From Phytoseiulus persimilis (lineage: Eukaryota; Arthropoda; Arachnida; Mesostigmata; Phytoseiidae): a stretch of 64,000 nt of DNA. The notes below the pieces were generated by a model. The model searched no databases. It had not been told where the DNA came from and was given only the letters and a program-made list of their open reading frames with translations. Of this stretch, positions 1 to 64,000 are shown piece after piece (the first letter of the stretch is position 1; every line of letters begins with the position of its first letter). The position numbers and the translations under genes are program-made. The stretch lies in contig CM075103.1 in the NCBI GenBank assembly GCA_037576195.1, positions 33,936,723 to 34,000,722 of the forward strand, given 5' to 3'.

Positions 1-3000
1 CAGGCCGCGAAAATCCAGAAGAGAAAATTTGATGCAGGAAATCGAGCTGCACGCTGCACTCTGTTCGCATCGCTTCAGTCCGATCTTGCGGTCTCGCTCT
101 TCCACGCCAATTCGGAAACAGTGGATGCTCCAGAAATGTGGAGAGAAATCACTGGACGTTTCAACAATGCCAACGGAGGGCTGAAGAGAGTGGCACTGTC
201 GAAGTTCACTTCCTACATGTATCTGTCCAACAAAAGCGCTGGTGAGAATCTTCTCAGGTTCAATAAGATCTTAAGCCGCTGCGAGGCCCTAGGGGTCTCC
301 TTGCCTTCTGATTTGAAAATCACGATTCTGCTGGCAAGTTTGCCCCCGAATTGGGAATCTTTCAAGCAAAGTTTCACTGCAAGAGATGAGTCAGCTCAGT
401 CTCTTGTCCATCTAACATCTGCTATCGAGATGGAGGCAATACGGCGCGGTAGATTCGATACCAGTGAAGTGACAGCCCTGTTCTCGCGTCTTCGGCCTGC
501 ATCTGGGAGACAACACAACCGAGGGACATTCAGCGAGAGGTCAAGCGTAAACGGGACAATGACCAGCACATCAGAAAATGACTACTACGGTTGCGGTCAT
601 TCTGGACACATGATTACGCGATGCAACGCTCCAAGTGGAAGTGGAAATCGAGTAGAGAATCGATATCAACGCCCGCAGCGCTCTCAGCCTCCGCAGCAAC
701 CTCGGCGCAACCAGCAGCCACGGCGCGGCGGAATGAGATCCTTCAACCGCCATCGACAACAACATAGTGCACATCATACAGAAGCTGATGTGGTTGAGAT
801 CCTGAACTGTGAGATGGAGATTGTAGAGTCCCATATTACGACACCTGACAACGAATATGTGGTGGACTCCGGTACCAATTTTCACATGTGTAATTCTCTA
901 GAGCACATGACGCACTACGCAGCATTCCACCAGTCACGCAAAGTGAGATTGGGAGGTTCCCGGACCCTGAGAGCTCCTGGGTCCGGAACTGTTTACGTGA
1001 CACTCATTCAAGAGGGAAAGCCAGTGACAATCCAGCTGAATGAGGTGCTGTACGTTCCGAAACTCCGCCGAAACCTCATATCGGTCTCGAAGCTCGCAGA
1101 TGACAACTTTGAGATCAGGATCTCCCGGAATTCTATCTTCATGACCAGAGGGAAGACGTCCATTCAAGCAACAAGGAAGAATGGCCTTTACCCCCTTTAT
1201 GCCGTGGACTCCGCCGAAGAATACAACGCCGAAGACATCAAACCGAAGAAAAAGGTCAGCCTCACTAAAATGCACCGGAATTTCGCTCATTTCAACGCCG
1301 GACGGCTCAAGTCAATGTTACAACGTCAAGGATATGACGTAATCAAAGATTTCCTCAGCTTTGATAGCTACGTCAAAGGAAAAATGCCCAGAGCTAGCTA
1401 TCGGCCGGAACTCAGCAGCTCACTTGCCCCTCGTAACGGATGGATCAAGAGCGATGTCTGTTTCGTCAGTACGCCTTCCTGCGGCAGACATAACGCTTTC
1501 AAGACATTGACCGATAATCATAGCCGATTCCGAGAAACCTACTTCCTCCAGAATAAGCTAGAAGTCTTCGATCGGGTACGGGAATTCCCCAAGAGGTTCA
1601 AGCGAATATCAACGGGCCTCCTATGGATGAAGAAAAAGAACAGGAAGCGGATCCCTCACCCAACGACACCAGTGAGCCAGACAGCACCGGTGATGACGAC
1701 AACTTGGAAGAAGAAAGGAACGTAGACGACGAGCGAGCCATCGCATCGGGTTCGGTACCCGGCGATGAAGCCTCTCCTGCCAGAGAACCGCGCGGACGCA
1801 CCAGAAACCAGAGCTCGGCAAGGATGGAGGGACAAATCGAGGGAAGCAAGTACAATTTAAGAGACAAAGGTACCTTAAAGAAGCCGAACCATTTTGAGGC
1901 AGGGATAGCCTACAATGTAATAAGTAGTACTACAACCAAATGAAACTAGCGACCCCCTAGGCAGGTTCAACTCACAGGCAGACGTGCCTCTTAACCTAGC
2001 GGACGTGTATCGCTCAAAGTATAAAAATGAATGGTTTGCGGCAAGGGCATTGGAACTATAGTCCTTCAGAACTAATCAGGTTTTCAAACTCGTGGACCCG
2101 AACGCGGACAAAATGTCCTGACGAATTGATGGGTATTCTCGTTGATAACTGATAAGGACAATAGCATAATCAAGAGGAAGGCCAGGCCCGTGGTAAGAGG
2201 ATATAAACAAAGAGCTGGAATTGACTGTGATAGTCTGTTTAGCCCTGTGGCGAAGTTTGACACGATTATGGCAGTACTGTCAATCGCTGCACAGGAGCGT
2301 CTCCGTTTGAACCACACGGATATGTGCACGTCCTTCTCGTCTGCGCCATCAGACGAAAGACTCTTTATGAAACAGCTAGCTGGTTTGGACAACGGTACCA
2401 ACAGAGTCTATGAACTATTGAAGGCGTGGTATTGGATACTCCAGGCTCCTAAAATGTTTAACCAGAAATTGAGCAACACATTGTTGAGTCTCAATATGGT
2501 CGAGTTGACCAGAAGCAAGTTGGACTCTTGCTTGTACTTTCCAAATCCTCCGACTCGAGTTTTTGTTCTGATATACGTTGATGATGGCCTGATAGGCTCC
2601 AACGATGAACAAATGAATCGAAGAATAATAAAGGAACTAGAGAAAACCTTTAAACTTACCACGGCGCCGCTCGAGTTTTTATTGGGATTGAGGATTGCGA
2701 TCTCTCCCGACGGAGGTAGGATCCATTAGGATCAAGCCCAGTATGTTACCGAGCTACTAGATCGTTTCCGGATGTCAGATTGGAACGTGTCTTCTGTACC
2801 AATCGACTCAACGTCGAAATCTGCATTTGAAGGAAGAATCGATCTTACTCTGATGTATAGAGAGCTCGAAGGGGTTTTGAGGTTCGTGGCGGTGGGAACT
2901 AGAGGATATAGTTCCTACGCTGTTGGACTAAAGTCAAGATACGTAGACAAGCCAACACGCCACCTATGGAACGTCGGTCTAAAAACGTTGAGGTTTCCAT

Positions 3001-3400
3001 CAGAAACCCGGAACCACGGTCCCACGTATACTGGCGGTGCTCACGCCCAGATTGATGCCTGCTGTAATGTGCTTGCAGAAACACTCGGTGCAGTACCAGT
3101 GGAGCAGCTCAAATGTTTGGTGGAGCGCCAGTATGTTGGTCTTCAAGAAGCCAAAGCTGTATAACGCTTCCATCCCATTTGAAAGCAATATCGTGGAATG
3201 CATTGAAATGAGTAAGACCTGTTTGGGGCTGAGAAGGCTGTTACAGAAAGTCGGACATCAAATCACTCCGACTCTCCACGTGGACAACACAAGTTGCATC
3301 CAACTGTTGACAGAAGCCCAGGAATCTGAACGTTACAAAACGTTACAATACAGCCATATGATACTTCTGGCTCAAGGAACGGAGAGAAGATGGCATTACA
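1..3400 (+). pseudogene. Copia Gag-Pol remnant of copy 1
   Basis: The reading frame is open from base 1, so Gag begins outside the window. The Gag part (about 1-560) has the usual Copia helical region. A CCHC-type zinc knuckle remnant lies near 570-630. The protease signature DSG is near 865, followed by the pre-integrase and integrase region (about 1250-1560), an acidic linker (about 1600-1900), the RT (about 2140-2720, with a YVDD box near 2575) and an RNase H remnant (about 2760-3370). Similarity to the pol of copy 2 is obvious through RT and RNase H. This is a fossil with several breaks and is shorter than copy 2 in the integrase region. Confidence 0.85.
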
Positions 3401-3755
3401 GATAATGCAGTTCGCTCTCCTCCTGGTAGCGGCAAAAGCGGCTGCGTCCTCCCAGTGCGAGGATGATTGCCTCCCGCAGTGCAACCGACAGAGACAACCC
3501 TGTATGAGATCCGTACTGAACATCGATTATTTCCCATGCGATTGCTTGATAAGCGATCAAATCTGCATTGAGAGAGCATCTTCTGTTGCGGCTCTCCCGT
3601 TGCCAAATGGAACAACATTTGGAGGAGTCGATATCTTTATCGAATCCTATAACTATACACATGAGAAACCACCAGCACCTACACCTGTTTCATCAAGTGG
3701 AACAAAATTCCTCCAGGTCCACGCAACTGTGATCACTACACTTGTTGTGATGTAA
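3390..3755 (+). pseudogene. small envelope-like membrane glycoprotein remnant (copy 1)
   Basis: The ORF begins with a hydrophobic signal-peptide-like segment (MQFALLLVAAKAAA), then a Cys-rich region (CEDDC, PCDC), the shared motif LPNGTTFGG, an N-glycosylation sequon NYTH, a proline-rich stretch and the start of a second hydrophobic segment. It is clearly homologous to the ORF at 60818-61327 of copy 2 and occupies the same place just after pol. Its start overlaps the end of the pol region. I know no named family for it. It looks like a secreted or type I membrane protein. As part of copy 1 it is treated as a fossil. Confidence 0.65.
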
Positions 3756-4072
3756 GTCTGCTCAAAAGGCATAACCTGCTCGATTCAATCAGGGCAGCGT
3801 AGACAGTACCAGCGATGGGTGAAATCCTGCCTTCTGCAGGTTAACACCCGACGGGACCCGAGTCACCACACCAATCCACTGTAGAAGATGAATGAGAGGC
3901 TGATATTGAGACTTCCCATTCACAAAATAAATAATTGAATCTATGATGATCGGATTTGATCCTAAGCATAAGAACTTCACCAGGTCAGTACTTGATCTCT
4001 GAGATTTGGCATGCTCCGAGGGTGATGCGAACTCTTCGGTCTCATCATACCGGAGCACATGGATCTCAGGCC

Positions 4073-5510
4073 TCAAAGCAGTAGATCGGTGGACAAACAC
4101 ACATTTCCTGTCCAACACTGACTGGTGAATCCGATTGTATTCAAAAGTGATACATTTGTATCTTCTGGTAGAAATGGGAAGGCTCTTAGACCGTACCTCG
4201 GTGGTGGTGGTGTAATCAGCCGAAGCGCTGGTGGCTGTGTCTGTGACGCTGAGTTCTGTGGTGCCGTCATCCGATGCCGGAGTGGTGTTGCTGAAGTCTC
4301 AGTAGGCTCTCAGAACTGCTCGGCACGGCTAGATCAGAAGCTTCAGTTGTGTTTGAAGACAGAGAGAAAGTGCTGGACGGAGGGGCTGAAGTGGTACTCG
4401 AACCGACTGACGCTGGCTTCGACTCATCGACGTCCTGGTCCGGCTCAGTCCCAATAGCAAGAACTCGCACGACCCACTCATGACTGTTGTTGTTGAATGC
4501 TGAAGCCACGAATTGGGCTAACGGTCATGACTGGTACAAGTTGGGAAACAAACGAGATGTTAAGACCGGCTGAAGTACAGCAGTCTCAAATAATGTAGTA
4601 GCAGTGGGAAAAGGTTGAAACAAAATGAGTAGGAAATCAAAGATTTAGACCAGACATAGTGAGAATCCGTTAAGCGATCTCACCGGCTCTCTAACCTGAC
4701 AATGACACCGAGGAAAGGGACGAAGGTACTGAGTCAGGGAGGGTAGATGTCAAAAGAACAATCGGTTTGATCATCGACTGAGACATCCTCGTGATAATCT
4801 CGGGCAGATATCCCGTCGTTCTTGAAAGGCTTGGAGTTCGAGTGAATGACTTTTGAGAAACTGGTCTTTCCGAACTGGAGTGTATGTTATCCCATTCAGA
4901 CATGAATCTGGAGAAAATCGGGCTCACGTGGAAAGTGAACGCTCGTGAGTGGCGCGGCCACAAAGCATGAAGTACGAGTTGGACTGATATGAACAGGGGT
5001 TGTTAATAAGTCCTTTTCGGCCGGTGCACTAAACAGCGGGGTGAGTGATGGTGAGACCACACTCTGGGAAACAGAAGAAGATTTGGGAATTGGTTCAAAA
5101 GTAACCTCCCTCGGAACGAACACTGGAGTCGACTCGATGAGATAAAATGACTCGTGTTCTGATCATGAAATACATGAATGGCGGGAAGGATGAAAACCTG
5201 GCTATGCCCTTCCACCGGATGATCGAAGATTGGACACTTTGAGCATCAGAAGCACAGCTGCCGATGCAGGTGGATGGAGCCAATCTTGCTTACGACATCC
5301 AGGTCCAGAATTGCTTGGAAGCATTCGGACAGAGAATCCCGAGACTCCTAAGATGGCAATGGCACTAAGAAAGCCTCCAGTGCACCATAGAAACTTGGAA
5401 GCCATGATGAGAGTCAGGACCGGAACCAAAGAATGCTGATCCGTAGTAATGATCGAAGCATTCCAGGGATCCTCATATTCAAAAGGGAGAGTGCTGATTG
5501 CTAATGACAC
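4073..5510 (-). pseudogene. antisense gene B remnant (type II membrane protein, copy 1)
   Basis: Scattered minus-strand ORF segments here match, in the same order, the plus-strand gene at 59106-60738 of copy 2. They include an N-terminal hydrophobic stretch (FLSAIAILGVSGF), a middle segment with the conserved TTGYLPE and SMIKPIVL motifs, a Ser/Thr-rich segment, and a C-terminal part with LDRKCVFVHRST. The gene runs opposite to pol. Its shared order with copy 2 shows that it belonged to the ancestral element. Broken, several breaks. Confidence 0.6.
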
Positions 5511-5728
5511 TCTGACCCGGAAAAAAAAAGAAAAGCACCATGATCAAATAAGCCAGATCATGTAGTAACACTCGAATAAGAACAACTGCCCAGGAAACAA
5601 ATACATTTGGAGTGAGAACAAATTGGCAAAGCTGCCCATGCCCGCTAGAGGCGGACGGCGACGGACAAGATCAAGTACGTCTACAGTGACGGGTGTATCC
5701 GTCTGGACCACATGGATTGGATGCTGCC

Positions 5729-6922
5729 CTAAGACGAACATACAACGTATGATGGAACCCCAGAGGGTCCATCGATGAGCAGGCATTCTAATCCCAAGTG
5801 GTGGCGGCATTTCCAGCCCATTTCAACGCGAGAGTACCAACATGCCCTGGCTGAGATAAGTCGGCTTGGAAGAGTTGGACCGATGGTGAGAGTCGTTGTC
5901 GATATAGGAGTGGAGCTTCCTTCATCCTCAGAAGACCACTCAGCAGTGGTTCGGTAGATCTTGAAAACCGAGTGACGGTCAATGGACTGCAGTGGAACTG
6001 CGACCAGCAAAGGTACCCCAGTCTCACTTGGAATGATGAACCATAAGACTCCTCCTGAAAACAATCAAGACAACTTTAAGACTCACCATCACACAGAAAG
6101 AAAAAAAGAGAGCTTGATAACCAATACAGGCAAAAGCGGTAAGAAATCGACTCACCGATAAAGAGCACGGCAAAGATGGCGAGCAGCACCCATTTTCGCT
6201 TGGGAAGCATGGCCGCCACTTGGCCAACAAAGGCCTGAACTAAAGAGAAAACGTTGGACTAAACAGGATGATCAAAATCCCTAGTCCTGACATCCTCTAC
6301 AGACGAGTGGACTCTCGTCTTGGCAGGCTGATCCGAAGAAGAGCTCACCCTTCCGACAGCCGTTGTCAAAAGAAACCTGATCCAATAGATCAGTAAGTAT
6401 CTTGATCTTGGATTCGAACGATTTGAACGAGGCTTCAGGATCCTTGACGTTACCATGTTCCCCTGGAGGTTGGTAACGGTGCTGTTGGATGACACAGCTG
6501 TAGCGGACACTTCGGTCGGAAGTTGGTCGATTCTCTGTTGAGGTATGTTCACCTCGAAACGGAGGCTCTGAAGATGACGAGCCTGACCAAATTGATACCA
6601 TATTACCAGCAAGGTAATCCCGACGTAGATCGAGCCCCTGCTGCTCTTCCTTGGCCAAGTGGAGTAAGTTTTCCGGCTCATCTACAGTCCTTCTCATCTG
6701 ATCAAACGCTATAATGACTTCCGTTACCACTGAGGTTTGGACCACAGACTTCGCGAACAGATTGAGCTGTGCTAAGAGCTTAGCATCGTTGTCAGCAAAT
6801 TTCCCCTGCTGAACGCCCAACCGCTGAACAGTGCCGAATAATTCCCAGACAAGTTGGAATCCTGCGGTACGACTGAGTGAGACTCCTCGACACAAAGCCA
6901 GACACATCACTGTGCACATCAC
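5729..6922 (-). pseudogene. antisense gene A remnant (heptad-rich membrane protein, copy 1)
   Basis: Minus-strand segments match the plus-strand gene at 57273-58894 of copy 2. The heptad-rich N-terminal domain shares LLAQLNLFAKSVVQT and GLDLRRDYLAGNM-like stretches. The C-terminal tail shares GWKCRHHLGLECLLIDG. The order along the minus strand (gene A, then gene B, converging on pol) is the same as in copy 2. Broken, several breaks. Confidence 0.65.
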
Positions 6923-8195
6923 TCAAAAATTAAGATCCATGACCAGCTTCCCGTAGTTTGCGGCAAGCTGGGATTCCTGAACATTCACCACGACCAGACT
7001 CCCATCAGAAACTCGACCGCTGTTGGTAGGAGCTACCTCAGCGCTGGTTCGATGAACCAGTTCTTTCCTCTTCCCTGCTGTTGCGAAAGATGAAAGATAG
7101 AATACCTTTGGTGGTATGACAAAGTCTGGATGGGTACTGTGTCCTCGGAGGACAACAACAGGAATGAGCTAGAACATCTAAGATGATAAGTTCCTTGACC
7201 CTCGCAGGAGTTAGAAAAGAAAAGCAACTCAAGCCAAACAGGAAAGATCAAATTTGCTGTGGAAGAAAGCAAGTTCTTGAACAAACTCAAGTGTGACGAT
7301 CAAATGCGCTTTCGAAGCAATGCAACTCAGAAAGCTAGATCGCGAGAAAGTTCCAAAGGTCCTCCTTTAGAGGAGACCTCTTAAAGGCGGAAAAAAAAAG
7401 GACTAATGACACGCGAACAACATATCGTTGGGAATCACAGTCGAAGTTGGACACAAAGACTGAATGGATACCCCAAAGCCGAGTTCGTGTCTGATCCCTA
7501 ATTGGAATCGTATGCACGCCAAGAAGCTGAAGAGCGCTTGGATGCGTGGGAGCTAGATGGAGATCTTCCTGGTTGTCAATAGGAAGAGAAATCGCCCCGG
7601 AGGAGAAAACTCGAAAAGTTATGGATAGCGCCTCCCCTCGACTGGATGGTCACACGGGTCGGATCAACTCCCTCGCCACGCTTGGGATTCACTTGCCATC
7701 TCAGAACAACAGAAACCATCAACGGTTCATAGTGTTGTTCAGACCCCAGAAAAAGTACTAACAAGTTTCACGTGAACAACGTAAGAATGGAACCTCAGCA
7801 AAGCTGAAACAAGGTGAAAGTGAACTAAACCAGAGCACTCGAGGTTTTCCCATACACGGCAAGGTGCTAAACCAATAATAAGGAAGGACCTTGAGAGACG
7901 ACAAGCACAGGATGGCGACAATCGTCTCAGGATCCCTGCTGTCGCACCTCAGGTCAAATGAGTTCAAACAGTTTAACGAGAACTATTACGATGTGTTTAT
8001 GTAGCAGTCGGGCAACCCCGACCTGTACCAAACGGTGAGAAAGAACCCTGGTACACCTAGGAGTTCCACAGAACATTGTGTATTAATAACTCCACTAACT
8101 GCATGGGAAAGTTGAGTCCAGATTTGACCGAAGCCTGTGAATTATTGCTGATTGCAATCATGATCATCTGGTTGTAAAAAGAGACTGTTTCATCT
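6923..8195. other. no gene recognised, inside Copia copy 1
   Basis: The stretch lies between the start of antisense gene A and the polypurine tract. Only short spurious ORFs are seen. The 241-aa ORF found at the same place in copy 2 (55940-56665) has no recognisable counterpart here. The two copies match again only over the last 30 or so bases before the LTR. Confidence 0.5.
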
Positions 8196-8204
8196 AAGGG
8201 AGGG
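8196..8204 (+). other. polypurine tract of Copia copy 1
   Basis: AAGGGAGGG lies directly before the LTR start. The same tract precedes the LTR of copy 2 (minus strand, 55823-55831). It is the expected primer site for plus-strand synthesis. Confidence 0.7.
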
Positions 8205-8520
8205 TGCTGAGAAATATCGTTACACTTCAGTATCTGAAACATGTCTCAACTACCCACACCCGTAACGGGAACAAGGACAAGCCGTGTGCGTGATTACGCC
8301 ACGGGATTGCAGCACCGGGCTTAGACACTTAGATTTGGCCGCGGTCAGCTCACGCTTTCCCGCCAAGTATAAATACTGCAATAAAGAAGTTTCGCTCTTG
8401 AGGAGCTACGCATTCCCTAACCGGAACTCTGTCTGTTTATTTCGTGCCGTGATCTTCCAGCTTCCAGAGAACTTCCAGATCGGTGTCTGCCGACTGACTT
8501 CAGGGAACGAATATCCAACA
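8205..8520 (+). repeat. 3' LTR of Copia copy 1
   Basis: The 316-bp LTR starts TGCTGAGAAATATCG and ends ATCCAACA, giving TG...CA ends with a short imperfect inverted repeat. It aligns along most of its length with the LTR at 55478-55822, including TCTGTCTGTTTATTTCGTGC and the GGGAACGAA end. The following base is already satellite sequence (gagca at 8521-8525 would be the right-hand target duplication). The left LTR is outside the window, so the duplication cannot be confirmed. Confidence 0.8.
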
Positions 8521-11500
8521 GAGCATTACTTCCCAACTCTGGAGGAGTGATTCCGGGGCAAATCTGAGCATTACTACCCAACTCTGGAGGGGTGATTCTG
8601 AGACCAATCTGAGCATTACTTTCCAACTCTGGAAGGGTGATTCCGAGACCAATCTGAGCTTTACTCCCCAACTCTGGAGGAGTGATTCCGGGGTCAATCT
8701 GAGCATTACTTCCCGACTCTGGAGGAGTGATTCCGGGGTCAATCTGAGCATTACTTCCCAACTCTGGAGGAGTGATTCCGGGGTCAATCTGAGCATTACT
8801 TCCCGACTCTGGAGGAGTGATTCCGGGGTCAATCTGAGCATTACTTCCCGACTCTGGAGGAGTGATTCCGGGGTCAATCTGAGCATTACTTCCCAACTCT
8901 GGAGGAGTGATTCCGGAACCGATCTGAGCATTGCTTCCCAACTCTGGAGGAGTGATTCCGGAACCGATCTGAGCATTACTTCCCAACTCTGGAGGAGTGA
9001 TTCCGGGGCAAATCTGAGCATTACTACCCAACTCTGGAGGGGTGATTCTGAGACCAATCTGAGCATTACTTTCCAACTCTGGAAGGGTGATTCCGAGACC
9101 AATCTGAGCTTTACTCCCCAACTCTGGAGGAGTGATTCCGGGGCAAATCTGAGCATTACTTCCCGACTCTGGAGGAGTGATTCCGGGGTCAATCTGAGCA
9201 TTACTTCCCAACTCTGGAGGAGTGATTCTGGGGTCAATCTGAGCATTACTTCCCGACTCTGGAGGAGTGATTCCGGGGTCAATCTGAGCATTACTTCCCG
9301 ACTCTGGAGGAGTGATTCCGGGGCAAATCTGAGCATTACTTCCCAACTCTGGAGGAGTGATTCCGAAACCAATCTGAGCATTACTTTCCAACTCTGGAGG
9401 AGTGATTCCGGGGTCAATCTGAGCATTACTTCCCAACTCTTGAGGGGTGATTCTCAGACCAATCTGAGGATTACTTTCCAACTCTGGAGGGGTGATTCCG
9501 AGACCAATCTGAGCATTACTTTCCAACTCTGGAGGGGTGATTCCGAGACCAATCTGAGCATTACTTTCCAACTCTGGAGGAGTGATTCCGGGGTCAATCT
9601 GAGCATTACTTCCCAACTCTTGAGGGGTGATTCCGGGGTCAATCTGAGCATTACTTCCCGACTCTGGAGGAGTGATTCCGGGGCAAATCTGAGCATTACT
9701 TCCCAACTCTGGAGGAGTGATTCCGAAACCAATCTGAGCATTACTTTCCAACTCTGGAGGAGTGATTCCGGGGTCAATCTGAGCATTACTTCCCAACTCT
9801 TGAGGGGTGATTCTCAGACCAATCTGAGGATTACTTTCCAACTCTGGAGGGGTGATTCCGAGACCAATCTGAGCATTACTTTCCAACTCTGGAGGAGTGA
9901 TTCCGGGGCAAATCTGAGCATTACTTCCCGACTCTGGAGGAGTGATTCCGGGGTCAATCTGAGCATTACTTCCCAACTCTGGAGGAGTGATTCCGGGGTC
10001 AATCTGAGCATTACTTCCCGACTCTGGAGGAGTGATTCCGGGGTCAATCTGAGCATTACTTCCCGACTCTGGAGGAGTGATTCCGGGGCAAATCTGAGCA
10101 TTACTTCCCAACTCTGGAGGAGTGATTCCGAAACCAATCTGAGCATTACTTTCCAACTCTGGAGGAGTGATTCCGGGGTCAATCTGAGCATTACTTCCCA
10201 ACTCTTGAGGGGTGATTCTCAGACCAATCTGAGGATTACTTTCCAACTCTGGAGGGGTGATTCCGAGACCAATCTGAGCATTACTTTCCAACTCTGGAGG
10301 GGTGATTCCGAGACCAATCTGAGCATTACTTTCCAACTCTGGAGGAGTGATTCCGGGGTCAATCTGAGCATTACTTCCCGACTCTGGAGGAGTGATTCCG
10401 GGGTCAATCTGAGCATTACTTCCCGACTCTGGAGGAGTGATTCCGGGGCAAATCTGAGCATTACTTCCCAACTCTGGAGGAGTGATTCCGAAACCAATCT
10501 GAGCATTACTTTCCAACTCTGGAGGAGTGATTCCGGGGTCAATCTGAGCATTACTTCCCAACTCTTGAGGGGTGATTCTCAGACCAATCTGAGGATTACT
10601 TTCCAACTCTGGAGGGGTGATTCCGAGACCAATCTGAGCATTACTTTCCAACTCTGGAGGGGTGATTCCGAGACCAATCTGAGCATTACTTTCCAACGCT
10701 GGAGGGGTGATTCTCAGACCAATCTGAGCATTACTTTCCAACGCTGGAGGGGTGATTCGCAGACCAATCTGAGGATTACTTTCCAACTCTGGAGGGGTGA
10801 TTCCGAGACCAATCTGAGCATTACTTTCCAACGCTGGAGGGGTGATTCTCAGACCAATCTGAGGATTACTTTCCAACTCTGGAGGGGTGATTCCGAGACC
10901 AATCTGAGGATTACTTTCCAACTCTGGAGGGGTGATTCCGAGACCAATCTGAGCATTACTTTCCAACGCTGGAGGGGTGATTCTCAGACCAATCTGAGGA
11001 TTACTTTCCAACTCTGGAGGGGTGATTCCGAGACCAATCTGAGCATTACTTTCCAACGCTGGAGGGGTGATCCTCAGACCAATCTGAGCATTACTTCCCA
11101 ACTCTGGAGGGGTGATTCCGAGACCAATCTGAGCATTACTTTCCAACTCTGGAAGGGTGATTCCGAGACCAATCTGAGCTTTACTCCCCAACTCTGGAGG
11201 AGTGATTCCGGGGCAAATCTGAGCATTACTTCCCGACTCTGGAGGAGTGATTCCGGGGTCAATCTGAGCATTACTTCCCAACTCTGGAGGAGTGATTCCG
11301 GGGTCAATCTGAGCATTACTTCCCGACTCTGGAGGAGTGATTCCGGGGTCAATCTGAGCATTACTTCCCGACTCTGGAGGAGTGATTCCGGGGCAAATCT
11401 GAGCATTACTTCCCAACTCTGGAGGAGTGATTCCGGGGCAAATCTGAGCATTACTTCCCAACTCTGGAGGAGTGATTCCGAGACCAATCTGAGCTTTACT

Positions 11501-14500
11501 TCCCAACTCTGAAGGAGTGATTCCGGGGTCAATCTGAGCATTACTTCCCGACTCTGGAGGAGTGATTCCGGGGCAAATCTGAGCATTACTTCCCAACTCT
11601 GGAGGGGTGATTCCGAGACCAATCTGAGCATTACTTTCCAACTCTGGAAGGGTGATTCCGAGACCAATCTGAGCATTACTTCCCAACTCTGGAGGAGTGA
11701 TTCCGGGGAAAATCTGAGCATTACTTCCCAATTCTGGAGGGGTGATTCCGAGACCAATCTGAGCATTACTTTCCAACTCTGGAGGAGTGATTCCGGGGCA
11801 AATCTGAGCATTACTTCCCAACTCTGGAGGAGTGATTCCGGGGCAAATCTGAGCATTACTTACCAACTCTGGAGGAGTGATTCCGGGGAAAATCTGAGCA
11901 TTACTTTCCAACTCTGAAGGGGTGATTCCGAGACCAATCTGAGCATTACTTTCCAACTCTGGAGGGGTGATTCCGAGACCAATCTGAGCATTACTTTCCA
12001 ACTCTGGAGGGGTGATTCCGAGACCAATCTGAGCATTACTTTCCAACGCTGGAGGGGTGATTCTCAGACCAATCTGAGCATTACTTTCCAACGCTGGAGG
12101 GGTGATTCGCAGACCAATCTGAGGATTACTTTCCAACTCTGGAGGGGTGATTCCGAGACCAATCTGAGCATTACTTTCCAACTCTGGAGGAGTGATTCCG
12201 GGGTCAATCTGAGCATTACTTCCCAACTCTTGAGGGGTGATTCTCAGACCAATCTGAGGATTACTTTCCAACTCTGGAGGGGTGATCCCGAGACCAATCT
12301 GAGCATTACTTTCCAACTCTGGAGGGGTGATTCCGAGACCAATCTGAGCATTACTTTCCAACGCTGGAGGGGTGATTCTCAGACCAATCTGAGCATTACT
12401 TTCCAACGCTGGAGGGGTGATTCGCAGACCAATCTGAGGATTACTTTCCAACGCTGGAGGGGTGATTCTCAGACCAATCTGAGGATTACTTTCCAACTCT
12501 GGAGGGGTGATTCCGAGACCAATCTGAGGATTACTTTCCAACTCTGGAGGGGTGATTCCGAGACCAATCTGAGCATTACTTTCCAACGCTGGAGGGGTGA
12601 TTCTCAGACCAATCTGAGGATTACTTTCCAACTCTGGAGGGGTGATTCCGAGACCAATCTGAGCATTACTTTCCAACGCTGGAGGGGTGATCCTCAGACC
12701 AATCTGAGCATTACTTCCCAACTCTGGAGGGGTGATTCCGAGACCAATCTGAGCATTACTTTCCAACTCTGGAAGGGTGATTCCGAGACCAATCTGAGCT
12801 TTACTCCCCAACTCTGGAGGAGTGATTCCGGGGCAAATCTGAGCATTACTTCCCGACTCTGGAGGAGTGATTCCGGGGTCAATCTGAGCATTACTTCCCA
12901 ACTCTGGAGGAGTGATTCCGGGGTCAATCTGAGCATTACTTTCCAACGCTGGAGGGGTGATTCTCAGACCAATCTGAGGATTACTTTCCAACTCTGGAGG
13001 GGTGATTCCGAGACCAATCTGAGGATTACTTTCCAACTCTGGAGGGGTGATTCCGAGACCAATCTGAGCATTACTTTCCAACGCTGGAGGGGTGATTCTC
13101 AGACCAATCTGAGGATTACTTTCCAACTCTGGAGGGGTGATTCCGAGACCAATCTGAGCATTACTTTCCAACGCTGGAGGGGTGATCCTCAGACCAATCT
13201 GAGCATTACTTCCCAACTCTGGAGGGGTGATTCCGAGACCAATCTGAGCATTACTTTCCAACTCTGGAAGGGTGATTCCGAGACCAATCTGAGCTTTACT
13301 CCCCAACTCTGGAGGAGTGATTCCGGGGTCAATCTGAGCATTACTTCCCGACTCTGGAGGAGTGATTCCGGGGTCAATCTGAGCATTACTTCCCAACTCT
13401 GGAGGAGTGATTCCGGGGTCAATCTGAGCATTACTTCCCGACTCTGGAGGAGTGATTCCGGGGTCAATCTGAGCATTACTTCCCGACTCTGGAGGAGTGA
13501 TTCCGGGGTCAATCTGAGCATTACTTCCCAACTCTGGAGGAGTGATTCCGGAACCGATCTGAGCATTGCTTCCCAACTCTGGAGGAGTGATTCCGGAACC
13601 GATCTGAGCATTACTTCCCAACTCTGGAGGAGTGATTCCGGGGCAAATCTGAGCATTACTACCCAACTCTGGAGGGGTGATTCTGAGACCAATCTGAGCA
13701 TTACTTTCCAACTCTGGAAGGGTGATTCCGAGACCAATCTGAGCTTTACTCCCCAACTCTGGAGGAGTGATTCCGGGGCAAATCTGAGCATTACTTCCCG
13801 ACTCTGGAGGAGTGATTCCGGGGTCAATCTGAGCATTACTTCCCAACTCTGGAGGAGTGATTCTGGGGTCAATCTGAGCATTACTTCCCGACTCTGGAGG
13901 AGTGATTCCGGGGTCAATCTGAGCATTACTTCCCGACTCTGGAGGAGTGATTCCGGGGCAAATCTGAGCATTACTTCCCAACTCTGGAGGAGTGATTCCG
14001 AAACCAATCTGAGCATTACTTTCCAACTCTGGAGGAGTGATTCCGGGGTCAATCTGAGCATTACTTCCCAACTCTTGAGGGGTGATTCTCAGACCAATCT
14101 GAGGATTACTTTCCAACTCTGGAGGGGTGATTCCGAGACCAATCTGAGCATTACTTTCCAACTCTGGAGGGGTGATTCCGAGACCAATCTGAGCATTACT
14201 TTCCAACTCTGGAGGAGTGATTCCGGGGTCAATCTGAGCATTACTTCCCAACTCTTGAGGGGTGATTCCGGGGTCAATCTGAGCATTACTTCCCGACTCT
14301 GGAGGAGTGATTCCGGGGCAAATCTGAGCATTACTTCCCAACTCTGGAGGAGTGATTCCGAAACCAATCTGAGCATTACTTTCCAACTCTGGAGGAGTGA
14401 TTCCGGGGTCAATCTGAGCATTACTTCCCAACTCTTGAGGGGTGATTCTCAGACCAATCTGAGGATTACTTTCCAACTCTGGAGGGGTGATTCCGAGACC

Positions 14501-17500
14501 AATCTGAGCATTACTTTCCAACTCTGGAGGAGTGATTCCGGGGCAAATCTGAGCATTACTTCCCGACTCTGGAGGAGTGATTCCGGGGTCAATCTGAGCA
14601 TTACTTCCCAACTCTGGAGGAGTGATTCCGGGGTCAATCTGAGCATTACTTCCCGACTCTGGAGGAGTGATTCCGGGGTCAATCTGAGCATTACTTCCCG
14701 ACTCTGGAGGAGTGATTCCGGGGCAAATCTGAGCATTACTTCCCAACTCTGGAGGAGTGATTCCGAAACCAATCTGAGCATTACTTTCCAACTCTGGAGG
14801 AGTGATTCCGGGGTCAATCTGAGCATTACTTCCCAACTCTTGAGGGGTGATTCTCAGACCAATCTGAGGATTACTTTCCAACTCTGGAGGGGTGATTCCG
14901 AGACCAATCTGAGCATTACTTTCCAACTCTGGAGGGGTGATTCCGAGACCAATCTGAGCATTACTTTCCAACTCTGGAGGAGTGATTCCGGGGTCAATCT
15001 GAGCATTACTTCCCGACTCTGGAGGAGTGATTCCGGGGTCAATCTGAGCATTACTTCCCGACTCTGGAGGAGTGATTCCGGGGCAAATCTGAGCATTACT
15101 TCCCAACTCTGGAGGAGTGATTCCGAAACCAATCTGAGCATTACTTTCCAACTCTGGAGGAGTGATTCCGGGGTCAATCTGAGCATTACTTCCCAACTCT
15201 TGAGGGGTGATTCTCAGACCAATCTGAGGATTACTTTCCAACTCTGGAGGGGTGATTCCGAGACCAATCTGAGCATTACTTTCCAACTCTGGAGGGGTGA
15301 TTCCGAGACCAATCTGAGCATTACTTTCCAACGCTGGAGGGGTGATTCTCAGACCAATCTGAGCATTACTTTCCAACGCTGGAGGGGTGATTCGCAGACC
15401 AATCTGAGGATTACTTTCCAACTCTGGAGGGGTGATTCCGAGACCAATCTGAGCATTACTTTCCAACGCTGGAGGGGTGATTCTCAGACCAATCTGAGGA
15501 TTACTTTCCAACTCTGGAGGGGTGATTCCGAGACCAATCTGAGGATTACTTTCCAACTCTGGAGGGGTGATTCCGAGACCAATCTGAGCATTACTTTCCA
15601 ACGCTGGAGGGGTGATTCTCAGACCAATCTGAGGATTACTTTCCAACTCTGGAGGGGTGATTCCGAGACCAATCTGAGCATTACTTTCCAACGCTGGAGG
15701 GGTGATCCTCAGACCAATCTGAGCATTACTTCCCAACTCTGGAGGGGTGATTCCGAGACCAATCTGAGCATTACTTTCCAACTCTGGAAGGGTGATTCCG
15801 AGACCAATCTGAGCATTACTTTCCAACTCTGGGGGAGTGATTCCGGGGTCAATCTGAGCATTACTTCCCAACTCTTGAGGGGTGATTCCGGGGTCAATCT
15901 GAGCATTACTTCCCGACTCTGGAGGAGTGATTCCGGGGCAAATCTGAGCATTACTTCCCAACTCTGGAGGAGTGATTCCGAAACCAATCTGAGCATTACT
16001 TTCCAACTCTGGAGGAGTGATTCCGGGGTCAATCTGAGCATTACTTCCCAACTCTTGAGGGGTGATTCTCAGACCAATCTGAGGATTACTTTCCAACTCT
16101 GGAGGGGTGATTCCGAGACCAATCTGAGCATTACTTTCCAACTCTGGAGGAGTGATTCCGGGGCAAATCTGAGCATTACTTCCCGACTCTGGAGGAGTGA
16201 TTCCGGGGTCAATCTGAGCATTACTTCCCAACTCTGGAGGAGTGATTCCGGGGTCAATCTGAGCATTACTTCCCGACTCTGGAGGAGTGATTCCGGGGTC
16301 AATCTGAGCATTACTTCCCGACTCTGGAGGAGTGATTCCGGGGCAAATCTGAGCATTACTTCCCAACTCTGGAGGAGTGATTCCGAAACCAATCTGAGCA
16401 TTACTTTCCAACTCTGGAGGAGTGATTCCGGGGTCAATCTGAGCATTACTTCCCAACTCTTGAGGGGTGATTCTCAGACCAATCTGAGGATTACTTTCCA
16501 ACTCTGGAGGGGTGATTCCGAGACCAATCTGAGCATTACTTTCCAACTCTGGAGGGGTGATTCCGAGACCAATCTGAGCATTACTTTCCAACTCTGGAGG
16601 AGTGATTCCGGGGTCAATCTGAGCATTACTTCCCGACTCTGGAGGAGTGATTCCGGGGTCAATCTGAGCATTACTTCCCGACTCTGGAGGAGTGATTCCG
16701 GGGCAAATCTGAGCATTACTTCCCAACTCTGGAGGAGTGATTCCGAAACCAATCTGAGCATTACTTTCCAACTCTGGAGGAGTGATTCCGGGGTCAATCT
16801 GAGCATTACTTCCCAACTCTTGAGGGGTGATTCTCAGACCAATCTGAGGATTACTTTCCAACTCTGGAGGGGTGATTCCGAGACCAATCTGAGCATTACT
16901 TTCCAACTCTGGAGGGGTGATTCCGAGACCAATCTGAGCATTACTTTCCAACGCTGGAGGGGTGATTCTCAGACCAATCTGAGCATTACTTTCCAACGCT
17001 GGAGGGGTGATTCGCAGACCAATCTGAGGATTACTTTCCAACTCTGGAGGGGTGATTCCGAGACCAATCTGAGCATTACTTTCCAACGCTGGAGGGGTGA
17101 TTCTCAGACCAATCTGAGGATTACTTTCCAACTCTGGAGGGGTGATTCCGAGACCAATCTGAGGATTACTTTCCAACTCTGGAGGGGTGATTCCGAGACC
17201 AATCTGAGCATTACTTTCCAACGCTGGAGGGGTGATTCTCAGACCAATCTGAGGATTACTTTCCAACTCTGGAGGGGTGATTCCGAGACCAATCTGAGCA
17301 TTACTTTCCAACGCTGGAGGGGTGATCCTCAGACCAATCTGAGCATTACTTCCCAACTCTGGAGGGGTGATTCCGAGACCAATCTGAGCATTACTTTCCA
17401 ACTCTGGAGGAGTGATTCCGGGGCAAATCTGAGCATTACTTCCCGACTCTGGAGGAGTGATTCCGGGGTCAATCTGAGCATTACTTCCCAACTCTGGAGG

Positions 17501-20500
17501 AGTGATTCCGGGGTCAATCTGAGCATTACTTCCCGACTCTGGAGGAGTGATTCCGGGGTCAATCTGAGCATTACTTCCCGACTCTGGAGGAGTGATTCCG
17601 GGGCAAATCTGAGCATTACTTCCCAACTCTGGAGGAGTGATTCCGGGGCAAATCTGAGCATTACTTCCCAACTCTGGAGGAGTGATTCCGAGACCAATCT
17701 GAGCTTTACTTCCCAACTCTGAAGGAGTGATTCCGGGGTCAATCTGAGCATTACTTCCCGACTCTGGAGGAGTGATTCCGGGGCAAATCTGAGCATTACT
17801 TCCCAACTCTGGAGGGGTGATTCCGAGACCAATCTGAGCATTACTTTCCAACTCTGGAAGGGTGATTCCGATACCAATCTGAGCATTACTTCCCAACTCT
17901 GGAGGAGTGATTCCGGGGAAAATCTGAGCATTACTTCCCAATTCTGGAGGGGTGATTCCGAGACCAATCTGAGCATTACTTTCCAACTCTGGAGGAGTGA
18001 TTCCGGGGCAAATCTGAGCATTACTTCCCAACTCTGGAGGAGTGATTCCGGGGCAAATCTGAGCATTACTTACCAACTCTGGAGGAGTGATTCCGGGGAA
18101 AATCTGAGCATTACTTTCCAACTCTGAAGGGGTGATTCCGAGACCAATCTGAGCATTACTTTCCAACTCTGGAGGGGTGATTCCGAGACCAATCTGAGCA
18201 TTACTTTCCAACTCTGGAGGGGTGATTCCGAGACCAATCTGAGCATTACTTTCCAACGCTGGAGGGGTGATTCTCAGACCAATCTGAGCATTACTTTCCA
18301 ACGCTGGAGGGGTGATTCGCAGACCAATCTGAGGATTACTTTCCAACTCTGGAGGGGTGATTCCGAGACCAATCTGAGCATTACTTTCCAACTCTGGAGG
18401 AGTGATTCCGGGGTCAATCTGAGCATTACTTCCCAACTCTTGAGGGGTGATTCTCAGACCAATCTGAGGATTACTTTCCAACTCTGGAGGGGTGATCCCG
18501 AGACCAATCTGAGCATTACTTTCCAACTCTGGAGGGGTGATTCCGAGACCAATCTGAGCATTACTTTCCAACGCTGGAGGGGTGATTCGCAGACCAATCT
18601 GAGGATTACTTTCCAACTCTGGAGGGGTGATTCCGAGACCAATCTGAGCATTACTTTCCAACGCTGGAGGGGTGATTCTCAGACCAATCTGAGGATTACT
18701 TTCCAACTCTGGAGGGGTGATTCCGAGACCAATCTGAGGATTACTTTCCAACTCTGGAGGGGTGATTCCGAGACCAATCTGAGCATTACTTTCCAACGCT
18801 GGAGGGGTGATTCTCAGACCAATCTGAGGATTACTTTCCAACTCTGGAGGGGTGATTCCGAGACCAATCTGAGCATTACTTTCCAACGCTGGAGGGGTGA
18901 TCCTCAGACCAATCTGAGCATTACTTCCCAACTCTGGAGGGGTGATTCCGAGACCAATCTGAGCATTACTTTCCAACTCTGGAGGAGTGATTCCGGGGCA
19001 AATCTGAGCATTACTTCCCGACTCTGGAGGAGTGATTCCGGGGTCAATCTGAGCATTACTTCCCAACTCTGGAGGAGTGATTCCGGGGTCAATCTGAGCA
19101 TTACTTCCCGACTCTGGAGGAGTGATTCCGGGGTCAATCTGAGCATTACTTCCCGACTCTGGAGGAGTGATTCCGGGGCAAATCTGAGCATTACTTCCCA
19201 ACTCTGGAGGAGTGATTCCGGGGCAAATCTGAGCATTACTTCCCAACTCTGGAGGAGTGATTCCGAGACCAATCTGAGCTTTACTTCCCAACTCTGAAGG
19301 AGTGATTCCGGGGTCAATCTGAGCATTACTTCCCGACTCTGGAGGAGTGATTCCGGGGCAAATCTGAGCATTACTTCCCAACTCTGGAGGGGTGATTCCG
19401 AGACCAATCTGAGCATTACTTTCCAACTCTGGAAGGGTGATTCCGATACCAATCTGAGCATTACTTCCCAACTCTGGAGGAGTGATTCCGGGGAAAATCT
19501 GAGCATTACTTCCCAATTCTGGAGGGGTGATTCCGAGACCAATCTGAGCATTACTTTCCAACTCTGGAGGAGTGATTCCGGGGCAAATCTGAGCATTACT
19601 TCCCAACTCTGGAGGAGTGATTCCGGGGCAAATCTGAGCATTACTTACCAACTCTGGAGGAGTGATTCCGGGGAAAATCTGAGCATTACTTTCCAACTCT
19701 GAAGGGGTGATTCCGAGACCAATCTGAGCATTACTTTCCAACTCTGGAGGGGTGATTCCGAGACCAATCTGAGCATTACTTTCCAACTCTGGAGGGGTGA
19801 TTCCGAGACCAATCTGAGCATTACTTTCCAACGCTGGAGGGGTGATTCTCAGACCAATCTGAGCATTACTTTCCAACGCTGGAGGGGTGATTCGCAGACC
19901 AATCTGAGGATTACTTTCCAACTCTGGAGGGGTGATTCCGAGACCAATCTGAGCATTACTTTCCAACTCTGGAGGAGTGATTCCGGGGTCAATCTGAGCA
20001 TTACTTCCCAACTCTTGAGGGGTGATTCTCAGACCAATCTGAGGATTACTTTCCAACTCTGGAGGGGTGATCCCGAGACCAATCTGAGCATTACTTTCCA
20101 ACTCTGGAGGGGTGATTCCGAGACCAATCTGAGCATTACTTTCCAACGCTGGAGGGGTGATTCTCAGACCAATCTGAGCATTACTTTCCAACGCTGGAGG
20201 GGTGATTCGCAGACCAATCTGAGGATTACTTTCCAACGCTGGAGGGGTGATTCTCAGACCAATCTGAGGATTACTTTCCAACTCTGGAGGGGTGATTCCG
20301 AGACCAATCTGAGGATTACTTTCCAACTCTGGAGGGGTGATTCCGAGACCAATCTGAGCATTACTTTCCAACGCTGGAGGGGTGATTCTCAGACCAATCT
20401 GAGGATTACTTTCCAACTCTGGAGGGGTGATTCCGAGACCAATCTGAGCATTACTTTCCAACGCTGGAGGGGTGATCCTCAGACCAATCTGAGCATTACT

Positions 20501-23500
20501 TCCCAACTCTGGAGGGGTGATTCCGAGACCAATCTGAGCATTACTTTCCAACTCTGGAAGGGTGATTCCGAGACCAATCTGAGCTTTACTCCCCAACTCT
20601 GGAGGAGTGATTCCGGGGCAAATCTGAGCATTACTTCCCGACTCTGGAGGAGTGATTCCGGGGTCAATCTGAGCATTACTTCCCAACTCTGGAGGAGTGA
20701 TTCCGGGGTCAATCTGAGCATTACTTTCCAACGCTGGAGGGGTGATTCTCAGACCAATCTGAGGATTACTTTCCAACTCTGGAGGGGTGATTCCGAGACC
20801 AATCTGAGGATTACTTTCCAACTCTGGAGGGGTGATTCCGAGACCAATCTGAGCATTACTTTCCAACGCTGGAGGGGTGATTCTCAGACCAATCTGAGGA
20901 TTACTTTCCAACTCTGGAGGGGTGATTCCGAGACCAATCTGAGCATTACTTTCCAACGCTGGAGGGGTGATCCTCAGACCAATCTGAGCATTACTTCCCA
21001 ACTCTGGAGGGGTGATTCCGAGACCAATCTGAGCATTACTTTCCAACTCTGGAAGGGTGATTCCGAGACCAATCTGAGCTTTACTCCCCAACTCTGGAGG
21101 AGTGATTCCGGGGCAAATCTGAGCATTACTTCCCGACTCTGGAGGAGTGATTCCGGGGTCAATCTGAGCATTACTTCCCAACTCTGGAGGAGTGATTCCG
21201 GGGTCAATCTGAGCATTACTTCCCGACTCTGGAGGAGTGATTCCGGGGTCAATCTGAGCATTACTTCCCGACTCTGGAGGAGTGATTCCGGGGCAAATCT
21301 GAGCATTACTTCCCAACTCTGGAGGAGTGATTCCGGGGCAAATCTGAGCATTACTTCCCAACTCTGGAGGAGTGATTCCGAGACCAATCTGAGCTTTACT
21401 TCCCAACTCTGAAGGAGTGATTCCGGGGTCAATCTGAGCATTACTTCCCGACTCTGGAGGAGTGATTCCGGGGCAAATCTGAGCATTACTTCCCAACTCT
21501 GGAGGGGTGATTCCGAGACCAATCTGAGCATTACTTTCCAACTCTGGAAGGGTGATTCCGAGACCAATCTGAGCATTACTTCCCAACTCTGGAGGAGTGA
21601 TTCCGGGGAAAATCTGAGCATTACTTCCCAATTCTGGAGGGGTGATTCCGAGACCAATCTGAGCATTACTTTCCAACTCTGGAGGAGTGATTCCGGGGCA
21701 AATCTGAGCATTACTTCCCAACTCTGGAGGAGTGATTCCGGGGCAAATCTGAGCATTACTTACCAACTCTGGAGGAGTGATTCCGGGGAAAATCTGAGCA
21801 TTACTTTCCAACTCTGAAGGGGTGATTCCGAGACCAATCTGAGCATTACTTTCCAACTCTGGAGGGGTGATTCCGAGACCAATCTGAGCATTACTTTCCA
21901 ACTCTGGAGGGGTGATTCCGAGACCAATCTGAGCATTACTTTCCAACGCTGGAGGGGTGATTCTCAGACCAATCTGAGCATTACTTTCCAACGCTGGAGG
22001 GGTGATTCGCAGACCAATCTGAGGATTACTTTCCAACTCTGGAGGGGTGATTCCGAGACCAATCTGAGCATTACTTTCCAACTCTGGAGGAGTGATTCCG
22101 GGGTCAATCTGAGCATTACTTCCCAACTCTTGAGGGGTGATTCTCAGACCAATCTGAGGATTACTTTCCAACTCTGGAGGGGTGATCCCGAGACCAATCT
22201 GAGCATTACTTTCCAACTCTGGAGGGGTGATTCCGAGACCAATCTGAGCATTACTTTCCAACGCTGGAGGGGTGATTCTCAGACCAATCTGAGCATTACT
22301 TTCCAACGCTGGAGGGGTGATTCGCAGACCAATCTGAGGATTACTTTCCAACTCTGGAGGGGTGATTCCGAGACCAATCTGAGCATTACTTTCCAACGCT
22401 GGAGGGGTGATTCTCAGACCAATCTGAGGATTACTTTCCAACTCTGGAGGGGTGATTCCGAGACCAATCTGAGGATTACTTTCCAACTCTGGAGGGGTGA
22501 TTCCGAGACCAATCTGAGCATTACTTTCCAACGCTGGAGGGGTGATTCTCAGACCAATCTGAGGATTACTTTCCAACTCTGGAGGGGTGATTCCGAGACC
22601 AATCTGAGCATTACTTTCCAACGCTGGAGGGGTGATCCTCAGACCAATCTGAGCATTACTTCCCAACTCTGGAGGGGTGATTCCGAGACCAATCTGAGCA
22701 TTACTTTCCAACTCTGGAAGGGTGATTCCGAGACCAATCTGAGCTTTACTCCCCAACTCTGGAGGAGTGATTCCGGGGCAAATCTGAGCATTACTTCCCG
22801 ACTCTGGAGGAGTGATTCCGGGGTCAATCTGAGCATTACTTCCCAACTCTGGAGGAGTGATTCCGGGGTCAATCTGAGCATTACTTCCCGACTCTGGAGG
22901 AGTGATTCCGGGGTCAATCTGAGCATTACTTCCCGACTCTGGAGGAGTGATTCCGGGGCAAATCTGAGCATTACTTCCCAACTCTGGAGGAGTGATTCCG
23001 GGGCAAATCTGAGCATTACTTCCCAACTCTGGAGGAGTGATTCCGAGACCAATCTGAGCTTTACTTCCCAACTCTGAAGGAGTGATTCCGGGGTCAATCT
23101 GAGCATTACTTCCCGACTCTGGAGGAGTGATTCCGGGGCAAATCTGAGCATTACTTCCCAACTCTGGAGGGGTGATTCCGAGACCAATCTGAGCATTACT
23201 TTCCAACTCTGGAAGGGTGATTCCGAGACCAATCTGAGCATTACTTCCCAACTCTGGAGGAGTGATTCCGGGGAAAATCTGAGCATTACTTCCCAATTCT
23301 GGAGGGGTGATTCCGAGACCAATCTGAGCATTACTTTCCAACTCTGGAGGAGTGATTCCGGGGCAAATCTGAGCATTACTTACCAACTCTGGAGGAGTGA
23401 TTCCGGGGAAAATCTGAGCATTACTTTCCAACTCTGAAGGGGTGATTCCGAGACCAATCTGAGCATTACTTTCCAACGCTGGAGGGGTGAATCTCAGACC

Positions 23501-25735
23501 AATCTGAGCATTACTTCCCAACTCTGGAGGAGTGATTCCGGGGTCAATCTGAGCATTACTTCCCGACTCTGGAGGAGTGATTCCGGGGCAAATCTGAGCA
23601 TTACTTCCCAACTCTGGAGGAGTGATTCCGGGGCAAATCTGAGCATTACTTCCCAACTCTGGAGGAGTGATTCCGAGACCAATCTGAGCATTACTTTCCA
23701 ACGCTGGAGGGGTGAATCTCAGACCAATCTGAGCATTACTTCCCAAATCTGGAGGAGTGATTCCGGGGTCAATCTGAGCATTACTTTCCAACGCTGGAGG
23801 GGTGAATCTCAGACCAATCTGAGCATTACTTCCCAACTCTGGAGGAGTGATTCCGAGACCAATCTGAGCATTACTTTCCAACGCTGGAGGGGTGAATCTC
23901 AGACCAATCTGAGCATTACTTCCCAACTCTGAAGGGGTGATTCCGAGACCAATCTGAGCATTACTTTCCAACGCTGGAGGGGTGAATCTCAGACCAATCT
24001 GAGCATTACTTCCCAACTCTGGAGGAGTGATTCCGAGACCAATCTGAGCATTACTTTCCAACGCTGGAGGGGTGAATCTCAGACCAATCTGAGCATTACT
24101 TCCCAACTCTGAAGGGGTGATTCCGAGACCAATCTGAGCATTACTTTCCAACGCTGGAGGGGTGAATCTCAGACCAATCTGAGCATTACTTCCCAACTCT
24201 GGAGGAGTGATTCCGGGGTCAATCTGAGCATTACTTCCCGACTCTGGAGGAGTGATTCCGGGGCAAATCTGAGCATTACTTCCCAACTCTGGAGGAGTGA
24301 TTCCGGGGCAAATCTGAGCATTACTTACCAACTCTGGAGGAGTGATTCCGGGGAAAATCTGAGCATTACTTTCCAACTCTGAAGGGGTGATTCCGAGACC
24401 AATCTGAGCATTACTTTCCAACGCTGGAGGGGTGAATCTCAGACCATTCTGAGCATTACTTCCCAACTCTGGAGGAGTGATTCCGGGGTCAATCTGAGCA
24501 TTACTTCCCGACTCTGGAGGAGTGATTCCGGGGCAAATCTGAGCATTACTTCCCAACTCTGGAGGAGTGATTCCGGGGCAAATCTGAGCATTACTTCCCA
24601 ACTCTGGAGGAGTGATTCCGAGACCAATCTGAGCTTTACTTCCCAACTCTGAAGGAGTGATTCCGGGGTCAATCTGAGCATTACTTCCCGACTCTGGGGG
24701 AGTGATTCCGGGGCAAATCTGAGCATTACTTCCCAACTCTGGAGGGGTGATTCCGAGACCAATCTGAGCATTACTTTCCAACTCTGGAAGGGTGATTCCG
24801 AGACCAATCTGAGCATTACTTCCCAACTCTGGAGGAGTGATTCCGGGGAAAATCTGAGCATTACTTCCCAATTCTGGAGGGGTGATTCCGAGACCAATCT
24901 GAGCATTACTTTCCAACTCTGGAGGAGTGATTCCGGGGCAAATCTGAGCATTACTTCCCAACTCTGGAGGAGTGATTCCGGGGCAAATCTGAGCATTACT
25001 TACCAACTCTGGAGGAGTGATTCCGGGGAAAATCTGAGCATTACTTTCCAACTCTGAAGGGGTGATTCCGAGACCAATCTGAGCATTACTTTCCAACGCT
25101 GGAGGGGTGAATCTCAGACCAATCTGAGCATTACTTTCCAACTCTGGAGGGGTGATTCCGAGACCAATCTGAGGATTACTTTCCAACTCTGGAGGGGTGA
25201 TTCCGAGACCAATCTGAGCATTACTTTCCAACGCTGGAGGGGTGATTCTCAGACCAATCTGAGGATTACTTTCCAACTCTGGAGGGGTGATTCCGAGACC
25301 AATCTGAGCATTACTTTCCAACTCTGGAGGGGTGATTCCGAGACCAATCTGAGCATTACTTTCCAACGCTGAAGGGGTGATTCTCAGACCAATCTGAGCA
25401 TTACTTTCCAACTCTGGAGGGGTGATTCCGGGGCCAATCTGAGCATTACTTCCCAACTCTGGAGGGGTGATTCCGGGGCCAATCTGAGCATCTCATTCCA
25501 AAGCTGGAGGGGTGATTCCGGGGCCAATCTGAGCATTACTTCCCAACTCTGGAGGGGTGATTCCGGGGCCAATCTGAGCATGACTTTCCAACCCTGGAGG
25601 GGTGATTCCGGGGCAAATCTGAGCATGACTTTCCAACTCTGGAGGGGTGATTCCGGGGCCAATCTGAGCATTACTTTCCAACTCTGGAAGGTGATTCCGG
25701 GCCAAATCTGAGCCTTTCTTTCCAACTATGGAGGG
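8521..25735 (+). repeat. 45-bp satellite array, about 380 monomers with higher-order structure
   Basis: Tandem monomers contain GGAGGGGTGATTCCGAGACC, then AATCTGAGCATTACT, then TTCCAACTCT, with variants at a few fixed positions (GGGGTC, GGGGCA or GAGACC; CAACGC or CAACTC). Phase is kept exactly from 8521 to 25441 (16920 bp, 376 x 45), with no indel. Marker variants recur at multiples of 45: the GAAGGAGTGA variant lies near 11510, 17720, 19295, 21410, 23075 and 24650, giving spacings of 138, 35, 47, 37 and 35 monomers. A block from about 8926 reappears 4635 bp downstream (103 monomers). The last few monomers (25440-25735) are diverged and lose phase. The left end is cut by the Copia LTR. Confidence 0.95.
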
Positions 25736-25773
25736 GTTATTCCGAGACGAATCTGACCATATTTTTCGAAATC

Positions 25774-25877
25774 AGAATGGTGAACCAGTGAAGGGAGAGA
25801 AAAGAGCCTCGATGGCAGGGAGCGCCGTCCAACCGCGCGCAGCGCGGCCGACTCCAGTCGGCCAAAGGCCGGCTGGT
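25774..25877 (+). mobile_element. satellite-linked unique tail with Helitron-like 3' terminus
   Basis: Directly after the degraded last monomers comes a non-tandem tail containing GTGAAGGGAGAGAAAAGAGC and CCTCGATGGCAGGGA. It then has GC-rich inverted repeats, the last being CGGCC-AAA-GGCCG (25859-25871), followed by CTGGT (25873-25877). The same tail follows the satellite blocks at about 41435-41632 and, inverted, 41695-41800. A hairpin followed by CTRR and then T is the known Helitron 3' end. No Rep or helicase gene is linked to this copy, so it would be a non-autonomous derivative. Assignment to Helitrons is an inference. Confidence 0.45.
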
Positions 25878-26173
25878 CTCTAACAATCCTCTCGATCTGC
25901 TACTGACAAATGAACCAGACCTCGTGCAGAATCTTCGAGTCATCCCTTCTCATGTACGGAGTGATCATTCTGCTATCTCCTTCTCAATCGAATGTCATTC
26001 AGAGAACACGATCTTGGAGTCGCGACCCGATTTCTTCAGGGGACGTTACGACCTGATGTGTGATGCTCTCGCTGAGTTTGATTGGACTAATCTTTTTCAT
26101 CATTGTGCTGATGTGGAGGACATGCAGAGCAGACTGTGTGACCTTCTACGTAGTCTCGTTGATGAATTCGTCC

Positions 26174-26182
26174 CACGCAGAC
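26174..26182. repeat. left 9-bp target-site duplication of the MULE
   Basis: CACGCAGAC lies immediately left of the element and is repeated exactly at 28653-28661. Nine bases is the usual MULE duplication length. Confidence 0.85.
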
Positions 26183-28652
26183 CGTCGGGTACCAGTTACC
26201 CGAATCCCAGTTACCTGAATCCCAGTTACCCGAATCCAAATTACCCTCTCTCACCACTAAATCCTCATGCGCTGAACTCCATGTCCGATTCGCGCGTCGA
26301 CAGAACTTCGGAAGTTCAAGTCAGCCAATACTGCCTCTTTCCAAGGATGACGTTACCCAAGAGTTCCAGTCTCCTATCCCGATTGAAGTTCACGATATTT
26401 CTAGTAGGTCTCCGTGGAGACGTCCTTCACAAAGAGGTATCGTTTTTATTATTCTTATCTTGATACTTTTTCGTTAATTTACTTGTTTAGAATGGTTAAG
26501 AAGGTGGTAAAGAATTGAATGCCACCAAGTGTACATACTGGATGAGGGTAATCTCTCGGGACTCGTACTGTTCTGTAAATTTTATGATGTTCTCATTGAT
26601 TCTTTCGTATTTCGGGTCCGGCTTTGGTGCATCCTGCCCGTTACGAAGCAACAACATCTGTGCCCGGTAGATGTGTTCTTTGAGTCGATTTATGATCTCG
26701 AAGATGTTCACGTGTTTTTTCCCTACCAGCGAGTTGAAACCGGAATGCCATCCCTCTATATGGTTTGTGGTACGAACTCCGTAGTTGCGGTAGTGATTCC
26801 ACATCGCGCGGGGGAAAACGGTCTCGTTTTCGAGCCACGTATCCACGACATAGTCTTTGAAAGCTTCCGCGGCCCCATAGGCTGGATGATTCACGTCGGG
26901 CGAGCGCGCATTTATTTCCAACCAAGCCTCATGCAGCTGCTGGAGGGGGACCATGGACAACGCTGTACAAGAGCGCCGTAGTTTTTTGATTTCACTGTCG
27001 TCGTTGAACTGACTGAGGCCCAACTGTTGAGCTTTGCGCCAGATACATTGGGCAAAGTGAAATCTACAACCCCTGATGGCGGCCGAGGGAAACGTTTCTT
27101 GGATCGCCCTGATGGTCGCGATTTCGAAGTCGATTTGTAAAGTTCTCGGACTGAAAACTATATCGATGGTCATCGCGTGCTGCCTCAACAAGGAAAACAT
27201 TCTACAATATGTCTCTTTCGTCTTGTCGGGTAGCAAGAAGTGAGCGAACGGAATCATCTGTCCCTTATAGAAGCCGTGGAGCGTATAAAGTTGGAGGAGC
27301 AAGGTTGGCACGACTTTGAAGGTTCCATCCATGAAGACCGCGTCGGTGTCACAGAGAGCGTCAATCAGCTCCCTCGTCGAGAAACCGAGGATTCGATCGT
27401 CCGCACCATCATCGAATAGCAGAAATATTTCCCCGCTCGTTGTTCTTCGCCAATCATTCTCGAGCACAATTTCGGCTCGGGATTTCGGCAGCGTCGGTCT
27501 CACAGTTGCACGATGACGGTGAAGAATGCTTCGGGCAGCACGGAAACTCGGAATCGCAACTCCAAGTTGCTCGTCCGCGAACTCGGTTTGCAGGCTTGAC
27601 ACCGTTGCGGGCGAAACTTCCTTGTAGGCTTGTTTCACACCCTTCTCAGGTCTTTCGAGGACCGCCTCTTTTATTTTCTCGAGTGCCGTGAGTTTGACGC
27701 AGCGATCGTCGTCCGCCTCGTGATTATGCTCCCGATCCTGCTTGAGCAGCCTGAGTCGAGGTTCCTTCAGAGGAGAATGAAGATTGCATCAGCTAACAAG
27801 CAACGAAGGGAATAGCCCCAAATATCGCGCGTTACTGTAAATGACGACAGCAAGATAGACAGAGAAGTTGTCTTACTTTCGTGATGATTGCTCTGGCCGG
27901 ACAGTTCCCTTGTCTTTTATGAGTATAACGGCAATACATTCTGCCGTTATGCGACTTCTCCACTTCGTACAAGAACCCATTGACGCGGTACAATGGTTTG
28001 TCTTTGGTTGAGAGCACAACTTTCACCTCCGTGATAAAATTCTCAAAGATCCGCACACTCGCAGAGACCAGTAATTCGTTCGAACACAAAATTGAACACC
28101 AGCAATGCCTGGTCGCTATGAGAAGCCGGTGGCTAAACGGAAGAAGGTCGATGAGAAAGCTCTCTTCGTAAGGGAAGTTAGTCAGCGTACAGCCACAACG
28201 AAAGCGCTCGATCAACGAAAGTTGAACGTCAGTGAGAACACTCAGATGTGTGAGTCGCTCGCTGACCAGAACAGCGCGCACGTGAGCCGAACAGCACAGT
28301 CGCGTCAACAGTGCCATCGCCTGCTCTGCTGCGCGCGCTTTTCCGGAAATCCGGCCACATACCGGAGGACCTAGTGGATCCCCGCGAGTTTCAGTCGTGG
28401 GTTTCCATGATTCTCAAGCCATATTTGTATCTCGCACGTCACATCTGAGGCTGGAGATTTTTGGAAATACACTGTACCCAGCACTGTACTTCACTGCACG
28501 AACACGACTTTGAATAATCTCTTTGGATATCTCTTTCAGTCAGTTCCTATGCTTCTCCTAGGGATCCGTCGTGACTCTAGACCTAGACTCTAGAGCGTGA
28601 GGATTTGGCGGTGAGAGAGGGTAATTTGGAGTCGGGTAACTGGGATAGGACG
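26183..28652 (-). mobile_element. MULE (Mutator-like) DNA transposon, 2470 bp, inserted in a LINE
   Basis: Terminal inverted repeats: the left end starts CGTCGGGTACCAGTTACCCG, and the right end, reverse-complemented, starts CGTCCTATCCCAGTTACCCG. Both continue into AATTACCCTCTCTCACC and AAATCCTCA-like sequence. The left end carries an extra partial repeat of the CCCAGTTACC unit. A 9-bp duplication (CACGCAGAC) flanks the element. It carries one two-exon transposase gene on the minus strand. The open transposase frame, intact duplication and recognisable ends suggest a fairly recent insertion compared with its surroundings. Confidence 0.9.
26496..28317 (-). CDS. MULE transposase with FLYWCH zinc finger, two exons
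   Basis: A DDE-class transposase that cuts and moves the 26183-28652 element. Exon 1 (about 28317-27877) encodes a FLYWCH-type zinc finger: YRVNGFLYEVEKS, then YCRYTHKRQGNCPAR, with the closing HNHEAD motif at the start of exon 2. Exon 2 runs from 27764 to 26496. The intron (27876-27765, 112 bp) has GTAAGA and a TCTGAAG acceptor and keeps phase. Exon 2 holds the MULE transposase core: first Asp in VFMDGTFK, a DFE motif, the C-x2-H box GCRFHFAQC, and the late Glu in NHIEGWH. No SWIM finger is seen at the C-terminus. The frame is open throughout both exons. The start codon is uncertain, because the first 100 or so residues before the zinc finger match nothing I recognise. It could still be active or only recently dead. 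Confidence 0.8.
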
Positions 28653-28661
28653 CACGCAGAC
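28653..28661. repeat. right 9-bp target-site duplication of the MULE
   Basis: CACGCAGAC, identical to 26174-26182. Confidence 0.85.
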
Positions 28662-29319
28662 TCCCTGGTTCACACCGTCCGAGCGTTCTTGATTCCCATA
28701 TTGAGGCCATCAACCGCAAGCTCATGACAACCACTGATACGTGGTCCGTTCAACGACTGAAGACAAAACTCTCCAAGGCAGTCAAGCGTCAACGTATTCT
28801 ATCGGAATCCAAACTATCCATCACCAACGCGAAGGAATTCTATCAATATGTCAACAAGCGCCTCAAGGGTCGGAACACCGTCTCCACTCTTCGATGTGGA
28901 TCCGAAGTTATAACGGAACCCTCCGCCCAAGCTGCCATCTTCCGCAACTTCTTCGCCGAGGTTTTTAACCCACCTTCCGTCCGACCGTTATATGATTCTC
29001 CGGTGTAGGAAAGGCGTCCACCGTTAGTTTTCTCTGAGGAGAATGTTGCTGAAATGTCTCTCCAGACTCCATTGACCTCCCTCGAATTGTAAATCTTCAT
29101 GAGAATGCTGACATCAACATGCTCAAGAAAATCATACGCGCCGATAAACTTCAGCGGTATTTTTTAGTTACGTCGAACAACAAGAGATCGGGCATACACC
29201 TTAAGTCAAAGTGTGTCGCACGCTCCGAAAGAGTCAACAACCTCTACTCCTAGCGTCTTTCCAGAAAGCCAGACTTGTATAAACCTTTATTTCACGAATG
29301 AAAAGATCTGAACCATGAA

Positions 29320-29510
29320 CCATGAGTCTGAGACCATACTCCGTATTACCGTACTACGGTACGGTCCGCATCAATAACGCGGTCCGTAGCGCCGTTTAAC
29401 AGTACGGACCCTATTATGAAAACGGTCCGTATTACCGTGATACGGTACGTTCCATATTATAATACGGACCGTATTTTGGAAAATCAGCCGTATTGCGTAC
29501 TGCGTAGTGC
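29320..29510. repeat. palindromic CCGTATTACCGT-type repeat cluster
   Basis: Many interleaved direct and inverted copies of ACGGTCCGTATTA and TACGGTACGG occur within 190 bp, able to fold extensively. A related short motif (TTATCCGTACTACGGAG) occurs near 30950. It could be a foldback element remnant. No ORF. Confidence 0.5.
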
Positions 29511-31019
29511 AGGGTCTATCCAGGTCCTTCTCATTCAGGGGAACTCGCAGTGTCACACTTCTGGACAATTTATGCACAGTGCTCAAGTTTCCGCTGTATT
29601 ATACCAGTTTTCCCCACTGCGGAGGAAATAGTTACATGTTGATGCCGGAGAGCTGTAAACAATTCGTTGAGTGTCTGAAGATGTCGTCCACAGACAGTCA
29701 AGCCGTTGCACCTTTCCATATCGCGGAATTGATCGAATGGATGCGACTGGCTATGGAAGTATGATCGGACCGAGACGGAGTCATTCTCTGAGTACGGTCA
29801 GAACGTGGGAAAATTATCTTTTGGTCCCACTCTGCACCTCATCCTTAGCCGCAAGTTCTAAGGAAGATCTAGGATGAGACTGGAATTTCTGGGGACATTA
29901 GTGTTTTCCGGATTGGAGGCGCTCCCCATCAGCATCTATAAATATTTAGGAAGGCTCGGAAACCTCGCGATCGCAGATCCTCAGGGAGAACGAGTTTACA
30001 CTGATTTTCGGGGCACGGTATCACAAGACTGCTGTCACAAGGTGTTCGCCATGGGGCTGATTCTGAGAACCACCGGCATCGATTCCCGTATCTCCTCCCC
30101 TCGCTTTGCAGCACAGTTATGCGAGCACCCCTGGTTCTCACTGCTGGTTATTTTCCCCCAGCTGGGGGCAGCTGGCGCCGTGCTTGAATTCAGTTCGCTG
30201 AATCACGATTCTATCTTTGAAGTTCGGATTACCGTCACTGGCGACGCAATCTCACAGGGACAAAGGGCGAATCTAGTAACGCCTGATGTTACTCCTGTGC
30301 GGATTCCATGACCCGAATCATGATCGCCTAGTTTGAGTTCCTGATCTTGGGCCATCGGGATGCCCACGTTCACGAAATGCTCTCAACACTGCTCTCTCTA
30401 GTCTGCCCACGTTTTCAACTGCCGTTACGGAATCATCGGCACTCGAGAAGATGTGGAGGAGGAGATACCGTAGTGTTTGCCTGTGGTTCTCAGGATAAGC
30501 TCCACTGCAAACACCGGTAACTCGAACATTCCTTTAAACCCGTCTCTGCTGAGGATCGACGCTGCGTCGTTCGCCAACGTGGGCTTGAGACTCACAGCCC
30601 CCGAAAAATCCTAGATGCTGGTTAGGAGCTCATTCCAATACAGGGAAACACAGATGTCTCCGGAGGGTTCGACTTCTAGCTCCGACGCCCACACAGGTGT
30701 GGTGGAGAACTGTGATCTCAGATCCTTGGTTCAACGATTGCAAGCAGAAGTCGTTCCGGGAAGGCTCAAGGGCTCACCCGAGATCCGATGCTTCGCAGCA
30801 AATCACACAGATCAAAAGCACAGTATCTCGGCTATCCCGCGAGTCTCGGGGCGACTTGCTGATTGTCGCTCGAGACCAGACTCTCCGTTAGACGGAATAT
30901 ACGGAGAACGCCCTGAAGTCTGCCTCATAGACTCATTAAATATTACGGGGTATTATCCGTACTACGGAGAATGAGGTCTACTCTGTGAGTATATCGACAT
31001 GGAAACTGCAATCGAAATC
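29511..31019. other. no gene confidently recognised; short plus-strand ORFs only
   Basis: The longest open frame is 29874-30311 (145 codons, starting MRLEFLGTLVFSG), with a hydrophobic middle (WFSLLVIFPQLGAAGAV). A second is 30615-30974 (119 codons, Ser-rich start). Neither resembles a family I know. Both could be exons or chance ORFs. An ORF ending ELIEWMRLAMEV near 29760 resembles the end EFVEWMRSATER near 32970, so a repeated low-copy segment may be present. Confidence 0.3.
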
Positions 31020-31480
31020 GCTGATGGTCTGACGTGCGGCTCTCTGTGATTCTGCCTTGCGCGAACAACGCCCTCATCTGCGACCGCTGAATGGAAGGTT
31101 GATAATTTTTCCGATGATCGGCCAAACGGACCATCGGGTTCTGGGGCTGAGCGCGATATTTCTCCGGGCGGTTTTAGACATAAGATCTACGTCCTACATT
31201 TTCTCCTATTCAACAGCAGGAACCCCCTCGCTTCCTTGTGAGTCCGTCGCTGTGTTCGGTCGCTGAGCATCTTTGGGATGAGCTGTGCCGTCCTCTGCGA
31301 ATTGCCCGAGTGATGTTCAACTCGAGCCTCCAGCTCTCTGGGTTCTTCCAAAAAGGCTGTCCGCATTGATGAATCAATTCCTGTCAAATCGCGGAGAGTT
31401 TGCCTAATCGAGATCCCCCACCGGCAGCCCATGAGCAATTGCGGTCGACGGATGACCCAGAGCATGGAGCCCAATCATTC
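31020..31480 (+). repeat. diverged duplicated segment, copy A
   Basis: Aligns over roughly 450 bp with 35040-35500. Shared stretches include TTCTCCTATTCAACAGC, GTCGCTGAGCATCT, GAGCTGTGCCG and CCTGTCAAATCGCG, in the same order and spacing. No transposon ends seen. The function of the duplicated unit is unknown. Confidence 0.6.
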
Positions 31481-31684
31481 TAGCTCTGTTGTCGAGCTTG
31501 GCCAGGTTGACACTCTTCGAAGGGCCTGCCGGGATAACATGGGCGGCATCGTCCCCACCAAGAAAAATCGATTTTGGGAAACTTAAAATGCTCATATCTG
31601 GAGAACCAGTGGAGCTACAGCGCCGATAACAAAAAACCGTTGTGAAGCTCTTTCCCAAGGGCTGTCGGATGCTATAGGCAGCAG

Positions 31685-31775
31685 GGGTCGCGGAGACCTC
31701 TCCTTCAGTCGAGGAAATTGAGAAACTCGCTGGTTCAACCGGAAGCAGAAGGCTGACCACCTTCTCGGACGTCGG
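31685..31775 (+). pseudogene. exon-like relative of the small basic-protein gene at 34552
   Basis: The stretch GAGAAACTCGCTGG..CCGGAAGCAGAAGGCTGACC followed by GACGTCG and a GTAAGT donor-like site parallels exon 1 at 34552-34673 (GTCGAGAAAACCGATGG..AGCCGGAAGCGAAGG..GATGTCG). No clean start codon is seen upstream in the same frame. It is probably a decayed duplicate. Confidence 0.35.
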
Positions 31776-31799
31776 TGTAAGTACCCCTCTTCAATCGGC

Positions 31800-31890
31800 T
31801 CGGGTCCCAGTCACCCGAATCCAAATCACTCTCTCTCTCTCCGCTAAATCCTCATGTGTTGAAGCTCCTTGTGCATGGCGACTCGCGTGC
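31800..31890 (+). repeat. diverged MULE terminal repeat, single end
   Basis: CCCAGTCACCCGAATCCAAA and CTCTCTCTCCGCTAAATCCTC match the left terminal repeat of the MULE at 26200-26290. No matching right end or transposase was found nearby, so it is a solo end or a much-eroded relative. Confidence 0.5.
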
Positions 31891-33256
31891 GACTTTGCGG
31901 GGCCGAAAAATCAACAGCTGAACACAGGCGGTGAAACGTGTTTTCCCCAGATAGATCCCGGAATCTCCCCACCAGAAATGGAAAAGTATGCTCCGATTGG
32001 TGCCGGAATTTTTTTTGATTGGGTTCGTATCCTAGAAGGACCTTCGTTCTTTCCTTGCGACTTGATGAGTTTAGTTCACCGGGAGCAGTCTCTGGGAAAT
32101 CTACCAAGCTTGATGTGGTTTTCGGCTCGCCCCACTGCCGGCCTCTGACGATGACGATACTGATGCTTCCGATTCAGAAAATGTTGGAGAAGAATCTATC
32201 GACGAAGACCAAACGAACGAAATCAAGATGAAGAAGTTTTTCGCTACGCGCCGTTCCGGTTGACTTTTCCCATTTCCATTGGTGTATTGATTAGGACGTC
32301 TCCAGTCCGCGGCCTCGAACACGAATTTTGCCCCACACTCGCCCTCCTCGGTGTGGGCTCGCCTTCGACTCGGCTGTTCGGTCGTTTGCCTCCCCTTCTC
32401 TGTTCCGGAATTCAATGCTCTGGCTTGCATGCTCTCCATGTGGACCCGGAGAAGCCACCTAGTCTTACCTGGGGCCTCTAGTCGTGGAGCGTTCGTTTTG
32501 GTGAATCTTCCTCGAGTTCAGGAGGGAGACTTCAGCATGATCATTCTCCTCGTTACAATGTTCCATTGTTCACTTTGGTCACCGCAGGGGCCGGATCTCT
32601 CCTTTCTGGAAGACCCATCTCCATCTCTCGAAGAATAGCTCGGATTTTCAGGACAATTCATTCTCCGAGGTCCTCCGCCGAGGCCTCTCTGGCGAACTGT
32701 TTCAGATTTCTGATCTCATCCTCAACCCCGTGTTGTTTCGGATATAAACACCCCGTCTTGAGGAACACTGAATCTACTTCTCGATGAGTTTCTGCATCGC
32801 CGGAAACCCGATTCCTCAGCTACCGGAGATCCGCGCAGTCCGCCACGTTCGCTGGAAAAAAAATTTCGTCCGACGCCGACGGGCTGATGCGAAGAAGAAA
32901 TACGCTCATAATCCGTTCTCAGTCCTACCCAGAGAATTTGTCGAGTGGATGAGGTCGGCGACCGAACGATGACGACACAGTCATCAGTGGCGGGAGGGTA
33001 TCATAATCAGAGTGATTTTTTCTTATTGCGGATCAGAAGCGACGAAACACTCAGTCAGAGCTATGCTCCGCAGGACGCGAGCGAATCAGGGGTTGCACGT
33101 TCTTGAAGCGTGTTCCGCAGTAAGCATGGGGTTGTGGTTGTTCTTGAGAGTATGCGGTGTTCGGCGCAAACAAAGTTTCGTTGGAAGGCTTCTTATTCTT
33201 CTATCAACAAACAAATCCATTATCCGAATTCACGATCGACTCTCTTGTTCGTCGAC
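31891..33256. other. no gene confidently recognised; acidic ORF fragment near 32130-32262
   Basis: A short plus-strand frame encodes an Asp/Glu-rich run (ASDDDDTDASDSENVGEE) followed by a basic end and a stop. It could be the last exon of an unknown gene. An ORF at 32784-32972 has a strongly basic stretch (RWKKNFVRRRRADAKKK) and ends EFVEWMRSATER. No family recognised and no splice model supported. Confidence 0.25.
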
Positions 33257-33471
33257 CAGTGGTTCTCAAAGAGGTCGACGGTCGACCCCCAGGGGGTCGA
33301 TGGCCGATCTCCGATTTACAGAGGTGATGCCGAGGTGGATTTGACCATACTTCTTGGCGTCCACGTATGTGGATCAAGGGTCGACGGTCGACCCCTTGGG
33401 GGACGGCAGTCCATAAACTTCAACGAAGTCGCCAAGGGGGTCGATGGGTCAACGGAGTTTGAGAACCACTG
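33257..33471. mobile_element. hAT-type MITE, 215 bp
   Basis: Terminal inverted repeats CAGTGGTTCTCAAA at 33257 and, reversed, TTTGAGAACCACTG ending at 33471. This end sequence is characteristic of many hAT elements. The interior holds GTCGACGGTCGACC repeats and no transposase. An 8-bp target duplication is not clear. Confidence 0.7.
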
Positions 33472-34551
33472 GTCTACACATTCCTTCGTCTGCCATCTAG
33501 AACTTTCCGCCTCACTGGGATCCTCGCTGAAAAATATCCAAGTTTTCACCCAGGTCGAAGAAACGAAAGCATCCCTCAGTACGGTTCAATCACCGGCGGG
33601 CGGGGCGCGAAGACCCGGTTCTCGCCGCAATGAAAGTTCAATGGCGGCGCCCTTTGCGAAGCTTGTTGGGTCGGGCTAGGGAACGAAACAGTCGGTCGAG
33701 AAGCTTCGAGTCGAGCTCCAGACACCCAGCTTTCTCTTGGGGTCTGAATTCGAGATCGTGAAGCGGACGAAAAGACACCAGATACATGATTCTCGCTGAG
33801 CATCCCGAGCTTGCGACACCGGAATCAGACACCAGGATATCGATTCGTTAGGATTTTGTTCTGAACATCCGAGAGCTAAGGGAATCAAGCGCCTCGATTG
33901 ACATCTGAGACTTTCCAATGTTTTGAGAACCGAATTTCGCTTGAGGAATTCATATGCTATGTATCACTCACTCCAAAAAAATGCTTCGCGGTCGGTGGTT
34001 CTTTTTCGGAGCTCTTTGCGCCAGCTTCCATCAGGCAAGGCAGGCGGAGGGCATTCCGTCAAATGCGAATGCGAGTATCGCAGTTTTCTTCGTCGAAAAC
34101 TTAGTGCATGTTTTGATTTTTGGTTCCTGTTCCGAAATCTGGGCTTCTCCGCACGCAGAAATGTTCGGCGACTACGCGCATCGATCAACTGGAGTGGCAG
34201 AAGCTAGCGTTCCTTCAAATTTTCCAGAATGTTCCAGCGGAATACGAAGAGTGCCCCCACCAGTTCTTCGAAGTTTGACTGGCTAGTTTTGAAGCAAATG
34301 ATTCAGCCCGATCCGATTCAATAACATTCGATCGATGAAGCCCGCGACCGCAGTGGCATTCGCTGAAGCGGCACCCTTGCATACGTTTGGGAGTTAAGCC
34401 TCGAATTTGAGTTTCGCATTCCCTCGAATATCATTCTGCAAGAGGCGAGGAGGAGCTCGACGGCTCTACATAAAGATGTGATCTTCAGTTCAGATAGTAC
34501 TTCCCATCGTGTACTGTGCTAGAGAAGCAGGAAGAGAACCACCTTATTATC
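33472..34551. other. no gene recognised
   Basis: Only short overlapping ORFs on both strands with no recognisable motif. The segment 34440-34551 directly precedes the small two-exon gene and may hold its promoter: an ACATAAAG TATA-like sequence is at 34468-34475. Confidence 0.4.
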
Positions 34552-34843
34552 ATGTCTTTCAACGCTGGAGATAGGAATGGTGTCGAGAAAACCGATGGAC
34601 CCAGCCGGAAGCGAAGGGAGACCACCCCGGATGTCGAGATCACGGATATCAATCAACCGGGGCCATCTTCCAGGTGAGTAACGAGGGCTTAAGTCCAGTT
34701 CTGCGATGAATTCCGAACTCTCAAACGCGTTTCGTTATGTGCTGCATTGCTCGTTATCATGAGTAAGATCCTCTTCATGTTCCAGGGAGCCCCCGAGTAA
34801 TCTAAACAAGAGACGGAGGAGAGCCACACGAGTGGAAGCCTAA
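34552..34843 (+). CDS. small basic nuclear-type protein, two exons, 59 aa, unknown function
   Basis: Exon 1 is 34552-34673, starting MSFNAGDRNGVEKTDG and ending at a GTGAGT donor. Exon 2 is 34786-34843, after a TTCCAG acceptor, ending in TAA. The exons join in phase to give 59 residues with two Lys/Arg clusters (SRKRRE and NKRRRRATR) that look like nuclear-localisation or DNA-binding tails. The intron is 112 bp. Immediately downstream another frame encodes TPAKRRRRNLDEIGRTV, so an alternative or additional exon is possible and the true protein may be longer. A decayed relative of exon 1 lies near 31700. No family recognised. Assignment rests on the clean GT-AG junctions and composition only. 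Confidence 0.4.
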
Positions 34844-35039
34844 TGTTCAAGGAATGTTGTGTCAGACCACAGTGGCTCGTCTTCCAGGACCCCTGCGAAG
34901 CGGCGACGAAGGAATCTTGACGAAATAGGTAGAACTGTGTTACTCACGGTGTTGGGAGGGAAAACTGTTGCTGACGGAAAGTGAAATAAAGAAGGAATGA
35001 AGCAGCGTAGGAAAAAGTTTCATTCTCATTTCTGGCCAT

Positions 35040-35510
35040 GGGAACTTAATCCGGAATCGCTGATGGTATGGCGTGCGGTTCTCTCATGCACGAATAGCAC
35101 GCTCATCGGTGAGCGCTGAGTGAGAGGTTGACCATTTTCTCGATGATCAGCCTGATGAACCGCTGGGCTCTGGGGCCGAGCGCAATATCTCTTCGGGCAC
35201 TTCTCAAGTTGCGAGCAGTGTTCTGCAGTTTCTCCTATTCAACAGCTGGAACCCCATCGGTTCCCTGTGAATCCGTCTCTTTGTACGGTCGCTGAGCATC
35301 TCAAGAATGAGCTGTGCCGCCTCCTGGAATCACTTGAGTCGAAACCCGTTGGTCTACTCGAGGCTTCGGCTCCCTGGCTTCCTCCGAAAGGAATGTGCGC
35401 GTTCACGAACCGAATCCTCGAGATCAATCCCTGTCAAATCGCGAGCCTCGATGTCCGCGCTAAGGAAATGCGCCGGTGCGACCCCGCAGCTGGCTCGTCA
35501 ATATATACTT
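35040..35510 (+). repeat. diverged duplicated segment, copy B
   Basis: Partner of 31020-31480. In this copy a plus-strand frame from 35267 to 35512 stays open (HLKNELCRLLESLESKP), whereas the matching frame in copy A is interrupted, so B may retain coding sequence. Confidence 0.55.
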
Positions 35511-36081
35511 GATGCGAGAGGAACCGATCTATCATTGATTCAGGATGCAAGCTCGGAGGTGACCGTTGTGTGTGCGTGAACTCTGAAACGAGAGCCTTCC
35601 CAAGCGTCTTGACCCACGGTGACTCGATCGTTCCAAGCAGACGCTACAAGGAACCTCTCTTCTGTCTGGACGTCGCGCACCAGAGTGTAGAGGAATGTTG
35701 TGAACCTCGAATAGTTCCCTCACCTTCCATCGCTTGGAAGGGTCGCGTGATATCTGTCATTTTGGAACGACTGCCCTGACATTCGCTCAGGAGAATGATG
35801 GAGATTCCGTTCAGAGGCTCAGGAACCTTCGTATCGCTAGATGTGTTTTGGGAGTCGAATAGACGCATTAACCCCGATTGGAGGAAGGGCTGGGCGGAAC
35901 TCGAAGTGAACGAGAGGATGTGTGATTTCTGCAAGCCTCCGAATATTGTGACAAAGTCGATGCAAGTTGATTAGAAGGAAGCTCCCATGCATATCACGGT
36001 TTTCAACTCATTCTGGAGATCTCTAGAGTTCCCAGTCTTCCAACAACCACAACGCCACATGCATCAAGACAACACTCAATA
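35511..36081. other. no gene recognised
   Basis: Short ORFs on both strands only; no motif, repeat or splice structure I can support. Confidence 0.4.
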
Positions 36082-36471
36082 TGCAGGGTGTGTCCTCTAA
36101 GCTGCAACATTTTCGTTGCCTTCTTGTTTTGAGCTGTATTTCGGCCAAATTTCATCCGATCTGGGATTTTTCGATCGGAAGCTCTTGAAGAGACGCATCT
36201 TTTCGCATTTTTATTTTTGAGGACCAGATCACTCACGTTTTCCAGAGCTTGTCGAAGTTTTCCTCAATTCAATCCATGGCCCCAACAAGAACCTACCAGG
36301 GAATCACCGAATCTCAACCAATTTCGGCAGATAAAAAATGGAATACGGGATAAAACGGATAAAAGAGCTTCCGATCCAGAAAAAAATCCCAGATCGGATA
36401 ATATTTGGCCGAAGTACAGCTCAAAACAGAAAAACCACGAAAATGTTGCAGCTTAGAGGACACACCCTGTA
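36082..36471. mobile_element. MITE with long terminal inverted repeats and TA target duplication
   Basis: About 100-bp inverted repeats: CAGGGTGTGTCCTCTAAGCT near 36084 and its reverse complement ending near 36470. They continue inward through TGCAACATTTTCG and GATCTGGGATTTTTCGATCG-like sequence. TA flanks both ends (36080-36081 and 36472-36473), as expected for the Tc1/mariner superfamily. No transposase inside. ORFs within it are by-products of the inverted repeat. Confidence 0.75.
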
Positions 36472-37635
36472 TACCGGTTGATCAGAAAGCAATCAGTATC
36501 CGTCTCGCTGGCACGACCATGGACAGGCTATCTCGGGAAGGAATTGACCTCCCGATAACAGTCGACCTCAGGAACCACCCGGAGACCTGCAAGCGGAAAA
36601 ACGAGGGTATCGACACCACTCCGTTCGCCTGTCCGGCGATGGAAGAGAGATGGAAACTGTCTAGCTGCACGAACCGGCACCGCCTCTCACGAGGAGCGGT
36701 TGATGGTTTTCACCGCATTCGATACAAGAGAAAGAACGGACACGATGAGCCGATGAAATGAGGAGCCCGTTTCTTGCTTGGATGTGGACCTCCTTTTTCA
36801 GTCGTCGACGGACAGCGAGGTGCGAGCTCCTTTCCTCGTCGGCTTGGATGTCCACGTCGCCTGGGGTTGTGTCGCGGTCGTTGACCTCCCCTGCCTGGCC
36901 GTCTGCTACGACTTTGGCCCCCGAGCCCTGCCTCTGGAATGACGAAGTATCTCTTTTCGCGATTTCTGACCAAGTCTTCTGAAGGCGACTCTTCATCGTT
37001 CGGGAGCGTGTAAAGTGAAGTTATCTCCTTTGGGTAACGGTATAGTTATCGTTTTCGTCGCGTGAGCTCTCCTGGAACAGGTCCATGATGAATCGCGGTG
37101 CTGCCTCTTTTTTTCCAATGATTTCGGCTCAAGGGGCCATCGAAGGTGTCGATAAGCTCGACAGAGATTTAGCAACGCGACAGAGATGCTCTCGCGTTCG
37201 GTGTCGACCCTTCCGATGTTCCATTCGAGCTCCGCCCAAGCAACGTTGTTCCATAGTCAGCATCTGGAAATGAGAGGGCCTGAATCAAAGCTTTTGGCTC
37301 GCATCTCAAAGCTTCGAAATCAGAAACCGGCACGGCTGTTGCACGGATTCCAATCGGATCGGCGGCTGCCGACTTGATCCCCATGAGCTCATTCACTTGT
37401 TTTCGGTCCTTCGTTCGGATAGGTCGCAAGGTTTCCCATGATAGTCCGGAGGAAAGGAAACTCAGAGCTGGAGGGCGTCGTTGTGGACTTCACAGCGAGA
37501 ACAGATCTTGGTCACGGCACAATATGTTGACAACAAGAAGCGAAGCCTATCTGGCGTTCGACTGCGGATGCTGGATACACGAAATCAGTTCACATGCAGT
37601 GGTTTTGATAGAAAAATAAAGAGAGCTCTTTCCGG
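36472..37635. other. no gene confidently recognised
   Basis: Overlapping ORFs on both strands (for example minus 36996-36661, starting MKSRLQKTWSEIAKRD) without a known family. One of them may be an exon, but nothing decides the strand. Confidence 0.3.
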
Positions 37636-38181
37636 GTGGGATATCTCAGTGGAGCTCTCGTATCACGGATGCTCTCCACTATTGCTTATCTTCCTTGGCG
37701 CTACAATATGCGACGCCGGGCTTGGATTCAACGGGCTCGGAGTACTACAAATACTTCTGTAGAATGGACAACCACCATGGTAAGCCTCGCCTTTCCCCTC
37801 GCCTGCCGCTCTGTCCATTCGCAATCGCGGCCTTCCGAGGTTGGGCTCGTAAAGTTAGACGGCCTGTTCGACACATTTCAACGCTCACTGACAAGCTATT
37901 CGCAGATCCAGACTGGACCTGAAGGCATCCTGATCGAGGGCACCCGCAAAGAGCAGTACAACGCCAGAAGGGCGGAGATGCTCCAGAAATATGTTCCGGC
38001 TTGTCAAGTTCTCAACAGGAAGAGAGGCGAAACCGAACGGCGCTCGATGAAGTACCCGCGCGTGATCCTCGACAGGCAGACTATCAGAATCGATCGCTCG
38101 GCGACTCCTCGCCATGACGAATTTCATGTCGACCGAAGTCGACTGACACTCTGCGGTCGGAGAAATTGTCTCTGGGAATAA
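37636..38181 (+). CDS. uncharacterised ORF, possibly two exons
   Basis: The frame is open for 181 codons. It contains a plausible in-phase GT-AG intron (GTAAGC at 37780, CGCAG ending at 37905), so the middle may be spliced out. The part after 37906 (TGPEGILIEGTRKEQYNARR, then MLQKYVPACQVLNRKRGE) is charged and soluble-looking and more protein-like than its surroundings. No family recognised. It may be linked with the exon at 38355-38477, but I cannot support a junction. Confidence 0.3.
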   Translation: MGYLSGALVSRMLSTIAYLPWRYNMRRRAWIQRARSTTNTSVEWTTTMVSLAFPLACRSVHSQSRPSEVGLVKLDGLFDTFQRSLTSYSQIQTGPEGILIEGTRKEQYNARRAEMLQKYVPACQVLNRKRGETERRSMKYPRVILDRQTIRIDRSATPRHDEFHVDRSRLTLCGRRNCLWE

Positions 38182-38354
38182 ACTAACAATGAGGGATTTC
38201 GATGAGCAGCTGCGTCATGGCGGTCAGTGGATGGGGAATTCCTGGTGACGAAACTCTGCCGCATTCATAGCTCAAGACCCCGACGAGTGATCGGCATCGG
38301 ATCTTACATCTGAGTCGTCGAATGCGGCTCGAGTTATCGACTCCAGGAGACATA

Positions 38355-38477
38355 AATATCGCAGCTGTTTGCCGTATGAAGAGCCGAGCGCATTCATTCA
38401 ACGATTTGAATCGACGTTCCCATGGAGACGATTTCAGCGGCTCGGATGACGACTTTGAATACCGAACTCTGAAGTAG
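38355..38477 (+). CDS. possible terminal exon of an unknown gene
   Basis: After an acceptor-like ATATCGCAG the frame reads VCRMKSRAHSFNDLNRRSH, then an acidic GDDFSGSDDDFEYRTLK and a TAG stop. The composition (basic, then acidic, then a short tail) is typical of a real C-terminus. No upstream exon can be assigned with confidence. It ends about 120 bp before the receptor-like gene. Confidence 0.3.
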   Translation, partial: NIAAVCRMKSRAHSFNDLNRRSHGDDFSGSDDDFEYRTLK

Positions 38478-38594
38478 TTTCATTTCCTCCGCGATAAATC
38501 GAAACCAGGAGTCACAGCGACTCCCCAACCTAGCACACCTCTGACTTCAGCAACTTTCGTGGAGTCACTGTGAGCTATTTTGTGGAGTTCTCGC

Positions 38595-39509
38595 ATGGAC
38601 GGGAACGATAAACTCCGTATCGGGTGTGAGAACACGGAATCTATGAGACATGATGGTCCAAACTCTGACGTCGAGCGAGCGGACGCAGTTACGAGCTGCG
38701 ATTTACTTTTCCGCTCAGTGTGCGCCATCGTCGGTCTTCAGATCAGTAAGAACAAGAAGCGTTGGCTTAGGTTTCTCTCATTCGCGATTTGGCTCTCGAT
38801 CCATTCGTTCGGTGTGGTGATCTTGGTCACGCACTTCCAGAATGACGGCTGGCAACTCGTAAGTTTTTCGAGTTTCGCCTACTTCGCCAGGTCACTGACA
38901 CTCGTCGGTGCGGCTCTGTTCTCTTTCATCCAGTTTTCCCTCATGCATGATGCCATTGAATCAACGATGCAGGGGAATGGGAGATTTCTTGGTTCATTTC
39001 ACCTGCCCGGCCTTTCTCGCTCTGAAGTACATTCGTTTATCAGCATCCGGGACACACGCCATGTTGCTGAGAGCTTACTCCGGTTCGCGTGGGTGCTCGC
39101 TCTCTATCATTTGCGAATATTCATGTCAGCGGTCCGCGCTGTGAACGATTTGCTCCACATGGAGAGAACTTGGTGCACCGTCATCAGTTTAATCATGGAG
39201 CACTCCGCTGTGTTAATTCAACTGCTCGAGCTCGCCAGAAAGAGCACGATGCTACGGCGTTCGTGTCTCGAAGTTGAGCGAAGATTGTCGAACGGGAGTC
39301 GCATGATCGTCGGAAAGAGAATGGATGAGATCCTCTCGGTTTCACGTTTCCACGAAGATTTATACGTCCTACGCAACGGCTGCTACCCTTTGGAGATTGG
39401 GAACTCCCTTAGCTTCCTCACGACTTCTGCCACAGGCGCCGCCGTCGTCCTCCAATTCGATTTCCAGATAGTGCGAACTCTCTCTACTCTCGGCGGGACG
39501 ACGCCGTGA
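38595..39509 (+). CDS. gustatory-receptor-like membrane protein (7tm_7 family, short)
   Basis: From the first ATG in frame, 304 residues. Several hydrophobic helices are visible: FLSFAIWLSIHSFGVVILV, SFAYFARSLTLVGAALF, LLRFAWVLALYHLRIFM and WCTVISLIMEHSAVLIQLL, plus a last one near residues 270-290. The last helix contains TTSATGAAVVLQFD. This resembles the TY-h5-QF signature that marks helix 7 of arthropod gustatory receptors, which are chemosensory ligand-gated channels in the plasma membrane. The order (charged N-terminus, helix pairs, a charged loop after helix 4, then the QF helix) also fits. Typical members are about 370-450 residues. Here helices 5-6 seem to be missing, so this is either a decayed copy or one with an unrecognised exon. 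No intron is evident. Family assignment is from pattern recognition only. Confidence 0.45.
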   Translation: MDGNDKLRIGCENTESMRHDGPNSDVERADAVTSCDLLFRSVCAIVGLQISKNKKRWLRFLSFAIWLSIHSFGVVILVTHFQNDGWQLVSFSSFAYFARSLTLVGAALFSFIQFSLMHDAIESTMQGNGRFLGSFHLPGLSRSEVHSFISIRDTRHVAESLLRFAWVLALYHLRIFMSAVRAVNDLLHMERTWCTVISLIMEHSAVLIQLLELARKSTMLRRSCLEVERRLSNGSRMIVGKRMDEILSVSRFHEDLYVLRNGCYPLEIGNSLSFLTTSATGAAVVLQFDFQIVRTLSTLGGTTP

Positions 39510-40139
39510 TTTATTCCAGAGGTGTTCCTGTGGAATTGAGCTTCTCGTCCTCTCTGATTTCTCCAGCCCGAGATGAATAGCTCCCCACTGTTCGGGCAGA
39601 AACTTATCAACGATCCTACGCCCAGGCAGCTTAGTCTCCTGATTCTGATGGCCTCAAGATTTCATTTTCCCTATAGATCATTTTGTCTCCATTTCGTCCG
39701 ATATGAGTTCAGGTCTCAAGACCTTGAGACTTGACATTCACAGCACGGCGTCTGACATGTCGATCGTATTCAGTTTATCTCATCCAATCCCGAAATTCGG
39801 CCGCGAGAGTCGCGTTGGAAAGGTGGGAGAGAACAGTACTTAACCATGTAATTCGCACCTTCCTGAGTTATTCGTTTATATGGGGAAAAACACCCTTAGT
39901 TGGGGAAGCTCATGTCCACTAAGAACTCAAAGAAAATATGATAACCAGGGGGGAATCGCTTGAGCGAAGGTCTGCGGAGATCCTTGCTCTCCTACGAGTT
40001 CAATGCAACCATTTGGGTATTCTCCTTTTTTTTTCATTGCGAGTCGTTATTGAGGTCTTTCCACCAGAAAGTTTCAATTTAGATCAGATGAAAAACGTCG
40101 CTACGCTCAATCATACTTTACGCATTTTGATTCAGTAGT
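39510..40139. other. no gene recognised
   Basis: Short ORFs only; no repeat or RNA gene seen. Confidence 0.4.
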
Positions 40140-40975
40140 CTTGGAGCTCAGTATTGCAGCCGGTTTGATGATCTCGGCGAGGAAAAACGCGTTGGATAGA
40201 TAGTAAATGGCGGCAGCTTCATGAGAATAGCAGCCCACCGTGCGAGCTCCGTTTTTACACTCGTAATAGTGACGCCGGATTGCTTTGTATCCAGTGGAGT
40301 CCGGGATGTAGTCGATTTAGCATCGGTATTGTTTCGCCCCCACATTACGCAACTGAACTAGGAGTTCGAGGAACAGGTTGTCGTCGCGGTGGTACTCAGC
40401 GTACGGTTGGAGACGGGACTGCTTGTGACAGCTGATACGTGCGTGTGAACGAAATCTTCAGGTCACCCTCCTTCAGTTCCGGAAAGTCATCAATCAAGTG
40501 GCAGTTAATGCCCATCCACGGCCGCTGGGCTGAATACCATTTCTTCGCTTTAACCTCAACTTGCAGGGAATAGGAAATGCTTCTCATCTCTTTCATGCGC
40601 TCCAAGACTTCATCGAACATGCTCTGGTCGGACGTCAGACGCTCCCCGAAGCGCTTGTTCGAGTACCATGCGATCCGGAACATAGTTCCGATTTTCGGGA
40701 GCAAGTTATTTTCAACTCTATGATCGAAAATCCTGTACTTCTGCTTGAGGATACTGTGAACAGCTTCCTTAGCCCACCGGATTCTCGTCACAAACCGAGA
40801 CGCGTCAGCCTCATCGGCTGTCAGCTGCTCTTCAGGAGACATCCAGATCGGCATAAGCACCGTGAGACCTCTCTCGTTCCAAGTGATCTTCACGTCCATG
40901 AATCCGCGGTCGAGGAAGCAAACGTCACCTCTTTCAAGGAAACCGCCGAGTTCTGTGTTGGTGTTCTCATGTAGC
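40140..40975 (-). pseudogene. DDE_Tnp_4-type transposase with SWIM-like zinc finger, 5' truncated
   Basis: The minus-strand frame begins without a start at about 40975, upstream of FLERGDVCFLDRGFMDV, which contains a catalytic Asp (CFLDRGF). It continues with QLTADEADASRFVTRIRW and VKAKKWYSAQRPWMG to a stop at 40396. In a neighbouring frame from about 40410 to 40140 the family's C-terminal module follows: NLFLELLVQLRNVGAKQYRC, then CKNGARTVGCYSH, a SWIM-like Cys/His zinc motif. So there is at least one frameshift near 40400 and one in-frame stop after QYRC. The first catalytic Asp and the N-terminal DNA-binding part are missing. It is a dead DNA transposon piece of the type common in ticks and other arthropods. 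Confidence 0.65.
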
Positions 40976-41129
40976 TGCCGCCATCTACTCTACCCCTCCC
41001 ACTCTCTACCCCTACTTGGTGCGGATATGGTGTATATTACCATTAGGGGGCAAGCAAGTATCCTATGGGAGTAGCGAAACGATTTTTGAAGGAGCTCGAT
41101 CTCTCTCCTGGAGCTCCCTATGGAATACT

Positions 41130-41455
41130 CCATGGAATTCTCAGGGAAGCCAATCTGGCCATTACTCTCCTACTCTGGAGGGGTGATTCTGAGACCGATC
41201 TTGCCATTACTCTCCTACTCTGGAGGGGTGATTCCAGGAACAATCTGACAATACTTTCCCGAGTCCGGGAGGGTGCTTCCTAGACGAATCTGACCGTACT
41301 TTCCAAAACCTGGAGGGGTGATTCCGTCTCCAATCTGACCATTACTTTCCGAGTTTGGAGGAGTGATCGCGGGACCAATCTGACTATACTTTTCCAAGTC
41401 TGGAGGGGTGATTCCGAGACCAATCTGACCATTACTTCTCGAAACCTTAATGCTG
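41130..41455 (+). repeat. diverged 45-bp satellite block, plus orientation
   Basis: About seven monomers recognisable by CTGGAGGGGTGATTC and CCAATCTGACCATTAC. They are much more diverged and less regular than the main array, with indels. The unique tail AGTGAAGAGAGGGAAAAGTG follows. Confidence 0.8.
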
Positions 41456-41632
41456 ACCCAGTGAAGAGAGGGAAAAGTGCCTCGATCCCAGGTCAGAATC
41501 CTATCGAGAATCGGTGGCCACCCCCGAAGGTGTCCCGATGACACCACATGTTAGGCAAGGTGTGTCTGTCAGCAGTAGACTCCCGAAGCAAGGGACGGGC
41601 CAGCCAGCGTAGTCGGCCGAAGGCCGGCTAGT
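41456..41632 (+). mobile_element. satellite tail with Helitron-like 3' end (hairpin plus CTAGT)
   Basis: The tail GTGAAGAGAGGGAAAAGTGC and CCTCGATCCCAGG matches 25790-25820. It ends with the hairpin CGGCC-GAA-GGCCG (41614-41626) followed by CTAG (41628-41631) and T, which is the canonical Helitron 3' terminus and insertion context. About 100 bp in the middle differ from the other two copies. Confidence 0.5.
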
Positions 41633-41689
41633 TATATATATAATATATGTCGCAGACACCGAATCGGTGATATAAATGAAATTATATAT

Positions 41690-42170
41690 GTTACCAGTCG
41701 GCCGCGCTGTGGGCGGTTGAACAGCGTTCCCTGGCATCGAGGCACTTTTCTCTCTCTTCACTGGGTCAGCATTCAGCATCATGGTTTCAAAAAGTATCGT
41801 CAGATTGGTTTCGTGATCACCCTTCCAGAGTTGAAAAGTAATGGTAAGATTGGTCTCGGAATCACCCCTCCAGAGTTAGAAAGGAATGGTCAGATTGGTC
41901 CCGGTATCACCCCTCCAGAGTTGGAAAGTAATTCTTAGATTGGTTCCGGAATCACCCCTCCAGAGTTGAAAAGTAATGCTCAGATTGGTCTCGGAATAAC
42001 CTCTCCTGGTTTCGAAGAGTATGGTCAGATTGGTATCGTCAGATTGGTCTCGGAATCAGCCCTCCAACTTTTGAGAAGAATGATCAAATTGGTCTCGGAA
42101 TAATCTCTCCTGGCTTCCAAGAGTATGGTCAGATTCGTTTCGGAATCACCCCTCTAGACTCGGAAAACGC
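41690..42170 (-). repeat. satellite block and tail, inverted copy
   Basis: Reading the minus strand: diverged monomers (about 42170-41800), then the tail with CAGTGAAGAGAGAGAAAAGTG and TCGATGCCAGGGAACGCTG, ending CGCGGCCGACTGGT near 41692. This copy faces the plus-strand tail end-on, with about 60 bp of AT-rich DNA between them (41633-41692). The upstream edge cuts into a Tigger transposase. Confidence 0.7.
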
Positions 42171-42986
42171 TCTCACGTCGGGAAGGGAAGTGTGATCATA
42201 CCATTCCCTGAAGATGTCACTCGTCATCCAAGCCTTCTTCTGGCCCTTGTTAACCACTGGAACACTCGTTCCCCGGAAGCATCTCGGATTCTGTGATTTT
42301 CCAATAACGAACATTGGAATTTTATGATTCCCAGTCATGTTAGCGCACACCATGGCAGTGATCCGCTCCTTGCTACTTTCGTGCCTTGGAACAGATTGTT
42401 CTCGACGAGATGCCAGGGATTTGCTTGGCAACGCTTTGTAGACCAGTCCAGTTTCATCTGCGTTGAAGACAAAACCAGGATCATACCCCTCAGATGCTAC
42501 GAACGCTCTGAAGTCGTTTCAAAATGACTCAGCTGCTTCTGCGTTCGCAGAAATTCTTTCACCTTCGAGTCCCCGTTGGCGTATCCCATGTCGTTGCTTG
42601 AACTTTCCCAACCAACCCTGGCTCGCCTTGAAATTAGGGTCTCCTCCGAGTCGTTGATCCAGGCTCAATGCTTTCTCACAGATAACATAGCCCGACACAG
42701 GGAATCCGAGCCTCCGTTTCTGTTCGAACCATATGATCAAGGCTGCATCCAGAACTTCATTCTTAGGTTTCTTCATAGCCTTAGCATTGGCGCGTCCACG
42801 ATGTTCGTTTACTGCCTCCGCGTAATTCTTCAGGCTTTGCGCATCCTTCTTCATTCGCGAAATGGCAGAAACGGAGACATTGTACCTCGTGGCTAGGACT
42901 CCAACCTGTGTGCTTTCTTGCAGAGATTGGATGATGGCCAATTTATCTTGAATGCTCAATATCGTTCTGGGCTTTCTTTGAGACAT
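42171..42986 (-). pseudogene. Tigger/pogo transposase, one in-frame stop, 3' truncated
   Basis: From ATG at 42986 (MSQRKPRTILSIQDKLAII). An N-terminal CENP-B/psq helix-turn-helix (VGVLATRYNVSVSAISRMKK) is followed by the second helix-turn-helix (ASQGWLGKFKQRHGI), then the DDE_1 domain with its first catalytic Asp in FNADETGL and AMVCANMTGNHKIPMFVIGK. One in-frame TGA at 42519-42521 interrupts an otherwise continuous frame. The gene is cut near 42170, where satellite sequence begins, so the later catalytic residues are lost. The family is a cut-and-paste DNA transposase. Confidence 0.8.
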
Positions 42987-43299
42987 AGTCTCCACGCACC
43001 AGAACTCGATGACTGAAGAGGCAAGAGCACGATGCGTGTTGTCACTCCGGATGCTCGAAACGCAATGCGACAAAAGCAATCTCGACATGCCGTCACATTC
43101 ATGAAGCTTTCTCGAAGCTATCTCAAAGCTCGGGCTCGGAGCCCTTGCGAAAGAGTTGTGTTGACAAGACAAAATTATTTTATTATTCATTCAACTGCAT
43201 TCCGCTAAACCTATATACTCTTTCGAATATTTTATGAACGATCCGAAGGACTTTAGATCCAGGAAAGGCCCGAAGAATCTTATTCTGTTTGGAGCATGC

Positions 43300-43430
43300 T
43301 GTACCTCAAAACCTCGATTATATCAACTCCGATGAATGAACCTCGATCATATCAAAACCTCTATTATATCAAACCTCGATTAACTCAACGAATTCTGACA
43401 TCCATTATTGATATCATCGAGGTTTTACTC
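43300..43430 (-). repeat. 5' terminal region of the Tigger element with repeated AACCTCGATTATATCAA units
   Basis: Four or five copies of ACCTCGATTATATCAA in both orientations lie upstream of the transposase start. The outermost (minus strand, near 43425) reads GTAAAACCTCGATGATATCA, which resembles pogo/Tigger ends and the CAGTACAACCTCGATTATTT ends at 50605 and 53227. The partner 3' end is lost. Confidence 0.6.
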
Positions 43431-45339
43431 TTTATATATAAGGGTCATACGAATTTCATAGGGCCCTGTTCGTGCTTTGTGAGAGAAGCCCATTCCATTG
43501 ACCGCCGATGTCTCTGAGACACTGCAACGTCAGATGGAACGAATCGTGCAATCAAGCAAACGGAACATGGGGAAAACTGATGATAACGAACTTATCGACG
43601 CCAATTTCAGCAACGAACGATCAAGTTGCCGTCCGGGGCAGCTTTTTCTCTGTGAAAAATGAACTCGGACACTCCCCGGTGCTCACCCACCTGGTATGGC
43701 CCTCGCGGGTCATACCAGAGTACAGTCCCGTGGTTGGTACCCTCACTTTTGCGCATAAATTCGCCTTCTCGATTCATCGTAACGACTCATGACAGGGGAG
43801 CCTCTTCCTGCGTCCTGTATGACGCATTGCCTTCCCCTAACGGCCACATGAAGCTCCGAGGTACTCGAACGCTATTCGGACTTACTTCGTCGAATTGTAT
43901 CTGGAGCCCTCAGTGAAATCGGCCTCTTCCACGTTGAATGAGTTTATGAGTTTATTCCCTTCACTTGAAGGTATCAGATAGCCCATACATGAATGTAATA
44001 AAATTATTTAGTTCATCGCGACCGGAACAGATCAGCCAACGGGACTCAGACGAGACACTTACGATCCCGCTCAGTCCTTCGGATCTAGCCGGATAAGTTA
44101 GGTTTAGGTGCCCCACCTCGACGGATCTTCTTGAAAACGACAGGATCGTGTTCTCTATGTGGAAGAACGTATTCCTGAAGTTTTCAGCCTTTTCCGTTAC
44201 CTAGATCCAAATCTATTAACATTAATTGAAAATAGTTCAATTAAATCCGCATGGTCAAGAGCAAACTTAAAATCGTTATATCTAGAGAACCGCTGGGCGT
44301 ACAGCGTCGAACGACAACTTTTTGGAAAGCTTTGGATCAGATCGCATGATTTCGAAGGCATCAAAAATCGAGGGTTTCCCAATTTAAAGGGTTGATACCC
44401 TTCCCGTGGCAGGCCAATCGGAGAAAACCAGAATGTAGCCCCGAGTACCCTCTTCCTACTCAAGAAGTTTCATCCAAATCGGAGCTTAGCCTCCGGAATT
44501 ATCGCTCCGAGTAGGTAACCGACCAGACCCCTCTCTCACTTTGGAGTCCGGACTTTTTTCCTTGGACTCTCCCTCCCCCCCGCGGCTTACAGCCGTTGCT
44601 AGACATGCCTTACCGCGCCGCGGAAAGCGAAAATTATTCCCGCTCTCCCCAGAGCGGAAAATCACATTTCCGCTTCGGTCGGCGCGGGAATCGATTGGAA
44701 TTATTCTTGATGAGCATTCCTTGAGCCGAGGGTTCCTCAAAGCAATTATACCGAATACGTACTTGTTAGAGCCGGCCTCATGCATTCGACGTGCCTCAAT
44801 GCCCATGTACGCGGTCGACTCGCCCTAACAGATCATCAGCTCGAGGAGTCATCAGCGTATAGGCCGGAAAATAATTTTCGCGGTCATGGGAAAGGAAGTA
44901 AGAATCGCCGCTACGAGTGTAATAGAACTCGTTTCTGATCTCGGGCTTCCGACTGGGCCCTTCGCAGTTTTTTTTTCTGCCTTGGATTGGCTGGGAGACT
45001 GTCCACGTGAAGCCTGGATTACCAGCAAGCCGTGGATGAAGGACTCTATAAGCTAGTTTCGAGGAGCGATGCCTCCCGGCAGAGCACAGCATGACCAAAA
45101 CCATGATCGTCGTCGGAGCAGAGTCTTGCTATTTGGGAGCGCAAGCAAGATGCTTGCAACGAAAACAAGTGTTGTAACGGGATAAATTGTCTCCGGCCGA
45201 TGCGAGTCTATTGGGCCATAGAAAAGGCAAGAGACGGTTCCGGTGATCCGAGCCCCCGATCGCGGGATTCCCGCTCCCTTATCGAGATCATGGACCGGAC
45301 AAGAGCAACAGCGTACATGCAGAAAATATGAGGTTCGTT
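43431..45339. other. no gene recognised
   Basis: Only short ORFs with no family. The segment 44235-44400 contains AAATCGTTATATCTAGAGAA and CCGCTGGGCGTACAGCG, which resembles 31580-31620 (ATATCTGGAGAACCAGTGG and CTACAGCG). It probably marks an old dispersed repeat. Confidence 0.45.
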
Positions 45340-46350
45340 GGGGTTCGAGGCAAAGGTTCGTTCCATGCTTGCTTTAATGGAGCTCATAGGGCCTGATTTC
45401 CGTACTTGAAAGTCTTTGCCATTTCTATCACTGTGCGATTTTCTCTCTCACTTGCGCCATTCTGTTAGGGTCAGAAGGGAGCCGTCAACCTCTGAAAGAT
45501 CCCAGCACTTGCTAGGATTCTTCCGACCTCTGAGTTGTCGATCCCCCCTCCATTATCGCTGAGAAACTCTGTGACCTTCTGTCCCATGGTATTTGCGTGA
45601 GCTAGTACAGCCTTTAGTGCTTCAGACACCTCTCACTTGTGTTTCAAGAAAAAACCATACTCGAAACGTGTGAAGTCATCCTTGAAGATGACAACGAACC
45701 TGTTCTTGGCCAGTGACCCATCGAAACGACCCACGACATCTGCTGACACAAGTTCTCCCGGCTTGACCGACCTTTTCCTGGTACCAAACTTTAACCGACG
45801 AAACTTTCCGTAAATACACGGCTCACACGGCTCTTTGTCCAACTTGACCTCCATGCCGAGCTCCCTTCTCAGAAGATTTCTCACATGCCTTTTATCTTGA
45901 TGACCCCATCTTTCATGGTATAGTTGCAACATATCTCTCTCCTCAACTACGTGAGAGTTGACTTGACATGTACTCCGAGTACGCACAGACTCCAAGTGCG
46001 CTTCATACAACGAACCGCTTTTTTTACGGTACCCACGAACATTCACTTGACCATAAATTTCGAAATTGCAAAATTCTGACTCCGACACAAACTTGCTGTT
46101 AGCTTTTCGATCATGTGCAGCAAGTACAGAGAAGAGGTTTTTCGAAACTCTCGGTACATGCCAGACATCATGGAGCATGATCACCTCTCCAGCATGTGTG
46201 CGAACGGGAATGACACCTCTACCAACTGCTTGGAGCAATTCTCCTCCAGCAGCTTTCACACAGACTGAAACGATCCAACGTATCAAAACTGAACGAGAAT
46301 TCAATAAGGTTTTGGTCTGATACTCCAATTGAGTCACTAACTCTGGATTC
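45340..46350 (-). mobile_element. Copia fragment of a different family (pre-integrase and integrase)
   Basis: The minus-strand frame covers the end of the protease region, the GAG-pre-integrase domain (RWGHQDKRHVRNLL, then CEPCIYGKFRRL) and the start of the integrase core (VIFKDDFTRFEYGFFLK). Remnants such as FLSDNGG and QNGASERENRT continue to about 45340. Its sequence is not close to the Copia family of copies 1 and 2. No LTR, Gag or RT attached. Fossil with several breaks. Confidence 0.75.
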
Positions 46351-46358
46351 GTTAACCG

Positions 46359-46862
46359 TTAAGAGCCATTAATAGTCTGGAAGCCTTGTGAGCAAACTTG
46401 TTGTAGATACAGGTTCCTGGTTTCAGAACAGTTGAGGAGACATATGTTCATGTCACCCCTCAATGCGCTCTCCGAGACACCACCCAGCCACTTCAAGATC
46501 CCGACGAGGTCTTCGTTTATGAAGGTGTCCAACTTAGAGATAGCCGGGCTCGGTGATCGGTAGACACAGGCCAGACGGGTCCTATTCCTGCCAACCATCA
46601 TTTCCACCAGGACCAGGTCGCATGCCTTTGTCCCCCAGTCGATCTTTACAGACTGGTATTCTTCCCTCACCATTATCGCCACACCGCCGGCCCTGTAGCA
46701 GTCGTTGGAAGCAAAGTGGGCTCTATGTCCCGGCAACGAGATGAGACTTTCCGAGTTTGTCGACAGCCATGTTTCCGTAAGTAATACAATACCCGTGCTT
46801 GACTTTAAGAGGGTACCTACAAACAAGTCAAAGTTCTTTTTAGCACTTTTTATGTTAATCAT
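46359..46862 (-). pseudogene. LINE ORF2 fragment: endonuclease domain
   Basis: Apurinic-type endonuclease motifs in order: VLLTETWLS, AGGVAIMVREEYQSV, LVEMMVGRNRTRLACVYRSPS and RGDMNICLL. It breaks off after FQTINGS, where Copia sequence begins, so RT is missing. It lies just downstream of the ORF1-like frame at 47794-47180 on the same strand, so the two are probably one 3'-truncated LINE. Confidence 0.75.
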
Positions 46863-47179
46863 TTGAACACCGATACCACCAGGGATCTAACCAGCCGCAT
46901 CCCCCCCAGGATAACTGGTAACATTCAGCATTTGTGTCGGAATACGCTCGTCCGATCGCACTAGAGATCACGAGGAAATCCGTTATAGATGTTGAGATGA
47001 CAACTTTCATAACGAACTGTGAGTTGACACCATGGTCTTGGGTGATCACCCACGGGACGGGTCTCGTTGACTATTTCAGTCGTTGAACGTCTTCTTCGCA
47101 CGAAATCATAATAGTTGGGTCTCCTTGTTTCTTTCTTAGGAAAAGCCTTCCTGACTTGCTGATCCAACAGAAGTCGTAG

Positions 47180-47794
47180 TTAAGGGCAGTTGTTTTTTGC
47201 ATAGGCCAGCAATCTCAATAGTTTGAGTTCTCTTTGAATCCTTCGTGAGATATAGATTGGAGTTTGCTGTTCAACTCTCGAGCTGATCATTTTTGTGTTC
47301 AGATCCTTGTTCGCTTTGAAGAGATTCTTCATACGCTCAAAAAAAGCGTCGCAGGTGTCCGGCCGTAGGAACTCAGCAACTAGTGTTTGCGTGCTGACGC
47401 CGTTCTTCGCTTTAGGGAGGCCAATCTTGTAAGCCGAGTAGAGCATGTCTTCCGAAATTTCCATTCCCGCCACTTTGGCAAGTCGGGTCACCACTTCTTT
47501 CTTCGCTATTTTAGGTTCAGTTGGCACTCCACTTATCTCGATTTGATTCCTGAATGCAGTTGATTTAAGTTGAATCAGTCGACTGCTTAGTTTCCTGTTC
47601 TCTTCCCTCAGCGACGTGAGTTCTCTGGAGATCGGCTCCATTCTGTCATCCACGTGAGATGTGATTTCCGCGACCATTACCTTGAGCTTCGTGTCAAACA
47701 GGGAATTGAGCTGCTTTCTGACTCGATCTTTGATGAGATGTTGACAATGGCGTCCGTGAAGGACTTTCCTTCGCGGACGGGTGCAGCTTTCCAC
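47180..47794 (-). CDS. LINE ORF1-like protein (coiled coil plus RNA-binding-type domain)
   Basis: 204 codons, open. The N-terminal half has a heptad-rich coiled coil (EPISRELTSLREENRKLSSR), followed by a conserved block NQIEISGVPTEP and LAKVAGMEISEDMLYSAYKIG, and an end rich in basic residues (ISRRIQRELKLLRLLAYAKN). This layout (coiled coil, then an FP25-like/RRM-like nucleic-acid-binding block) is that of ORF1 proteins in many arthropod LINEs, which coat LINE RNA. Followed by the endonuclease fragment 46862-46359. The start codon is uncertain. The element as a whole is dead because the RT is missing. Confidence 0.6.
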   Translation of the reverse strand: MESCTRPRRKVLHGRHCQHLIKDRVRKQLNSLFDTKLKVMVAEITSHVDDRMEPISRELTSLREENRKLSSRLIQLKSTAFRNQIEISGVPTEPKIAKKEVVTRLAKVAGMEISEDMLYSAYKIGLPKAKNGVSTQTLVAEFLRPDTCDAFFERMKNLFKANKDLNTKMISSRVEQQTPIYISRRIQRELKLLRLLAYAKNNCP

Positions 47795-47797
47795 CTG

Positions 47798-47947
47798 ATA
47801 AATAAACCCTGAATGAGGAACTGCTCGGGGAGCTACATGATTCTAACACCGAACCTCTGTCTCGTTATTCCGTGCCGTGATCTTTCAGACTCACAGCGTA
47901 CTTCCAGATCGTGTCCACCATCTGACCCCGGTGGGTTATTCCCAACA
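47798..47947 (+). repeat. partial LTR of the copy 1/2 Copia family
   Basis: CGGGGAGCTACATGATTCTA, then ACCTCTGTCTCGTTATTCCG, TGCCGTGATCTTTCAG and CTTCCAGATCGTGTCCACC parallel the second half of the LTR at 8380-8520, in plus orientation and ending CCCAACA. The first half is missing. A solo remnant of the same or a sister family. Confidence 0.55.
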
Positions 47948-48989
47948 ATGGTTCCGCCTGTATGTATGATGCAAGTTCAGACTATGAATGATATCATACT
48001 CATCTGTTCCGAATCATCTTCCTCAATGAAGAAACTCGATTGAACGGGTCCGCTTCATTTCATGTGTGTCATCATCATCCATTTTCCAGCAAAAATGTAG
48101 TTCAGCCATGGCTCCGAGATACCGGAGTCTGGCTGCGTAATCGATGCATCAAATCGTACCGTGTAGGGCATTCTTTTGAATCTCGGGGAGTCCTTCAGAG
48201 GACTAGGTACAGTATTCCCCAATTCGACCCCCTACCTCTCATGAAGAAGAGCGTAGAATATGAGCGGACCCGGCGGAAAATCCTGGTTGCGCCACTGCCT
48301 GCGGCACCTGAGGGATGCACGCCTCTGATTGCGGGATACTGGTTAAGGTTAGAATAGGGAGCCGGAGAGCGGGTCGACGCAGAGCAAGCGCACCAGGAAC
48401 AGTGCAGAAAAACTGGTTGAGGTTAGGTTTAGGACCCGGGCGAGTGAGCCAAGCGATGCGAGGGGACCGTCAGCAAGCGAACTCGCAACAGTGCGGAGAG
48501 ACGGATTCTAATCCGTGTGGGTTGAATCGCCTTGATTGTATCGCAGTTGAACCCCTGGTGACCCGAAGGGATCTCGACTCCTAGGGGGCAGACCCCTGCC
48601 ATCCTATCGCCCTTCTCATAGCTACCACTCTTCCCCGCAAATGAAATTTACCCGTGTTTTCACCCGCGCACTCATTCTACTTGAGTTCTGGTAGAAGGGG
48701 GCAAGAGATCGTCTCGATGGCGATCGCACGAAACGCCGTTCTGGCGACTCGGCTCTGCCGGAAGCGAAACCAAAAAACATCCGTGTAGGCAGTGCTGCTG
48801 CACTGCTGTGAATTTCGCGTGAAAACGTTGTTCTCTCTGTGTGCATGCGATGTCAGGAGAGGGTGTCAGCTTCATGATGGTGATACGGTTGTTGATTGAT
48901 AGATTGATTGTTTTTTGACCATCTTCATGCTGTATTTTCATTCCAAATATAGCTGAAGACCCTTAATACGGGGCGATGACTCAGCTGGT
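47948..48989. other. no gene recognised
   Basis: Short ORFs only. The GC-rich part near 48350-48600 holds GGTTGAGGTTAGGTTTAGG-like sequence, but no telomeric array or RNA gene. Confidence 0.4.
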
Positions 48990-49690
48990 CGACGGTGCGG
49001 TTATTATTTTTTTTTCGGGCATACGGTCTGGGTCATTTTTCCGTTCCCACTTCTCAAGTATTCTCTTGGTGTCGAATATCATTCTTGGTGTGCTCTCTTC
49101 GTGTAGTCCTAGTCTTTACTGTATTGTACACTCAGCATCTGGGATTTATTCGCATTCAAGAAGCACATGCTCCATAGTTTCGTCCTCCCTTCCGCACCGT
49201 TGGCAGATCGCTTCGATGTCTATGTATCTTGACCTGTATTTCCTAGTCTGTAGACATCCCGCTCTGGCATTCGCGAGCAGTCGACTGTTATCATATATGT
49301 GTTCGATATATATTTCCTCGAGCTTTTTTGAAATGGCGATATCGGTCAAGCGCTCTCTTTTCCGACGTACCCTTTCGCCATTCCTTATCCAGCTTGTTAT
49401 TCAGCGTCTCTTCAACATATTTCTTGTAGCTTCTGAGACCCATCCTTACCTCGCTGGTCGATAGTTCTTTCAATTCCTGGCATTTGGATCGTTTCTTGAC
49501 TTGGTCAATTCTTTTCTTTAGTGAGGTTTCCGTCTTCGTGATCTCCAGCATGGTATGGATCGCTTTTGGCCACCTGGCTTCTTTCATTTCGCGTTGTTTG
49601 TGGGTGGCAGCGTGTGAGATCGCCAGCTCTTTGTTGGTTGAATTTGTCATTGTTGTCGATTTCGGTCAAGCCTATTCTATCTGACGGAGG
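48990..49690 (-). pseudogene. LINE C-terminal fragment with zinc-knuckle end (copy 1)
   Basis: Segments EARWPKAIHTMLEITKTETS, LKELSTSEVRMGLRSYKK and YRHFKKARGNIYRTHIYDNS are followed by LLANARAGCLQTR and C-x2-C...H-x4-C (CQRCGREDETMEHVLLEC). A stop follows, then residual similarity (LGLHEES, KRILEKWERKNDP) runs to about 48990. The two coding pieces are in different frames near 49330, so at least one frameshift is present. It matches 54658-54036 in layout and motif, so the two belong to the same or sister LINE families. The RT is missing. Confidence 0.65.
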
Positions 49691-49694
49691 CTGA

Positions 49695-50602
49695 TGTTGA
49701 TTAAGATTGTTCACTTGCAGATGAGTCGCACATACATACAGTGGTATGGAAATATGATTGGTGGGACATCCATGTTTCTGTCAAAACCAAGGAATCCGGT
49801 CGGGACAAAATCGGATCTGTCGCAACATCATCCGCGTGCGCTGCTAGGCTTGCACATTGATATTGACAAATTTGCTTTTCCATCGTCTGCTGAGAATATT
49901 TTTACATCTGTTGTTATGGTCGGGAGGCGGTGAGCTTCTTGTCTCGCATATTGGTTCCGGGCTTCTTGAACTGTTGGACTCTCGGAACTTTGTGAATGAG
50001 AAGAAACGAATTTATCGATTGCATTCGTGAGGAAAGGCCTTGAAGCGACGTCACACTACTGAGAGCCGCGTAAAATAGTTGTTGCCTATGATTATCTTCG
50101 TAGTCATAAACGATTTCATCGAAGGTTCCTCCTCACGTCTTATGGGTTGTTAGTGCGCTAGCTGACAAGAGCGGGAATTGGAGTCGGCTACATTTTATTC
50201 TAGTTTGTACTTTTATACTTGCTGATCGTAGTTCGATTGGTAGCCATTGCTCTTTGAGAACTTCTGATTTGGAACGGATATGGGGTCTGTATTTCGACCG
50301 TTTCAGACGTCCTATATAGTCCGTGTCGAATTCTAGCCATACGCGTTTCGACCTGAGTCGTCGCACGAACTTGGAAAATTTTCAACGTGACGTCGCTTGC
50401 CTATAGCTACGTTTACCAATCCATCTTCCACGTATATGTTCATTGTTAGAATGTATGGAGAGCCATCAGTGAATGTGATACTGTCCGGCAGATTGCCTGT
50501 GTTTTGAAATTTCATGCGATGCACCCCGACCCGTACCCCGTGTAAGAATCCGACGTAATGCTCATCTCTCAAGTTGGTGTGGTAGGAACCGCGTTTCGGG
50601 AA
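49695..50602 (-). pseudogene. Helitron PIF1-type helicase, C-terminal part
   Basis: Motifs in order: TGNLPDSITF, YVEDGLVNVAIG, VWLEFDTDYIGRLKRSKYRP, RLQFPLLSASALTTHKT, GGTFDEIVYDYED, and YAALSSVTSLQGL (helicase motif VI region). Then a C-terminal extension with SRPDSLVLTETWMS, seen in arthropod Helitrons. An in-frame TGA lies just after ALTTHKT (near 50131-50133). The block between motif II and TGNLP is missing. Confidence 0.75.
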
Positions 50603-50837
50603 TACAGTACAACCTCGATTATTTCAACTTTGATTATTTCAACGTTTCGCATTCCAACCTCGAATATTTCAACTCTGTGGAACAGGCCGAAGGATGTCGA
50701 CCGGAAGCGTATTTCAATGTGGAAGAAGAATCCATCGTTCAGAATCTTCCATCGTCAATATACAGTACAACCTCGATTATTTTAACTAATTGATGAAAAA
50801 AAAGTTGAAATAATCGAACGCGGAAGTCTTACAACTC

Positions 50838-52772
50838 ATGCATAAGAGGGATGCACTTCTGAAGAAGTACCATCGACACAAGAGAAGAGACAGCAACCCA
50901 GCGGTCATGAACTACCCGACGATGAAGTACAATGCCCTCAGAAATGAATGTGTCAAGCGGCTGAGGAGGGCGAAAAGGAAATACGCGGAGATGTGTTCGA
51001 AGAGATCAGCGAAGGAGGGCCAGAGTCCGTGGAAGTTCCTCAAGAGACTAAATCAAACAGATGCTGCCACACTTCCAGCGTCGCTAGAGGTGAATTCGGT
51101 GCGAGTGACCGGGAGAGATCGAGCGATGGTCCTGAACGAATACTTAACTGAGTGCGCGGACTTCTACTCGAAGAAGGTACCGAATGTGAATGAAGTGGTA
51201 AAGTGCATAGCGAGAGGAACGCATGCTGAATTCGGCTTCCAAAGAACCAGTCAGGAGGTGATCGAGGAGATCACTAGCGGCTTCGGCAACCCAGCTGCTG
51301 GACAAGACGGAATATCTGCTCACGTCCTAAAGTGTATCTCCAAAGGGATACTGCCCGCGCTCACTAGGATAGTCAATACCATTATAGACTCCCCCGTGTA
51401 CCCAGAGGCCTTCAAGGTTGCCAGAGTAGTCCCAATTTCAAAAGTCAAAACCCCAAAGTCCCCATGCGACTTCAGACCAATCTCGGTTCTCCCGACCATG
51501 AACAAAGTGGTCGAGAAAGTATTGGTCACGCAGCTCAAAGACTTTGTGGAGACCAACAATATTATTTATGAAAATCAGTTCGGCTATCGAAGAAATCGGA
51601 GCACAGTGCACGCTGTCGTCAAGACAGTTGAGCACATCAGAAGCGGACTCGAAAGGGGTAAGGTATCTGGAGCCCTTCTGATTGATATGAAAAAAGCTTT
51701 TGACTCAGTGAAAAAGGAGATCCTATTGGCGAAACTGGGCGCGTATGGCGTCAACCGCCAAGCGTTGAGTCTGATGGACTCCTACCTCACAGACCGAAAA
51801 CAATACATCGAACTAGAGGGAGTCTCAACTCCACCTCTTAACGTCAAACTAGGTCTGCCCCAAGGGGGTATCTTCGGCCCAGTAGGATTCTTGGTGATAA
51901 TTAATGACCTTCCGTCTGTATGCTGCGGTAGTGTAAACATATTTGCGGACGATACCAGTGTCATATACGGAGCGAACAACTACTCGGAACTGGAGAAAAT
52001 TATGCAAAATGATCTCACGAGCATAGACAAATGGTGTTCGGCGAATCACCTCAAACTAAACGCCAGTAAAACTCAACACATGTTGTTCTCCAGGCGAAAA
52101 GATGAACCTCCCGAACTAAATGTAGTGGTAGATGGTAGGCGTATAGACAAAGTTACCCATACAAAGTTCTTAGGCTGCATAGTGGATTCGAGACTGTTGT
52201 TGTCGGCGCACGTCGAGGAGCTAAGCAAAAAGCTCCAAAAAGCGACTTTCCTTTGTGAAAACCTCTGTGAACAAGCTGGTTACGATACAGCTAAACTTGT
52301 TTACAACGCTTACTTCCACTCGCATCTCAACTACTGCACGGCTTTTTGGTGTATGGTACCGAAGGCCCAGCTCAAGAAACTATTCACACTCCAAAGAAGA
52401 GCTCTCAGAGCGTTATCACGCCCAGAAAGAAGAATACACGCATTCAAAGATCTGAACGTCCTCCCCCTGCCGTCGGCCTTGACCTTCAATGTGTGCAACT
52501 TCCTGCACGAACAGATAACCAAGCAGGGACCTGTGGTTTTGGATCTAAAGCTACTGGGGACTGGAAGGAATACAAGGGCAGAGGGTTCGAGACTAATCAA
52601 ACTCGAAAGAAGAATCACGAAACTGGGTAGAGATTCCTACTACGTGAGGGCAGCCAACCTCTGGAACTCTTCACCTGAAGAAATACGGAAGATCAACTCT
52701 AGACAATTATTCAAGAGAAAGCTCAAGTCACTCCTGGCGGAGGACACGAATGTTAGACTGCGGTTTTTCTGA
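50838..52772 (+). CDS. LINE reverse transcriptase, 5'-truncated element, open frame of 644 codons
   Basis: Starts in the linker before RT and runs through the RT domain: NPAAGQDGISAHVLK, DFRPISVLPTMNKVVEK, ENQFGYRRNRST, ALLIDMKKAFDSVKK, LGLPQGGIFGP, and the catalytic FADD box (NIFADDTSVIY), then thumb and a C-terminal domain ending with LWNSSPEEIRKINSRQLFKR. There is no RNase H. The layout fits the CR1/Jockey group. The upstream endonuclease and ORF1 are absent, as usual for 5'-truncated LINE copies. The frame is open with no stop, so it is young relative to its surroundings. The box GLPQGGIFGPVGFLVIIND deviates from the common GVPQGS-LGP-FL-YIND, so activity is doubtful. A 3' UTR with AATAAA near 52918 follows. 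It is inserted in a Tigger-type element. Confidence 0.85.
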   Translation: MHKRDALLKKYHRHKRRDSNPAVMNYPTMKYNALRNECVKRLRRAKRKYAEMCSKRSAKEGQSPWKFLKRLNQTDAATLPASLEVNSVRVTGRDRAMVLNEYLTECADFYSKKVPNVNEVVKCIARGTHAEFGFQRTSQEVIEEITSGFGNPAAGQDGISAHVLKCISKGILPALTRIVNTIIDSPVYPEAFKVARVVPISKVKTPKSPCDFRPISVLPTMNKVVEKVLVTQLKDFVETNNIIYENQFGYRRNRSTVHAVVKTVEHIRSGLERGKVSGALLIDMKKAFDSVKKEILLAKLGAYGVNRQALSLMDSYLTDRKQYIELEGVSTPPLNVKLGLPQGGIFGPVGFLVIINDLPSVCCGSVNIFADDTSVIYGANNYSELEKIMQNDLTSIDKWCSANHLKLNASKTQHMLFSRRKDEPPELNVVVDGRRIDKVTHTKFLGCIVDSRLLLSAHVEELSKKLQKATFLCENLCEQAGYDTAKLVYNAYFHSHLNYCTAFWCMVPKAQLKKLFTLQRRALRALSRPERRIHAFKDLNVLPLPSALTFNVCNFLHEQITKQGPVVLDLKLLGTGRNTRAEGSRLIKLERRITKLGRDSYYVRAANLWNSSPEEIRKINSRQLFKRKLKSLLAEDTNVRLRFF

Positions 52773-52935
52773 CTGTAGGACACTTAGTTGTGTATATAAG
52801 ACATAAGCAAACGCTGGGATTCCGCTGGACAGGAACTATCCCTTACGGATAATGTTCGCTCCATTTCCCATCCCCCGGTCTCAAATAGAGCCTCTCGAGG
52901 CGAGCCATTATACTGAGAATAAATCAAGATGTTTT
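52773..52935 (+). other. 3' UTR of the LINE, with polyadenylation-type signal
   Basis: Non-coding sequence following the RT stop, with GAGAATAAATC near 52916-52926. A short A-run (ATCAAAAAAAATATA) at 52943-52957 may be the remnant of the LINE tail. Confidence 0.5.
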
Positions 52936-53231
52936 TGGTTATCAAAAAAAATATATTCGAGAGATGACATAATCACCCACATTCTTGGACTCCGCAACCG
53001 ATTCGGGAATGAGAGTCCGAGTTCGAACGCTAACCGCTCCAGAATGATACGAGATACATAGACGATGGAAGATTCTGAACGATGGACTCGTCTTCCACAT
53101 ATAAATGCGCTTCCGGTCGACATCCTTCGGCCTGTTCCGCAGAGTTGAAATAATCGAGGTTGAAATGCGAAAGGTTGAGATAATCAAAATTGAAATGATT
53201 GGGGCTGACATAATCGAGGTTGTACTGTATT

Positions 53232-53960
53232 TCGTCTCGGATCACACATTTAACGTTTTGCAGTAGATGGCGATGGTTTTGGAGCACTGCATTGGGAAGT
53301 TGCGCCGTTTGTCTCGATGGAGTGAGCCGGAAAGCGGCATGAACAGTTACTCCGTTTATCCCGACCGCTGCTTTGCCCGTTTTTTCTGTCGCTATGTATG
53401 CATTATTCAATGAATTAGGCTGATGAGTATAGCGATTGTATGTTTACATAAAAGCTTTCAAAGTGAATGTTTTTCCACACCCCGCGGGACCTGTGAGAAA
53501 AATTTGGATCGGTTCCCGGCTTGGATCGTGTGGGCGATGTATGACTTCCATTATGAGTTCGCGTTGCTCGGCATTGGTTTGACGCATCAAGGCGCATTAG
53601 TCCTCTTCGCTCATGCAATCACATCTGTGCCTTGTCGCGCTCACAGAAATTGGGATTGTACGGTCATTCAGATCATCATTATTCGCTGGTAACGAGCAGT
53701 TTACGAAGTCCTCGTTTTCCTCAGGAAATCGGTGACAATTTCTTCGTTCATGGAGCACATTTCTTCAATTTCACGTAGAATTGTTTCGATGTTGATGTTG
53801 CTCTCGAATTATTTCCGCCTTTCTTGTATCTCAAGTTTTCTTGCTTGAAGTTTTTGAGTCTAGATAGACACGTCGAGATCCTCGATCGCGTTCCGTGTTC
53901 TTCACGGAATGACACGTGGAGAATGACCAACTATTGTATGTAATCTTCGATGTTGTTTCT
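53232..53960 (-). pseudogene. Helitron PIF1-type helicase, N-terminal part
   Basis: After a charged linker (near 53950-53750) the frame gives MRQTNAEQRELIMEVIHR, the Walker A motif IFLTGPAGCGKTFTLK, an in-frame TAA near 53444, then YIATEKTGKAAVGINGVTVH and VKCVIRDEI (motif II region). This is the first half of a PIF1-family helicase as found in Helitrons. It is interrupted right after motif II by the Tigger-type element. Another frame change lies upstream of MRQTNAEQ. Confidence 0.75.
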
Positions 53961-54690
53961 GTCGTAGCTGCGGTATCTTCATGGTTCATGGTTCATTGGA
54001 TCTGATATTTTGTATTTGTAAATAAACTTTTCAATTCAAGCGCGAGCATGCTCAGCGGATCCTTTCTTGTTGCGTTCCCATTCTTCGAGAAGTCGCTTAG
54101 TCTTGTTCACCAATGAGTGATTCAGCTCGCTGCTTAGGCCGAGGCGAGCTACGAGGTCTTCTTTGGTATAGTAGAATTCATTGCATCTGAAGATCACGTG
54201 TGCGATTGTTTCGGGGTGAACTCCACATCGGTCGCAGAATGTGTCTGGGGCAGCTTGGAAGATGGTATCATGACATTTTGTTGGGAGGGTTCCAGCTCTC
54301 GCCAGGGCTAGCAGGGAGGATCCTCCACCATTGTCATATATGTGGGTGATTGCGGTCCTTGACTCTTTGTGGGCTCGGTACAGCTCGAGAGTGGACCTTT
54401 TTTCCATCCCGTCTTCCCAGGCCTTATCCTGTGCGGTCTTAACTTTTTCGCATAGCTTCCGGTAGTAAACTCTCGTAGGTAGGCTTTCGTTTTGTTTGTT
54501 CGTAGCTCAACTGCATCAAGTAGCATTTTGGGCCATCTCGAGTCCGGCATTGCGCGGATCCTCGCGAAATTCCTGAGCTTACTTTTGGCTCCTATGATTT
54601 TGGATCTTTTATGTCGTTTGACACCGCGATAGTCATCTACAGGTTCGTCGTCATCCATCGTTCGAGCGCGAGCTTACCCGTCTCGGGTTT
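53961..54690 (-). pseudogene. LINE C-terminal fragment with zinc-knuckle end (copy 2), inside the Helitron
   Basis: Segments MPDSRWPKMLLDAVELRTNK and ELYRAHKESRTAITHIYDNG, then SSLLALARAGTLPTK and C-x2-C...H-x4-C (CDRCGVHPETIAHVIFRC), then LGLSSELNHSLVNKTKRLLE to a normal stop at 54036. One frameshift near 54400 separates the two ORF pieces. AATAAA lies near the 3' end. Same layout as 48990-49690. It separates the Rep and helicase parts of the Helitron. Confidence 0.7.
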
Positions 54691-55185
54691 ATTCCCCCAG
54701 CATCTTCATCGTTTCCTTCATTCTCGTTGGATTTTTCCCCAGGGCTATACCACGCTGCGAATCGCGCCAGCGTGATACTTTCAATGCCACTCTGCTCATG
54801 AGCTGAGTTTGATCGAATTCTGGATCCGCTTCATGTATCATTGTCAGTTCTCGATGCAATTGACTTATTCCTCGATTGGATTTCTTGACATACTCAACAA
54901 CGTGGGTGTCACAGGTATACGGATCGAGCAGATCGATTTGCAGATCCATGTTCGAATCGAGCACGGACGCTATATAAGGCTTGAATGTGTTCACGTAGAT
55001 TTGAGTCATATCTCTGTTGAACATCATAGATGGGCGCTTCAAGCTTGATCTCATCAAGTCATGAATCGCGACGTAGGCTTTTGTTTCTAGTAAAATGCGG
55101 GCGTTAGCCACTTCGTTCTTGAGAATATCCAACCGTTGGTCCTGTTTGTGCAAAGGCATCAGTACTCTCAATTGAAACATGGACC
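54691..55185 (-). pseudogene. Helitron Rep-region fragment (Helitron-like N domain)
   Basis: Motifs VANARILLETKAYVAIHDLM, DMTQIYVNTFKPYIASVLDS and LLDPYTCDTHVVEYVKKSNR, then GISQLHRELTMIHEADPEF, are the conserved block upstream of the helicase in Helitron proteins. The catalytic HUH motif lies further upstream and is absent here. The open frame runs straight on into satellite sequence upstream (to 55468), so the recorded ORF is a chance fusion. Confidence 0.7.
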
Positions 55186-55477
55186 AATAGGGGATATTGG
55201 TTCCGGAATCACCCCCCCCCCAGAGTTGGAAAGTGATGCTCAGATAGGTCCCGGAATCACCCCTCCAGAGTTGGGAAGTAATGCTCAGATTGGTCCTGGA
55301 ATCACCCCTCCAGAGTTGGAGAGCAATGCTAAGATTGGTCTCGGAATCACCACTCCAGACTTGAGAAAGTATGGTCAGATTTGTCCCGGAATCACCCCTC
55401 CAGGCTTGGAAAGTAATGGTCAGATCGGCTCCGAAATAACCCCTCCACGTTCCGAAAAGGATGTTCAAATAGGTTCC
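55186..55477 (-). repeat. 45-bp satellite block between Helitron and Copia copy 2
   Basis: About six and a half monomers, minus orientation (CTCCAGAGTTGGAAAGTAAT and GATTGGTCCCGGAATCACCC on the plus strand). Diverged, with a C-run at 55211-55220. It abuts the Helitron fragment on one side and the LTR of copy 2 on the other. Confidence 0.85.
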
Positions 55478-55822
55478 TGTTGGATTTTCGTTCCCTGAAA
55501 TCAGTCGGTAGACACCGATCTGGAAGGTTCTCTGGAAGCTCGAAGATCACGGCACCAAATAAACAGACAGAGTTCCGGTTAGGGAATGCGTAGCTCCTCG
55601 GGAGCGAAGCTTCTTTATTAGCAGTATATATACCAGTAGGGAAAGCGTGAGCAGACCGGGGCCCGGCTCGAAGCGGGTAGCCTTCGAGCCGAGGCCACAC
55701 GTCTTAGCCCGGCGCTGAAAACTCGTGTCGTAATCACGCACACGACTTGTCCTTGTCCCCGTTACGGGTGTGAGCAATTGGGACATGTTTCAGATACTGA
55801 AGTGCAACGATATTTCTCAACA
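55478..55822 (-). repeat. 3' LTR of Copia copy 2
   Basis: 345 bp. On the minus strand it starts TGTTGAGAAATATCG and ends AAAATCCAACA, with 5-bp inverted ends TGTTG/CAACA. It aligns with 8205-8520, with several indels between the two. It contains a TATATACTGC-type promoter region and an AATAAAGAAGC polyadenylation-type signal. GTTCC (55473-55477) would be the target duplication, whose partner is outside. Confidence 0.85.
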
Positions 55823-55939
55823 CCCTCCCTTAGATGAAACAGTCTCATTCCAGGGGTAACAATTACTGGTGGTTAGTAACGATTCGTATCGGTGTCCTGC
55901 TCTCATGTATTTATCAGCAGTACATAAGTATGTGGGGTG

Positions 55940-56665
55940 TTATTGCCAGGTGAAACACTGGCCCCGAATTTCCTGGGGAATGGCTCTGTAGCCGTCAAAC
56001 CCAACCCTGATACCATACGTATGTCTTATGCTCTGGAGTAACACCATGTCAGTTTCACTTTTCAGTGACTCTGAGTGGTGTTCAGATACATAGTCGGTTA
56101 TCCTTGACATAAGATCTGATAACAATACTCCTCTAACCATAGCCATAAAGTCTTTCTTGTATCTAGGGGTTGTATTTTCCCACATTTTATCTAGCACCTT
56201 TGAGTGTATAATTCCTTTGTGACGCCAGTTCTTGACCTCGTGAATTTGTTGGCGGAATGCTTGCATTACCAATTCGTCGAACTGGGGCCCGGAATCTGCA
56301 TATATCGGCTCCCTGATGAGTGTGTGGTAGGCCTCCTTCACTGCACTGGTCGTCTTTGGGCGGCTGATATACCTAGTGCGGAGGTTTACATACCCAAAGC
56401 AGGGTATGACCCAAGTTGGTCCGCCGAAGCCAGGGTGACGTCTGAGCCTGCTTGGGTGCATCCTGGTCACTCTGCTGCAATCACTGCAGCTTTCGTCCAG
56501 GCAGGGGAGTGACCAGTGATCAATACTTATAATTGAGGAATGGTGTGGTGATTTCAAGAAATGTTCCAGGCTGGCCGTGTGATATAAATCCGTGTAGGGA
56601 AATACCAGCGTAGCTCTGGCATGGAGCACTAACTGTTCACGGCTCATCTTCTCCAAGTCCAGCAT
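55940..56665 (-). CDS. uncharacterised 241-aa ORF in Copia copy 2
   Basis: Starts MLDLEKMSREQLVLHARATL and is open for 241 codons, between the antisense genes and the polypurine tract, on the pol strand. It contains a short Cys cluster (LPCLDESCSDCSRV), an aromatic-Pro segment (GPTWVIPCFGY) and a mixed helical C-terminal half (EVKNWRHKGIIHSKVLDKMW). There is no signal peptide or membrane helix, so it is probably soluble. I recognise no family. Copy 1 has no counterpart, so it was either lost there or gained here. Its start faces the start of antisense gene A across about 600 bp (divergent), so that interval may hold a two-way promoter. Confidence 0.5.
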   Translation of the reverse strand: MLDLEKMSREQLVLHARATLVFPYTDLYHTASLEHFLKSPHHSSIISIDHWSLPCLDESCSDCSRVTRMHPSRLRRHPGFGGPTWVIPCFGYVNLRTRYISRPKTTSAVKEAYHTLIREPIYADSGPQFDELVMQAFRQQIHEVKNWRHKGIIHSKVLDKMWENTTPRYKKDFMAMVRGVLLSDLMSRITDYVSEHHSESLKSETDMVLLQSIRHTYGIRVGFDGYRAIPQEIRGQCFTWQ

Positions 56666-57272
56666 GATGCACTACGGTTGTTGTTGTTCGGGCACAAGAG
56701 CACTCTGATGCATCAGTTGTCTTCTTTGTGTTCATGCCACAAGTGTTTCAGAAAAAAACAGAAAACCGGTGGTGAGGGATGTGAACCACTTCCATGTGAC
56801 CCCTTATTCACCGGACCGTCATCCACCACTCTTTGTTGAGAGGAATCATCTCATTTGTTCCTCAGCGGGGTTGATCGAAATTCGACCCCTACATCTTTCT
56901 ACGCTTTACAGCCTTTGCTGTCTACATGTGGCTTTGATCAAGGTGGATACAACGTGCTCGATTCCAATTGTATCATGCTGAGTTCTTGTGAACTCTGCTG
57001 GAGCTTTCTCAGGAGTCAGTTTCTTGCTTCAAGTGCTTCTCACACTTCTATGATCATAATTTTCCAAGTTCATTCTGGATTTTGTTTAGTCTGTCTCTGT
57101 AGACTTTGTCACCTGTTGTCTTGGAAGATGTCCTCAGAGTTTCTCAATCGAGATTCTCTCTCAGCTCGTGGATATTTAAGGTCGCACTCGTCTTTTCGAG
57201 TTCATTCTTCCTTCTTAGTCTTGCCGCGACTATTCACCTCCAGTTCCTCGCCGCCACCTCAGGTATCTTAAA
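56666..57272. promoter_or_regulatory. divergent intergenic region of copy 2, possible leader of antisense gene A
   Basis: It lies between two divergent genes. On the plus strand a T/C-rich stretch leads to CACCTCAGGTATCTT near 57245, which looks like an exon end in a leader. No clear TATA box. The role as a promoter is an inference from position. Confidence 0.3.
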
Positions 57273-58894
57273 TTGCACCGCCCTGTTGTCATGGAAGACA
57301 AAAAGTTTGAACTTGTTCCTAGGCCTCCATCTGAGGTGGTAGCGCCGGCGGTCCCCCGACCGCCGGATGGGAACCTGGTCATGGTGAACGTCCAGGAATC
57401 TGCCTTGGCTGCTAACTACGGCAAGCTGGTGTTAGATCGAATCGTGAACGTTGAAAACAGCCTTGAGCTGTGTCGTGAAGAGTCTCTGCAGCGCTCTTCT
57501 GAGCTTCAACGAGTGTACGACTTGTTTGGTAAAGTTCATCAGCTGAGTTCCCAGCAAGAGGTGTTTACTGAGAACTACACAAATCTGTTGGCACAACTCA
57601 ACCTTTTTGCGAAGTCGGTTGTTCAAACTCCCGTGGTCACGGGTGTCATCGAGTCTCTGGAGTCGATGAAAGCCACCCTGGAGGAACAGAAAGCCACACT
57701 CCGCCTGACTCAGCAAGATCAGGCCGGACTGGGCCTTCGTCAGGATTTCATTGCCGGGAGTATGGTCTCCCACGATCAGGCCCGTCACCTGCAAAGTCTC
57801 ATCTCAGAGCTTCGTCAGGAGGTGACCGAGCTCCAGCTCAAAGTCAGTCATCGAGCGACTGAAACTCCCACCTCGGTTCCCTCAACCAAGTACGCGCTTT
57901 CGGGCGATATGGACAACATAAAAGATCTAGTTCATAAGATCGATGGCAAAGTCCGTCGGCTGGAAGAGACGGTGAAGAAAAACTTCTCCTCCACTGCCGA
58001 TCGCGCAGTTGACCTGGAGTCAACGTTCAAGTCCTTTGAATCAAACATCAAGGTCCTAACCGACCAACTGGACCTGAAGTTCCAGTTTCAGGACACCCTC
58101 AATCAGGAGTTGAAAGCAAAAATTTCAAGGAACTCAGCCAACGTCAACCATCTTTCCCATGAAATCGATATCATCAAGTCAGATCAAATCAAGATTTCGT
58201 CCGTGGTTGCTAAGGTGAGCTCGTCCACCGATCCACCAACTGAGATTTCACCTCACTCTCAGGAGGGAGAGTCCGCACCTTGGGACTCGATCCCTTCAGG
58301 TGCGCGTGGCTTCCGGGCCGCGACTCAGGCCTTCTTCACTCGATTGGTGGCCTCTACGTATCGATGGAGGTGGATGCTGTTGATTCTTGCAGCATCCCTC
58401 CTGTTTGGTGAGTTTTACTTTAACCATTTTTCCTCCATTGCAGTATTATCAGCGTGGTCAGATGGGGTTCATATTCTTTTGGGTTGTTTCCAGGAGGACT
58501 CATCTGGGCACTCGCCTCGAGTGGATCGATAGGATCCCAAACTTCTACCCGCCTCACTCCCGGTTCTACAACCGAAACCAATGCCAGTGGCAGACAGGGC
58601 CTCACCCCTGCTCCTACCACTCCCGCTCCGTCTTCGGAGGATGATGACGTTACCACTCCATCTCCAACGGTCTCATCGACTACTTCAACCACTCCTCCAC
58701 GCTTCACCATTTCCACCAGAGCATATTGGTGTGCTCGCTTTGATGAGGGGTGGAAATGTCGCCATCGTATTGGCTCGGAGTGCCTGCTTGTTGATGGAAA
58801 TCATCCGGTTCCATCACAAGTATCGTGTTCTGCCCGAGAGGCATCCAGGGAATGTGGTGATGGAGGGTCGGTTCGTTATTGTAAACGAACTTGA
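57273..58894 (+). CDS. antisense gene A: heptad-rich type II membrane protein of Copia copy 2
   Basis: Runs opposite to pol. The first coding segment (57273 to about 58411) gives a Pro-rich start, then about 300 residues with repeated heptads (LLAQLNLFAKSVVQTP, SLISELRQEVTELQLK, then DIKSD-type stretches). This looks like a long coiled coil on the cytoplasmic or lumenal-opposite side. It ends in basic residues and a hydrophobic helix (WMLLILAASLLFG). The last segment (about 58490-58894) encodes a Ser/Thr/Pro-rich stalk (TPAPTTPAPSSEDDD) and a short Cys-containing tail (WCARFDEGWKCRHRIGSEC). The two segments seem to be exons of one gene. AATAAA follows at 58993-58998. Homologous remnant in copy 1 at 5729-6922. 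Predicted topology: type II, with a mucin-like exterior tail. No named family recognised. Confidence 0.6.
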
Positions 58895-58992
58895 TCGATC
58901 TGCCGCAGTTTCTGCGTTTCTAGGCATTACAGCCCATGGAGTCAAACTGTTTTGGCTTTCTGGGCAATTATTTTGCTTTTCTCTTCTTTCCG

Positions 58993-58998
58993 AATAAA
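58993..58998 (+). terminator. polyadenylation signal of antisense gene A
   Basis: AATAAA about 100 bp after the stop at 58894, before the start of gene B. Confidence 0.55.
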
Positions 58999-59105
58999 GA
59001 TAAACAATTCGGCTTATTTGATCATGGTGTTTCTTATTTCTGGGGTCAGAGTGTCAATACCATTTTACACTCTCCTATTTAAACCGAGATTATGTCCGGA
59101 GTGAT

Positions 59106-60738
59106 ATGATCACTTCATTTCGCATTTGCAACTCATCGGACATTGTTGCTCTCGTGATGTTTCCTCGTGTTTTCTACGGTGTCGGGGGTTTTGTTAGTGC
59201 TTTGGTGGTTGTGGTCATCTTGACCACTCTAGCCCATGTTTTCCAGGGGCTCTCATTCACCTGGTCCTCCGCTCACCAGTTTGAGCACCTTCCATGTTCA
59301 AGCCATTCAGCAGAGAGCATCCACGGCGCTCAATCAATGCTGGCTCCATGGACCGACACCTCCCCGCTTGAGACAAGCCATGTCTCTCCATCGTTTTTAC
59401 ACCGTCAGCAATCTTCTTCTTCTGTCTCTGTCGTGACACCTGTACTTCTTTCTAGCGAGGCTTTCCTCGAGCTATCGTTTGATTCTTCCTCTGTCATTCA
59501 AAGAGTGGTTTCCTCTGGGTTGCCACTCACTCCACTTTACGGTGCTTCTTCCGAGAGTGACGGTGTTCCGACCCCTGTTCTCATTAGTCCGACTCGAACG
59601 TTGCGATCCGCATCCACATCGCTTTCAAATTCACTTTCTCGTCATGAATCGGTTTCTCTTCAATCCTCCCGTGATGCAGCACTCGAGGCATACATCCGGG
59701 ATAACGAATTCTTTCTCGGATGGAGTCGGGTCGTGCAGGGGCATATTGATTTCACATCAAGGCTCCATGCCGACTTAGCCAAGTTCCGCTCTGGCGCGAG
59801 TACGGCTACAGTCCGAGCGTCTTCTACTCGGACTCCGATCCAATCTCGAACAACGGACTATCAACCCGAGCGCATCACCGAGGTGCCTCTGTCAATAATC
59901 AAACCTGTTGTTCTTCCGACCATCTCCCTCCCTGAGTTGATCTCCTCATCTCTTCCAACTCTGGAGTCCTCAGGAGTTTCCTCAACGGGAGAGTCGGTGA
60001 GTTTTCTTAATAGTTTTGAATAGTGAGATTCTATGTTTTTTTTTTTTCCTTTGCTATGTGACTCTTCTACTTTTTGTTTTCCAGATTTTTCCTGCTGTCA
60101 TCTTGGTTTCCTCCACCGTTGTCCCTGGATCAGTCCTGAGTTCTCAGGTGCTGTTACCCACTCTCAGCACGGCCATCATCCCAACGGAGGTATCTGCTGA
60201 TGACACTCCTCACTACGAATGGATTGAGCAAGCCGTTGCCGAGGAGGCCGATTTGGATCTGAGTGTCGAGGAATCGAAACCGAAGCGATTCAACACGAGC
60301 ACTACACCAGCACCTCCTTCAAGCACCCTTTCGACCTCCACAACCACAACTGATCCCACTACTCCAACTCCAACTGACGCCACTGAGTCTCTGACAACAG
60401 AGTCCGACAGCAGCAGCTCTTCGCCGGACGACGACAGCACCTCCGGGTTCAGTGCCCCGGACGCAGTTACCGACCCACCGACTGATGACGTCACCACCAC
60501 GGAAGTTTGGTCCATGAGACTTCCCATTCCCACCAGAAGGTACCGGTGTGCCATATTAGAGTACAATCGACTCTGCAAGTCAGTGCTGGACAGAAAGTGT
60601 ATTCTAGTCCAGAGATCCACTCCTTTGCGGCTTGAACTTCTCGTATACCAGTATGTTGGAAACGAGGAGTTCGCCGCTGCGTCAGAGCATACGAAATTTC
60701 AAGGATCATGCACTGGATTTACATGGTTCTTTGCTTAG
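59106..60738 (+). CDS. antisense gene B: Ser/Thr-rich type II membrane protein of Copia copy 2
   Basis: Starts MITSFRICNSSDIVALVM, with a strong hydrophobic helix at about residues 20-45 (GGFVSALVVVVILTTLAHVF) and no cleavable signal, so type II topology is likely. A long Ser-rich region follows (to about 60000). A second coding segment after a short non-coding gap (about 60085-60738) carries a dense Ser/Thr/Pro stalk (TSTTPAPPSSTLSTSTTTT) and a Cys-containing end (RRYRCAILEYNRLCKSVLDR). The end resembles the tail of gene A in spacing and in the pattern C-x9/10-C-x5-C followed by a hydrophobic residue and V. Remnant in copy 1 at 4073-5510. No named family recognised; a surface glycoprotein is the best description. 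Confidence 0.6.
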
Positions 60739-60739
60739 T

Positions 60740-60789
60740 AATAAAATCGAATGCCAGCACCTTAGGGGTTCGGATTGGAAGTCTTTATT
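60740..60789. terminator. convergent polyadenylation signals of sense and antisense genes
   Basis: AATAAA on the plus strand at 60740-60745 ends antisense gene B. AATAAA on the minus strand (plus-strand TTTATT at 60784-60789) follows the small glycoprotein ORF. The two transcripts therefore seem to end tail to tail within about 50 bp. Confidence 0.6.
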
Positions 60790-60817
60790 TGGCATTTAGG
60801 AGCCAATTCTTAGAGAT

Positions 60818-61327
60818 TCAAATGTTCTCAACCGTGGACTGATATGGTGTCCCGACGCCACCTGGGCGATCATCCGCGGTGGGTTGTGTTCTACTCAACT
60901 GCTGGTACTGCCTCCGCCGCCATGTTTGGATCAGACATGTGATGCTGTTGGAGCAGGCATACATCACAACAAGTGTAGTGAGTGATGCCGCATAGATCAG
61001 GAGGAAGTTTGTTCTTTCTGATGGAACGGGTGCCGGTGCTGGTGGTATTTGATGTGTATAGTTATAGAAGTCAATCCAGATACTGGTTCCGCCAAACGTT
61101 GTTCCATTCGGTAACAGACAGGCTACACCAGGGGACGCTTTCTCAATGCAGGTCTGGTTGCTCATCAAGCAGTCACACGGGAAGAATTCGGGACTCATTT
61201 CGGATATAGTGCAGGGTTGTCTCTCTCGGATGCACTGTGGTAGACAGTTATCCTTGTACTGGAAGTATGCGGCCACTCTTGCCGCTACCATGAGGAGGGC
61301 GAACTGTATCATCTGTGATACCTGCAA
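60818..61327 (-). CDS. small envelope-like type I membrane glycoprotein of Copia copy 2
   Basis: 169 codons, overlapping the end of pol by about 80 bp in another frame. N-terminal signal-peptide-like segment (MIQFALLMVAARVAA), then a Cys-rich ectodomain (DNCLPQC, QPCTISE, FFPCDCLMSNQTC, GVACLLPNGTTFGG), sequons NQTC, NGTT and NYTH, a Pro-rich stem (HQIPPAPAPVPSE), a membrane helix (FLLIYAASLTTLVVMYAC) and a basic cytoplasmic tail (TWRRRQYQQLSR). This is the topology of a very short class-I-like surface protein, though no fusion peptide is evident. It would need a spliced or internally started mRNA. Homolog in copy 1 at 3390-3755. No named family recognised. Confidence 0.65.
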   Translation of the reverse strand: MQVSQMIQFALLMVAARVAAYFQYKDNCLPQCIRERQPCTISEMSPEFFPCDCLMSNQTCIEKASPGVACLLPNGTTFGGTSIWIDFYNYTHQIPPAPAPVPSERTNFLLIYAASLTTLVVMYACSNSITCLIQTWRRRQYQQLSRTQPTADDRPGGVGTPYQSTVENI

Positions 61328-64000
61328 GTGTTCGCAGTCGGAGAAACTGAGGTTCTGGTAAGGCTTTCGTTTCGAGATCAGCCAAGTTTAGTTGTGATGG
61401 GCAATGGGTGATTTTGAACTCACCCTCTTCGATTCGTTCCTTCAGCCAAAAGTAACGTATGGCAATATGTTTAGAACGTTTTGATACCTGGGCTTCAGTT
61501 AGCAATTGGATGCAACCAGTGTTGTCCACATGAAGTGTCGGAGTAACTTGGTATCCGACCTCCTGAATCAGTCTGCTAAGCCACAAACAGGTTTTTCCCA
61601 TTTCGCTGCAAGCCACTATTTCACTTTCAAGGGTGGAAAGAGTGATACAGTTCTGCCGTCTGGAAGACCAGCAAACTGGTGCTCCGCCAAACATTAGCAC
61701 AGCGCCACTGGTACTGCAACGAGTACTCCTGCAACCGCCCCAGTCGGCGTCGCAGTAGGCGTCAATTTTGGCTTGAGCCCCACCAGTATAAGTTGGACCA
61801 TGGTTCCGGGTTCCTGACAGATACCTCAGTATTCTCAATCCTATGTTCCATAGATGGCGTGTTGGCTTATCCAAGTATCTGGACATCAGCCCAACCGCGT
61901 AGGAAATATCTCCTCTCGTTCCCACAGAAACGAACATCAAAGCCCCCACAAGCTCTCTATACTTAAGAGTAAGATCAACTTCTCCCTCAAATGCAGATTT
62001 CGACGTTGAGTCGATTGGTACTGGAGACACTTTGCAATCTGCCATCTGGAATCGATCTAGTAGCTCGGTGATATATTGGGCTTGATCCAAGTGGATCCTA
62101 CCTCCGTCGGGAGAGATTGCAATTCTCAATCCCAAGAAAAACTCGAGTGGCCCTGTGGTAAGTTTGAAAGTTTTCTCTAATTCCTTTATTATCCTTTGAT
62201 TCATTTGTTCTGAGTTGGAGCCTATCAGGCAATCGTCAACATAGATGAGAACAAAGACTCGAGTCGGAGGGTTGGAGAAGTACAAGCACGGATCCAACTT
62301 GCTTCTGGACAATCTGACTGTACTGAGGCTCAACAAAGTGTTGCTCAATTTCTGATTGAACATCTTCGGAGCTTGGACTGTTCCATAGCACGCCTTAAGT
62401 AGCTCGCAAACCCGGTTTGTGCCATCCTCAAAGCCAGCGGGTTGTTTCATAAAGAGCCTCTTGTCCAAAGGCGCCGACAAAAAGGCCGTGCATATGTCCG
62501 TATGGTTCAAACGGAGATGCTCCTGGGCGGCAATCGACAGTACTGTCCTAATAGTATCGAACTTCGCCACAGGGCTGAACAGACTATCATAGTCAATGCC
62601 AGGTCTTTGTTTATATCCTCTTACCACGAGCCTAGCCTTCCTTTTGATTATGTTATTGTCCTTATCAGTTTTTAACGAGAAAACCCACTTGTTCGTCAGA
62701 ACGTTCTGTCCGCGTTCTGGGTCTACCAGTTTGTAGACCTGATTGGTTCTAAAGGACTCCAATTCTAATGCCATTGCCGCAAGCCATTCATTTTTATGCT
62801 TTGAGCGATATACGTCCGCTAGGTTAAGAGGCACGTCTGCCTGTGAGTTGAACCTGCCTAGGGGGTCGCTATTTTCATGATTTGTAGTACTACTTGTTGC
62901 ATTGTAGGCTATTCCTGCCTCAAACTGGCTCGGCTTCTGTAAGGTACTCCTATCTCTAAGGTTGTACCTGCGTCCCTCGGTTTGTGCCTCCATCCGTGCC
63001 TGGTTCTGGTCATTGGTGCGTGCGCGCGCTTCTCTGGCCGGAGGGGCTGCTTCGCTGGGTCTCGTGCCCGGAGCGATGCCTAGCTCATCGTCTACATTTC
63101 TTTCTCTCTCCCATGTGTCGTCATCACCAGCGCTGTCTGGCTCGCTGGCGCCGTCGGGTGTTGGTTGAACTTCTCCTTCTTCTTCTTCTTCATCACCCGT
63201 CGGGGATCCGTTGATGTCGGCTCGGGCGGCATCTCGTGGTGCTGGCGGGAGCTTGTTCTCGTCATCGAACAGCGGTGGTGTATCCTTTACCTGGATATCC
63301 CGGATCCTGTGTACTCGCGTTGTTCCTAGCTCCAGGACTCGGTAACTCAGACCGTCCTCGTCTATTCCGCATACTGCACCAGCGATGGCCCGCGTATCCA
63401 ATTTCCCTTTCCCGGGCTGGATGTTGTAGAACCAGCACCTGGTTCCAAATCTCAGGATTCTGTTCAGGTATGGCTTGTGGCCAGTGATCAACTCGAAAGG
63501 GGACTTCCCAGTTGGCTTATGCTCCTTGGTGGCGTTGAGACAGAAAGTCCCGAAATTTATCGCCTCAGCCCATACTCCTTTTCCGAGGTTGCTGTCAAGG
63601 ATCATTGTCCTTGCAAGGTTGAGCAACGTGCGATTCAGACGCTCGCTTACAGCGTTATGCATAGGAGTGTACGGGGCACTGTAGGAGTAATCACATCCTG
63701 TTGATGCAAAGAGTGCCTGTAGCCTCTTGTTTTGAAACTCAGAGCCGCCATCCGAGTGAAAATGGTATACCTGCTGTCCTGATCTCAGCCTGAACCACTT
63801 GAGGAAATCCCGGATCCGATCAAAGACCTCAGCTTTGTTGTGGAGGAAGTAGACTTTTCGGAATCGGCTATAATCGTCAGTCAATGTCAGGAAAGCGTTG
63901 TGTCTGCCGTAGGAAGGCGTACTGACGAAACAGACATCGCTGTTGATCCATCCAATACGAGGGGCGCGTGAGCTGCTGGGTTTCGGCCGAAAGCTAGCTC
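61248..64000 (-). CDS. Copia Pol of copy 2: integrase, RT, RNase H (5' part outside window)
   Basis: The frame is open to the window edge. Integrase core: TDDYSRFRK, FHSDGGSEF and NAVSERLNRT give the DDE residues. An acidic low-complexity linker follows (EEEEEGEVQP, near 63200). RT: NTNKWVFSL-type start, then FDTIRTVLSIAAQEHLRL, the YVDD active site near 62240 (FVLIYVDDCLIG). RNase H: DADWGGCRSTRCSTSG, then LSTLESEIVACSEMGK. It ends with a short tail after ALPEPQF. Product: the polyprotein part that copies and inserts the element. It looks whole over the visible part. Confidence 0.9.
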   Translation of the reverse strand, partial: ASFRPKPSSSRAPRIGWINSDVCFVSTPSYGRHNAFLTLTDDYSRFRKVYFLHNKAEVFDRIRDFLKWFRLRSGQQVYHFHSDGGSEFQNKRLQALFASTGCDYSYSAPYTPMHNAVSERLNRTLLNLARTMILDSNLGKGVWAEAINFGTFCLNATKEHKPTGKSPFELITGHKPYLNRILRFGTRCWFYNIQPGKGKLDTRAIAGAVCGIDEDGLSYRVLELGTTRVHRIRDIQVKDTPPLFDDENKLPPAPRDAARADINGSPTGDEEEEEGEVQPTPDGASEPDSAGDDDTWERERNVDDELGIAPGTRPSEAAPPAREARARTNDQNQARMEAQTEGRRYNLRDRSTLQKPSQFEAGIAYNATSSTTNHENSDPLGRFNSQADVPLNLADVYRSKHKNEWLAAMALELESFRTNQVYKLVDPERGQNVLTNKWVFSLKTDKDNNIIKRKARLVVRGYKQRPGIDYDSLFSPVAKFDTIRTVLSIAAQEHLRLNHTDICTAFLSAPLDKRLFMKQPAGFEDGTNRVCELLKACYGTVQAPKMFNQKLSNTLLSLSTVRLSRSKLDPCLYFSNPPTRVFVLIYVDDCLIGSNSEQMNQRIIKELEKTFKLTTGPLEFFLGLRIAISPDGGRIHLDQAQYITELLDRFQMADCKVSPVPIDSTSKSAFEGEVDLTLKYRELVGALMFVSVGTRGDISYAVGLMSRYLDKPTRHLWNIGLRILRYLSGTRNHGPTYTGGAQAKIDAYCDADWGGCRSTRCSTSGAVLMFGGAPVCWSSRRQNCITLSTLESEIVACSEMGKTCLWLSRLIQEVGYQVTPTLHVDNTGCIQLLTEAQVSKRSKHIAIRYFWLKERIEEGEFKITHCPSQLNLADLETKALPEPQFLRLRTLAGITDDTVRPPHGSGKSGRILPVQG

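What the first reader, a model, noticed from the sequence alone, without database searches (positions are those of the whole stretch)
55478..64000. Copia-type element with an envelope-like cargo that includes two antisense membrane-protein genes
Between pol and the 3' LTR this element carries a small signal-peptide glycoprotein ORF on the pol strand and two genes on the other strand. Both antisense genes encode predicted type II membrane proteins with mucin-like stalks and short Cys tails, one with a long coiled-coil-like domain. Env-like third ORFs are known in a few Copia lineages (for example the plant SIRE group), and extra antisense ORFs have been noted in some LTR elements. I know of no described Copia family with a three-protein membrane module split between strands. 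It could be a surface or entry apparatus, a host-membrane interaction module, or captured host genes.
Basis: partly seen in the sequence, partly recalled or inferred. Interest (0 to 1): 0.88.

Follow-up and report, generated by a model that had tools for sequence, protein, structure and literature searches.

The report
Retrotransposon with membrane genes on both strands
A jumping element in an animal genome carries, besides its copying genes, a conserved set of predicted membrane-protein genes read from both DNA strands, one of them interrupted by what looks like an intron, which points to an unusual way for such elements to act at cell surfaces.

Summary
Window 55478-64000 is the 3' part of a Copia element with identical LTRs, a 5-bp target duplication and one gag-pol frame. 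Between pol and 3' LTR lie a sense glycoprotein gene (gp) and two antisense genes (G1, G2). It is no local accident: gp relatives lie 0.3-2.3 kb downstream of 69 of 150 scored Copia RT loci on the same strand, opposite strand 0; of 62 G1 loci used, 44 face a gp convergently, 0 co-oriented. In the window's subfamily all cargo frames show purifying selection (dN/dS 0.08-0.47). New: G1 has an intron inside its membrane segment, GT-AG ends kept in 12 of 13 copies printed; lying opposite to the genomic RNA, it would survive reverse transcription. Poly(A) signals follow gp in 14 of 17 copies. A fourth gene, ORF4, marks this subfamily. A 4.1-kb cargo block appears exchanged between subfamilies. Against: no known relative or fold; no RNA data; two copies of a distant gp group lack G2 nearby. 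Cell-to-cell transfer is inference. New variant of a known kind.

The parts
55478..55822 (-). 3' LTR, 345 bp, TG...CA; flanked by GTTCC (55473-55477), the same five bases found beyond the 5' LTR
   Evidence: identical to L009 2582-2926
55943..56665 (-). ORF4, 241 aa, no membrane segment by hydropathy; matches in this subfamily, a 65% relative in the mosaic copy L010 and one decayed 43% relative
   Evidence: 13 match rows; dN/dS 0.08-0.11 in four copies
57291..58407 (+). G1 exon 1: long coiled-coil-like N-terminal part and first half of the membrane segment
58408..58493 (+). predicted G1 intron, 86 nt, phase 1, GTGAGT...TTTCCAG, inside the membrane segment
   Evidence: GT and AG at the same place in 12 of 13 copies printed
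58494..58894 (+). G1 exon 2: rest of membrane segment, Ser/Thr-rich stalk, six-Cys tail
58993..58998 (+). AATAAA about 100 nt after the G1 stop
   Evidence: sequence
59106..59996 (+). G2 exon 1: N-terminal membrane segment, Ser/Thr-rich region
59997..60084 (+). predicted G2 intron, 88 nt; G2 is one uninterrupted frame in L040, L033, L028 and L029
60085..60738 (+). G2 exon 2: mucin-like stretch and Cys tail (C-x8-C-x7-C)
60740..60745 (+). AATAAA one base after the G2 stop codon
   Evidence: sequence
60784..60789 (-). AATAAA on the sense strand, 28 nt after the gp stop codon
   Evidence: sequence
60818..61312 (-). gp: signal-peptide-like start, Cys-rich ectodomain, three N-glycosylation motifs, one membrane segment, RRxxYQxL tail; start overlaps the end of pol
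61248..64000 (-). 3' part of gag-pol (integrase, SH3-like, RVT_2 and the rest of pol); continues beyond the window

Best explanation
This is a recently inserted member of a large set of Copia elements that keeps a membrane-gene module expressed from both strands. Sense RNA from the 5' LTR makes gag-pol and, from a start overlapping the end of pol, gp, a small type I glycoprotein; some sense RNA probably ends at the poly(A) signal just after gp, and full-length genomic RNA must read past it. G1 and G2 are made from antisense RNA started near the 3' end. G1 is spliced through its membrane segment, and the intron persists because the packaged RNA is the other strand, on which it is not recognised. 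The products are a small disulfide-rich glycoprotein with a YxxL-type tail motif and two type II proteins with mucin-like stalks and possibly related Cys tails. Together they most likely act at the plasma membrane to bring element particles out of, or into, neighbouring cells such as the germline. Shown by sequence: gene content, strands, conservation, purifying selection in one subfamily, conserved splice-site and poly(A)-signal sequences. Inferred: transcription, splicing, topology, and the transfer role.
For: gp follows RVT_2 on the same strand at 69 of 150 scored loci, opposite strand 0. G1 faces gp convergently at 44 of 62 loci, same strand 0 (62 of the 94 rows were used). dN/dS in the window's subfamily, five copies each: gp 0.23-0.33, G1 exon 1 0.08-0.15, G1 exon 2 0.35-0.47, G2 0.22-0.38, pol RT 0.12-0.17, all intervals below 1. 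GT-AG at the same place of G1 in 12 of 13 copies printed, from five subfamilies. Sense AATAAA/ATTAAA after gp in 14 of 17 copies, and within 45 nt in all five subfamily representatives tested, product of single-base-shuffle frequencies 5.6e-6. Six ectodomain Cys and tail residues invariant or nearly so in 10 gp sequences of four subfamilies. A cargo block identical in two copies whose backbones differ.
Against: No RNA data. No homolog or fold for gp; the model is poor, pLDDT 55. A group with about 30% gp identity keeps gp but shows no G2-type tail or downstream poly(A) signal in the next 0.4-0.8 kb (2 of 2 copies read). The TTGCAG before gp is present in 5 of 5 A and 3 of 3 E copies but in neither C copy and none of three D copies. 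TATTTAA upstream of G1 was found in 5 of 5 A copies and in none of the 7 copies of other subfamilies. No antisense poly(A) signal was seen after G2 in three E or four B copies, nor after G1 in B and C. Some pairs within other subfamilies are near neutral or contrary: E G1 0.47-0.64, E G2 0.51-0.64, E gp of L031 1.02, D gp 1.71 (0.39-4.71) and 0.65, D G1 1.50 for L030, D G2 of L030 with 7 non-synonymous and no synonymous changes.
Confidence: 0.5

Rival explanations
1. The module works on the host rather than on transfer: gp, G1 and G2 alter host membranes, immunity or silencing so that the element survives in its host cell (accessory proteins).
For: G1 has a long coiled-coil-like part that would lie in the cytosol, and it is the most constrained of the three membrane genes; antisense accessory proteins are known in retroviruses (PMC10186651, passages).
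Against: A glycoprotein with a signal peptide and a conserved sorting-type tail directly after pol fits a surface role at least as well.
Confidence: 0.28
2. The cargo is a set of captured host genes that persists as a passenger without benefit to the element.
For: G1 and G2 look like ordinary spliced cellular genes, and in the A copies they have their own poly(A) signals. Host counterparts were neither found nor excluded.
Against: Kept in the same order and strands across subfamilies whose gp proteins are about 47-54% identical to the window's and whose G1 are 22-31% identical, with purifying selection in subfamily A.
Confidence: 0.1
3. The antisense RNA acts as RNA (regulation of sense RNA or silencing) and the frames are incidental.
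For: Antisense RNAs without coding role are reported in some retroelements (PMC7264820, passages).
Against: Long open frames, dN/dS well below 1 in subfamily A, conserved Cys and intron place.
Confidence: 0.04
4. Local accident or chimera in one copy.
For: None found.
Against: Dozens of copies in several subfamilies.
Confidence: 0.01

Closest known systems
Plant LTR elements with antisense extra ORFs (Grande, RIRE2, Retand, PvRetro13)
   Same: Conserved antisense ORF between pol and 3' LTR (PMC7264820 and PMC11963269, passages)
   Different: The Retand paper describes Gypsy elements whose antisense ORFs mostly encode TRP28, with no membrane segments in the sense ORFs of that region. Here: Copia, predicted membrane proteins, a conserved intron place, and a sense glycoprotein as well; no Pfam domain over cut-off in the cargo.
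sORF2/FAST-like proteins of insect MDG1-group elements
   Same: Small single-pass membrane protein with basic residues after the membrane segment, proposed there to move capsids into the oocyte (PMC11952523, passages)
   Different: gp has a signal-peptide-like start and a Cys-rich ectodomain, no MGxxxS/T start, lies after pol, and comes with antisense partners; the paper's arthropod candidates come from Metaviridae and are in forward orientation only, a few of them downstream of pol.
Sireviruses (SIRE1 and relatives)
   Same: Copia elements, often with an envelope-like gene (PMC3599292 and PMC3414828, abstract starts in listing; its place after pol is recalled)
   Different: Plant-specific by those abstract starts; no antisense membrane pair known to me (recalled); no sequence comparison was made.
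Deltaretrovirus HBZ/APH antisense genes and HIV-1 ASP
   Same: Antisense, in HTLV spliced, transcripts; ASP is a predicted membrane protein (PMC10186651, passages)
   Different: HBZ is a nuclear bZIP protein; the G1 and G2 pieces match no bZIP family in Pfam. No direct sequence comparison was made.
Bdelloid rotifer LTR elements with ORF3
   Same: Small third ORFs with TM segments, Cys and coiled coil but no detectable env homology (PMC5408684, passages)
   Different: The passages mention no antisense genes or introns; that these are mainly Gypsy-like elements is recalled.

Membership tests
Copia (Pseudoviridae) LTR element | Integrase before RVT_2-type reverse transcriptase | tested here: met
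Copia (Pseudoviridae) LTR element | Copia-type gag and Pol_BBD, CCHC knuckle | tested here: met
   (Retrotran_gag_2 and Pol_BBD over cut-off; zf-CCHC 16.7 bits, below its cut-off of 20.8)
Copia (Pseudoviridae) LTR element | LTRs TG..CA with 5-bp target duplication, purine run before 3' LTR | tested here: met
Copia (Pseudoviridae) LTR element | tRNA primer binding site | not tested
   leader printed but not compared with tRNAs
Retroviral or errantiviral Env | Sequence match to a known viral glycoprotein | tested here: not met
   Pfam; PDB; viral contigs
Retroviral or errantiviral Env | Fold match to a known viral glycoprotein | tested here: inconclusive
   no match at E <= 0.001, but the model has pLDDT 55
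Retroviral or errantiviral Env | Furin site and fusion peptide | not tested
   no motif scan was run
sORF2/FAST-like | Small single-pass protein, basic patch after the membrane segment | tested here: met
   (hydropathy and alignment only)
sORF2/FAST-like | N-terminal myristoylation motif MGxxxS/T (four of six fly members have it) | tested here: not met
   the ten gp start MIQF, MLQI, MQLK or MWSF; definition
Retand-type antisense ORF | TRP28 (PF04195) domain | tested here: not met
HBZ-like antisense gene | Spliced antisense transcript | tested here: inconclusive
   splice-site sequences conserved, no RNA data
HBZ-like antisense gene | bZIP domain | tested here: not met
   exons scanned apart

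The most novel reading that the evidence does not exclude
A metazoan Copia clade has evolved an ambisense, partly spliced surface apparatus: a sense glycoprotein and two antisense mucin-stalked type II proteins act together to move Copia particles between cells. The antisense strand serves as a refuge in which a retroelement can keep a true intron, and the module is traded between subfamilies as a block.
Probability: 0.35. Interest if true: 0.92.

Novelty: new variant of a known kind. Interest (0 to 1): 0.8.

Why it matters
Retroelements are expected to lose introns because they pass through RNA. Here an apparent intron has been kept while several subfamilies diverged, which its place on the strand opposite to the genomic RNA would explain. 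That makes antisense splicing in a retrotransposon directly testable. The membrane module is also a candidate for how a Copia element without a known envelope might move between cells, a question opened by recent work on capsid transfer of Copia (PMC11835246, abstract start in listing) and of MDG1-group elements in flies (PMC11952523, passages).

Tried and rejected
Known Cys-rich secreted folds for gp (tick-evasin-like): a resemblance from memory only; no Pfam or PDB profile match and no fold match supported it. Retroviral Env homology: no sequence match; fold search inconclusive. Folding ORF4: poor model, pLDDT 46, not searched further. A spliced gp mRNA: TTGCAG before gp in A and E copies, not in C or D, so left open. 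Antisense promoters: TATTTAA before G1 only in subfamily A. Viral contigs: 46 pattern matches, none confirmed. Literature: in the titles and abstract starts listed by eight searches, and in passages of five papers (a sixth, PMC12440569), I saw no Copia element with a sense glycoprotein plus antisense membrane genes; the library holds open-licence papers only.

Searches are themselves capped (150 of 217 and 150 of 443 candidates scored). The 13 copies and 17 are a choice from those fetched; some B and D copies were measured from the end of a match, not from a stop codon. L029 was dropped from the G1 tail alignment and L017 from the G2 tail alignment because the tool met a stop codon; L036 and L037 were dropped by choice, L019 was added.
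Full report
What is there. The finding lies at the right end of the window, which is part of an unnamed 181-Mb assembly. The element runs on the minus strand. Its 3' LTR is window 55478-55822; its 5' LTR lies past the window end, in L009 at 2582-2926. The LTRs are 345 bp, identical, begin TG and end CA; GTTCC stands on both outer sides, and a purine run (AAGGGAGGG) precedes the 3' LTR. The insertion is therefore recent and complete at both ends. One frame encodes gag-pol, from L009 2455 to window 61248, with Copia-type gag, Pol_BBD, integrase and RVT_2.

The cargo. Between the pol stop and the 3' LTR lie four genes. gp (61312-60818, minus) starts inside the end of pol and encodes 164 aa: a signal-peptide-like start, a Cys-rich ectodomain, one hydrophobic segment and a short tail. 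Ten gp proteins from four subfamilies share six invariant or nearly invariant ectodomain Cys, a GGxxIW...Y..TH stretch, and a tail with RRxxYQxL and a terminal P[YC]..T. G1 and G2 lie on the plus strand. G1 has a coiled-coil-like N-terminal part (weak Pfam matches such as syntaxin and laminin II, all below cut-off), a membrane segment, a Ser/Thr-rich stalk and a six-Cys tail. G2 has a membrane segment near its N-terminus, a mucin-like part (its richest 60 residues are 60-68% Ser, Thr and Pro in the four G2 pieces examined) and a Cys tail. The two tails align as C-x8-C-x7-C (profile comparison E 3.8e-4, probability 36%), which hints at but does not prove common descent. ORF4 (56665-55943, minus) encodes 241 aa with no membrane segment by hydropathy and no Pfam match.

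Not a local accident. A whole-genome protein search scored 150 gp matches at 25-100% identity (150 of 217 candidates; by my hand count 91 of 150 without a stop in the matched part) and found 94 G1 matches. ORF4 gave 13 match rows: this subfamily, a 65% relative in L010 and a decayed 43% one. I compared coordinates. Of 150 scored RVT_2 loci (of 443 candidates), 69 have a gp 0.3-2.3 kb downstream on the same strand, most of them at 0.7-0.9 kb; none has a gp on the opposite strand within 2.5 kb. Of 62 G1 loci used, 44 face a gp convergently within 6 kb and none lies on the same strand as a gp within 6 kb.

Subfamilies. A is the window's own (seven gp places at 93-100% DNA identity, the window's included). 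B has 17 gp places at 74-76%, and most B rows carry a TAA stop in gp, with the frame ending at the same place in L036 and L037, so B looks like an amplified defective set, perhaps moved in trans (inference). C is L040/L041, D is L028-L030, E is L031-L034. In one search gp, G1 and G2 matches were found in A, B, C, D and E copies in the same order and strands; truncated A copies (L021, L023, L027) and L041 lack some of them. L032 has an unbroken 1484-aa gag-pol frame and gp, while its G2 lies in two frames; L033 and L040 have G2 as one frame of 536 and 514 aa. L043, from a group at 36-39% gp identity, has gp and, convergent to it, a G2-type tail, with poly(A) signals from both sides. Against universality: L042 and L044, from the group at about 30%, have an intact gp, preceded in L042 by a pol end, but no G2-type tail and no poly(A) signal in the next 0.4-0.8 kb. 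gp may therefore be the older part and the antisense pair a later gain (inference).

Selection. Pairwise counts against the window copy: pol RT 0.12-0.17, gp 0.23-0.33, G1 exon 1 0.08-0.15, G1 exon 2 0.35-0.47, G2 exon 1 0.28-0.38, G2 exon 2 0.22-0.30, each with five copies; ORF4 0.08-0.11 with four. Every bootstrap interval for these pairs lies below 1. Comparisons between subfamilies are saturated at synonymous sites and say little. Within other subfamilies the picture is weaker: E gp 0.28 and 0.32 but 1.02 for L031; E G1 0.47-0.64 and E G2 0.51-0.64, some intervals reaching 1; D gp 1.71 (0.39-4.71) and 0.65; D G1 0.15 for L029 but 1.50 for L030; D G2 0.32 for L029, and 7 non-synonymous with no synonymous change for L030. 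The D pol reference gave no open frame and was not counted. The long cargo frames are not chance: 0 of 200 shuffles reached the observed length in any of four copies.

The intron. In G1 the open frame runs to a stop shortly after the first half of the membrane segment, and a GT-AG intron leads to a second exon that continues the segment. Of 13 copies printed from A, B, C, D and E, 12 keep a donor (GTGAGT, GTATGT or GTACGT) and an AG acceptor at this place; L025 has lost the donor by a deletion. The phase is 1 by my reading in A, C, D and E. G2 has a predicted intron at 59997-60084 in the window copy, with the same split into two frames in another A copy, while L028, L029, L033 and L040 have none, so it looks like a gain (inference). 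An intron on the strand opposite to the packaged RNA is not removed before reverse transcription; this follows from the known copying route of LTR elements and would explain its persistence. It also implies that antisense transcripts are made and spliced often enough for selection to keep the sites, though no RNA data were available.

Poly(A) signals. A sense-strand AATAAA or ATTAAA lies downstream of gp in 14 of 17 copies examined (misses L013, L025, L029); for some B and D copies the distance was taken from the end of the match. Within 45 nt it is present in all five subfamily representatives tested, with single-base-shuffle frequencies of 3-23% each and product 5.6e-6; common descent means these are not independent events. 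On the antisense strand a signal follows G2 in 6 of 6 A copies and in the C copy, but in only 1 of 3 D, 0 of 3 E and 0 of 4 B copies; a signal follows G1 in 5 of 6 A, 3 of 3 D and 3 of 3 E copies, but not in B or C. In A, C and L043 the sense and antisense units thus end against each other.

Mosaic history. The copy at C3:38.73 Mb (L010) is 100% identical (rounded) to the window copy in 300-base steps from about 56.98 to 61.07 kb, a block holding G1, G2 and the second half of gp, but 72-94% outside. Synonymous differences from other A copies are also more frequent in G1 exon 1 (0.30-0.45) and ORF4 (0.20-0.50) than in pol (0.15-0.17) or gp (0.12-0.13). Blocks of cargo have probably been exchanged between lineages.

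Mechanism. I commit to a surface role, most likely transfer of particles between cells, at about 0.5 overall. What is shown is structure and, in subfamily A, selection; topology rests on hydropathy, and the gp model is too poor to identify a fold. The nearest functional analogue that I saw in print is the small sORF2 protein of MDG1-group elements in flies, proposed to move capsids into the oocyte (PMC11952523, passages). gp resembles it in small size, single pass and a basic patch, but differs in its signal-peptide-like start, Cys-rich ectodomain and lack of the myristoylation motif, so I do not file it there.

Comparison with the known. Antisense ORFs between pol and the 3' LTR are known in plant elements (PMC7264820, PMC11963269, passages), and spliced antisense genes in deltaretroviruses (PMC10186651, passages). 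Sense third ORFs with membrane segments are known in rotifer elements (PMC5408684, passages), and envelope-like genes in Sireviruses (PMC3599292, abstract start in listing). In the listings of eight searches (open-licence papers, titles and abstract starts) I saw no report of a Copia element combining a sense glycoprotein with two antisense membrane genes and a conserved antisense intron; no cross-species protein search was possible. Hence new variant of a known kind.

Noticed in passing
   Followed up: partly
window 1-8520: A second, decayed copy of the same set (subfamily B) lies at the left end of the window: gp match 3402-3827 (+), G2 and G1 matches on the minus strand from 3969 to 7072, LTR-like matches 8208-8520.
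   Followed up: partly
window 8.5-25.8 kb, 41-42 kb and 55170-55474; also L033 664-2026, L041 3334-4721: Long arrays of a 45-bp repeat with several open frames; the element sits inside one, and its target duplication GTTCC occurs in the repeat. Other copies lie near such arrays too, which may be a preferred target.
   Followed up: no
L010 (C3:38728500-38738400): Mosaic copy: about 4.1 kb of cargo identical to the window copy inside a backbone only 72-94% alike.
   Followed up: yes
L040 796-1686 (+): A gag-like fragment lies on the antisense strand just upstream of G1; looks like a rearrangement or template switch.
   Followed up: no
L042, L044: Two copies of a gp group at about 30% identity have intact gp but no antisense gene in the stretch read.
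   Followed up: partly
B-subfamily copies L036, L037 and others: Most B copies carry a stop codon in gp, and the copies read have broken pol and G1 frames, suggesting spread of a defective form by help from others.
   Followed up: partly
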